In this document: positions 1 to 38,795 of the stretch, one piece after another
Layout: the number at the start of each line of letters is the position of its first letter
Position numbering within the stretch: the first letter of the stretch is position 1
NCBI GenBank assembly: GCA_017547205.1
Contig: JAFYQH010000016.1
Location: forward strand, 1 to 38,795
Direction of reading: 5' to 3'
Length of the DNA: 38,795 bases
DNA from: Bacteroidaceae bacterium
Lineage (GTDB): Bacteria > Bacteroidota > Bacteroidia > Bacteroidales > Bacteroidaceae
Notes under the pieces: generated by a model
Databases searched by the model: none
Told to the model about the DNA's origin: nothing
What the model saw: only the letters and a program-made list of their open reading frames with translations
Position numbers and translations under genes: made by a program

Positions 1-1
1 C

Positions 2-316
2 GGCCGCAGCGACGACAGCGAGGAGATGTTCAAGTACCTAATCGGCTACTCACCGTTGCACACCATAAAGAACGACGGCACGGAATACCCTGCAATAATG
101 GTAACCACAGGTGACCATGACGACCGTGTGGTTCCGGCACACTCGTTCAAGTATGCAGCGACGCTGCAAGCAAGCGACACAGGCGATGCTCCCAAGCTCA
201 TACGCATCGACAGCAAGGCCGGCCACGGCAGCGGCAAGCCCATAGCAAAGGTAATAGAGGAGCAGACCGACATCTATGCTTTCATAATGCACAACCTGGG
301 CATGAAGCTTGAATAA
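2..316 (+). CDS. Prolyl oligopeptidase family serine peptidase, C-terminal fragment
   Basis: This is the 3' end of a gene that begins before the window; the frame is open to base 2. The residues match the end of the alpha/beta-hydrolase domain of S9A prolyl oligopeptidases. A '[11 protein letters not shown]' segment precedes the catalytic aspartate in '[12 protein letters not shown]', and the catalytic histidine follows in 'AGHGSGKP'. The nucleophilic serine lies upstream of the window. Known members cleave short proline-containing peptides, often in the periplasm of Bacteroidales; localisation cannot be judged here because the N-terminus is missing. The internal ATG at 26 is not a credible start. 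The MscS gene follows after 62 bp. The family call is confident, the exact substrate is not. Confidence 0.9.
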
Positions 317-378
317 GAGCCAGAGAGTAGCTGTGACAATCAAAACCGTCTCCTTGCTTGTTATATATAAAAAAGGAG

Positions 379-1707
379 ATGAAAGAAGATATTGCCGGCT
401 TCCTCTACAAGAGAACAGAGCATCTGCTTGAGCAGTTGGGACTGTCGCAGCACACAACTGAGAGTTACGGAACAGTCATCACAAGCGGCATTGCCATCAT
501 TCTGGCATTTGCCGTGGCAGAGATATCATACAGAATCATACTCTTTGTGGTACAACGGATAGTACGCCACAAGGAGTATGCTTTTTTATCCAGGACACTT
601 AAAGGCAACAGGCTAAGGAAACTGGTATACATACTGCCGCCGATAATAATGAACGGACTACTGCCGTTCATGGCCGACAACAAGTCGTTGCTGTACGGCT
701 ACGCCACACACGTCATATGGCTGTGGTTTGTCGTTGCCGTCGTAATGGCAGTGAATGCAATGCTGGCAGCAGTGGGAGAATCGGCATTCACCAACAGCCG
801 CTACCACGACAGACCAATAAAGGGATTCATACAGATAAGCCGCGTCATCGTATACATTATTGCTGTAATCGTCATAATTTCTATTCTCACCGACAAGTCA
901 CCCTTTTACCTCATAGGAGGACTGGGTGCGTTCGCTGCCGTACTCATGCTCATAGCCAAGGACAGTATCATGGGATTTGTAGGCGGGTTCCTATTGCTCG
1001 AGAACGACATGATACGCCTGGGCGACTGGATAGAACTTCCCGGGACCGGAATAAACGGGAACGTATTCGACATTTCCCTTACCATAGTAAAGGTACGTAA
1101 CTGGGACAATACCATAGCAACCATACCGCCCTACACCCTTATCAACGACAGTTTTATCAACTGGCGCGGCATGAGCGAGAGCGGAGGACGCCGCATTGCA
1201 CGCGGATACACGATGAAACTCGACAGCATAAAGCCCTGCAACGACGCCATGCTCCGCCGGCTCGGGAAACTCGACACAGAACTGGGCACATACATCGCAA
1301 AGAAGACCGAACAGCTACTGCAAGGCAACGCCAGCAACACCGCCAACCCCGAAGGGCTCGCCAACGGCACGGTAGACACCAATGCCGGACTGTTCCGCGC
1401 ATATGCCGACATTTACCTACACCGCCACCCCATGATAAGGAAGGACATGCTCATCATGGTACGCACGCTCGAACCCGTAGAGACAGGCCTGCCAATACAG
1501 TTCTACTGCTTCACCGCCGACACAGACTGGAGCAACTACGAGAGCATACAGGCTGAGATTATGGAACACTTCGCATCGGTAATGCCACTGTTCGAGTTGT
1601 ATCCTTACCAGAGCGCAGGAGCACGTGACGCTGTAATAAGCGGCCTGCTCGAGGGGCAATACCCTCTCGAACGCATCGACGGCCTGCCGTACAGGACAAT
1701 AAAATAG
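379..1707 (+). CDS. MscS/YbdG-family mechanosensitive ion channel
   Basis: A 442-residue inner-membrane protein. Several hydrophobic helices in the first half (around residues 30-55, 80-100, 110-135 and 155-180) lead into a small-residue-rich pore helix ('GGLGAFAAVLMLIAKDSIMGFVGG') and the MscS beta domain ('NDMIRLGDWIELPGTGINGNV', then 'VRNWDNTIATIPPYTL'). Extra sequence inside and after the beta domain, and the overall length, fit the YbdG/miniconductance branch better than the roughly 290-residue MscS. Such channels release solutes on hypo-osmotic shock. I chose ATG 379, although an AGGAG abuts it directly; an in-frame TTG at 358 is less likely. No co-transcribed partner is obvious. Confidence 0.87.
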   Translation: MKEDIAGFLYKRTEHLLEQLGLSQHTTESYGTVITSGIAIILAFAVAEISYRIILFVVQRIVRHKEYAFLSRTLKGNRLRKLVYILPPIIMNGLLPFMADNKSLLYGYATHVIWLWFVVAVVMAVNAMLAAVGESAFTNSRYHDRPIKGFIQISRVIVYIIAVIVIISILTDKSPFYLIGGLGAFAAVLMLIAKDSIMGFVGGFLLLENDMIRLGDWIELPGTGINGNVFDISLTIVKVRNWDNTIATIPPYTLINDSFINWRGMSESGGRRIARGYTMKLDSIKPCNDAMLRRLGKLDTELGTYIAKKTEQLLQGNASNTANPEGLANGTVDTNAGLFRAYADIYLHRHPMIRKDMLIMVRTLEPVETGLPIQFYCFTADTDWSNYESIQAEIMEHFASVMPLFELYPYQSAGARDAVISGLLEGQYPLERIDGLPYRTIK

Positions 1708-1812
1708 ATCTTAGTGTATATAAAAAAACAAGTATAGGATATTTTCACCTCGCAACAATTAAAAGATACTAAAACAATGCGAAAAAGGGGTCATTTTTTA
1801 TCCCTTTTGTAC

Positions 1813-1820
1813 TACATTTG
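1813..1820 (+). promoter_or_regulatory. Bacteroidetes -7 box (TACATTTG) upstream of the SDR gene
   Basis: TACATTTG matches the TAnnTTTG -7 consensus of the Bacteroidetes primary sigma factor. It lies about 50 bp before the SDR start codon in an AT-rich gap. No good TTTG is present 20 bp upstream, so the -33 part is weak. The box would drive the SDR-ALDH pair. Confidence 0.55.
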
Positions 1821-1869
1821 CAGTCACAAATGTATAAAATTATATTTTTTCAATCAAAAAGGCAACATA

Positions 1870-2694
1870 ATGACCAAGATAAAAGGAAACAACATCCTCA
1901 TTACTGGCGGTGCATCGGGAATAGGACGGCTGATGGGACGCATGTCACTGGAAAAGGGTGCAAGGACTCTTATAATATGGGACATCAACGAGGCGAACAT
2001 TGCCTCAACGGTAAAAGAATTCAAGAGTATAGGCAACGTCAAGGGATACAGGGTCGATGTTTCGGACAGCGACAAGGTAGTTGAGACTGCGGCGCTGACA
2101 CAGAAGGAGTGCGGCAATGTAGACATTGTAATCAACTGCGCCGGCATAGTCACAAGCAATGCCACATTCGACAAACTGGGCATAAAGGAAATCGAGCGTA
2201 CCATGGAGATAAATGCAACTGCGCCCATGATAATTGCACAACAGTTCCTGCCCGGAATGATTGAGCGCAACCACGGACACGTGTGCAACATCGCATCGGC
2301 AGCCGGTATGATATCGAACCCGCGCATGTCGGTATATGCAGCCAGCAAATGGGCAATGATAGGATGGAGCGACAGCGTGCGCATCGAGCTTAAGCAGATG
2401 AAGAGCAAGGTCCATTTCACCACTGTAGCCCCCTACTTCATAAATACAGGAATGTTCGACGGCGTGAAGTCGCGCATATTCCCCATACTCAAGCCCGTAC
2501 CCACAGCAAAGAAGATATTGAGAGGCATAGAGAAGAACAGGAACTTCAAGGGAATACCGTTCGGCTACCATTTCATAAGAACATGCCAAGCCTTGTTGCC
2601 AACTCCGATTTTCGATTATATCTTTGGAGAGGTTGTAGGCATTTTCCATGCCATGGACCATTTTACCGGAAGGGAAAAGAGTATAAAAAAGTGA
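1870..2694 (+). CDS. Short-chain dehydrogenase/reductase (classical SDR)
   Basis: A 274-residue NAD(P)-dependent oxidoreductase with a Rossmann fold. The cofactor motif TGGASGIG is at about residues 12-19, the structural NCAG motif follows, the catalytic serine is in 'NIASAAG', and YAASK carries the catalytic Tyr and Lys. The longer C-terminal tail ('FGYHFIRTCQALLP...') resembles membrane-associated retinol/fatty-alcohol-type SDRs rather than FabG. The start is ATG 1870; upstream in-frame codons overlap the promoter. The ALDH gene starts 4 bp after the stop codon, so the pair is almost certainly co-transcribed. Inference: the SDR interconverts an alcohol and an aldehyde that the ALDH oxidises to an acid. 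Substrate unknown. Confidence 0.87.
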   Translation: MTKIKGNNILITGGASGIGRLMGRMSLEKGARTLIIWDINEANIASTVKEFKSIGNVKGYRVDVSDSDKVVETAALTQKECGNVDIVINCAGIVTSNATFDKLGIKEIERTMEINATAPMIIAQQFLPGMIERNHGHVCNIASAAGMISNPRMSVYAASKWAMIGWSDSVRIELKQMKSKVHFTTVAPYFINTGMFDGVKSRIFPILKPVPTAKKILRGIEKNRNFKGIPFGYHFIRTCQALLPTPIFDYIFGEVVGIFHAMDHFTGREKSIKK

Positions 2695-2698
2695 TACC

Positions 2699-4075
2699 AT
2701 GACAAATACCCCCATAGAAGAGATAAAGGAGATTACTGTTGCGCAGCGGAAATTCTTCGCAAGCAACGCAACACTGGAGTATCGCTTCCGCAAGGAACAA
2801 CTGAAGAAATTACAGAGAGCACTAAAGGAGTGGGAAAAACCGCTGTGCGACGCACTTTGGAAAGACCTGCACAAATGTTATGAAGAGGCGATAATGACCG
2901 AACTGAGCATTGTCGCAGGGGAGATAAGGAATCATCTGTCGCACCTTCGCGGCTGGATGAAAAGCCGCACGGCATGCACCCCACTGAAGATGATGCCCTC
3001 GCGCAGCCGCGTGATAAGCGAACCGCTCGGTAACGCGCTCATAATATCGCCATGGAACTACCCGGTACAGTTGCTGCTGAACCCGCTTGTAGGAGCCATC
3101 TCTGCCGGCTGTACGGCCATACTTAAACCATCGCCCTACGTACCGTCAGTGTCACGCGTGATAGAGGATATGATTGCCGACACGTTCGACAAGGAATACA
3201 TAGCCGTCGTGCAGGGGAACCGCGAAGTGAACAGTGCGCTTCTCGAGGAACGCTTCGACATTATATTCTTTACCGGCAGCCCGGAACTGGGGCGCAAGGT
3301 AATGGCCGCGGCAGCAAAGAACCTGACACCGGTAGTTCTTGAGTTGGGTGGCAAGAGCCCCTGCATAGTCGATGCCGATGCCGACATTGACGTTGCGGCA
3401 CGCCGCATAGCATGGGGCAAGACACTCAACGCGGGGCAGACATGCATTGCACCCGACTACCTGCTGATACACCATAGCCGCCAAGAGGAATTCATTACGG
3501 CATTCGGCAAGGCACTGGAAAAGCTGCATGGGAAGGATGTGAAGAAGAGCCGACACTTCGTGCGCATGGTAAACGACAAGGCGTTCAGGCGTGTCAGTGG
3601 CTACCTCGGCGACGGCAAAGTGGTTCTGGGCGGCGAGACCGATGCAAGCGAAAGATACATTGCGCCCACCCTGCTTGCCGGCGTATCACCCGACTCGCCC
3701 GTAATGCAGGAGGAGATATTCGGCCCCGTACTGCCCATGATACCTTTCAACGACAGGGAAGAGGCCATTAGGTTCATACGTGACAGGGAAAAACCCCTTG
3801 CACTCTACTACTTCGGCAAGACAAATAACGGCAAAGAGGTCATTAAGCTGACATCGGCCGGCGGCTCGTGCATAAACGACACCATAATGCACATAGCCAA
3901 CGAGAAGATTCCGTTCGGCGGTGTAGGCAACTCGGGAATGGGACACTACCATGGCAGGCTCAGTTTCGACGCATTCTCGCACAAGAGATCCATAGTGACA
4001 ACCACCACGCTGCTCGACCTCCCGTTCCGCTACATGCCATACAGGATGTTCGGGCTGGTCAAGAAACTGTTATGA
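2699..4075 (+). CDS. Class 3 (fatty/coniferyl-type) aldehyde dehydrogenase
   Basis: A 458-residue NAD(P)+-dependent aldehyde dehydrogenase of the short ALDH3 type (family usually about 450-480 residues). Visible motifs are '[15 protein letters not shown]' (substrate/cofactor channel), '[12 protein letters not shown]' (nucleotide binding), 'ELGGKSP' with the general-base Glu near residue 215, and '[11 protein letters not shown]' with the catalytic Cys near residue 249. '[10 protein letters not shown]' is also present. The hydrophobic C-terminus ('[21 protein letters not shown]') resembles the membrane-contacting tail of long-chain fatty aldehyde dehydrogenases. It sits 4 bp downstream of the SDR gene. 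Its stop codon begins a perfect inverted repeat that separates it from a convergent gene. Confidence 0.92.
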
Positions 4076-4124
4076 TTCAAGAACTGCGGGAGGTGCGCAA
4101 TGCTATCTCCCGCAGTTCTTGAAT
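4075..4124. terminator. Bidirectional terminator: perfect 18-bp inverted repeat
   Basis: Arms 4075-4092 and 4107-4124 are perfectly complementary over 18 bp (core AAGAACTGCGGGAG), with a 14-nt loop. The hairpin begins at the last base of the ALDH stop codon. Its right arm encodes the last codons of the convergent minus-strand gene ending at 4103. It can therefore serve both transcripts, with part of the stem being coding sequence. Confidence 0.8.
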
Positions 4125-4315
4125 ATCCTATACAGTTCCATCAATGGAGACAGTTTGTCAAGCAGTTCCGAAACCATCCTTTGGGGATTGAGCACCTCAA
4201 TGACATCAGCAGCGGAACATACAGCTCTTTCATAGGCCCTCTTCCGCGCCACCTCGTTCCTGCGCCTCGCACTCCTTAGTGCCTCAAGCGTTCTTATTCC
4301 GGCAAATTCATTCAT
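4103..4315 (-). CDS. Small basic protein of the YtxH/holin-like operon
   Basis: A 70-residue protein, rich in Arg and Ala in the middle ('LRSARRRNEVARKRAYERAV'), predicted helical, with a hydrophobic heptad pattern near the end ('VSELLDKLSPLMELYRIF'). I recognise no family and assign no function. I chose the start at 4315 because GGAG lies a few bases upstream and the ATG overlaps the upstream gene's stop as ATGAATGA (4308-4315), which implies translational coupling. The final codons and stop lie in the loop and right arm of the 4075-4124 hairpin. It is the last gene of a three-gene minus-strand operon, so a role with the two membrane-associated neighbours is likely (inference). Confidence 0.75.
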   Translation of the reverse strand: MNEFAGIRTLEALRSARRRNEVARKRAYERAVCSAADVIEVLNPQRMVSELLDKLSPLMELYRIFKNCGR

Positions 4316-4661
4316 CGTCACACTCCTTTCCGTAAAACAAAGCCACGAGCCTACCCACAACACCATTGACGAACAGCGGAACACGGAACACATATGCCAG
4401 CAGCGCAAGCAACAGAAGAAGCACCACGACAGCCGTTACAGACAGGAGATATCCGATGTAGGCGGCAAGGACCATCGTCACCAGGGAAAGGATAAACAGG
4501 AAGGCTATGAACAGGAGCATTGAAACTACAAATCCGCATACCATATCGCCTATGAGCATCGACAACTGCTCAACCGCCTGCAGCTTGCAATTGTCGATGC
4601 TCCTTTTTACATACTCCCCGGCCTCCTTGGAGAGATTCCCAAGACCAGTTCCTATACCCAT
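4308..4661 (-). CDS. Phage holin superfamily-like (DUF1469 type) two-helix membrane protein
   Basis: A 117-residue protein. It has an amphipathic N-terminal segment, then two long hydrophobic helices (about residues 40-70 and 73-97) joined by a very short turn ('YIGYLLSV'), and a charged tail ending 'YGKECDDE'. This is the layout of Actinobacteriophage_holin_6/DUF1469 proteins, which despite the name are chromosomal envelope proteins in many bacteria. There is no phage context here. It starts 3 bp after the YtxH-like gene's stop and overlaps the next gene by 8 bp, giving a tight three-gene operon typical of envelope-stress loci (inference). The family call rests on hydropathy and neighbourhood. 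Confidence 0.7.
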   Translation of the reverse strand: MGIGTGLGNLSKEAGEYVKRSIDNCKLQAVEQLSMLIGDMVCGFVVSMLLFIAFLFILSLVTMVLAAYIGYLLSVTAVVVLLLLLALLAYVFRVPLFVNGVVGRLVALFYGKECDDE

Positions 4662-4664
4662 ATA

Positions 4665-4877
4665 CTACTCATTGATGATGACATCGGCCTTCTCCTCGGT
4701 GCAGCAGCAGCCATCCTTGCAGCCGCCGACCGACTCGTCAAGCTTCTTCTTTATATCATACAGTTTGTTCTTGATATCCTTACGGAGATCCTCGCCCTTC
4801 TTGGGAGCAAACAGGAGAGCTATGGCTCCACCGGCCAGCACACCCCCTGCAAATGCAATTACATGACACATTCTCAT
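4665..4877 (-). CDS. YtxH domain-containing small membrane protein
   Basis: A 70-residue protein. It opens with a glycine-rich transmembrane helix ('VIAFAGGVLAGGAIALLFAPKKGEDLR'), the hallmark of YtxH-like proteins, followed by a Lys-rich amphipathic helix. The cysteine-rich stretch 'GGCKDGCCC' is unusual for the family and could bind metal or form disulfides. The ATG at 4877 is preferred over a TTG at 4886. Homologues in Firmicutes are general-stress proteins; the molecular role is unknown. It is first in the operon with the holin-like and small basic proteins. No clear TAnnTTTG box was found upstream on this strand. Confidence 0.75.
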   Translation of the reverse strand: MRMCHVIAFAGGVLAGGAIALLFAPKKGEDLRKDIKNKLYDIKKKLDESVGGCKDGCCCTEEKADVIINE

Positions 4878-4985
4878 AATCGTCAAATTTAAGGTTAATA
4901 AAAATACGGGGCCAAAGAGAGTATCAGGCTACGACGACAGCAACTTCACATTTTATACCATAAAGATAAAAATAGATTGCTCTTT

Positions 4986-5017
4986 CTTGCCCATTACTTG
5001 CAAATGCACTACCTTTG
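4986..5017 (+). promoter_or_regulatory. Bacteroidetes promoter for the lipoprotein-rsmG-MBL genes
   Basis: The -33-like CTTG at 4986-4989 and the -7 box TACCTTTG at 5010-5017 are separated by 20 bp, the canonical spacing. The start codon of the lipoprotein gene lies 31 bp downstream, giving a short leader. Confidence 0.7.
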
Positions 5018-5048
5018 GTTATCCGGTTAACCATTAAACAACAGAAAC

Positions 5049-5852
5049 ATGAAAAAGTGTGCAGCCTTTATATTTTCTTTAGTTTTGATTACCCTGCTTT
5101 CATGCGGAGGCAATACAAGGAAAGGAATGTCAGACGAGAACACCACTATAGAGGAAGGCATAAGAATAACTCCCCTGGAGATACATCAGGTGCACAAGCT
5201 CGATGAACAGGGCAGCAATTCGCCTGAACTTACAATAGACATATCGCTCTCGTTAATAGAGACCGACAACAAGGAAGTTACCGACAACATAAACCAGGCC
5301 ATTGCCTATACGCTGTTCGAGAGCGAAAGCAGTGACCTGACAGCAGCCTGCGACACCTTTATCGCAAACTGCAGGAACGAGTATATGGAGATGCGCTCCG
5401 ACTATATCGACAGCCGGGAGGACGCGCCATGGTTCAACAACAGCTACAACATAACCTGCGAAGTGGAATGCGGCCACAAGGGTATTCTGAACTACATAAT
5501 ATTCAATGAAGTCTACACTGGCGGGGCACATCCCAACAGCTATTATACGGCACTCAACTTCGACAAGGCTACAGGAAAAGAGATTGTCCTTCAGGATATA
5601 TTCAAAGACGATTACGAGACACGCCTTACCCAGGAACTGGTAGTGGCACTTGCCGCCCACTTCAAGGTAGAGCCTGTAACAGAGGTGGTGGTACGCGGAT
5701 ACCTGATAAACGACTTCTACATATCGAACAACTACATAGTAGGCAAGGAAAAAATCACATTCATATACAACAGATACGACATTGCGCCTTATGCAGCGGG
5801 CGAGATAATGCTCGACATCGACTATAACAGAATAAAAGACATACTCAAATAA
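5049..5852 (+). CDS. DUF3298 (RsiV-like) family lipoprotein
   Basis: A 267-residue lipoprotein. The signal peptide is 'MKKCAAFIFSLVLITLLSCGG' with lipobox LLSC, so Cys19 would be lipidated. After a short linker comes a domain with features of DUF4163/DUF3298: 'EVYTGGAHPNSYYTALNFD' and 'GKEIVLQDIFKDDY' near residues 155-185, then a C-terminal 'ITFIYNRYDIAPYAAGEIMLDIDY'. The same fold forms the extracytoplasmic part of the anti-sigma factor RsiV, which binds lysozyme, but most Bacteroidales copies have no known function. Its stop overlaps the rsmG start by one base (TAATG), so the two are translationally coupled. Confidence 0.83.
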   Translation: MKKCAAFIFSLVLITLLSCGGNTRKGMSDENTTIEEGIRITPLEIHQVHKLDEQGSNSPELTIDISLSLIETDNKEVTDNINQAIAYTLFESESSDLTAACDTFIANCRNEYMEMRSDYIDSREDAPWFNNSYNITCEVECGHKGILNYIIFNEVYTGGAHPNSYYTALNFDKATGKEIVLQDIFKDDYETRLTQELVVALAAHFKVEPVTEVVVRGYLINDFYISNNYIVGKEKITFIYNRYDIAPYAAGEIMLDIDYNRIKDILK

Positions 5853-6472
5853 TGGAGAGCATAATAAAATATTTTCCCCAGCTAAGCGAAAGGCAGAAGG
5901 AGCAGTTCGAGGCCCTTTATGACCTTTACTACGACTGGAACAGCAAGATAAACGTCATTTCACGCAAGGACATCGAGAACCTCTACCTGCACCACGTACT
6001 CCATTCGCTGGCAATAGCGAAGTACATCACCTTCAAGCCGGGCACTACAATCATGGACATGGGATGCGGAGGAGGATTCCCCGGCATACCCCTTGCCATA
6101 ATGTTCCCCGAGGTGCAGTTCCATCTTGTCGACAGTATAGGCAAGAAAGTACGTGTAGCCGGAGAGATTGCAAAGGCCATCGGGCTCGCGAATGTACGCA
6201 CTAGCCATAGCCGCGCCGAGGAGATAAAGGAGAAATACAGTTTCGTTGTGAGCCGTGCCGTGATGCAGTTGCCCGACCTTGTGAAGATATGCCGCAAGAA
6301 CATATCAAAGACGCAGGAGAACGTACTGCCGAACGGAATAATATGCCTAAAGGGTGGCGACATGACCGCCGAGACACAGCCGTTCAAGAATAGCAGCGAG
6401 ATTGTCGACGTAAGTACATTCTTTGCCGAGGAGTACTTCAAGGACAAGAAAGTCGTTTACGTACAGATATAA
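5852..6472 (+). CDS. rsmG: 16S rRNA (guanine527-N7)-methyltransferase RsmG
   Basis: A 206-residue S-adenosylmethionine-dependent methyltransferase that modifies G527 in the 530 loop of 16S rRNA. Visible features are the N-terminal 'NSKINVISRKDIENLYLHHVLHS' that precedes the Rossmann core, the SAM motif 'DMGCGGGFPGIPLAI', and 'SHSRAEEIKEKYSFVVSRAV', which is characteristic of RsmG/GidB. Length is normal for the family. Loss of RsmG gives low-level streptomycin resistance in several bacteria. It starts one base inside the lipoprotein stop and is followed 10 bp later by the MBL hydrolase, forming a three-gene operon. Confidence 0.95.
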   Translation: MESIIKYFPQLSERQKEQFEALYDLYYDWNSKINVISRKDIENLYLHHVLHSLAIAKYITFKPGTTIMDMGCGGGFPGIPLAIMFPEVQFHLVDSIGKKVRVAGEIAKAIGLANVRTSHSRAEEIKEKYSFVVSRAVMQLPDLVKICRKNISKTQENVLPNGIICLKGGDMTAETQPFKNSSEIVDVSTFFAEEYFKDKKVVYVQI

Positions 6473-6482
6473 GCAACCGGCC

Positions 6483-7121
6483 ATGGAAATAAAGAAATTC
6501 ATAGTCAACCCCATCCAGGTCAACTGCTACCTTCTTTGGGACGAGACAGGCGAAGCTCTGCTCATAGACTGCGGAGCATGGTTCCCCAATGAACGCGAAC
6601 AGATACGCAGCTTCCTGCAGACAGAGGGTTTGACACTGAAGCACTACCTGAACACGCACCTGCACTTCGACCATATATTCGGGAATGCATTCGTTGAAGA
6701 GACATTCGGCGTAAAAGCCTGGGCAAGCGACGGAGACTGGCACTGGGCAGCCAACATAAAGGAGCGTGTGGCACGGTTCGGTATAAAATACGAAGAGGAT
6801 GTACCGGCTCTCGGCCGTATACTGAAGGACGGTGACGAGATACTTTTCGGCAATCAGCGGGCAGTTGCAATTGCAGTTCCAGGACACTCGCCCGGCAGCC
6901 TCGCCTACTACCTGCCCGACCACAAGGTTGTCTTCACCGGTGACGCCCTGTTCAACCAGAGTATAGGCCGCACCGACTTCCCCGACAGCGACCACCGCCA
7001 ACTGCTGGCATCGATAAGGGAAAAGCTCTTCACGCTGCCCGATGACACCGTAGTCTACCCGGGACACGAGGAAAAGACAACCATTGGGTTCGAGAAACAA
7101 CACAACATGTTCCTGAGATAA
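6483..7121 (+). CDS. MBL-fold metallo-hydrolase (glyoxalase II-like, YcbL type)
   Basis: A 212-residue cytoplasmic metallo-beta-lactamase-fold hydrolase. The metal ligands are visible in order: THLHFDH (HxHxDH), 'GHSPGS', the bridging Asp in 'FTGDALF', and His in 'YPGHEE'. 'NQSIGRTDFP' is typical of YcbL/type II glyoxalase-like enzymes that lack the full C-terminal substrate domain of GloB. Thioester hydrolysis such as S-lactoylglutathione is known for relatives, but Bacteroidales generally lack glutathione, so the natural substrate is unclear. The start at ATG 6483 gives the usual 'MEIKKFIVNPIQVNCYLL' N-terminus. A strong terminator follows. Confidence 0.9.
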   Translation: MEIKKFIVNPIQVNCYLLWDETGEALLIDCGAWFPNEREQIRSFLQTEGLTLKHYLNTHLHFDHIFGNAFVEETFGVKAWASDGDWHWAANIKERVARFGIKYEEDVPALGRILKDGDEILFGNQRAVAIAVPGHSPGSLAYYLPDHKVVFTGDALFNQSIGRTDFPDSDHRQLLASIREKLFTLPDDTVVYPGHEEKTTIGFEKQHNMFLR

Positions 7122-7172
7122 CAACCCGGAGCTCTTCGCCTGCCACATGACAAAAGGAGACTGGCAAACGTA

Positions 7173-7222
7173 TATAAAGACGAGGGTGCCCCATTTTACT
7201 TTTGGGCACCCTCGTCTTTATA
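7173..7222. terminator. Bidirectional terminator between convergent genes
   Basis: A perfect 19-bp inverted repeat (7173-7191 / 7204-7222, core AGACGAGGGTGCCC) with a 12-nt loop. AT-rich arm ends give a U-tract in either direction. It lies between the plus-strand MBL gene and the minus-strand S41 protease gene. Confidence 0.85.
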
Positions 7223-7225
7223 CAT

Positions 7226-7392
7226 TAACGTGAGTTCGATATAAGCAAAATCAAATCTCGAACCTGTCATTCCGACAGAGCGTAGCGACGAGGAATCTCA
7301 AAAATATCGTAAAATAAGAGATCTCTCACGTACGTTCGAGATGACAAAATACGCTAAATTTTAGTATAAATTCTTATATCGAACTCACGTTA
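7226..7392. repeat. 167-bp MITE-like palindromic element
   Basis: Perfect 20-bp terminal inverted repeats (TAACGTGAGTTCGATATAAG at 7226-7245 and its complement at 7373-7392) bound a non-coding element. Internally, 7265-7299 (TGTCATTCCGAC...) and 7318-7346 (complement of TGTCATCTCGAAC...) form a second, imperfect pair of inverted arms, so the whole element folds back on itself. CATTAA occurs at both edges (7223-7228 and 7393-7398), partly inside the TIR, and could be a target duplication. It has no coding capacity. It looks like a non-autonomous mobile repeat next to a terminator. Confidence 0.7.
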
Positions 7393-7437
7393 CATTAAAT
7401 AAAATTTCCCATCGGCCTTGCCATTATATAGGGTCAA

Positions 7438-9033
7438 TCACTCCTTAATCATCAGCTTGTTAAAATCTTTCTGCCTTATAAGGTCATATGCCTTTATGAA
7501 TATGTCACTGCTATTATTATACATCTTCATAAAATCGCTCATATCCCATAAATCCCTGGCGATTAGCTGCTTTAGCTGTTTTTTCAGCTCGGGTAAGGCA
7601 CGCTGGTATTCCTCTTCGCCGCCTTCGAGTTTCACGCTGTCCTTCACACCCTGGTCACGCAACAGCTGCATATACACATCGTCTACCTCGAACTTTTTCT
7701 CGAATTCATCAACATCGCTGTACTTTGAAACAAGCTCGGCACGATGCTCATCCAAGTAATGCAACGAAGCTTGTATTATGGAACCGCGGGCAGCCAGTGT
7801 GCGGTGATACTTTGTGTACTTCATCGTATCGACCGGCACGAAATAGTCGGGCATGATTCCACCGCCGCCATAGACAGTACGTTTCAGACGGAGAGTGTAC
7901 GCCTTGAGCGAGTCGGGGAAATGTATGCTGTCGGCCGACGTCATCTCGCCACTGTTGTAGCGGTTCATGAGGTCATCCTCATATTTAACCGAGTCGTTCT
8001 CATAGGGTTTCTGTATGCAACGGCCCGATGGCGTATAATAGCGCGACACGGTAAGACGTATCATTGAACCGTCGGGCAACTGGAACGGACGCTGCACAAG
8101 ACCTTTTCCGAAACTCCTGCGCCCAACGACAAGACCACGGTCCCAATCCTGTACCGCACCGGCAAGAATCTCCGATGCCGATGCCGACGTCTCGTCGACC
8201 ATTACCACCAAGTTACCCTTGCGGAAACGACCCTCTCCCTTTGAAACATACTCGAAGCGCGGCATCTTCGCCCCCTCGGTATACACAACCAGATTCGACT
8301 CGTCGATGAGCTCACTTGCAATCTTCACGGCAGCCTCAAGATAACCGCCGCCATTGCCTTCGAGATCGATTATTAGGTTCTTCATGCCACGCGCCTTGAG
8401 AGAATCCAGCTTTGTGGCAAACTCCTCGTGTGTCTTTGCGCCGAATGAAGTGATGCGTATGTAGCCGTTCTTCTTGTCAATCATATATGCAGCATCGACA
8501 GTCTCGGTAGAAATATCGTCACGCACAAGTTCAAAGACAAGCCTGCGTTCTATACCACGGCGCACCACGTCAACCTTTACTTTAGTACCCTTGGGACCGC
8601 GCAGACGCGACATAATCTCATCGCGCTCCATCTTAACACCGGCAATGGCTGTGTCATTGACTGCAACCACCTTGTCACCGGCCAGTATACCGGCACGTTC
8701 CGACGGACCGTTCATGGTTGTCTGTATCACGTAGAGCGTGTCGGAAACTATATTGAACTGAATGCCGATACCGCCAAAACTACCCTGCATCTGCTCCATC
8801 ATCGACTTTGTTTCCTTTGGAGTAGAGTAGGTCGAGTGCGGGTCAAGTTCCTTGAGCATAGCCTTTATACCGGCCTCAGTGACCTTGGTAAGGTCGGTAT
8901 CGTCGACATAAAAGCGCGATATGGCATTGCCCACATACATCATCTTTATCACATCCTGCGAGAGCTCCTGTGCCATTGCCGTAGAGACAAGCACAAGTGC
9001 TGCAAAAAACACATGTATCCTTTTCATAGTCAT
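7438..9033 (-). CDS. S41 family C-terminal processing peptidase (PDZ protease)
   Basis: A 531-residue exported serine protease. A signal peptide ('RIHVFFAALVLVSTAMAQ') is followed by an N-terminal helical region, a PDZ domain at about residues 85-160 ('GSFGGIGIQFNIV', 'GPSERAGILAGDKVVAVN') and the S41 catalytic domain. The catalytic serine is in 'ETSASASEIL' (about Ser285) and the general-base lysine in 'SFGKGLVQ' (about Lys310), with the 25-residue spacing of Prc/CtpA. Such enzymes cleave C-termini of periplasmic proteins. The start ATG at 9033 overlaps the coaD stop (TAATG). It is the last gene of parE-coaD-S41, an arrangement I recognise from other Bacteroidetes. Confidence 0.92.
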   Translation of the reverse strand: MTMKRIHVFFAALVLVSTAMAQELSQDVIKMMYVGNAISRFYVDDTDLTKVTEAGIKAMLKELDPHSTYSTPKETKSMMEQMQGSFGGIGIQFNIVSDTLYVIQTTMNGPSERAGILAGDKVVAVNDTAIAGVKMERDEIMSRLRGPKGTKVKVDVVRRGIERRLVFELVRDDISTETVDAAYMIDKKNGYIRITSFGAKTHEEFATKLDSLKARGMKNLIIDLEGNGGGYLEAAVKIASELIDESNLVVYTEGAKMPRFEYVSKGEGRFRKGNLVVMVDETSASASEILAGAVQDWDRGLVVGRRSFGKGLVQRPFQLPDGSMIRLTVSRYYTPSGRCIQKPYENDSVKYEDDLMNRYNSGEMTSADSIHFPDSLKAYTLRLKRTVYGGGGIMPDYFVPVDTMKYTKYHRTLAARGSIIQASLHYLDEHRAELVSKYSDVDEFEKKFEVDDVYMQLLRDQGVKDSVKLEGGEEEYQRALPELKKQLKQLIARDLWDMSDFMKMYNNSSDIFIKAYDLIRQKDFNKLMIKE

Positions 9034-9479
9034 TATTTCTTTGGCAGCAAGGACGACACATCCTTGCCATAGTTCATCAACTCACGTACCACACTGCTGC
9101 TGACCGACGCATGTTCGGGCTCGCTCACAAGCAGTACCGTATCTATCCCGCCGACGCAACGGTTCACATCGGCAATCTCACGTTCATATTCAAGGTCCTT
9201 GACACTGCGCACTCCACGCAACAGAGCCACTGCCCCCACCTCGCGCGCCAGGTCCATCGTAAGCCCGTCATAGGCAAGCACCTCGACGCGGCTGTTGCCA
9301 CGGTACAGTTCCTCTATCGCAGCCACACGCTCACCGGCAGAGAGCATGCAACTCTTGCCAATATTGCGCCCCACAGCCACCACCACCTTGTCGAACATTG
9401 CGAGAGCACGCCTCACCAGCGCGTCGTGTCCCTTGGTAAAGGGGTCGAATGTCCCTGCAAAAAGCACCTTGCGCTCCAT
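9033..9479 (-). CDS. coaD: Phosphopantetheine adenylyltransferase
   Basis: A 148-residue nucleotidyltransferase that converts 4'-phosphopantetheine and ATP to dephospho-CoA, the penultimate step of coenzyme A synthesis. The N-terminal 'AGTFDPFTKGHDALVRRAL' holds the (T/H)xGH nucleotide motif (here TKGH). 'LLRGVRSVKDLEYEREIADVN' and 'SVSSSVVREL', the ISSTxxR-like motif, are typical CoaD signatures. Length is slightly below the usual 155-165 residues but complete. It begins 1 bp after the parE stop and overlaps the S41 protease start by one base, so translation of the three genes is probably coupled. Confidence 0.95.
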   Translation of the reverse strand: MERKVLFAGTFDPFTKGHDALVRRALAMFDKVVVAVGRNIGKSCMLSAGERVAAIEELYRGNSRVEVLAYDGLTMDLAREVGAVALLRGVRSVKDLEYEREIADVNRCVGGIDTVLLVSEPEHASVSSSVVRELMNYGKDVSSLLPKK

Positions 9480-9480
9480 A

Positions 9481-11451
9481 TTACCTGCCCTCCTCGCCGG
9501 CCTTGTCCTCCTCGACTACAAGATTGTCTATGATGAAGTTCTGGCGCTCCATGGTGTTCTTTCCCATGTAGTATGCAAGCAAATCCTCCACCTTATCGTC
9601 CTTGTGCAGTTCCACGCGCTCAAGACGCATGTCGGGCCCTATGAAGTTACGGAACTCGTCGGGCGATATCTCGCCCAGTCCCTTGAATCGTGTTATCTCG
9701 GGGTTAGGTGACAGCTTCTCTATCGCAGCCACACGCTCCTCGTCGCTGTAGCAGTATATAGTCTCGAAATCACCTTTCTGCTCCTTGCGCTCCTCGGCCC
9801 CTTTCTTCCCGCGCGACAACTTGCGCTTGTTGCGCACACGGAACAGCGGGGTCTGCAGTATGTACACATGCCCTTTCTTTATGAGTTCGGGGAAGAACTG
9901 CAGGAAGAACGTTATCATGAGCAGGCGTATGTGCATGCCGTCGACATCGGCATCGGTAGCCACTATCACCTTGTTGTAGCGCAGCCCCTCAAGGCCGTCC
10001 TCTATGTTGAGCGCAGCCTGCAACAGGTTAAACTCCTCGTTCTGGTACACCACGGCACGGCTCAACCCGAAGCAGTTCAACGGCTTTCCGCGCAGACTGA
10101 ACACCGCCTGAGTATTGGCATCGCGACTCTTTGTTATTGAACCGCTCGCCGAATCGCCCTCGGTAATGAATATGCAGCTCTCGTCCATGCGGTCGCCCTT
10201 GGTATCGTTGTAGTGTATGCGGCAGTCGCGCAGCTTGCGGTTATGCATGTTCACCTTCTTGGCCTTTTCGCGCACCTGCTTGGTGAGACCGGCAAGGTCC
10301 TTGCGCTCCTTCTCCGAGGCCATTATCTTCGCGAGCATCACATCGCTTATGTCGGGGTTCCTGTGCAGGAAGTTGTCGAGCTCTTCCTTAACAAAGTCGC
10401 TGATAAACTTCTTCACGCTCATGCTCCCCGGGTCGGGAGCTATGGTCGTTGAGCCCAGGCGCACCTTTGTCTGGCTCTCGAAGACAGGCTCCTGTATGTT
10501 TATCGCTATAGCAGCCACTATACCGTTGCGTATGTCGCAGTACTCGAAATTCTTCGCCGAGAAGAAATCGTGCACCGTAAGCGCCACAAGTTCCTTGAAG
10601 GCACTCTGGTGCGTACCGCCCTGCGAGGTATGCTGTCCGTTCACGAACGAGTAATACTCCTCGCCATACTGCTGTGCATGTGTGAAGGCTATCTCAATGT
10701 CGGTACCCTTGAGGTGTATTATGGGATAGAGCGCATCGGCCGTCATGCGGTCGGTAAGCAGGTCGGCAAGACCATTGCGCGAGAGAATGCGCTTGCCGTT
10801 GAACATAATGGTAAGGCCCGTGTTCAGGTAGGTATAGTTACGCAGCAGGGTCTCAATGTAGGCATCGCGGTACTCATAGTTGCGGAACAGCGAGTTATCG
10901 GGAGTGAACGACACGAACGTACCGTTCTCGTCGGCAGTATTCTCCGTTGTATCGCTCACCAGCACACCCTTCTCGAACATTGCCGAGCGCACCACGCCGT
11001 CGCGGTAACTGCGCACCTCGAAACGTGTACTCAAGGCGTTGGCGGCCTTGAGTCCCACACCATTGAGACCTACCGACTTCTTGAACACCTTGTCGTCGTA
11101 CTTGGCACCGGTATTGAGCTTGCTCACCGCTTTTATCATCATTCCCTGCGGTATGCCGCGACCATAGTCGCGCACCGCCACCGTATGGTTCTCTGTTATA
11201 TCGATCTCAAGACGCTTGCCGAAGCCCATCTTGAACTCGTCGATACTATTGTCTATAACCTCCTTCAACAGCACATATATACCGTCGTCGTTCTGCGAGC
11301 CGTCGCCCAGCTTACCAATGTACATACCCGGACGCAGGCGTATATGCTCTACATCGCTCAGGTGACGTATCGAATCGTCGGTATACGCGGCAGCCTCCAC
11401 AAGCTGCTCATTCGCATTGAATTCCAAATCTTTATCCTCGGACATTGTCAT
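9481..11451 (-). CDS. parE: DNA topoisomerase IV subunit B
   Basis: A 656-residue type IIA topoisomerase ATPase subunit. Order of domains: GHKL ATPase with '[13 protein letters not shown]' and '[10 protein letters not shown]'; transducer domain with 'QTKVRLGS'; Toprim domain with EGDSASGS and '[12 protein letters not shown]'; C-terminal '[13 protein letters not shown]'. 'EGDSASGSI' and the short length point to ParE rather than GyrB, which has EGDSAGGS in many taxa. With ParC it decatenates daughter chromosomes. ATG 11451 is used; an ATG two codons in (11445) is equally possible. It is first in the operon with coaD and the S41 protease. No partner parC is in the window. Confidence 0.93.
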
Positions 11452-11532
11452 ATAGGTATATGTTTGCGGGCTTGCACCCCCTTACATCAGTTCTTTTACC
11501 AAACCTGTTATCTGTACTCTATTACTGCACCC

Positions 11533-12663
11533 TCACAGCATCTTCTTGTATGCGCGGCGGCGCTTGTGCTGCTCCTTCTCGAAGTTATCCCACTGGCTGC
11601 GCACCTTCTCGTTATCCTCGAGTTCGGGATTACTCTCGGCGTCAACAAAGCCAATGTCGATGAAGGCACTCTGCAGCCTGTTGAACACAACCGCAAAAAC
11701 ACCCTTGCTCTGGTACTCGGGCTTCACAGCTACCAGCAACAGGTCAACACGCTTTGAACGTTTGAAGAACAGCGCCTTGGCCAAGTGCCACCAGCCGAAC
11801 GGGAACAGACGTCCCTTGGCCTTGCGCAGTGCATCGGCAAGCGAGTACATGCTCACTCCCATGGCAACAAGATTGTCGTCCTGGTCAACCACAAGCGACA
11901 CGAGACGCAGGTCAATCACCGGCAGATATATCTTTATCATGCTCTCTATCTGCCTGGAGCTCAATGCCGAGTAACCATACAGGTCGACATAGCACTCGTT
12001 GACGAGCTCGAAGAGCGACTTGCCGTACCGTTTTGCAAGTTCGGAGCGCGACTTGCACTGTACCACACGCAGGTTATACTTGCGCTCCACAATGGCCGAT
12101 ATGCGCTCGGCCTTGTCCCATTTCGTAGGCGGCACCTTGAACAGGTACTCTATCCAGTCGACATCCTTCGCATACCCCATGCGCTCCATGTGGCGCGGAT
12201 AATAGGGATGGTTATATATGGTCGCCATTGTTGCCAGGCGGTCGAAGCCCTCGACAAGCATTCCCTCGCGGTCGAAATCGGTGAAGCCCAGAGGGCCATG
12301 CATCTCCTCCATGCCACGCTCGCGTGCCCAGGCCTCGGCCGTTGCAAAGAGAGCGTCAACCACCTCGGCATCGTCAATGAAGTCGACCCAGCCGAAGCGT
12401 GCAGCCTTGTGCCCCCACTTCTCGTTGGCACGGTTGTTTATGATGGCAGCTATACGCCCCACCAGCCTGCCGTCCTTGTACGCAAGGAAATAGTCGGCAT
12501 CGCAGAACTCGAACGCGGCATTGCGGTCCTTTCTAAGAGTGGAAAGGGCATCCTCGTAGAGTTCGGGGACATAGTATGGGTTATCCTTATATAGTTCGTA
12601 GCCGAAACGCACGAACTGTTTCAGCTGCATACGGTTTTCTACTTTAACTACAGTTACCGCCAT
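11533..12663 (-). CDS. YghO-like GNAT-fold protein
   Basis: A 376-residue cytoplasmic protein resembling the poorly characterised YghO/GNAT-like family. The N-terminal half has 'MHGPLGFTDFDREGMLVEGFD' and 'YNHPYYPRHMERMGYAKDVDWIEY'. The C-terminal half has an acetyl-CoA-binding-like segment 'LLLVAVKPEYQSKGVFAVVFNRL', equivalent to the GNAT Q/RxxGxG/A loop. The tail is highly basic ('EKEQHKRRRAYKKML'). Acyl transfer is plausible but no substrate is known. A good promoter lies just upstream. The parE gene begins 81 bp after its stop, so read-through into the parE operon is possible. Confidence 0.75.
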   Translation of the reverse strand: MAVTVVKVENRMQLKQFVRFGYELYKDNPYYVPELYEDALSTLRKDRNAAFEFCDADYFLAYKDGRLVGRIAAIINNRANEKWGHKAARFGWVDFIDDAEVVDALFATAEAWARERGMEEMHGPLGFTDFDREGMLVEGFDRLATMATIYNHPYYPRHMERMGYAKDVDWIEYLFKVPPTKWDKAERISAIVERKYNLRVVQCKSRSELAKRYGKSLFELVNECYVDLYGYSALSSRQIESMIKIYLPVIDLRLVSLVVDQDDNLVAMGVSMYSLADALRKAKGRLFPFGWWHLAKALFFKRSKRVDLLLVAVKPEYQSKGVFAVVFNRLQSAFIDIGFVDAESNPELEDNEKVRSQWDNFEKEQHKRRRAYKKML

Positions 12664-12689
12664 TTGTATACAATTATTCTAATATCGTG

Positions 12690-12721
12690 TAAAAATACGA
12701 TAATAATCCGGAAATAGCAAA
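12690..12721 (-). promoter_or_regulatory. Bacteroidetes promoter for the YghO-like gene
   Basis: Read on the minus strand, TTTG (12721-12718) and TATTTTTA (12697-12690) are separated by exactly 20 bp, matching the -33/-7 arrangement with one mismatch in the -7 box. The start codon lies 27 bp downstream. Confidence 0.6.
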
Positions 12722-12944
12722 TGGCAGAGAATGTTAGATGATGCAAAACTGAAAGCAGAAAGACTAAAACGGAGTTTCGACAATGCCAACAGCTGTTGGT
12801 TGCGGCACACAGTCGTATTCCATAAAAGGCTCTCCCGCTTTTAAGCCTACTACTGTTGTCTTGTATTCATTTGGTTGTCGTTCTTTACCAACTTTTTGGC
12901 GGCCAAAAAGTTGCAAAAAGCCCCGGCACACGGGAAAAATCTTC
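12722..12944. other. Gene-free stretch with short palindromes
   Basis: I see no credible gene here. It holds a perfect 14-bp palindrome CCAACAGCTGTTGG at 12786-12799. It also holds an 11+1+11 palindrome AACTTTTTGGC-G-GCCAAAAAGTT at 12890-12912. I recall similar 'tttttggcggccaaaaa' sequences between genes in other Bacteroidales, so the latter is probably a dispersed repeat. Confidence 0.5.
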
Positions 12945-13122
12945 GCAAGTGCCCTTTGCTCACGCCGCAGAGTGCGATCCCTCGGTCGGGCACTTGCTCG
13001 TCACTCCAGGCTTCCGCTTGTTTTCAGGGTGCTGCGGATCGCACTGCATGCGGCAATTTTAAGAAATATAATTGCCGCATTACGTTTGAACGGTCCTCGC
13101 ACAATGGCCTGAAAACAAGCGG
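12945..13122. repeat. Chain of interlocking inverted repeats
   Basis: Four perfect inverted repeats overlap. A: GCAAGTGCCC 12945-12954 with 12988-12997. B: AGTGCGATCC 12971-12980 with 13036-13045. C: CCGCTTGTTTTCAGG 13014-13028 with 13108-13122 (15 bp). D: ATGCGGCAATT 13048-13058 with 13070-13080. The order A-B-A'-C-B'-D-D'-C' means A/B and B/C are interleaved (pseudoknot-like), and D is nested in C. Open frames through the region have no recognisable protein content and are treated as spurious. Confidence 0.65.
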
Positions 13123-13141
13123 CCTTGCATTGGATTTTTCA

Positions 13142-13214
13142 ACGGTGCCGGTTTTTCTTTAGAGATTACCATTCCTCGCGTCAAAGATTCAAATCTCTGA
13201 ATAACTGGCACCGT
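13142..13214. repeat. Two-stem long hairpin
   Basis: The outer arms ACGGTGCCGGTT (13142-13153) and AACTGGCACCGT (13203-13214) pair over 12 positions with one G-T. An inner stem AGAGATT (13161-13167) pairs with AATCTCT (13192-13198). It is non-coding and continues the inverted-repeat-rich stretch. Confidence 0.6.
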
Positions 13215-13293
13215 AAGCAACACAGCGGAAAGACCTGCCGGCACTACGCTTGACGAGATGCTGACGGCATTGTCGAGCCGTTAATTACTGTAC

Positions 13294-13375
13294 TTGACAG
13301 CACTCGCTGTTGGTGACCCACGCGGTGCGAACTACGTCCGCACTTCGCGTGACCTTTCACCGCTCGTGATGTCGA
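13294..13375. repeat. Structured 3'-end element, copy 1
   Basis: First of four elements sharing one fold. Outer stem 13294-13307 with 13362-13375 (11 of 14 paired). Middle stem GGTGA (13312-13316) with TCACC (13357-13361). Six-bp stem CACGCG (13319-13324) with CGCGTG (13346-13351). A 2-nt bulge TT (13344-13345). Five-bp stem GTGCG/CGCAC (13325-13329 / 13339-13343). A 9-nt loop. The middle stem here is GGTGA/TCACC, where copies 3 and 4 have GCAA/TTGC, which is a compensated change. Confidence 0.65.
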
Positions 13376-13391
13376 GTAATTAGATACTGTA

Positions 13392-13409
13392 CTCCAAAGG
13401 TTTCCCCAT
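13392..13409 (-). pseudogene. Duplicated 3'-terminal fragment of the small-protein gene
   Basis: TCCAAAGGTTTCCCCA at 13393-13408 is identical to 13582-13597, the end of the 54-codon gene on the minus strand. It would read 'WGNLW' in frame, preceded by 'RK' instead of 'GE'. Only about 16 bp are retained. It sits between element copies 1 and 2, paralleling the DUF3109 case near 18.9 kb. Confidence 0.55.
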
Positions 13410-13413
13410 TTTC

Positions 13414-13484
13414 GATGTGCGTTTATCGCATCCCGCAGGGCACGAGTTATACCCGTGCTACCTGCGACTATTGCTACACACATC
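13414..13484. repeat. Structured 3'-end element, copy 2
   Basis: Same fold as the other copies. Outer stem GATGTG (13414-13419) with CACATC (13479-13484). Middle stem GCA (13428-13430) with TGC (13472-13474). Six-bp stem CGCAGG (13434-13439) with CCTGCG (13461-13466). Bulge TA (13459-13460). Five-bp stem GCACG/CGTGC (13440-13444 / 13454-13458). A 9-nt loop. The stems differ in sequence from copy 1 yet remain paired. Confidence 0.65.
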
Positions 13485-13530
13485 AAAGGAGCCACTACGT
13501 GTCTCCACTTCGTTCGTGGGGAACCTAATA

Positions 13531-13579
13531 TAAATCAAAATAGAGGGGACTTGAATCAAGCCCCCTCTATTTTGATTTA
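13531..13579 (-). terminator. Terminator of the small-protein gene, overlapping its stop codon
   Basis: The arms TAAATCAAAATAGAGGGG... (13531-13554) and their complement (13556-13579) form a 24-bp inverted repeat with one imperfect position (13549 vs 13561). That position is a G-U wobble in a minus-strand transcript but A-C in a plus-strand one, which favours function for the minus-strand gene. The stop codon of the small gene (13577-13579) lies inside the stem. Confidence 0.78.
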
Positions 13580-13741
13580 CTTCCAAAGGTTTCCCCACTC
13601 ACCGCGGTTGCCACCTGAGAGCTGACCGCCGTTTGAGGTATCTACAGTCTTTTCATTATCCAATTTCAATGAAGCAGCGAGCATTGCCTCCGCCTCAACG
13701 TTTACCTCTACCATGAGAGGTGATACATATATCTTCTTCAT
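13577..13741 (-). CDS. 54-residue small protein ending in GEWGNLWK
   Basis: A short gene, easily missed by length cut-offs. The product starts 'MKKIYVSPLMVEVNVEAEAM' and continues with a Leu/Ala/Ser-rich stretch, 'DNEKTVDTSNGGQLSGG' and the terminal 'NRGEWGNLWK'. The N-terminal 'MKK.Y..P...V' and the C-terminal Gly/Trp motif recall an abundant class of small Bacteroidales proteins with no assigned function; this resemblance is from memory. It has no typical signal peptide or membrane helix. Support for being real: intact frame, a strong terminator overlapping the stop, and a duplicated fragment of its end nearby. No RiPP maturation enzyme or exporter is adjacent, so I do not call it a precursor peptide. 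No clear -7 box was found. Confidence 0.7.
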   Translation of the reverse strand: MKKIYVSPLMVEVNVEAEAMLAASLKLDNEKTVDTSNGGQLSGGNRGEWGNLWK

Positions 13742-13785
13742 ATATCGTTATTGTTTTTATTCGTTTTTTATTTTTAGGCAAATTC

Positions 13786-13838
13786 AAAACTCCCACTCTT
13801 TTTAAAGAGGGGGTGTCACAAAGTGACGGGGGAGTTTT
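13786..13838. repeat. Three-way-junction repeat, copy 1
   Basis: Outer stem AAAACTCCC (13786-13794) pairs with GGGAGTTTT (13830-13838). It encloses two hairpins: CTCTTT/AAAGAG (13796-13801 / 13804-13809) and GTCAC-aaa-GTGAC (13815-13819 / 13823-13827). A related copy lies at 16831-16882 in the same orientation, so the pair brackets the Fn3-associated protein gene. This copy would lie in the leader of the 54-codon gene. Confidence 0.6.
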
Positions 13839-13863
13839 GTTCTTATGTCTAAAATTTATTTCA

Positions 13864-13886
13864 CGAGGGCGGGCGAACCGCCCTCG
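13864..13886. terminator. GC-rich hairpin, possible terminator
   Basis: CGAGGGCGG (13864-13872) and CCGCCCTCG (13878-13886) form a perfect 9-bp stem with a 5-nt loop. T-rich sequence follows on the plus strand and an AT-rich stretch lies on the other side. It is about 155 bp beyond the stop of the 833-residue protein gene and could stop that transcript. The bases between (13887-14041) contain no gene I can support. Confidence 0.4.
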
Positions 13887-14041
13887 CTTTCCTATTTTCT
13901 AATAAGTGAGATAAAAAGGTTCAAATACAAGGCTTAGGCAAACGAGTGAAACGCAAAGCTCGCTTTAGCGTTTTACAACGAGTGCAGCAAAGGCCCGCCA
14001 AAGGCAGCCGGCTTACGAAGCCATAATCCTCTTTTAATCAC

Positions 14042-16543
14042 TTATTTAACGAGCACTTTTTTGCCGTTGATAATGTAAATACCAGGAGCAGTTACATTCT
14101 CTACACGGCGGCCAGCGAGGTCGTAGATTTCTTCTTTCTCATTTCTGATTTCTACTTTCTCAACGCCGGTTGTACCGTCCCAATCAAAGCCGTAGAATGC
14201 AGCGGTCTTGTTAGGCACTGCACTTGCAGGCAAGTATGCCTTGTTGGCGTTGTTAAGCCAAGCAGTACCATCCAACTGGTTCTTTTCTGCTCTGTAAAGG
14301 CCTACTACACCGTCAAGCTTAGAAAGAACATAAGCCTCTTCCTCAATGTTTTCGTTGAAGAGTGTACCCTCCAAGAGGTTGCCTGTAACGTCAGCGGTTG
14401 CAGTTGCTTCATTGAAGAGCTTATACTCTCCAGCAGGAGCCTTAATGATAACACCCGTGTTTGCAGGGAGAACACCTGTTACCTGAGTCAAAGATACCCA
14501 ACCGTCATTTACTGTTGTTACTGTATATGCTTCCACTGCAGATGGAATTCTTGCATTGAAACCAAGGTACAATGTAGCATAGCCGGCTTCTGTTACTGTA
14601 AGGGTGTGATATAATGGAAGTTCCTCTACATATTTGTAAAGCTGAACAGACTCACCATAAGTCAAATTATAATAGCGGAAACGCATATCACCTTTAGCTG
14701 AATTAAATCGAAGATATCTTCCAGCCTCAATATTAACACCATCAGCAGTGAACTCAATAGTATTTAATTGCGGTTCACTTGCATTAGTGTTTAGTTTATT
14801 TGAATTAGATGTACCATAAATGTAACCGTCCGCAGTCTTTACTGAGTAACCGCCTTCCATTGTTGCAATTGTAACAGCAACAGCATCAATCTCACTGTTT
14901 GCCTTAATTACATCACCATCAGTTACAGCAGATACATAACCGTTAGCCTCGTCCTTACCGTTGAACACGTATGCATCTGTACCTTCCTCATAAACGATAA
15001 GATACTTACCGCTCCAGTCTGCAGGAGCAGAAACAACCTTTATATAATAACCAGTAGTTTCCTCAACAACAAACAGAGTATATGTAGCAGTTGCCATTTC
15101 GCTTGCGCCAACCTCGTTTACAGCAACAGCCTTAACGGTTGTTGTAGCAGTGATTTCAAATGGCTCGGTATATTCTACGCGAGTAGCCGATGTTGCGGGG
15201 TCACTCTCGTCTGTTGTGTAATAAACAGTAGCATCTGCTGCAATACCTGTAATCTCAACCAACATGCTACCCTCAAATGTTGTTGAAGCAGGAAGAACAG
15301 GAGCATTAGGAGCAACCGGAGTTACACCTGCACTTGCATCCCAAGTTATGCTGATGCTTGTCAAGTACATAGCACTGCTTGCAGAACGCATGCCAATGTA
15401 TTCATAATCGCCCTCGATTACAAGTTCTGTTGAGGTACCGCAAACAATTGTGCCAAGCAATGTACCCTGTGTTGAAGTAGAATACAAATCAGTTGCTGCG
15501 CTATACGCAGTATTCTTGCCATATACATTTAAAGTACGACCACTGCTTGTACTACTCTGCCACACAACAGCAACCTTTTTCGCCTTACCGCCAGATTTTG
15601 TTGTTACAACACCAGAATTGCTATTGTTTGAACGCAACTGAATAGCATCGTTGCTGCCGGCAGAATTACCTGCATATATTGCAGAAGAACTCACAGTCTT
15701 ATCACTCCAATTTGAATAGGTTGAACTATTCATTGTAATTCCTGTCAATTCACGATTAAGCACATCGACTACCTCGCCCTCTGCAGGAGGAGTTGCAGGT
15801 TCGTTCTTTGTATATGTTTCAGAAACAACTTCGCTTGGACCACCTTCATTAACAGCAATAGCCTTTACAGTAGTTGTCGCTGTGATTTCAAAAGGAGCAG
15901 TATATTCTGTGCTTGCCTCTGTAGGTTCTGAGCCATCAGTTGTATAATAAACGGTTGCACCTTCTGCAATATTTGCAATCGTAACAGTCATTGAGCTATC
16001 AAAATTGCAAGATGCCGGGAGGGTTGGAGCTGCAGGAGCAACTGGAGTTTCAGGCTGATCCGGTTCACCGCCTTCTGCTACATAAGTAACAGTAATAACT
16101 TTTGTTCTCAACTGAGCAGTACCTACATTTTGAATTGTAACCGCGCTAGCCTTAATTCCTGAAATAGTCAATGTTGTATTAGACCATGTTCCTGTTACCG
16201 CATTTGCACCATCAACACTATATTTTACATCGGGCGCATAGTTTGCAGAAGAAGCCGTCACTACAACTGATGTTATTTTCTTTCCCGCTTCAGCCGTAAA
16301 AGTTGCCGAATTACCATTGTTAGAACCATAATACAGTCTTAATGTACCATCCTTGTTAAAGGCTGCAGCATTCTGCGCAGAATTCTTAACATAAGAAATT
16401 GTTATACCATCAACAGTTTTGGCACCAACACTGCTTAAAGTCTCCGTGCCATACAAGTTGGCAAAGTTAAATACAGCCTCTTCCGCCTGCACACTGAACA
16501 CTGCCAGCATTACGGCAAAAATTGAAAGTAAAAATTTTTTCAT
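14042..16543 (-). CDS. Secreted multidomain protein with two chitobiase-C/Fn3-associated domains
   Basis: An 833-residue exported protein. Signal peptide residues 1-20 ('KKFLLSIFAVMLAVFSVQA'). A beta-rich module spans about 22-155. The first Fn3-associated/CHB_HEX_C-like domain is about 170-246 ('ATVYYTTDGSEPT', 'TTTVKAIAVNEGG'), a second beta-rich module about 258-402, and the second such domain about 410-490 ('ATVYYTTDESDPA', 'TTTVKAVAVNEVG'). Further beta-rich sequence follows. The C-terminal 'IYDLAGRRVENVTAPGIYIINGKKVLVK' resembles the tails of Bacteroidales surface proteins exported by type IX or related routes. No catalytic domain was recognised; a carbohydrate-binding or adhesive surface role is inference. 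It is AT-richer than the core genes, has its own promoter and hairpin leader, and is flanked by repeats. Confidence 0.8.
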   Translation of the reverse strand: MKKFLLSIFAVMLAVFSVQAEEAVFNFANLYGTETLSSVGAKTVDGITISYVKNSAQNAAAFNKDGTLRLYYGSNNGNSATFTAEAGKKITSVVVTASSANYAPDVKYSVDGANAVTGTWSNTTLTISGIKASAVTIQNVGTAQLRTKVITVTYVAEGGEPDQPETPVAPAAPTLPASCNFDSSMTVTIANIAEGATVYYTTDGSEPTEASTEYTAPFEITATTTVKAIAVNEGGPSEVVSETYTKNEPATPPAEGEVVDVLNRELTGITMNSSTYSNWSDKTVSSSAIYAGNSAGSNDAIQLRSNNSNSGVVTTKSGGKAKKVAVVWQSSTSSGRTLNVYGKNTAYSAATDLYSTSTQGTLLGTIVCGTSTELVIEGDYEYIGMRSASSAMYLTSISITWDASAGVTPVAPNAPVLPASTTFEGSMLVEITGIAADATVYYTTDESDPATSATRVEYTEPFEITATTTVKAVAVNEVGASEMATATYTLFVVEETTGYYIKVVSAPADWSGKYLIVYEEGTDAYVFNGKDEANGYVSAVTDGDVIKANSEIDAVAVTIATMEGGYSVKTADGYIYGTSNSNKLNTNASEPQLNTIEFTADGVNIEAGRYLRFNSAKGDMRFRYYNLTYGESVQLYKYVEELPLYHTLTVTEAGYATLYLGFNARIPSAVEAYTVTTVNDGWVSLTQVTGVLPANTGVIIKAPAGEYKLFNEATATADVTGNLLEGTLFNENIEEEAYVLSKLDGVVGLYRAEKNQLDGTAWLNNANKAYLPASAVPNKTAAFYGFDWDGTTGVEKVEIRNEKEEIYDLAGRRVENVTAPGIYIINGKKVLVK

Positions 16544-16593
16544 AATAATTAGATTTATAATTTGTTTTGTGATTTTCTTATCATCTCCCCTCC

Positions 16594-16635
16594 GGCTTCA
16601 AAAAGCCTCACCCTACCCCTCTCCAAAGGAGAGGG
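16594..16635 (-). promoter_or_regulatory. Two-hairpin 5' leader of the Fn3-associated protein gene
   Basis: Between the promoter and start codon lie CCCTCTCC-aaa-GGAGAGGG (16617-16635, perfect 8-bp stem) and GGCTT-caaa-AAGCC (16594-16607, 5-bp stem). The C-rich segment between them resembles a repeat I recall between genes of other Bacteroidetes. It may be a resident repeat rather than a dedicated regulator; it would nonetheless structure the roughly 110-nt leader. Confidence 0.45.
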
Positions 16636-16660
16636 AAGTATAGGTCACAATAAGCCGGCG

Positions 16661-16692
16661 CGAAGATACTGCTTTAATATATATTAACCAAA
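16661..16692 (-). promoter_or_regulatory. Bacteroidetes promoter for the Fn3-associated protein gene
   Basis: On the minus strand, TTTG (16692-16689) and TATCTTCG (16668-16661, one change from TAnnTTTG) are separated by exactly 20 bp. The predicted leader is about 110 nt. Confidence 0.72.
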
Positions 16693-16830
16693 CTTTTACA
16701 CATAAATATACCCCTCAAAATTTCTACAAAACGCCTAAAAATCAGGGACAAAAGCAATGTATTGACGAATGAACGCAATCAATTTATTTTTGACAGAAGT
16801 ACAGAAGCACAAAATGGGCGAAAAGGAAAA

Positions 16831-16882
16831 AACTCCTCCCCTCTTTGAGGTGGAGGTGGCACGAAGTGTCGGAGGGGAGCTT
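16831..16882. repeat. Three-way-junction repeat, copy 2
   Basis: Related to 13786-13838. Outer stem CTCCTC (16833-16838) with GGGGAG (16874-16879). Hairpin CCTC-ttt-GAGG (16840-16850). Hairpin GGCAC-gaa-GTGTC (16858-16870), where copy 1 has GTCAC-aaa-GTGAC. Pairing is kept despite sequence change. An open frame running through it (16769-17041) has no recognisable protein content and is not called. Confidence 0.55.
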
Positions 16883-16988
16883 TGCCTGCATTTGCGTCAG
16901 CCTTGCCCTTTTTGGCCTTACCACAAGAAACAGCAAAAATTCACTATTGTCAATAAATTGATTTTCGACACTTTAAACACTACCAAAA

Positions 16989-17017
16989 CAAAACTGCTGT
17001 TTCAGACAGCAGTTTTG
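16989..17017. terminator. Perfect 12-bp hairpin upstream of the ATPase cassette
   Basis: CAAAACTGCTGT (16989-17000) and ACAGCAGTTTTG (17006-17017) form a perfect 12-bp stem with a 5-nt loop. No gene ends nearby, so a terminator role would only insulate the cassette. The rest of 16693-17052 outside the listed repeats shows nothing I can identify. Confidence 0.4.
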
Positions 17018-17052
17018 CATAAAAGTGCTGTTTATTTTTAGCAGTCAAGCAC

Positions 17053-17204
17053 AATGCAAAATAAGCCTAAAAATTTCGCTTATTTTGCATTTGGCAGATA
17101 AACAATTATATAACAACATATTACAACTGCACTTTAATTTTAAAATAACTCTTTTTTTGAGCGAATTCAAAATTAAAGTGCACTTGTTTTATACTTTATT
17201 GAAG
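17053..17204. repeat. Long direct repeat, left copy, upstream of the AAA ATPase
   Basis: Direct counterpart of 18758-18913, roughly three quarters identical by eye. It contains two hairpins. AATGCAAAATAAGC (17053-17066) pairs perfectly with 17078-17091. TGCACTTTAATTTT (17128-17141) pairs with 17169-17182, extended by ACAA/TTGT across one mismatch. It ends TTTTATACTTTATTGAAG, matching the right copy's ending, which itself resembles the DUF3109 gene terminus. Together the copies bracket one gene. Confidence 0.72.
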
Positions 17205-17251
17205 CAAAATGCACATAATAAGCATAATAAAAACATCTTATTTTAACAATA

Positions 17252-17283
17252 TTTGCATTTTAAAACAAACTATACTATTTTTG
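17252..17283 (+). promoter_or_regulatory. Bacteroidetes promoter for the AAA ATPase
   Basis: TTTG (17252-17255) and TATTTTTG (17276-17283) with an exact 20-bp spacer match the consensus fully. Transcription would begin around 17290, leaving a leader of roughly 14 nt before ATG 17304, which also settles the start codon. Confidence 0.78.
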
Positions 17284-17303
17284 CGTTATTAAAATATGGT
17301 CTT

Positions 17304-18764
17304 ATGAAAAAACTTAGCGAACAATTGAAGGAGCAAATAATAAAAAGAATGTCGATAGACAATCCTTGGTGGATAACCTCAACAATCCCCGAAGATTATA
17401 AAAGAATGCCACCAAGGGCATATCTCAATGAGTTCTACCCACTCGTTGAGGATTCCGAAATACGACGTGCTGTTATTTTAATGGGACCTCGCCGCGTAGG
17501 AAAAACCGTAATGATTTTTCATACCATAGATAAACTTATATCGTCTGGAATAGACCCACATAAAATCATATACATATCAATAGATACCCCGATATACAAC
17601 AACACCTCACTTGAGGAACTGTTTACATACGCAAAAGAGGCTTTGTTACAAGATGAAAACCGTGAGGGTTTTTATGTTTTCTTTGACGAGATACAGTACC
17701 TTAAAAACTGGGAAGTGCATCTAAAATCATTGGTTGACACATACAGACATGTGAAGTTTGTTGCGTCAGGCTCTGCTGCAGCTGCACTCAAAATGAAAAG
17801 CAATGAAAGCGGAGCCGGCAGGTTTACCGATTTCATGTTACCGCCCCTTACTTTTTTTGAATATATAAATTTGTTGAAACTTAATTCAATAATCACAGAA
17901 AGTAGAAGCGGGATACCACCTTACGGAACAATAAACATAGACGAGCTTAACCGACACTTTATTGACTACATAAATTATGGTGGGTATCCCGAGGTCGTTT
18001 TTTCCGAAAAAATAAGACAGAATCCCGGACAATACATTAAAAACGACATTATTGACAAAGTTCTGTTAAGGGACCTACCCAGTTTATATGGAATAACAGA
18101 CATACAGGAACTTAATAGGCTGTTTGTACATATAGCATTCCGTTCTGGCAACGAATTTTCATACGAATCGCTGACAAAAGAAGCTGGAATAAAAAAAGAT
18201 GTTCTTAAGAGGTATCTTGAGTACCTCGAAGCCGCCTTTCTTATAAAGGTTGTAAACAGAATAGACCAAAATGCAAAACAGATGCAAAGGGTTACATCTT
18301 TTAAAATCTACCTGACAAACCCTTCTCTTCGTTGCGCTTTGTTTTCTCCAATCAACAGCGACGACGATTTCATGGGCAGCATGGTGGAAACGGCAATTTT
18401 TGCACAATGGATTCAAGGTGGGAAAAGCGATTTCTATTATGCCAACTGGACAAAAGGGCGAGAGAAAGGGGAGGTTGACATAGTTTGGATAGACCAAGCA
18501 ACACAGAAGCCTTATTCTCTTACTGAAATTAAATGGAGCGACAGATATGCCGAATGTCCCACAGAACTAAAATCACTCCATAAATTCCTGGAAAATAATA
18601 AAGAGAAGATGACAACCATTGCAACCACCAAAACAAAAAGTCGTAGGTACACTTTCGAAGGTAGTGATATTTTCTTTATTCCATCAGCGATATACGCCTA
18701 TTGGATTGCCGATTACCTGTACAAGAACAAGAAACAGGAACTGTTGCAATTCAACGCAATGTAA
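17304..18764 (+). CDS. AAA_14/DUF4143-type ATPase
   Basis: A 486-residue ATPase of the STAND-like AAA_14-DUF4143 group that is highly multiplied in Bacteroidales. Walker A GPRRVGKT is at residues 61-68 and Walker B 'FYVFFDEIQYL' at about 123-133. A winged-helix-like middle ('SYESLTKEAGIKKDVLKRYLEYLE') precedes the C-terminal region with 'GEVDIVWI...SLTEIKWSD', a PD-(D/E)xK-like pattern (Asp, then ExK). Family members are suspected of roles in mobile DNA or defence, but no function is established. The gene is clearly AT-richer than the chromosomal core, has its own near-perfect promoter, and is flanked by direct repeats; the right repeat overlaps its stop. I infer lateral acquisition as a single-gene cassette. 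Confidence 0.88.
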   Translation: MKKLSEQLKEQIIKRMSIDNPWWITSTIPEDYKRMPPRAYLNEFYPLVEDSEIRRAVILMGPRRVGKTVMIFHTIDKLISSGIDPHKIIYISIDTPIYNNTSLEELFTYAKEALLQDENREGFYVFFDEIQYLKNWEVHLKSLVDTYRHVKFVASGSAAAALKMKSNESGAGRFTDFMLPPLTFFEYINLLKLNSIITESRSGIPPYGTINIDELNRHFIDYINYGGYPEVVFSEKIRQNPGQYIKNDIIDKVLLRDLPSLYGITDIQELNRLFVHIAFRSGNEFSYESLTKEAGIKKDVLKRYLEYLEAAFLIKVVNRIDQNAKQMQRVTSFKIYLTNPSLRCALFSPINSDDDFMGSMVETAIFAQWIQGGKSDFYYANWTKGREKGEVDIVWIDQATQKPYSLTEIKWSDRYAECPTELKSLHKFLENNKEKMTTIATTKTKSRRYTFEGSDIFFIPSAIYAYWIADYLYKNKKQELLQFNAM

Positions 18765-18913
18765 AAATAAGCCTAAAAATTTTGCTTATTTTGCATTTAG
18801 GGAATAAATGCCTATATAGCAACGCATTACGAGTGCACTTTAATTTTAAAAATGCTCTTTTTTGAACAAATTAAAAATTAAAGTGCACTCGTTTTATGCT
18901 TTGTCGATTGAAG
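18758..18913. repeat. Long direct repeat, right copy, overlapping the ATPase stop codon
   Basis: Starts in the last codons of the ATPase and matches 17053-17204 in the same orientation. Hairpin 1: AAAATAAGC (18764-18772) with GCTTATTTT (18784-18792), directly after the stop and able to act as its terminator. Hairpin 2: a perfect 19-bp stem, 18829-18847 with 18874-18892 (ends ACGA/TCGT where the left copy has ACAA/TTGT, a compensated change). It runs into a duplicated DUF3109 3' end. Confidence 0.75.
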
Positions 18914-18926
18914 AGGCCTTGCTTAA
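18903..18926 (-). pseudogene. Duplicated 3'-terminal fragment of the DUF3109 gene
   Basis: GTCGATTGAAGAGGCCTTGC here matches ATCGATTGAAGAAGCCTTGC at 19104-19123, the end of the DUF3109 coding sequence. It would read 'KQGLFNR' where the gene reads 'KQGFFNR', then Gln instead of the stop. A shorter, more diverged copy (GTCGATTACAGAAAG) lies at 19009-19023, between element copies 3 and 4. Confidence 0.65.
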
Positions 18927-18934
18927 AACAATTG

Positions 18935-19009
18935 ACAAGCCTTGCTCTTCGCAACCCGCGGGGCGTGACTGATTCCACGCTACCCGCGACTAATTGCTGC
19001 AAGTCTTGT
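18935..19009. repeat. Structured 3'-end element, copy 3
   Basis: Outer stem ACAAGCCTTGC (18935-18945) pairs with GCAAGTCTTGT (18999-19009), one mismatch; it can extend outward by AATTG with CGATT. Middle stem GCAA (18951-18954) with TTGC (18994-18997). Six-bp stem CGCGGG (18957-18962) with CCCGCG (18983-18988). Bulge TA (18981-18982). Five-bp stem GCGTG/CACGC (18963-18967 / 18976-18980). An 8-nt loop. Confidence 0.72.
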
Positions 19010-19023
19010 CGATTACAGAAAGT

Positions 19024-19109
19024 AATTGACAAAGCACACTGTCCGCAACCCACGCGGGATGAATTGCATCCATCCTACGCGTGACCAATTGCTGTGTGCT
19101 TTATCGATT
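19024..19109. repeat. Structured 3'-end element, copy 4, including the DUF3109 stop codon
   Basis: Outer stem AATTGACAAAGCACAC (19024-19039) pairs with GTGTGCTTTATCGATT (19094-19109), one mismatch and one G-T. The right arm includes the DUF3109 stop codon (19101-19103) and its last two codons. Middle stem GCAA (19045-19048) with TTGC (19089-19092). Six-bp stem CACGCG/CGCGTG (19051-19056 / 19078-19083). Bulge TA (19076-19077). Five-bp stem GGATG/CATCC (19057-19061 / 19071-19075). A 9-nt loop. In the minus-strand mRNA this is the 3' hairpin and may terminate transcription. Confidence 0.75.
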
Positions 19110-19688
19110 GAAGAAGCCTTGCTTCTCCAATTCATCGGCAACAACCAAAAGCTCCTTATACCACTCTTCGCCGAAGCGTTCTATAAGGGGTTCTTTAAGG
19201 AATTCATAAGCGCGGATGCCTTTGCGGCGGCCTTTGATGAATGCACTGCTGCACACGTCCCACTTATGCAGGTTGACGCCTATCATATCGCCTACCTTAC
19301 GCAAGCGCACCGGGTATAGGTAGCACGAAATGGGCTTACGCCATGTGGTGCGTCCCTCGCGATAGGCCTTGTCGATGAGACAGATGCAGTTGCCACTCTC
19401 GTCGTGCGATGCGAAGACACAGTCCTTGCCGTTGACGATTGATGTCACCAGGTCGCCATCGCGGTCGTTGTACACTACACCCTGTTCTTCGACGACAGCA
19501 CGCGCCTCGGGAGTCATCTCGTCACCGATGACCTCATACGCTTCCTCAAGCTTGTCTACCTCGTCCATCAGCACCGGCGCGCCGGCATCGCCCTCGACAC
19601 AGCATGCGCCCTTGCAATGCGTGAAGTTGCAGCAGAAGTATTCCTGAAAGAGGTCGAACGAGACTATTGTATTACCTATCTGTACCAT
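19101..19688 (-). CDS. DUF3109 family cysteine-rich protein
   Basis: A 195-residue cytoplasmic protein typical of Bacteroidetes DUF3109. Conserved cysteines appear as 'CCNFTHCKGACCVEGDAGAPV' near residues 16-36, then 'CVF', 'GNCICLID', 'PISCYLYPVR' and 'CSSAF'. The pattern resembles the YkgJ-like cysteine-cluster proteins thought to bind zinc or an Fe-S cluster; biochemical function is unproven. I chose ATG 19688, which gives the usual 'MVQIGNTIVSFDLF' start; the upstream extension in the same frame overlaps a palindromic intergenic region. Its final codons are the template of nearby duplicated fragments, and its stop lies in a structured repeat. Confidence 0.85.
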   Translation of the reverse strand: MVQIGNTIVSFDLFQEYFCCNFTHCKGACCVEGDAGAPVLMDEVDKLEEAYEVIGDEMTPEARAVVEEQGVVYNDRDGDLVTSIVNGKDCVFASHDESGNCICLIDKAYREGRTTWRKPISCYLYPVRLRKVGDMIGVNLHKWDVCSSAFIKGRRKGIRAYEFLKEPLIERFGEEWYKELLVVADELEKQGFFNR

Positions 19689-19730
19689 AATATCAACGGG
19701 AATGGCTAAAAAGCAATCTGCTGCGTTACA

Positions 19731-19784
19731 CGAAACCCCAAACATCCTCATTTACTCTAGTAAACTGCGGTATTTGGGGTTTCG
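19731..19784. repeat. Nested palindrome between gpmI and the DUF3109 gene
   Basis: CGAAACCCCAAA (19731-19742) pairs perfectly with TTTGGGGTTTCG (19773-19784). Inside the loop a second stem, TTTACT-ct-AGTAAA (19751-19764), is also perfect. It lies downstream of gpmI on the minus strand and could be its terminator, although no long T-tract follows. It also lies just upstream of DUF3109, where it would affect that gene's leader. Confidence 0.5.
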
Positions 19785-19848
19785 CAAGCCTTGCATCTTC
19801 TCTTTTTATCCTATTCCCTGTTTTGGAAGGATTTTATTTCTTTTATTT

Positions 19849-21348
19849 TTAAATCAATGCCTTGCCGGTCATCTCTGCTGGAGCCTCCAAGCCCATAATC
19901 TTGAGGATTGTGGGAGCAACGTCAGCAAGAATACCGTCCTCGATTGTAGCGTTCTCCTGGTTTGTTACATAAACACATGGAACGGGGTTCAATGAGTGTG
20001 CTGTATTGGGCGAGCCGTCGGCATTCACTGCATTGTCGGCATTACCGTGGTCGGCAATGATGATTGACTCGTAGCCGTGGTTGCGTGCAGCCTCGATGAC
20101 ATCCTTCAAGCATGCGTCAACTGCAAGCACTGCCTTCTCGATTGCGCTGTAGATACCGGTGTGGCCCACCATGTCACCGTTAGCGAAGTTAACCACGATG
20201 AAATCGAACTTCTCGCTGTTGATTTCGTTGACGAGTTTCTCCTTAACCTCGTAGGCGCTCATCTCGGGCTGCAGGTCGTATGTTGCAACCTTTGGCGATG
20301 GAACAAGGATGCGCTCCTCACCGTCGTACGGAGCCTCGCGGCCACCGTTGAAGAAGAATGTTACGTGTGCATACTTCTCGGTCTCGGCAATGTGGAGTTG
20401 TTTCATGCCCTGCTTTGCGATGTACTCGCCAAGAGTGTTCTCCACGTTCTCTTTGTCGAAAAGGATGTGAACGCCTGTAAACTTGGCATCGTATGGAGTC
20501 ATGCAGTAGTACTGCAGGCCGGGGATTGTGTGCATACCCTCGGCAGGCATATCCTCCTGTGTGAGAACTATTGTAAGCTCCTTGGCACGGTCGTTGCGGT
20601 AGTTGAAGAAGATTACCGCATCGCCATCGCCGATGCGGCCGTCGAAGTTGCTGTTCACGATAGGCTTGATGAACTCGTCGGTCACGCCCTCTTCGTATGA
20701 CTCCTTAACGGCTGCAACCATGTCGGCTGCTGGTTTGCCCTCGCCACCTACGATGAGGTCGTAGGCAATCTTAACGCGCTCCCAACGCTTGTCGCGGTCC
20801 ATAGCATAGTAACGGCCTACGATTGTAGCCAGCTTGAGGCCCTTTGATGTGAGGTCCTCAATGAAACCTGCACCGCTCTTGGGGTCGGTGTCACGACCGT
20901 CCATGAAACAATGTACATATGCATTCTCCACGCCCTGTTCTGCTGCGAACTTGTACATAGCCTCGAGGTGTTCGAGTGAGCTGTGCACACCGCCGTCCGA
21001 TGTAAGGCCCATGAAGTGGAGCTTCTTGCCGTTAGCCTTTGCATACTCAACAGCAGCGACCAACTGAGGATTCTGCGCTATTGAACCGTCGGCAATGGCG
21101 CGGTTGATCTTGAGAAGGTCCTGATAAACAACGCGACCGCCACCGATGTTCAGGTGACCAACCTCGCTGTTACCCATCTGGCCTGCAGGAAGACCCACAT
21201 TCTCGCCGCTTGCCTGGAGCTGAGAGTTAGGATATACCGATACAAGATGATCCCAGTATGGAGTGGGAGTATTGAAAATAACGTCGCCCTTGCCGTGGTT
21301 ACCTACGCCCCAACCGTCAAGAATCACCAATAATGCTTTGTTTGCCAT
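19849..21348 (-). CDS. gpmI: 2,3-bisphosphoglycerate-independent phosphoglycerate mutase
   Basis: A 499-residue metalloenzyme that interconverts 3- and 2-phosphoglycerate in glycolysis and gluconeogenesis. '[12 protein letters not shown]' carries the first metal-binding Asp, and '[13 protein letters not shown]' holds the phosphorylated serine. '[14 protein letters not shown]' is a substrate-binding motif, and the alkaline-phosphatase-like C-terminal metal ligands are in '[12 protein letters not shown]' and '[10 protein letters not shown]'. Length and motifs are standard. It is separated from its neighbours by more than 150 bp on both sides, so it is monocistronic, with its own TACCTTTG -7 box upstream. 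Codon usage is like the core genome. Confidence 0.97.
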
Positions 21349-21418
21349 AATTATCTATGTTTTATAGTTTAGACCTGTTTTGACTGATGCGCCATAGCGT
21401 GGCACAGCATCCGAATGA

Positions 21419-21426
21419 CAAAGGTA
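21419..21426 (-). promoter_or_regulatory. -7 box (TACCTTTG) for gpmI
   Basis: On the minus strand TACCTTTG lies about 70 bp before the gpmI start codon in an AT-rich region. A clear TTTG at the optimal 20-bp distance is not seen. Confidence 0.6.
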
Positions 21427-21552
21427 CTACATTTCTTCTGTTTTATTGTCAATAATCGGGATAAAATTGTTTAAAACGGCAACACGCAGTCATAATTTAT
21501 ATTTTTATTATTTAAATTATTAAAATACGCGCACAAATGCGGTACTGCATGG

Positions 21553-21582
21553 CTTGGAACTCTTAAAAAAGCATTATCTTTG
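21553..21582 (+). promoter_or_regulatory. Bacteroidetes promoter for the NUDIX-TPR-barrel operon
   Basis: A CTTG element (21553-21556) and TATCTTTG (21575-21582) are 18 bp apart. The NUDIX start codon follows 22 bp later. Reading frames that begin upstream of 21605 would start inside this promoter. Confidence 0.65.
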
Positions 21583-21604
21583 CAGAATAAGCAAAACCCG
21601 AGAC

Positions 21605-22141
21605 ATGCAGCATCCGTTACACCTTTTCAGGCACTGCCCCAAATGCGGCAGCACAGAGTTCGGCATCAACGACGAGAAGTCAAAGAGATGCGGCGCGTGT
21701 GGCTTCGTATACTACTTCAACCCGCTTGCCGCAACAGTAGGCATAATAACCGACGGCAATGGCCGCATACTGGTGGCACGTCGCGCCAAAGAACCGGCGA
21801 TGGGCACGCTTGACCTGCCGGGCGGGTTCTGCGACAGCTACGAAACAGCCGAGGAGGGCGTTGCACGCGAGATCCTCGAGGAGACGGGCCTTGTGGTGAC
21901 AGGGACGCGCTACCTGTTCAGCATACCGAACACATATCTCTACTCGGGCATGGAGCTCCACACCATGGACATGTTCTTCATGTGCACGGTAAAGGACTAC
22001 AGCACCATCACCGCCAATGACGATGTTGACAGGCTGCAGTGGATAGGGATAGAGGAACTCGACAGCAGGGAGTTCGGCTTGCAGTCAATAAGGAAAAGCA
22101 TTGACATATTCAAGGAAATGTACAAGAACAACGAGTTATGA
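21605..22141 (+). CDS. NUDIX hydrolase with N-terminal zinc ribbon
   Basis: A 178-residue cytoplasmic hydrolase of nucleoside-diphosphate-linked compounds. A zinc ribbon (CPKCG ... CGACG, about residues 11-36) precedes the NUDIX fold. The NUDIX box 'GGFCDSYETAEEGVAREIL' followed by 'EETGL' fits Gx5Ex7REUxEExGU. The layout resembles NudC-like and ADP-ribose-type NUDIX enzymes, but the actual substrate cannot be read from the sequence. The start at 21605 follows the promoter by 22 bp. Its stop overlaps the next gene's start by four bases (ATGA), which couples it to an exported TPR protein. The functional link is unclear. Confidence 0.9.
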   Translation: MQHPLHLFRHCPKCGSTEFGINDEKSKRCGACGFVYYFNPLAATVGIITDGNGRILVARRAKEPAMGTLDLPGGFCDSYETAEEGVAREILEETGLVVTGTRYLFSIPNTYLYSGMELHTMDMFFMCTVKDYSTITANDDVDRLQWIGIEELDSREFGLQSIRKSIDIFKEMYKNNEL

Positions 22142-25119
22142 CAGATATTTTGAAAAGAGCATTCATATTCCTGCTGTTTGCCACCGCATATATTACAATG
22201 ACCGCGCAAACGGGCAACATCAAGGCCCTCGTAAGCGAGTGCCAGCGGTTATACAACGACGGAGACTATGTCGCTGCACTCACTGTCCTGGAAAAGATTG
22301 ACACAAGAAACCTTGATGCCGGCACAAGACAAGAGGCCGAACTGATTCGTGCGCTCGCGACATTCGAAACGAACGCCCTTAAGGGACGTGGACTGTTGCT
22401 CAAGCACCTTGATGACTACCCAACAGCCAACAAAGGGCTGCTGAACTGCTACGTTGCCGAGTCGTATTACTACACGGGCAACTACGACCTTGCATGCGCG
22501 TGGTTTGCAAAGAGCGATATAGGCCGCATGCAGCCCGAAGAGCGCGACAGGGCAAAGTTGTACCATGCGCTGTCGAAACAGGAGTGCGGTGCCGACGAAG
22601 AGGGTGCGGCCATTCTGCGCGAGCTTGCGGCAACAAGCAAGACACATGGTGGTGATGCGACGTTCCACCTTGCCGTAACCGACTATGACAAAGACCGTCT
22701 CAAAGAGGCTTACAGTGGGTTCAAGAAGATTGAACTGAGCGATAAGTTCTACCTCGAGGTCCCTTACTACATAGCAGGAATATACTTGAAGCAAGGCGAC
22801 ACCGGGCGCGCAAAGGACATTGCCACAAGATTCATTGCCGACCACGACGGCAAGATGCAGGGGATAAGGATGCACCAGATACTGGGAGCAGCCGAATTCG
22901 CACTTGGCAACTATGCCGGTGCGGTGGAGCCGCTCACGACATACATACATGGCACAGAAGAGCCACAGCGCATTGCCTACTATCAGTTGGGCATGAGCCT
23001 GTTCAAGACAGGCAGCGATGCGGCAAGAGCCATGGAGATGTTCGGCCGTTGCTGCCACACGGACGACGGTAAGCAGCAAAAGGATGATGCCATAACCCAG
23101 AACTCACTGCTACACATGGGTATCATGAGGCTAAGGAACAACGACATGGACGGTGCTGCAAAGGATTTTGCCGCAGCAGCAGCCATGAGACACGACAACA
23201 GCGTGCGCGAGGAAGCCCTGTACAACTACGCACTGTGCATGCACAAGACAAGGGACATTACGGCAGGGAGCATCAGCATTTTCGAGCAGTTCCTCAACGG
23301 ATTCCCGGCATCGGGACACGCACCGCAGGCAGCGGAGTACCTTGCAGACGTTTACTTGAACACCGACAGACACGACCTTGCACTGCAGTCGATAGAGAGG
23401 ATAACGGTTCCCCCGACAACCATACTCGCCGCAAAGCAGAAGGTTCTCTACCGGCTGGGACTGCAGGAATACGGGAACGGGAACATGAAAAAGTGCGTGG
23501 AACACCTCGACCGCTCACTGGCAACAGGACAGCACGACAAGGAGACCCGTTCGGCGGCTGAATACCTGAAAGGGGAAGCTCTGTACGAGATGAGCAACTA
23601 CAAAGCTGCCGCCGGCAGCTACCGTAACTCGCTTTCGGCCGGCGGCGAGAACAGCACCATGGCAATGTATGGCCTGGCTTATTCCCTGTTCCAGCTGAAG
23701 AGCTACGACGATGCACGCACGCATTTCGAGCGTTTTGTCAAGAGTGACAGTGGCGACAAGGAACTCATTGCCGATGCGCACAACCGTATTGCCGACTGCT
23801 ATTTCTACCGACGCAGGTATGCCGACGCTGACAAGCACTACAGGATTGCAGGCAGGAGTGGCAAGGACGGGGCCGACTACGCGCTATACCGCTCGGCCCT
23901 CACCATGGGACTTTCAAAGGAGTACAACGGCAAGGTAGAGACACTGCAGCAGATGCTGGCAGCACATCCCGGCAGCCAGTATGCCGAGCAGGCCTATCAC
24001 GAGATGGCACGTGCATACATAGAGCTAGAGATGTACAGCGAGGCTGTGGCGACATACGATGAACTCATAAGAAAATTTCCGCAGGGCGGGCTTGCACGTA
24101 GAGCCGCAGTTGAGAAGGCTATGATATACAACACTACCGGTGACAGCGAAAGAGCAGCCACAGCCTACAGGGATATAATTGCAAAATACCCGGGCAGCGA
24201 GGAGGCACAGGTTGCCATGCAAGACCTAAAGGGCATATATGTCGAGACCGGCAGGGTTGACGAGCTCGCGGGGATTGCCGACGGCATAACGGAGAGCGAG
24301 ATGGACTCGCTCACTTACATGGTGGCCGAAAAAGCATACAGCCGTGGCGACAAGGAGGATGCAAGAAAAAAAATGCTGGCATACCTAAGCAAGCACCCTA
24401 CAGGGGCGCACTACATTGACTGCCACTATTACCTGGGGATGCTGCTCAAGGAAGAGGGGAACGGCCAGGATGCTTTGAGCCACCTTGAGAAGTTGTATGC
24501 CGGCGTAGAGAACAGATATACAGGCGAAGCGATGTCGCTTGCCGCCGACATACATTTCACAGGCGGCAACTACAGCGAAGCGAAGGAATTGTACAGAAGG
24601 ATTGAAGCGACGACCACAGACGGGGGACGGGTCCTCCTCGCACGAACAAGGATAATGGAGGCTGCCTACAAGTTGAATGAGTACAATGTGGTCAAGGAAT
24701 ATGCCACGGGCATAATTGCCGACGAAACAGCCGGCAAAGAGCTCAAGCAGACTGCACTCCACCGCAGGGCAAAGGCAAACATAGCTACAGGCAACGACAG
24801 CAGCGCCATCGAGGACCTAGCCGCAATAGCCGATGACACTGGCACTGCCGAGGGGGCCGAAGCCAAGTACCTGCTTGCACAGCTGCTGTTCGACAGGAAA
24901 CAGTACAAAGACTGCGAGAAGGTCGTGCTCGAATTCATAGAGGCGAGTACCCCGCATGGCTATTGGCTTGCACGCAGTTTTATACTCCTTTCCGATACAT
25001 ACCTCAAGCAGGGCAAACAAATGGAAGCAAAGCAGTACCTGCTTTCGCTACAAAGCAACTACACGGGAAACGACGACATCGCCGGAATGATTGAAGAAAG
25101 GCTCGCCGACATGAAATGA
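22138..25119 (+). CDS. Large exported tetratricopeptide-repeat protein
   Basis: A 993-residue protein with a signal peptide ('LKRAFIFLLFATAYITMTAQ') followed by near-continuous TPR-like helical pairs to the end. Examples are 'YYYTGNYDLACAWFAKS', 'AEFALGNYAGAVEPLTTYI', 'FYRRRYADADKHYRIAG', 'YIELEMYSEAVATYDELI' and 'LFDRKQYKDCEKVVLEFI'. No enzyme domain is visible. Length and YbgF/BamD-like spacing ('ELIRKFPQGGLARRAAVEKA') suggest a periplasmic scaffold. It overlaps the NUDIX gene by 4 bp and is followed 25 bp later by an outer-membrane barrel, so the two envelope proteins probably work as a pair (inference). Similar TPR-plus-barrel pairs occur in other Bacteroidales, by my recollection. Confidence 0.87.
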   Translation: MTDILKRAFIFLLFATAYITMTAQTGNIKALVSECQRLYNDGDYVAALTVLEKIDTRNLDAGTRQEAELIRALATFETNALKGRGLLLKHLDDYPTANKGLLNCYVAESYYYTGNYDLACAWFAKSDIGRMQPEERDRAKLYHALSKQECGADEEGAAILRELAATSKTHGGDATFHLAVTDYDKDRLKEAYSGFKKIELSDKFYLEVPYYIAGIYLKQGDTGRAKDIATRFIADHDGKMQGIRMHQILGAAEFALGNYAGAVEPLTTYIHGTEEPQRIAYYQLGMSLFKTGSDAARAMEMFGRCCHTDDGKQQKDDAITQNSLLHMGIMRLRNNDMDGAAKDFAAAAAMRHDNSVREEALYNYALCMHKTRDITAGSISIFEQFLNGFPASGHAPQAAEYLADVYLNTDRHDLALQSIERITVPPTTILAAKQKVLYRLGLQEYGNGNMKKCVEHLDRSLATGQHDKETRSAAEYLKGEALYEMSNYKAAAGSYRNSLSAGGENSTMAMYGLAYSLFQLKSYDDARTHFERFVKSDSGDKELIADAHNRIADCYFYRRRYADADKHYRIAGRSGKDGADYALYRSALTMGLSKEYNGKVETLQQMLAAHPGSQYAEQAYHEMARAYIELEMYSEAVATYDELIRKFPQGGLARRAAVEKAMIYNTTGDSERAATAYRDIIAKYPGSEEAQVAMQDLKGIYVETGRVDELAGIADGITESEMDSLTYMVAEKAYSRGDKEDARKKMLAYLSKHPTGAHYIDCHYYLGMLLKEEGNGQDALSHLEKLYAGVENRYTGEAMSLAADIHFTGGNYSEAKELYRRIEATTTDGGRVLLARTRIMEAAYKLNEYNVVKEYATGIIADETAGKELKQTALHRRAKANIATGNDSSAIEDLAAIADDTGTAEGAEAKYLLAQLLFDRKQYKDCEKVVLEFIEASTPHGYWLARSFILLSDTYLKQGKQMEAKQYLLSLQSNYTGNDDIAGMIEERLADMK

Positions 25120-25144
25120 CAAAAACAAAATTATTTATATAGAT

Positions 25145-26800
25145 ATGAAGAAGATTATCCTATCATTATCGGCCCTATTGATAGGCGCTGCACTATACGC
25201 GCAAGAGGGCAAGGAGAATGCTGTCGTAAACGTAGAGAACGACTACAACCCGGTTCTCGTAAATGTAAAGAAAAAGAAAACAGCCCCCAAGGAGGAGAAA
25301 CAGAGCAGGACTGCCCCCATTGAACTGAAGTTCTCGGACCAGGGCAACCCGTTCGACGGATTCACCAGCGAAAGGAGGGTACGCGACCTGCTACCCAAGC
25401 AGGAGGGGACATACAACGGCTACGCACGTCTTGGAGCAGGAACAGGCAACTGGGTTGACCTCAAGGCCGCATACAAGTTCAAGATAGACAAAGATAGCGA
25501 GTTAAAGGCGCTTGCATCACTCGACGGCTACAACACTGGGGTAGACGGACTTTTCGAGGATTACGACTGGAGATCGAGAATATTCAGGACTCTCCTTGAT
25601 GCTGAATACACTCGTCGTTTCGGCTCTTTTACACTTAACATGACCGGAAGTCTGAACAGAGAGGTATTCAACTATCAGGACCTGGTCGGTTTCCCGGGAA
25701 CCACGAACAAGCAGGGCATCACCGGACTGAAGGCCGGTGCGGATATTGCATCGAACCTTGCCGGTTCATTCTCATACAAGGCTCATGCAGGAATGGTATA
25801 CAACCATCGTGCATACTCGGCCGGGCTCGACAAGGGCATTGGGGAGATGGGCATGAACCTGGGTGGAACCATAGGGTTCGAGCTACCCGGTGAGGTATTC
25901 CGCAACATTACGGCGGACATTGACGCGAACTTCTACTTCTACAGCAGCAGAATGAACGATGCGACAAGCAAATACCACAACGTATCCTATTTCGACATTA
26001 ACCCTTACGCCGACATGGTATACAACGACTGGAAGATAAAGGCCGGGCTGAAGATGAACTTCAGAACAAAGGGTGCCCCAGCTGTAGCAATTGCACCAAA
26101 CGTAACAATCGAGGGCATGCTCGCAGACAAGATTGGGCTGTATGCCGAAATAAAGGGCGGCAGAACTCACAACGGATTCGAGGCAATGAATGCAATCACG
26201 CCATATTGGAACTACGATGCATCGTACAGCCAGCAGCTTGAACCTACATACAAGGTAGTAGACATGTTGCTGTCGGCACGTTTCCAGCACTTCGAACCTG
26301 TTACACTTGAAGCATATACTGGGTTTGTATATACGAAGGACGACCTGATGCAGGTTGTCGGCAACATGTACAACGACATCATATATGTGGAGCTGGCACA
26401 GCAGGATACCCGCAACTTCTTCGTAGGAGGAAAGGCCAAGTACGACAGCAAAGGCTGGCTATCACTGTCGGGCGACCTGCGCTTCAACAGCTGGAACTGC
26501 AAGTACGACGACCTGCTCATAATGAAACCACGCATAACAATGGACCTCAATGCCGAGGCACGCCCCATGAAGGGACTTGCCGTGAAGGTGGGATACAACT
26601 TCACACACTACACCTCGGGCGAGACAGTTGGACGACTGAAGAACAAAAACGACCTTTATGCGCGCGCAAGCTACCAGATAAACGACAGGTTCGGCGCATT
26701 CGTGCAGGGCAACAATCTTTTGAACAACAGCTATTATGACTATGCCGGCTACGAGACACGTGGTATACGCGGCATGATTGGAGCCACAATGAACTTCTGA
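25145..26800 (+). CDS. Outer-membrane beta-barrel protein, TonB-receptor-like
   Basis: A 551-residue protein with a signal peptide ('KKIILSLSALLIGAALYAQ'). A short Lys-rich linker (about residues 35-60) is followed by alternating amphipathic strands up to a terminal Phe ('GIRGMIGATMNF'), the usual barrel insertion signal. Late strands such as 'DRFGAFVQGNNLLNNSYYDYAGYETRG' resemble the C-terminal strands of TonB-dependent receptors. It is shorter than a full receptor and shows no plug domain or TonB box, so it may be a stripped-down barrel. It is in an operon behind the giant TPR protein. A terminator follows 15 bp after the stop. Confidence 0.82.
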   Translation: MKKIILSLSALLIGAALYAQEGKENAVVNVENDYNPVLVNVKKKKTAPKEEKQSRTAPIELKFSDQGNPFDGFTSERRVRDLLPKQEGTYNGYARLGAGTGNWVDLKAAYKFKIDKDSELKALASLDGYNTGVDGLFEDYDWRSRIFRTLLDAEYTRRFGSFTLNMTGSLNREVFNYQDLVGFPGTTNKQGITGLKAGADIASNLAGSFSYKAHAGMVYNHRAYSAGLDKGIGEMGMNLGGTIGFELPGEVFRNITADIDANFYFYSSRMNDATSKYHNVSYFDINPYADMVYNDWKIKAGLKMNFRTKGAPAVAIAPNVTIEGMLADKIGLYAEIKGGRTHNGFEAMNAITPYWNYDASYSQQLEPTYKVVDMLLSARFQHFEPVTLEAYTGFVYTKDDLMQVVGNMYNDIIYVELAQQDTRNFFVGGKAKYDSKGWLSLSGDLRFNSWNCKYDDLLIMKPRITMDLNAEARPMKGLAVKVGYNFTHYTSGETVGRLKNKNDLYARASYQINDRFGAFVQGNNLLNNSYYDYAGYETRGIRGMIGATMNF

Positions 26801-26815
26801 TACTTGTAATAATAG

Positions 26816-26840
26816 AACAAGGGGTGCAGGCTTGTTTTTT
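26816..26840 (+). terminator. Rho-independent terminator after the barrel gene
   Basis: AACAAG (26816-26821) pairs with CTTGTT (26831-26836) around a 9-nt loop. The 3' arm runs into six T residues. It lies 15 bp after the stop codon and ends the NUDIX-TPR-barrel operon. Confidence 0.7.
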
Positions 26841-26951
26841 CCAAGGTAATTTTTTTACCTATTTAAAATAATATATTATTTTATGGAAAAGACAGACCTG
26901 TACCTTTTGTTTTTTTTATGATTTTTGATTTCAATATACGGGAAACTTTTC

Positions 26952-26959
26952 TACTTTTG
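26952..26959 (+). promoter_or_regulatory. -7 box (TACTTTTG) for the topA operon
   Basis: TACTTTTG matches TAnnTTTG. The nearest TTTG upstream (26924-26927) is 24 bp away, longer than ideal. The leader to ATG 27010 is roughly 45 nt. Confidence 0.6.
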
Positions 26960-27009
26960 CGGCGAATTTGCGGGGGAGCAATGCCCCTGAACAAAAAGGC
27001 TTAAGAGAT

Positions 27010-29343
27010 ATGCAGAAGAATTTGGTTATAGTTGAGTCACCGGCCAAAGCAAAGACGATTGAGAAGTTCCTTGGAAAGGATTACAAGGTTCTTTCGAGTT
27101 ACGGACACATTTGTGACCTCAAGAAGAAGGAGTTCAGTATAAACACCGACACATTCGAGCCGGTATACGAGATTCCCGAGGAGAAGAAGAAACTGGTAGA
27201 TACACTAAAGAACGAGGTCAAGAAAGCCGATATAGTATGGCTTGCATCCGATGAGGACCGCGAGGGAGAAGCCATCAGCTGGCACCTGTTCACTGTATTG
27301 GGACTGAAGCCAGAGAACACAAAGCGCATTGTGTTCCACGAGATTACCAAGAATGCTATACTGAATGCCATAGAGAACCCACGAGAGATTGATACAAATC
27401 TCGTATATGCACAACAGGCACGTCGTGTTCTCGACCGCATAGTCGGTTTCAAACTGTCGCCCGTACTATGGCGCAAGGTAAAGCCGGCGTTGTCGGCCGG
27501 ACGTGTGCAGAGCGTTACTGTGCGCCTCGTTGTAGAACGCGAACGCGAGATAAACAGATTCACGACAGAAAGCGGCTATAGAATAACCGCCCTGTTCGAA
27601 CTGAACAATACCGACGGTGAAAAGAATACGCTCAACACTGAACTGTCGAAAAGATTCAAGACAAGGGAAGAGGCCGAGGCATTCCTGGAGTCGTGCAAGG
27701 ACGCAACGTTCGTGATTGATGACGTGAACACAAGACCGCTCAAGAAGAGCCCCGCAGCACCGTTCACCACATCGACACTGCAGCAGGAAGCTGCACGCAA
27801 GCTCGGATTCACCGTATCGCAGACCATGATGGTTGCACAAAGGCTTTATGAGTCGGGTTACATAACATACATGCGTACCGACTCGGTAAACCTCTCTTCG
27901 CTTTGCATAGGATCGAGCAAAAGCGTAGTGGCCGAGAAATACGGCGAAAAGTATATAAAGAGTCGCAACTATGCCACAAGTTCAAAGGGCGCACAGGAAG
28001 CACACGAGGCTATACGCCCCACATACATGGCAAATGCGACAATAGAGGGAACTGTACCCGAGAAACGTTTGTATGAACTAATATGGAAGCGCACGATAGC
28101 TTCGCAGATGGCCGATGCCCTTGTAGAAAAGACCACGGTCAACATCGCCATAAGTAACCATAGCGAAAGTTTCGTGGCAACCGGAGAGGTTACCGTGTTC
28201 GACGGATTCCTGCAGGTCTACCGCGAGAGTATAGACGACGAGGAGACCGGTGATACCGCAGCAATACCAGCCGTACATAAAGACGAAGAACTGACAATAA
28301 AGGAGATTGTAGCCACTGAACGATTCACCCAGCAGCCGCCCCGCTACACCGAGGCAAGCCTCGTACGCAAGCTCGAGGAACTGGGAATAGGACGACCGTC
28401 AACCTACGCACCAACCATCAGCACAATCCAGCAGCGCGGGTACGTAGAGAAGGGGAACAAGACCGGAACAACACGCAAGTACGATATAATTACACTCAAG
28501 AACGGCAAGATAACTGCCAAGGAGGGCAAGGAAACGGTTGGTGCCGAAAAGGCGAAACTTATGCCGACTGACATTGGCATGGTCGTAAACGATTTCCTGC
28601 TTGACTACTTCCCCGAAATCATGGACTACAACTTCACAGCTAGCGTGGAGAAGGAGTTCGACGAGATTGCCGACGGAAAGAGACATTGGGCCGACCACAT
28701 TTCGGAATTCTACAAGGAATTCGAGCCTAAGATTGACGATATAGTACAGACTAAGAGCGAGTACAAGGTGGGCGAGCGCGTACTGGGCAATGACCCGGCA
28801 AGCGGCAAGCCTGTATCGGTGAAGATAGGCAGGTTTGGACCCATTGTGCAGATAGGCTCCGCAAGCGACGAGGAGAAACCGCGATTCGCGCAGATGAAGC
28901 CCGGACAGACACTCGAGACTATAACGCTGGAAGAGGCCCTGGGACTGTTCAGCCTGCCGCGTACGCTCGGCGAGTACGAAGGGGCAACCGTAACGATAGG
29001 TGCCGGAAAATTCGGACCATACATCAAGCACGGAGCGGCCTATGTGACACTTCCCAAGACACACGACCCGCTCACTGTATCGCTGGAGGAGGCTGCCGAG
29101 CTGATTGATGCCAAGAGGAAGGCCGAGGCAGAGAGGGTGATAAAGAACTTCACCGGTGAACATGAACTGCAGGTACTGAACGGAAGATTCGGCCCTTACA
29201 TTGCGTACCAGAACAGCAACTACAAGTTGCCCAAGAACGTGACTCCTGCCGAGTTGACACTCGAAGAGTGCCTTGAGATCGTAAAGAAACAGCAGGAAGG
29301 CGGCAAAGCCCCTGCAAAAAGAAAATATACAAAGAAGAAGTGA
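27010..29343 (+). CDS. topA: DNA topoisomerase I (type IA)
   Basis: A 777-residue enzyme that relaxes negative supercoils. The N-terminal Toprim domain is seen in 'IVESPAKAKTIEKFLG', 'SSYGHICDL' and 'SDEDREGEAISWH'. The catalytic Tyr is about residue 287 in 'GYITYMRTDS'. 'VEREREIN' and 'RYTEASLVRKLEELGIGRPST' lie in the central domains. The C-terminus carries repeated topoisomerase C-terminal motifs ('GRFGPIVQIG', 'GKFGPYIKHG', 'GRFGPYIAYQ') and a Lys-rich tail rather than Cys4 zinc fingers. ATG 27010 is preferred because upstream codons are in the leader. The stop overlaps the aroK start (TGATG). Confidence 0.97.
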   Translation: MQKNLVIVESPAKAKTIEKFLGKDYKVLSSYGHICDLKKKEFSINTDTFEPVYEIPEEKKKLVDTLKNEVKKADIVWLASDEDREGEAISWHLFTVLGLKPENTKRIVFHEITKNAILNAIENPREIDTNLVYAQQARRVLDRIVGFKLSPVLWRKVKPALSAGRVQSVTVRLVVEREREINRFTTESGYRITALFELNNTDGEKNTLNTELSKRFKTREEAEAFLESCKDATFVIDDVNTRPLKKSPAAPFTTSTLQQEAARKLGFTVSQTMMVAQRLYESGYITYMRTDSVNLSSLCIGSSKSVVAEKYGEKYIKSRNYATSSKGAQEAHEAIRPTYMANATIEGTVPEKRLYELIWKRTIASQMADALVEKTTVNIAISNHSESFVATGEVTVFDGFLQVYRESIDDEETGDTAAIPAVHKDEELTIKEIVATERFTQQPPRYTEASLVRKLEELGIGRPSTYAPTISTIQQRGYVEKGNKTGTTRKYDIITLKNGKITAKEGKETVGAEKAKLMPTDIGMVVNDFLLDYFPEIMDYNFTASVEKEFDEIADGKRHWADHISEFYKEFEPKIDDIVQTKSEYKVGERVLGNDPASGKPVSVKIGRFGPIVQIGSASDEEKPRFAQMKPGQTLETITLEEALGLFSLPRTLGEYEGATVTIGAGKFGPYIKHGAAYVTLPKTHDPLTVSLEEAAELIDAKRKAEAERVIKNFTGEHELQVLNGRFGPYIAYQNSNYKLPKNVTPAELTLEECLEIVKKQQEGGKAPAKRKYTKKK

Positions 29344-29876
29344 TGACACGCATATTCCTCGTGGGATACATGGGAGCGGGCAAGACTACGCTCGGACGGG
29401 CACTGGCCAAGAGTACGGGCATGCAGTTCATCGACCTCGACTGCTACATCGAGGAGAGATTCCGCAAGACCATTGCACAGATATTCGCCGAGAAGGGCGA
29501 GGAGCACTTCCGCGACCTCGAAAGGCGCATGCTGCACGAGGTGGGCGAGTTCGAGGATGTAATAATATCCACAGGGGGAGGGACACCGTGTTTCTTCGAC
29601 AACATCGGGTACATGAACAGCCAGGGCACTACAGTATTCCTTGACGTGCCGGTAGAGAGGCTGTTCATAAGGCTTAGCATAGCGCGCAGCAAGAGGCCGC
29701 TCATAAGGGAAAAGAGCGACGAGGAACTGCGCACGTTCATCACCGAGCAGCTGGAGAAGCGCTTACCGTACTACAGCAAGGCTAAGGAGTCGTTCGTGGC
29801 CGACAGGCTCGAGGACAAGGAACAGATAGAAACTTCGGTAGAGGCATTCTGCCGACAGTTCGGAATAGACAAATGA
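29343..29876 (+). CDS. aroK: Shikimate kinase
   Basis: A 177-residue kinase that phosphorylates shikimate with ATP, the fifth step of chorismate synthesis. It has a Walker A 'GYMGAGKTT' near residues 8-16, the 'DLDCYIEERF' segment with the shikimate-binding Asp, 'STGGGTP' (Walker-B-like glycine motif) and the lid region with 'SKRPLI'. Length is normal. Translation starts on ATG 29343, one base inside the topA stop, so it is coupled to topA. No other aro genes lie nearby. The speA gene begins 40 bp downstream and may share the transcript. Confidence 0.95.
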   Translation: MTRIFLVGYMGAGKTTLGRALAKSTGMQFIDLDCYIEERFRKTIAQIFAEKGEEHFRDLERRMLHEVGEFEDVIISTGGGTPCFFDNIGYMNSQGTTVFLDVPVERLFIRLSIARSKRPLIREKSDEELRTFITEQLEKRLPYYSKAKESFVADRLEDKEQIETSVEAFCRQFGIDK

Positions 29877-29916
29877 ATATATAGCACATTACTAACTCTT
29901 ATCGGACACCAAAGAC

Positions 29917-31812
29917 ATGAGAAAATGGCGCATTGAGGATTCTGAAGAACTCTACAATATCAATGGTTGGGGAGCATCATACTTCAGCATCAATGAGAAA
30001 GGTAACGTAGCAGTAACCCCCAAGAAGGACAGCGTACAGGTAGACCTTAAGGAACTGATGGACGAACTATCCTTGAGAGACGTGACAGCACCCGTGCTGA
30101 TACGTTTCCCGGACATCCTGGACAACCGCATCGAGAAGATTTCGGGATGTTTCAAGATGGCATCGGAAGAATACAACTACAAGGGCGAGAACTTCATCGT
30201 CTACCCCATCAAGGTAAACCAGATGCGCCCCGTTGTCGAGGAGATAATGAGCCATGGCAAGAAATACAATATAGGCCTGGAGGCCGGTTCAAAACCCGAG
30301 CTGCATGCGGTGATAGCAATGAATGCCGACAGCGACTCGCTCATCATATGCAACGGTTACAAGGACGACAGCTACATTGAGCTGGCACTGCTTGCCCAGA
30401 AGATGGGACGCCGTATATTCCTTGTGGTGGAGAAGTTGAACGAGCTTAAACGCATTGCCAAGATAGGAAAACGCCTGGGAGTACGCCCCAACATCGGAAT
30501 ACGCATAAAACTGGCATCGGAAGGCAGCGGCAAGTGGGAAGAGAGCGGCGGAGACGCAAGCAAGTTCGGACTCACATCGAGCGAACTGCTCGAGGCACTT
30601 GACATACTCGAGAAATTCGACATAAAGGACTGTCTGCGCCTCATACACTTCCACATAGGAAGCCAGGTGACACGCATACGCCACATAAAGACCGCACTGC
30701 GCGAAGCTTCACAGTTCTACGTGCAACTGCACAAACTGGGCTACAACATCGAGTTCACCGACATTGGCGGCGGACTGGGTGTCGACTACGACGGAACACG
30801 TTCGTCAAGCAGCGAGAGCAGCGTGAACTACTCGATACAGGAGTATGTGAATGACGCGATATACACAATGGTTGATGCGGCTGACAAGAACGGCATCCCC
30901 CACCCCAATATCATTACCGAGAGCGGACGCTCGGTATCGGCCCACCATGCGGTGCTGGTATTCGAGGTACTGGAGACAGCGGCACTGCCGCAGATGGACG
31001 AGGACTGGGAAGTTGCGGCCAATGACCACGAACTTGCCAAGGAACTCTACAAGATATGGTGTGAGCTTGACCAGCGCACCATGCTCGAGGCACTGCACGA
31101 TGCGCAGCAGATACGCGAGGAGGCTCTGGAGCTGTTCAGCCACGGTATCGTTGACCTGAAGACACGCGCACAGATCGAGAGCATGTTCTGGAGCATAATA
31201 CGCGAGATTCTGCTCATTGCAAAGAACATGAAGCACGTGCCCGACGACTTCCGCAAACTGCCGAAACTTATTGCTGACAAGTACTTCTGCAACTTCTCGC
31301 TCTTCCAGAGCCTGCCCGACAGCTGGGGTATTGACCAGTTCTTCCCCATCATGCCGATACACCGTCTCGACGAGCGTCCCGACCGCAGCTGCACAATACA
31401 GGACATGACATGCGACAGTGACGGAAAGATAACAGATTTCATAAACTACAACAGCAAGGCCGACTCGCTGAAGGTACACCGCATGAAATCGAACGAACGA
31501 TACTACCTTGGAGCATTTCTCGTGGGTGCCTACCAGGAGATTCTCGGCGACATGCACAACCTGTTCGGCGACACCAACGCCGTACACGTGAGCGTCGACG
31601 ACGAGGGCTACCACATTGAGAAGATTATCGACGGAGAGACAATTGCCGATGTACTCGACTATGTACAGTACGACGCACGCAAGCTCGTGCGCACACTGGA
31701 GCGTTGGGTTACAAGCGCGGTGAAGGAAGGACGCATATCGCTCGAAGAGGGCAAGGAGTTCCTGTCGAACTATCGCTCGGGACTCTACGGATACACATAC
31801 CTCGACTATTGA
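29917..31812 (+). CDS. speA: Biosynthetic arginine decarboxylase
   Basis: A 631-residue PLP-dependent fold-III decarboxylase that converts arginine to agmatine for polyamine synthesis. The N-terminal 'WRIEDSEELYNINGWGASYFSIN' is typical of SpeA. The PLP lysine is in 'YPIKVNQ' (about Lys99), and the phosphate-binding glycines are in 'IGGGLGVDYDG'. Later motifs include 'ESGRSVSAHHAVLV' and 'DMTCDSDGKITDFI'; the cysteine of the latter reaches the partner active site in fold-III dimers. Full length. The stop overlaps the argB start by one base (TGATG), linking an arginine-consuming enzyme to an arginine-synthesis enzyme. Confidence 0.96.
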   Translation: MRKWRIEDSEELYNINGWGASYFSINEKGNVAVTPKKDSVQVDLKELMDELSLRDVTAPVLIRFPDILDNRIEKISGCFKMASEEYNYKGENFIVYPIKVNQMRPVVEEIMSHGKKYNIGLEAGSKPELHAVIAMNADSDSLIICNGYKDDSYIELALLAQKMGRRIFLVVEKLNELKRIAKIGKRLGVRPNIGIRIKLASEGSGKWEESGGDASKFGLTSSELLEALDILEKFDIKDCLRLIHFHIGSQVTRIRHIKTALREASQFYVQLHKLGYNIEFTDIGGGLGVDYDGTRSSSSESSVNYSIQEYVNDAIYTMVDAADKNGIPHPNIITESGRSVSAHHAVLVFEVLETAALPQMDEDWEVAANDHELAKELYKIWCELDQRTMLEALHDAQQIREEALELFSHGIVDLKTRAQIESMFWSIIREILLIAKNMKHVPDDFRKLPKLIADKYFCNFSLFQSLPDSWGIDQFFPIMPIHRLDERPDRSCTIQDMTCDSDGKITDFINYNSKADSLKVHRMKSNERYYLGAFLVGAYQEILGDMHNLFGDTNAVHVSVDDEGYHIEKIIDGETIADVLDYVQYDARKLVRTLERWVTSAVKEGRISLEEGKEFLSNYRSGLYGYTYLDY

Positions 31813-32585
31813 TGAAAGAGAATGTTACAGTCATAAAGGTTGGAGGGAAGATTGTCGAGGAGAAGAACTCACTCGACAATCTTCTCGACCGTTTTGCTGC
31901 CATACCTGGACACAAGGTGCTCATTCACGGCGGTGGCAGGTCGGCAACGGCCATGGCAGGTAGGTTGGGCATTGAGAGCCGCATGGTAAACGGTAGGCGA
32001 ATAACGGACGAGGCCATGCTGCAGGTCGTGACCATGGTATATGGCGGACTTGTGAACAAGAATATCGTTGCCGGGCTGCAGGCACGCGGGGCGAACGCAC
32101 TTGGGCTGACCGGTGCCGACTGCAACATCATAAAGGCACACAAACGCCCTGCCGGCGAGGTTGACTACGGTTTTGTAGGCGACGTGGACCATGCCGACGG
32201 CGAAATGCTTGCAAAACTGATACACGAAGGGATAGTCCCGGTCATAGCACCGCTCACCCATGACGGCAAGGGCAATCTGCTCAACACCAATGCCGATACC
32301 ATGGCTGCAGAGACAGCAAAGGCACTGGCACGGCACTATAACGTGACACTGACCTACTGCTTTGAACTGCCGGGCGTGATGCGCAACCCGGAAGATGCAG
32401 CCTCGGTAATACCTACCATCACACGGGAGAGCTACAGTACACTGCTTGCCGACGGTACCATAAGCGGGGGCATGATACCGAAGATGGACAACGCCTTCAA
32501 CGCCATAGAAAACGGAGTCGCCAAGGTAATCATCACACAAGCCGATGCCATAGACGGCACACAAGGCACACAAATCATCGCATAG
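31812..32585 (+). CDS. argB: Acetylglutamate kinase (or acetyl/succinyl-glutamate kinase)
   Basis: A 257-residue amino-acid kinase that phosphorylates the gamma-carboxylate of N-acetylglutamate in arginine synthesis. 'VIKVGGKIVEE' is the ATP-binding N-terminal lysine motif. 'LIHGGGRSAT', 'GLVNKNIVAGLQARGANALGLTG' and 'NLLNTNADTMAAETAKAL' are typical of ArgB, as is the late 'ISGGMIPKMDNAFNAI'. Some Bacteroidetes use N-succinylated intermediates, so the natural substrate may be succinylglutamate (established for Bacteroides, inferred here). It starts one base inside the speA stop. An N-terminal feedback-inhibition helix seen in arginine-sensitive kinases is absent. Confidence 0.94.
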   Translation: MKENVTVIKVGGKIVEEKNSLDNLLDRFAAIPGHKVLIHGGGRSATAMAGRLGIESRMVNGRRITDEAMLQVVTMVYGGLVNKNIVAGLQARGANALGLTGADCNIIKAHKRPAGEVDYGFVGDVDHADGEMLAKLIHEGIVPVIAPLTHDGKGNLLNTNADTMAAETAKALARHYNVTLTYCFELPGVMRNPEDAASVIPTITRESYSTLLADGTISGGMIPKMDNAFNAIENGVAKVIITQADAIDGTQGTQIIA

Positions 32586-32590
32586 AGGCA

Positions 32591-33298
32591 ATGATTGCAA
32601 AAAGCATCATCGACCACCCCGTGTGGGGCAAAATTGTCGTGACACGCAACCCGCGCGCCCGCCGCATGACCATGCGCGCACGACCCGATGCCATTAACAT
32701 GACCATACCCGTGACCGCAACCGCACAAGATATTGAAAAGGCCCTGGAGCAATGCGGCCCGAAGCTGCTGCAGTGCAGACAGGAGAGGCAACCCATCGTC
32801 ATCGACAGCGTCTACCGCATAGAAAGGGAGAACTTCTCGTTCGGCATAGAGCTGTACAACGGCGACAAGTTTACACTACGGTGCAAGGGCAGATGCGCAA
32901 CACTACTATGCCCCGAAAAGACAGACTTTGCCGACAGCAGGATGCAGGAGTGGATAAGAAAGGTCATAAGGCGTGCCATGACAAGGGCTGCAAAGTCATT
33001 GCTGCCTCAACGCCTTGACGTACTTGCCGCCAAGCATGGATTCACATACAACCGCTGCACGCTGCGCGACGTACACACACGATGGGGCAGCTGCAGCAAC
33101 CGGGGGAATATTAACCTGAGCATCTACCTGATGCTGCTCCCCGACGAACTCATTGACTACGTAATGCTGCACGAGCTGTGCCACACAGTAGAGATGAACC
33201 ATAGCGACCGGTTCTGGGCGCTGATGGACAAGGTTACGGCGCCGGCAAGGGCAAAGGTGCTGCGTGCCAGGCTTAAGGGGTATAATACGGATATATAA
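32591..33298 (+). CDS. YgjP-like (DUF45) zinc metallopeptidase
   Basis: A 235-residue cytoplasmic protein. The N-terminal domain has 'NPRARRMTMRARPDAINMTIP'. The C-terminal DUF45/WLM-like domain has 'TRWGSCSNRGNINLSIYLMLLP', the zinc site 'HELCH' and a third His in 'NHSDRFW'. Proteins of this family are widespread and predicted to be metal-dependent proteases; substrates are unknown. It follows argB by 5 bp and is probably the last gene of the topA-aroK-speA-argB run. A weak hairpin (AGGGCA/TGCCCT, 33304-33324) and the palindrome GTCAACCGTTGAC (33357-33369) lie between it and the convergent CPBP gene. Confidence 0.88.
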   Translation: MIAKSIIDHPVWGKIVVTRNPRARRMTMRARPDAINMTIPVTATAQDIEKALEQCGPKLLQCRQERQPIVIDSVYRIERENFSFGIELYNGDKFTLRCKGRCATLLCPEKTDFADSRMQEWIRKVIRRAMTRAAKSLLPQRLDVLAAKHGFTYNRCTLRDVHTRWGSCSNRGNINLSIYLMLLPDELIDYVMLHELCHTVEMNHSDRFWALMDKVTAPARAKVLRARLKGYNTDI

Positions 33299-33377
33299 AG
33301 AACAGGGCAGGAGACTGATGCCCTACCCTATTGCATACGGACGGGAGTTGCCCGCCGTCAACCGTTGACCGGAATAA

Positions 33378-34316
33378 TCAACCTATACGGGATTCCGCAC
33401 AATCCGAACCGGCTTCTGCAGGAGCAGCCTGCTCGTCACTCTCGTGCCATGGAGTCGGGACTGGCGGCAGCATGCGGTTGAGCCTGAGAGCCAGCATAAC
33501 GGAAAGCAGCGAGAAAATGACGAAGAACGATATGGTAAGCACATTGTCGGCAAAAGGCGAGATGTTTTCTATAATCTCGCTCTCAGTGCTTTCTTCGAAA
33601 CACAACATGGTGAGCGTAGCTATGCTGTTGTTGAGAACATGGCCTACAATTACCGACAATAGACTGCCGGTGCGGTAGTATATCCAGCCGAAAACAACAC
33701 CCAGCAGTGTAGCATAGACTATCTGTACGGGATTCAGATGGAAGACTCCGAACACAAGGGCTGCAACGACTATGGCAACCCACGGAGTGCGTACGCGTCG
33801 CATCATATACCCCTGTATAGCACCGCGGAACATCACCTCCTCGAGCACCGGGCCCAGGATAGAGATGGTAAGCGCACCCAGGATGTTGTGCGTAAGCCCC
33901 TGAAACTCATCGGCAAGCGCATCCTCGATTGGGAAGAACTGCACAAAGAGATTAAGAGCGAACATTGATGTAAAGACAAGGAGTGTGGACACTAGCAATG
34001 GCTTGGGCTCTATAGACCTGAATATGGAGACACGTAGGCGGAAGAACTTGGCCGCATGTATGAACAGCAACATGCATATGGCAGAAAGGAAAAGGGCAAT
34101 CGCCATCACCCATGCCATATGGTTCTCGAGACCGGGAATATCAGTCAGTTTCTCTATCCCGGCCACATCCTGGAACTGGGTTATGGATACATTGCCTCTC
34201 GCAGCCTCGTACCCCACGAAAATTCCGGCTACAAGCCCTGCAAACAGGCCCTGGAACGCCGAATAGACGAACAACAGCAGCAATATCACACCTGCCATCT
34301 TCAATGCATTCTTCAT
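33378..34316 (-). CDS. CPBP family intramembrane glutamic endopeptidase
   Basis: A 312-residue multi-spanning membrane protein with roughly eight hydrophobic segments. The CPBP/Rce1 catalytic motifs are present: 'LEEVMFRGAIQGYM' (EExxxR), 'FGVFHLNPVQIVYA' (FxxxH) and 'GHVLNNSIA' (HxxxN/B). Known members cleave prenylated proteins or process peptides; in bacteria roles range from bacteriocin immunity to unknown. ATG 34316 is used because the codon at 34325 is TTG. It starts 5 bp after the ribF stop in a HAD-ribF-CPBP operon. Confidence 0.9.
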   Translation of the reverse strand: MKNALKMAGVILLLLFVYSAFQGLFAGLVAGIFVGYEAARGNVSITQFQDVAGIEKLTDIPGLENHMAWVMAIALFLSAICMLLFIHAAKFFRLRVSIFRSIEPKPLLVSTLLVFTSMFALNLFVQFFPIEDALADEFQGLTHNILGALTISILGPVLEEVMFRGAIQGYMMRRVRTPWVAIVVAALVFGVFHLNPVQIVYATLLGVVFGWIYYRTGSLLSVIVGHVLNNSIATLTMLCFEESTESEIIENISPFADNVLTISFFVIFSLLSVMLALRLNRMLPPVPTPWHESDEQAAPAEAGSDCAESRIG

Positions 34317-34321
34317 AACTT

Positions 34322-35245
34322 TCAATTTTTATTCCTTACCCTTGCGACATCGGCATCTATCTGTGCGCGCAAGGCATCCATACTGTCGAAAAACTGTTCA
34401 CCGCGCAGACGGCGCACAAGCTCCACTCTCATTCTTTTCCCGTAAATGTCGGCCGAGAAGTCAAGAAGATGAACCTCGATGGTGCGCAGCCTGTTACCGC
34501 CGATGGTGGGCTTGACACCGATGTTCATCACTCCTTCACACTGCACGTCCCCCAAAAAGGCCGCCACCTCGTAGACTCCGTCGGCAGGCAGCAGGGTCAT
34601 CTCCTCAACAGGCACAATATTGGCAGTAGGAAAACCAAGTCCCCGGCCTATGCCTGCACCGTGGACAACAATGCCGTCGAAACCGTAACGATGCCCCAAG
34701 AACCTGTACGCGGCATCGGTATCACCGGCAGAGAGGGCACGGCGCACTACCGATGAGCTCACGGCAACACCGTCGATGCTGAAAGGGGATAGCTTGACAA
34801 CGTCGATGCCCAGTTCCCTGCCATAGGCGGCATAGCACTCGAAGCACTCACCCTCGCAAGGCTTACCGAAACGATGGTCGTAACCTACGGCCAACAACTC
34901 TACACCCAGGCGTTCCTTGAGGACCTCCTTCATAAAACGGGCTGCATCCATCCCGGCCATTTGTGTGTCGAAATCGAGTTCCACCACAATGTCGGCACCG
35001 GCTGCAGACAGCAGAGAGGCCTTTGTTTCATTGTCGGACAACAGGAACGGCTCGCAATTGCCGTCGAATAGCAAACGGGGATGGCGCGCAAAGGTCACCA
35101 CCATCACCGGCAGCCCGCGCTCCACGGCATGGGCACGCAGCTCGTCGAGCATGGCCATGTGCCCCAAATGCACACCATCGAAAGAACCGACAGTTGCCGC
35201 ACAGGGTACGGGCTTGTATTTGTATATATCCTTTATGTGTTCCAT
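34322..35245 (-). CDS. ribF: Bifunctional riboflavin kinase/FAD synthetase
   Basis: A 307-residue enzyme that makes FMN and then FAD. The N-terminal adenylyltransferase domain shows 'GSFDGVHLGHMAM' (nucleotide-binding HxGH-like motif) and 'VSSSVVRRAL'. The C-terminal riboflavin kinase domain has 'GRGLGFPTANI', 'DGVYEVAAFL', 'NIGVKPTIGG' and 'EVHLLDFSADIYG'. Length is typical. ATG 35245 gives the standard N-terminus; longer in-frame upstream sequence overlaps the HAD gene and is not family-like. It starts one base after the HAD stop region, so the operon order is HAD, ribF, CPBP. Confidence 0.95.
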   Translation of the reverse strand: MEHIKDIYKYKPVPCAATVGSFDGVHLGHMAMLDELRAHAVERGLPVMVVTFARHPRLLFDGNCEPFLLSDNETKASLLSAAGADIVVELDFDTQMAGMDAARFMKEVLKERLGVELLAVGYDHRFGKPCEGECFECYAAYGRELGIDVVKLSPFSIDGVAVSSSVVRRALSAGDTDAAYRFLGHRYGFDGIVVHGAGIGRGLGFPTANIVPVEEMTLLPADGVYEVAAFLGDVQCEGVMNIGVKPTIGGNRLRTIEVHLLDFSADIYGKRMRVELVRRLRGEQFFDSMDALRAQIDADVARVRNKN

Positions 35246-35246
35246 T

Positions 35247-35891
35247 TCAATCCTCCATAAGTTCCTTGCCCCATGCAGCATTCCTCTCCATGAGCACGGC
35301 ACCCATTCCCACCGCACGGGCCGCATCGCAGTTTTCGGCAGAATCGTCGAAGAAAAGCGAATCGCCGGGTGAGACGCCCTCGGCAGCAAGCAACTGCGTA
35401 AAGATTTCCTGCTCGGGCTTGCGGCTATGCATCCGGTAGGAGAGATAGAAGGCATCGAAGAAATCATGCAGCGGCTTACCCACAGTTTGGGCGAACTTGC
35501 GCTCCAGCTCATCCCAATGTCCGTCGTTGGTATTGCTGAGCATCACGACACGGTAGCCCCGGGAGCGCAGTTCCTGTATGCGGTGGAACTTATATGGAGC
35601 ATAGTCGCCAAGCATCATGTTCCATATTTCCTGCATCCGCTCCGTGATGCCGGCCCCAAGCATCTCGCGCGAACAGGCCGGCAGCTGTGAGGCCATATAG
35701 GCGAACATATCATCGCGGGAGATGTCACCGCGGTCGAACTGCATCATATAGTTGTTGATGAGACAGTTCCTCTCGGTAAGTATCGAGGGGGGTATTCCCA
35801 ACTCCACAAGAGCCGCAAAGGAGCGGTCTATATGCAGGTCGATGAGCACACCGCCCAGGTCGAAAATTAGTAGTTTCTTGCCTTCTATCAT
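35247..35891 (-). CDS. HAD superfamily phosphatase (YihX-like)
   Basis: A 214-residue HAD hydrolase. Motif I is 'IFDLGGVLIDL', with Gly-Gly where the second acidic residue usually sits, as in the YihX/DxGNV subgroup. Motif II is 'VVMLSNTND'. The motif III lysine is near 'SRKPEQEIF' and motif IV is 'SLFFDDSAENCDAA'. A helical cap lies between motifs I and II. Relatives dephosphorylate sugar phosphates such as glucose-1-phosphate or FMN. The position before ribF makes FMN metabolism an attractive but unproven possibility. Confidence 0.87.
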   Translation of the reverse strand: MIEGKKLLIFDLGGVLIDLHIDRSFAALVELGIPPSILTERNCLINNYMMQFDRGDISRDDMFAYMASQLPACSREMLGAGITERMQEIWNMMLGDYAPYKFHRIQELRSRGYRVVMLSNTNDGHWDELERKFAQTVGKPLHDFFDAFYLSYRMHSRKPEQEIFTQLLAAEGVSPGDSLFFDDSAENCDAARAVGMGAVLMERNAAWGKELMED

Positions 35892-35949
35892 TGCTTGCTG
35901 TTTTCCAACGCGAATTTATACAAAAATTCCTTTTTACGGAAATTTTATC

Positions 35950-35957
35950 TACTTTTG
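35950..35957 (+). promoter_or_regulatory. -7 box (TACTTTTG) for the ABC exporter
   Basis: TACTTTTG matches the Bacteroidetes -7 consensus; the -33 region is weak. The leader to the ATPase gene is about 130 nt and contains a GC hairpin, GGCTGC/GCAGCC (35972-35977 / 35983-35988). The remainder of 35892-36090 is AT-rich and shows no gene. Confidence 0.55.
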
Positions 35958-36090
35958 CACCATCACCCGGGGGCTGCCAGCTGCAGCCACGCCCAGCCCT
36001 TGCCTTAACAAATATTAACATACGGGGGGGTAAAACAGGAAGTTTTTATAACTTCGCTGCGTCTAATTTAAAAAGGACAACACAACGATT

Positions 36091-37011
36091 ATGGATATTA
36101 TAAGAATTGAGAATGTAACCAAGAGCTTTGCCAAGCATGTAGCTCTTGACAACGTGTCGTTGTCGATACCTGAAGGCTCCATATATGGCCTCCTGGGACC
36201 CAACGGAGCCGGTAAGACGACACTGCTGAGAATAATAAACCGCATTACCGCCCCCGACAACGGAAGTGTCATTTTCGAAGGCAGGGAGATAACCGCCGAC
36301 GATGTGTACAGGATTGGGTACATGCCCGAGGAACGGGGCCTCTACAAGAAGATGAAGGTGGGTGAACAGGCCATATTCTTTGCTCGCCTCAAGGGAATGT
36401 CACGCAAGGAGGCTACGGATAAGCTGAAGGGATGGTTTGAGAAATTCGGCATAGAAAGCTGGTGGAACAGGAATGTCAGCGAGCTTTCCAAGGGTATGGC
36501 GCAGAAAGTACAGTTCATCGCTACCGTGCTGCACGAACCAAAGCTGCTCATCTTCGACGAGCCGTTCTCGGGATTCGACCCCATAAATGCCAACCTGCTA
36601 AAGAGCGAGATTCTAACACTGCGCGACAAGGGGGCCACAATAATATTCTCGACACACAACATGTCATCGGTCGAGGAGGTGTGCGACCACATTACCCTCA
36701 TAGACAAGTCTAGGAACATACTATCGGGCAATGTCGAGGAGATACGCCATAGGCATGGAGCAAACATATTCGAGATAGACTATCGCGGTGAAGAGGTCGA
36801 CCTGCGCAAGGCTATTGAAGGACGCTGCGAGATAATGGACTCAACACCGTCGCCGGTAGGTTTCAACAAGATGAAACTGCACATCGCCACCGACAGCGAG
36901 GTACGCGGTGTGATAGCTGCCGCCAACGGAAGTGTCGAGATACGCTCGTTCCGCGAGATAATACCGTCGATGAACGACATATTCATCCGTGCCGTAAACG
37001 GAAATCTTTAA
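36091..37011 (+). CDS. ABC transporter ATP-binding protein (NatA-like, DUF4162)
   Basis: A 306-residue ATPase with Walker A 'GPNGAGKTT' at residues 36-44 and a variant signature 'LSKGMAQKVQF'. Walker B is 'LLIFDEPFSGFDP' and the H-loop is 'STHNM'. A C-terminal extension of about 80 residues resembles DUF4162. The pair with the following permease matches NatAB-type sodium or drug exporters, but substrates cannot be inferred. The next gene starts 21 bp downstream, so the two form one operon. Confidence 0.93.
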   Translation: MDIIRIENVTKSFAKHVALDNVSLSIPEGSIYGLLGPNGAGKTTLLRIINRITAPDNGSVIFEGREITADDVYRIGYMPEERGLYKKMKVGEQAIFFARLKGMSRKEATDKLKGWFEKFGIESWWNRNVSELSKGMAQKVQFIATVLHEPKLLIFDEPFSGFDPINANLLKSEILTLRDKGATIIFSTHNMSSVEEVCDHITLIDKSRNILSGNVEEIRHRHGANIFEIDYRGEEVDLRKAIEGRCEIMDSTPSPVGFNKMKLHIATDSEVRGVIAAANGSVEIRSFREIIPSMNDIFIRAVNGNL

Positions 37012-37032
37012 CCACACAAAAGCATTTTTACC

Positions 37033-38352
37033 ATGAAAAGCAAAATTGGAATAATAATAGGAAGAGAATTCAACGAACGTGTACGCAAAAAATCGTTCAT
37101 AATAACGACACTGCTCACCCCATTCCTTATGTTGGGAATGATGTTCGCCCCAATGCTCATTACAATATATTCCGAGAGTGACCTCAAACAGATAGCCGTT
37201 GTCGACGACAGCAAAATAATAGCACAGGCACTGCAGAACAACAAAGAGGTCGAGTTCATAGCCACGCCATTGCCCATTGAAATAGCACGCACCGAGTACA
37301 GCGACTATTTCGCCGTGCTGCACATAGGCAGCGATATTATGGAGAACCACAACAATGTACAGCTCTACACCAACGGTTCAACATCGATAGCCCTGGAGCA
37401 GAACATAACCACACAGATAGAGATGGTGCTGCAGAACGAAAAACTCAAGAAACACAACATTGAGAACCTGCCGCAGATACTCGCAGACATTGAAAGCAAT
37501 GTAAGCATCCAGTCATACAAGAACGCTCCGGAGAAGAGCGGCGAGGAGGCCGAATCATCGTCGTCGGTAGTGGCAACGGTGCTTGCATATGTGCTCAGTT
37601 TCATGCTCTACATGTTCCTGCTCATATATGGCGTTATGGTAATGCAGTCAGTAATAGAGGAGAAGAACAACCGCGTGCTGGAGGTCATGGTATCGTCGGT
37701 GCGCCCGTTCGAGATGATGATGGGCAAGATTCTGGGTGTTGCGTCAGTAGCAGTGCTGCAGATTGCAATATGGATTGCCCTGATAGGCAGTGTAGCATAT
37801 TTCGTGATGCCTATGGTACTGCCCGACGAGATTGTCGCAGCACTTGCCATGATGAAGGAAGGCGGGGCTGCAGCCATGCAAGGTGCAGGCGAAATTGGAA
37901 TTTTGCAGGCCATTATGATGCTTAGCAATATGGAATACATTGCCACAATACTGGCATCGCTGCTCATATTCATGGTTGGAGGATTCCTGCTCTACGCAGC
38001 CATGTACGCCGCCATAGGCTCATCGGTCGACAGCCCGCAGGATGCACAGCAGTTGCAGACGCCCATTACAATACCCATCATCGTAAGCCTGTTTGTAATG
38101 ATATCTGTAATCAATGACCCAACATCGGACCTTGCGTTCTGGTTTTCGATGATACCGCTCACATCGCCCATTGTCATGATGGCACGTATACCATATGAGA
38201 TACCCGCATGGGAAATCGCAGTGTCGGCAGTTATACTCTACGCATCGTTCCTACTTGTCGTATGGGGTGCCGCAAAGATATACCGCGTGGGAATACTCAT
38301 GCACGGTAAGAAGCCGAACCTGAAGGAACTCTGGCGCTGGATGAAGTATTAA
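37033..38352 (+). CDS. ABC-2 type permease (NatB-like)
   Basis: A 439-residue inner-membrane protein. One N-terminal helix ('IITTLLTPFLMLGMMFAPMLI') is followed by a large extracytoplasmic domain of about 150 residues, then a cluster of roughly five to six helices beginning 'LAYVLSFMLYMFLLIYGVMV'. The cytoplasmic coupling segment 'EEKNNRVLEVMVSSVRPFEMMMGKILG' is the ABC2_membrane_3 hallmark. It partners the preceding ATPase. The end of the operon is marked by a possible AT-rich hairpin. Confidence 0.92.
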   Translation: MKSKIGIIIGREFNERVRKKSFIITTLLTPFLMLGMMFAPMLITIYSESDLKQIAVVDDSKIIAQALQNNKEVEFIATPLPIEIARTEYSDYFAVLHIGSDIMENHNNVQLYTNGSTSIALEQNITTQIEMVLQNEKLKKHNIENLPQILADIESNVSIQSYKNAPEKSGEEAESSSSVVATVLAYVLSFMLYMFLLIYGVMVMQSVIEEKNNRVLEVMVSSVRPFEMMMGKILGVASVAVLQIAIWIALIGSVAYFVMPMVLPDEIVAALAMMKEGGAAAMQGAGEIGILQAIMMLSNMEYIATILASLLIFMVGGFLLYAAMYAAIGSSVDSPQDAQQLQTPITIPIIVSLFVMISVINDPTSDLAFWFSMIPLTSPIVMMARIPYEIPAWEIAVSAVILYASFLLVVWGAAKIYRVGILMHGKKPNLKELWRWMKY

Positions 38353-38362
38353 AAACATTATA

Positions 38363-38405
38363 TTTTTATGCTCAACATCAGATATTACAATTTTTAGCAT
38401 AAAAA
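38363..38405 (+). terminator. Possible AT-rich terminator hairpin after the ABC operon
   Basis: TTTTTATGCT (38363-38372) and AGCATAAAAA (38396-38405) are perfectly complementary over 10 bp but enclose a 23-nt loop, and no clear T-tract follows. The 3' arm runs directly into the tRNA promoter. Confidence 0.4.
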
Positions 38406-38406
38406 A

Positions 38407-38438
38407 TTTGCAATGTAAGAGAAATTGCCATACCTTTG
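38407..38438 (+). promoter_or_regulatory. Consensus Bacteroidetes promoter for the tRNA gene
   Basis: TTTG (38407-38410) and TACCTTTG (38431-38438) are separated by exactly 20 bp. Transcription would start around 38445, some 19 nt before the mature tRNA. Confidence 0.8.
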
Positions 38439-38463
38439 CAAAGTATTCCAAAACAGAATACTC

Positions 38464-38537
38464 GGGCTTTTAGCTCAGTTGGTTAGAGCAACAGACTCAT
38501 AATCTGGAGGTCCTAGGTTCAAGCCCTAGATGGCCCA
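38464..38537 (+). tRNA. tRNA with CAT anticodon (elongator Met likely; Ile2 possible)
   Basis: A 74-nt cloverleaf. Acceptor 5' strand GGGCTTT. D-arm with 'AGCTCAGTTGGTTAGAGC'. Anticodon loop CTCATAA with anticodon CAT at 38498-38500. T-arm CTAGG-TTCAAGC-CCTAG. The acceptor pairs have one T-T mismatch and the anticodon stem one non-canonical pair. No CCA is encoded (ACCG follows). CAT also fits the lysidine-modified tRNA-Ile2; the D-arm and context favour elongator Met, but this cannot be settled by eye. It has its own promoter and terminator. Confidence 0.88.
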
Positions 38538-38541
38538 CCGA

Positions 38542-38571
38542 AGAGAATCGCTAACGCGGTTCTCTTTTTTT
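38542..38571 (+). terminator. Terminator of the tRNA gene
   Basis: AGAGAATCGC (38542-38551) pairs with GCGGTTCTCT (38556-38565) with one T-G wobble and a TAAC tetraloop, followed by a run of T (38565-38571). It begins 5 nt after the tRNA. Confidence 0.85.
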
Positions 38572-38572
38572 G

Positions 38573-38690
38573 TAGGGCTCTCACCTACGGTTATCGGCAA
38601 TGCATTGTAGCCATTATTCGGGATCTCCTGTACCCCTTAATACTTCAATATTTGGGCTCAGCGGATATTTCGGGTTGGTACTGGCAATAA
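38573..38690. mobile_element. Non-coding end of an ISL3/ISAon1-like insertion sequence
   Basis: Sequence between the tRNA terminator and the transposase stop codon. GTAGG-gctctca-CCTAC near 38573-38589 may be close to the element's terminal inverted repeat. The exact IS boundary cannot be fixed because the other end lies outside the window. Confidence 0.45.
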
Positions 38691-38795
38691 TCAAGAATAA
38701 AGTGTTGCCAGTCTGTACATGAAAAACTTAATGTCTCCCACACCTCTGAACTGGGTTCTAAACGCTTTTATTTTTGCATTGAAAGACTCTGCCGA
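38691..38795 (-). CDS. ISL3/ISAon1-family transposase, C-terminal fragment
   Basis: The minus strand is open from the right edge of the window to a TGA at 38691-38693, giving 34 residues. 'SFNAKIKAFRTQFRGVGDIKFF' followed by 'MYRLATLYS' matches the end of DDE transposases of the ISL3/ISAon1 group, where the Glu of the DDE triad lies a little upstream (outside or at the edge of the window). Whether the full element is intact cannot be seen. The insertion is next to a tRNA gene but after its terminator, so the tRNA is unaffected. Confidence 0.78.
   Translation of the reverse strand, partial: SAESFNAKIKAFRTQFRGVGDIKFFMYRLATLYS

Follow-up and report, generated by a model that had tools for sequence, protein, structure and literature searches.

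Four hairpin elements of one design stand in two pairs within a 38,795-nucleotide stretch of Bacteroidaceae DNA (contig JAFYQH010000016.1, here called the window), which raises the question of what they are and how they came to lie behind genes. They belong to a family, E, with an element length of 86 nt. E1 (13292–13377; R1 91.8 bits, R2 86 bits), E3 (18930–19014; 96.9 and 88.4 bits) and E4 (19024–19109; 98.8 and 94.7 bits) are full-length, and E2 (13407–13491; 78.8 and 72.3 bits) represents a subfamily with degenerate ends. All four are annotated on the plus strand (gene-sense for E1 being minus), and all fold with the positions, stems, two-base bulge on the 3' side (TT, TA, TA, TA) and 8–9 nt loops given in a preliminary description of the sequence.

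The placement behind two unrelated genes, as originally stated, was also found: read in gene sense, E2 and E1 come after a 54-aa ORF (13577–13741, minus; translation ending in GEWGNLWK), and E4 and E3 come after a DUF3109 gene (ORF 19101–19751, minus; PF11307, E = 1.4e-73), whose stop codon falls inside the end of E4. Beyond E4 and E3, the final bases of the DUF3109 gene recur as a displaced copy (18901–18924, minus), recognized from a direct repeat, D4 (18886–18924 and 19086–19124, 82%), and from orthologous loci. A further hairpin, H, composed of the DUF3109 coding end and the first three gene-sense bases of E4, occupies 19107–19131 (minus; stem score 8.5). On its gene side E1 has a repeat (13370–13393) with a far-side partner at 13271–13294 (direct repeat D12, 79%), and a candidate truncated fifth copy, comprising the 3' half only, was picked out by eye at 13236–13278 (plus), where the match (8.7 bits, E = 2.0, at 13248–13278) is not significant.

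Conserved fold of the element

Folding energies of the four copies lie 3.4 to 4.7 standard deviations below those of dinucleotide shuffles, and for each copy none of 200 shuffles was as good; the lowest-energy fold of E2 contains the inner and apical stems and lacks the outer ones. A structure of 31 pairs, written by hand on the alignment of the window copies, consists of standard pairs to 93.4%, with two-sided changes at 19 of the 31 pairs and one-sided-only variation at none. Neither its standard-pair fraction nor its covariation score was matched in 500 shuffles of the alignment, and sliding the structure by 1–3 columns lowers the pairing to 27–48%. The outer stem, at 16 pairs (alignment columns 3–18 with 73–88), is longer than had initially been seen. 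In ten other genomes, 125 distinct copies show two-sided changes at 27 of the 31 pairs and a covariation score of 0.533 (shuffles give 0.196, slid structures no more than 0.104), these values being biased towards the model to which the alignment was fitted. Covariation in both sets bears out the proposal that the fold itself has been kept by evolution. The unpaired bases are conserved at 89–99%, and the consensus runs from TTGACA to TGTCGA, with conserved TTGAC/GTCGA ends and variable outer bases. In agreement with the initial impression that the form belonged to no familiar family, no Rfam family reached its gathering score at the elements in a search covering the window.

Near copies of E differ mostly by one-sided pair changes (61 versus 7 two-sided in one set, 7 versus 0 in another), which argues that inserted copies decay base by base and that it is the spreading lineage that keeps the fold. 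The same counts led us to reject template switching between the two arms as the source of the covariation in E; it is still a candidate origin for H. Wobble pairs are rare (~65 G.T cells versus 143 A.C cells among 3808, one conserved T.G column excluded), and, since A.C corresponds to G.U on the opposite, gene-sense strand, these mismatch counts lean weakly towards a fold that may act as RNA or single-stranded DNA of that strand.

Distribution and multiplication

The genome of the window carries 24 copies. The expectation that related genomes would hold further ones was borne out in all 36 other genomes of the genus, at 1 to at least 73 copies each, with 60–67 copies in each of the high-copy genomes G020, G031, G033 and G036. 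Thus E was matched in 37 of 37 genomes of the genus versus 0 of 24 genomes of other families, and in a scan at lower sensitivity, covering 393 genomes of the order, only two outside the genus matched. Within single genomes, 87 pairs of copies (59 elements, 9 of 17 genomes) are at least 93% identical and have unrelated far flanks, a combination indicating that E is mobile. E is dispersed and has recently multiplied in several genomes, behaving as the REP-type mobile repeat that had been suggested from its resemblance to REP/BIME sequences, the proposed connection with RAYT apart. An origin from a virus, phage or plasmid was rejected, as one exact E pattern matched no viral contig and a BLAST search with one E query returned nothing from phages and plasmids.

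Gene ends and the adjoining hairpin

E shows a preference for the 3' ends of genes and for one orientation there: in the 150 bp that follow stop codons it lies against the gene 59 times and with the gene 16 times (p = 6e-7). It is also associated with repeated gene ends and with an H that ends exactly at its core. Stems scoring at least 8 occur on the gene side of 56 of 196 elements, as compared to 7 on the far side and 1 after shuffling, and in 36 of the 51 cases with a second hairpin ahead of E the best stem of H ends exactly before CGA, at the core of E. The gene 3' end is repeated beyond E at 9 of the 59 gene ends with E against the gene versus 0 of 552 gene ends free of E; by our count these nine rows represent five distinct genes (four rows are DUF3109 orthologues, and L046 and L047 look like one gene). 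Two of these figures count against the explanation that we prefer below, namely that the long repeat is present at only 9 of 59 gene ends, and an exact-boundary H scoring at least 8 at only 37 of 143 elements.

The triplets flanking E are inverted, not direct, in 94 of the 143 elements examined for them, and no fixed-length target-site duplication directly flanking E was found in this set. Direct repeats around E range from 3 to ~100 bases and are located beyond H; a repeat of three bases, between the start of H and the bases after E, is expected in part because both are complementary to the same triplet.

The few E-free orthologues that could be read at the DUF3109, dnaG and guaA ends have no H, which argues weakly against H being a pre-existing terminator; as a counterexample, at L216 a smaller terminator with a coding 5' arm is present where there is no E, so that some H could be ordinary terminators. 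At the galE locus the displaced end bears the native terminator, and the incoming part consists of E, a different terminator and the in-frame end. The same picture would result from exchange with another species. Simple tandem duplication of a gene end together with E was rejected because the two galE ends bear different terminators.

Search for a mobilizing enzyme

The suggested link to RAYT/TnpA-REP-type transposases was not supported. Y1_Tnp (PF01797) was detected in 5 of 41 genomes of the genus, which are 55–98% complete, so that absence is not proof; it was not found in the drafts of the four high-copy genomes, and none of the five Y1 loci, taken with flanks of ~1.5 kb as far as the contig extends, contains an R1 or R2 match. 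With Y1 genes this rare and E not beside them, a mobilizer of the RAYT or IS200 type is not supported as the general cause. A RAYT-like protein (with NHLH, WQ and YIHNNP) is present in 2 of 44 genomes, G004 and G019. Copying of a terminated mRNA onto E by a reverse transcriptase likewise found no support, PF00078 being present in 18 of 44 genomes and not found in the high-copy G020, G030 and G031. The guaA integrative element with a serine recombinase was also considered; a match or fragment of this recombinase occurs in 20 of 44 genomes and close full-length forms in three only (G015, G063 and G067), and we regard the element as sharing a site with E rather than mobilizing it. No recurring transposase was seen in the 25 largest clusters of 280 ORFs near E, nor any transposase on reading the ORFs beside most copies in the genome of the window and beside those of G019. 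Overall, no mobilizing enzyme for E was found across the Y1, RAYT-like, reverse transcriptase, serine recombinase and neighbouring-ORF searches.

Proposed mode of spread and alternatives

E is probably a non-autonomous mobile repeated DNA hairpin, nearly confined to one genus of uncultured gut Bacteroidales, with fold-back insertion as the less certain part of this explanation. The spreading form would be a folded single strand, recognized by way of unpaired positions that are conserved (CC ahead of the inner stem, the first loop base A, the bulge T and GAC after the inner stem); copies losing the fold would stop spreading and then decay. Insertion may, less certainly, proceed through fold-back synthesis of DNA that starts at a 3' end close to the stop codon. 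The growing strand would read E, fold back and copy the adjoining gene end in inverted form, giving H, and would then return to the template and copy the gene end again, giving the displaced gene end. Fold-back synthesis, although unproven, is the mechanism that we prefer; if real, it would join REP-type mobile DNA with template-switch mutation and provide a route for bacteria to change C-termini and terminators. E itself extends the range of structured mobile repeats by a large family that is almost restricted to one genus and for which no mobilizing enzyme was found, and it supplies many natural repeated gene ends, one of them with a clear before and after state. A stronger version, in which the hairpin spreads by itself with no dedicated transposase, appears quite unlikely. 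Here a 3' end under replication would jump to E and copy it, the hairpin would fold the new strand back on its template, and polymerase of the host would copy the gene end first inverted and then direct, every insertion thus leaving behind H and an additional gene end. If this is true, genes gain in this way new C-termini and terminators, such as are seen at galE, DUF3109, ribH-like and surface-protein genes.

An ordinary REP- or MITE-type repeat, served by a RAYT, another HUH or other transposase that is rare, lost or unassembled, and acquiring repeated ends and H later via slippage or template switching at a stalled hairpin, is conceivable though unlikely. E shares with the REP, BIME and REPIN sequences of RAYT systems the architecture of a short bulged hairpin, extragenic, clustered, recently multiplied and present in many and variable numbers of copies, and the RAYT-like protein of G004 and G019 has motifs of the Bacteroidetes subclass 2.6, said in an excerpt of the source to be flanked by atypical structures (PMC6006769). 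On the other hand, with its 86 nt and three helices E exceeds the 20–40 bp given for REPs in an excerpt of PMC3733652. RAYT-like genes are found in few genomes and none beside E, neither they nor Y1_Tnp were detected in the four high-copy drafts, and all five Y1 loci are devoid of E.

E could instead be a recombination site of an integron-like or integrative system, where a circular gene end plus E, with or without cargo, integrates at the homologous end and restores the gene. The order gene end, E, displaced gene end does resemble such a target-restoring cassette; at guaA in L347, the gene is separated by E from an element that has a tyrosine integrase and a serine recombinase, serine-recombinase gene ends come after E in several genomes, and at L116 three copies of E stand between complete and partial versions of a single small gene. 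This reading is nevertheless very improbable, given that close serine recombinases of full length occur in just three genomes and E in all 37, and that in L306, L348 and L349 the element occupies guaA with no E at this junction. The core motif of integron attC sites is GTTRRRY. Like attC sites and CALINs, E is a hairpin behind genes whose paired bases vary while the fold stays, with cassette-like repeats, but the GTT core was not seen at its consensus ends, and conservation falls on the inner hairpin instead of the base. Similarly improbable is a structured RNA of 3' untranslated regions (terminator, stabilizer or regulator) that is not primarily mobile DNA; the location directly behind stop codons, mainly in one orientation, would suit it, as would the small surplus of mismatches that read as G.U in gene sense, whereas the variation in copy number between related species, the recent dispersal within genomes, the tandem arrays, the scarcity of wobble pairs and the lack of an Rfam match in the window all speak against it. 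A bacterial spacer with strong covariation is not necessarily a functional RNA.

Relation to other repeats and mutational processes

As a mobile DNA hairpin, E resembles bacterial MITEs in being small and non-autonomous with inverted-repeat ends, but the bases at its termini differ from copy to copy while remaining complementary, and no parent transposase was found. Neither a GTAG nor a CGTC tetranucleotide tag is present at its consensus ends. The CGTC-tagged REPs, which an excerpt of PMC3733652 describes as palindromic, reported without a dedicated transposase and occurring also in Bacteroidetes, are likewise similar to E in the palindrome and in the transposase not being found; they differ in size and structure, and E starts in gene sense with CGAY rather than with an unpaired CGTC tag. 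Template switching at quasipalindromes, as outlined in excerpts of PMC7202029 and PMC8794818, leaves inverted copies beside hairpins as in H, but it is a mutation process and not a spreading element, and the changes among near copies of E are mostly one-sided.

Structure of the element

All four hairpin elements of the window (hereafter E, 86 nt; E1 13292..13377 and E2 13407..13491 behind a 54-aa ORF, E3 18930..19014 and E4 19024..19109 behind a DUF3109 gene) were recovered at the positions and with the folds given in the preliminary description, its stem architecture requiring amendment only in the outer stem, which comprises 16 pairs and is longer than reported there. The covariation claimed for these copies was also borne out: 93.4% of the cells of a 31-pair structure are paired, 19 pairs are changed on both sides and no pair shows change confined to one side; shuffled and slid controls come out far lower than the written structure. 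Among 125 distinct E rows, 91.1% of cells are paired, two-sided changes affect 27 of 31 pairs, and covariation scores 0.533 (vs 0.196 for shuffles and at most 0.104 for slid structures), figures obtained on an alignment fitted to the model and hence favouring the structure. Certain unpaired bases match the best-kept paired bases in conservation (CC 98%, the first loop base A 99%, the first bulge base T 89%, and the A and C of a GAC motif 99% and 98%). Wobbles are scarce (∼65 G.T and 143 A.C of 3808 cells, one conserved T.G column excluded); since A.C corresponds to G.U on the opposite strand, this leans weakly toward the gene-sense strand (that of the upstream gene).

Pair changes between near copies are mostly one-sided (61 vs 7 two-sided in 44 copy pairs; 7 vs 0 in a second set of 7); individual copies therefore decay base by base while the spreading lineage retains the fold, which is the pattern of selection for spreading. 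The same predominance counters two-arm template switching as the origin of the covariation. In several copies (L072, L073, L079, L086, L089, L109 and L116) the apical loop contains a hairpin repeat of ∼46 nt, CTCCC...GAGGGAG...GGGAG; a similar sequence occurs at 13787-13836 of the window.

Distribution and dispersal

A covariance model built from the four window copies (R1) has 24 matches in the genome of origin (2.23 Mb, 83 contigs), four of them being its source copies. The proposed search of Bacteroidales genomes gave R1 matches in each of 36 other genomes from the genus and in none of 24 from other families of the order. Counts over the 37 genus genomes sum to at least 961, with a maximum of at least 73 (G004), which equals the ceiling of 73 candidates set for any one genome. 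A second model (R2), derived from 139 matches in ten other genomes with no window sequence included, gave scores of 72 to 95 bits for the four copies of the window. The R2 scan of 393 genomes of the order was less sensitive (scoring took in 11 candidates per genome and recovered 11 of the 24 copies in the genome of origin); it gave matches in three, namely the genome of origin and two genomes of another family (G185 and G421), where the match lies behind guaA, and none in five same-family genomes of other genera. A pattern scan of named genomes returned 73 stretches, all from MAGs titled Bacteroidaceae or Bacteroidales bacterium and, going by titles, mostly from ruminant gut. Viral contigs gave no match to the same single exact pattern, nor did phages and plasmids to a BLAST query of E3 and E4.

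In 17 genomes providing 201 unique elements, 87 pairs within one genome (59 elements, 9 genomes) are at least 93% identical and have unrelated far flanks. Flank similarity drops to background within ∼25 bases to the left and ∼40 to the right, part of the shared flank being low-complexity sequence. Telomere-like, species-specific low-complexity flanks (e.g. CTAAACTCTAAACCCTAAA, CGTTAAACATTACAC) surround many copies, including L118, L120, L121 and L123 in G019 and L061, L063 and L086 in G004 and G020.

Placement and hairpin H

By simple ORF calling, 143 of 207 elements are intergenic, 31 lie at contig edges and 33 overlap an ORF (minimum 80 aa), which in many cases is short and questionable. Within 150 bp past a stop codon, E points against the upstream gene (anti) in 59 cases and with it in 16. 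Read in gene sense, E starts NNN-CGAY and ends TRTCA-NNN, and the core measures 80 nt in 104 of 143 clean-ended elements. Of these 143, 94 have flanking triplets that are complementary throughout, the per-position rates being 99%, 86% and 73% and dropping to 23% by the sixth base.

A second hairpin (H) often stands directly before the core on the gene side, taking in the three bases adjoining it. Stems scoring at least 8 occur on the gene side of 56 of 196 elements, vs 7 on the far side and 1 in shuffles, and in 36 of 51 the best stem stops right before CGA. In 32 of 37 elements with a stem of at least 8 ending at the core, the start of H recurs as a direct repeat of 3-6 bases in the sequence following E, partly because both match the same triplet. 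The gene's coding end often forms the 5' arm of H, its stop codon then falling within the loop, as at dnaG and DUF3109. The last 75 coding bases show inverted similarity to the 150 that follow (score at least 28) at 9 of 59 anti-E gene ends, 1 of 16 with E in the opposite orientation and 1 of 552 without E. H is absent from the E-less orthologues, few in number, of three genes; among these orthologues, however, L216 carries a smaller terminator with a coding arm.

Repeated gene ends

When the last 75 coding bases were aligned locally with the 700 that follow, a repeated end (score at least 44) was seen at 9 of 59 anti-E gene ends, vs none of 16 with E reversed, none of 44 with E 150-600 bp away and none of 552 without E (1 of 554 before exclusion of both rows of L244, the same locus as L093, which carries an E missing from the hit list). 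At a threshold of 36 the counts are 10 of 59 with anti E vs 1 of 552 without. The nine rows represent, by our count, five distinct genes: DUF3109 (four genomes), an S9-type peptidase, a lumazine-synthase gene (L046 and, from a similar position, L047) and two surface-type proteins (L084, L134). The far copy mostly begins exactly where E ends; in the window, 18901-18924 repeats the final bases of the DUF3109 gene past E3 and E4.

A fragment resembling the coding end of the 54-aa ORF (13577-13741, ending GEWGNLWK) lies between E1 and E2 at ∼13390-13412, and ends similar to that of this ORF adjoin E on contig C46 of the same genome. In L116 (7457-7816), three tandem E copies stand between full and partial copies of a small gene (MNKLEKQEGVYYTQNIENLP...), a cassette-like array.

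At galE of G036 the gene is followed in turn by terminator 1, E, a second gene end and terminator 2. In a set of 30 orthologous ends, the ones in G004, G020 and G031 carry terminator 2 but lack E, indicating that the in-frame end, terminator 1 and E are incoming and that the native end is the one displaced. The same arrangement would also result from homologous exchange with another species.

Possible mechanism

Dispersal, fold, orientation, H and repeated ends are observed features of E, and we infer that it propagates as a folded single strand. For its insertion we prefer, as yet unproven, fold-back synthesis near the stop codon. Synthesis would start from a 3' end near the stop codon and read E; the new strand would then fold back and copy the gene end inverted, yielding H, and on going back to its template would copy the gene end again, yielding the displaced end. 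Such synthesis would account for the complementary terminal triplets, for H ending exactly at the core and for the displaced end beginning exactly at E. It does not explain, except by decay, the copies having neither H nor a displaced end.

E behaves like REP, CGTC-REP (as described in PMC3733652) and MITE repeats, but lacks defining features, among those tested, of each. Literature searches of open-licence full texts listed no title naming such an element.

Candidate mobilising agents

The suggested link to Y1/RAYT-type transposases was not upheld, as Y1 genes occur in 5 of 41 genus genomes with no E nearby. A RAYT-like protein is encoded in 2 of 44 genomes, its motifs being those given for Bacteroidetes subclass 2.6 in PMC6006769; reverse transcriptases occur in 18 of 44. 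An IS200-type Y1 gene (148 aa; L027 1483-2298, on contig C38 of the genome of origin) adjoins a tandem array of another palindromic repeat (TAGCCCTGAAAGGG...), for which the models gave no relation to E.

The guaA 3' end is a site common to E and an integrative element (L306 5442-8950; L347 829-4334; L348 5303-8854; L349 3093-6397) encoding a tyrosine integrase, a protein without Pfam match and a serine recombinase. Gene-end fragments of the latter are scattered beside or after E in several genomes. As a mobiliser of E, this element is not general. Some guaA genes encode 435 aa (L023 151-1458, L304 12049-13356, L305 3698-5005), shorter than the GMP synthase model of 512 positions, and their glutaminase domain matches its family model over just the first 75-80 positions.

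In the window, direct repeats of ∼145 bp (17053-17202 and 18764-18907, 77-83% identical) flank an AAA_14/DUF4143 ATPase gene (17304-18764). In L079 and L118, homologues of this ATPase are found 75 bp away from E.
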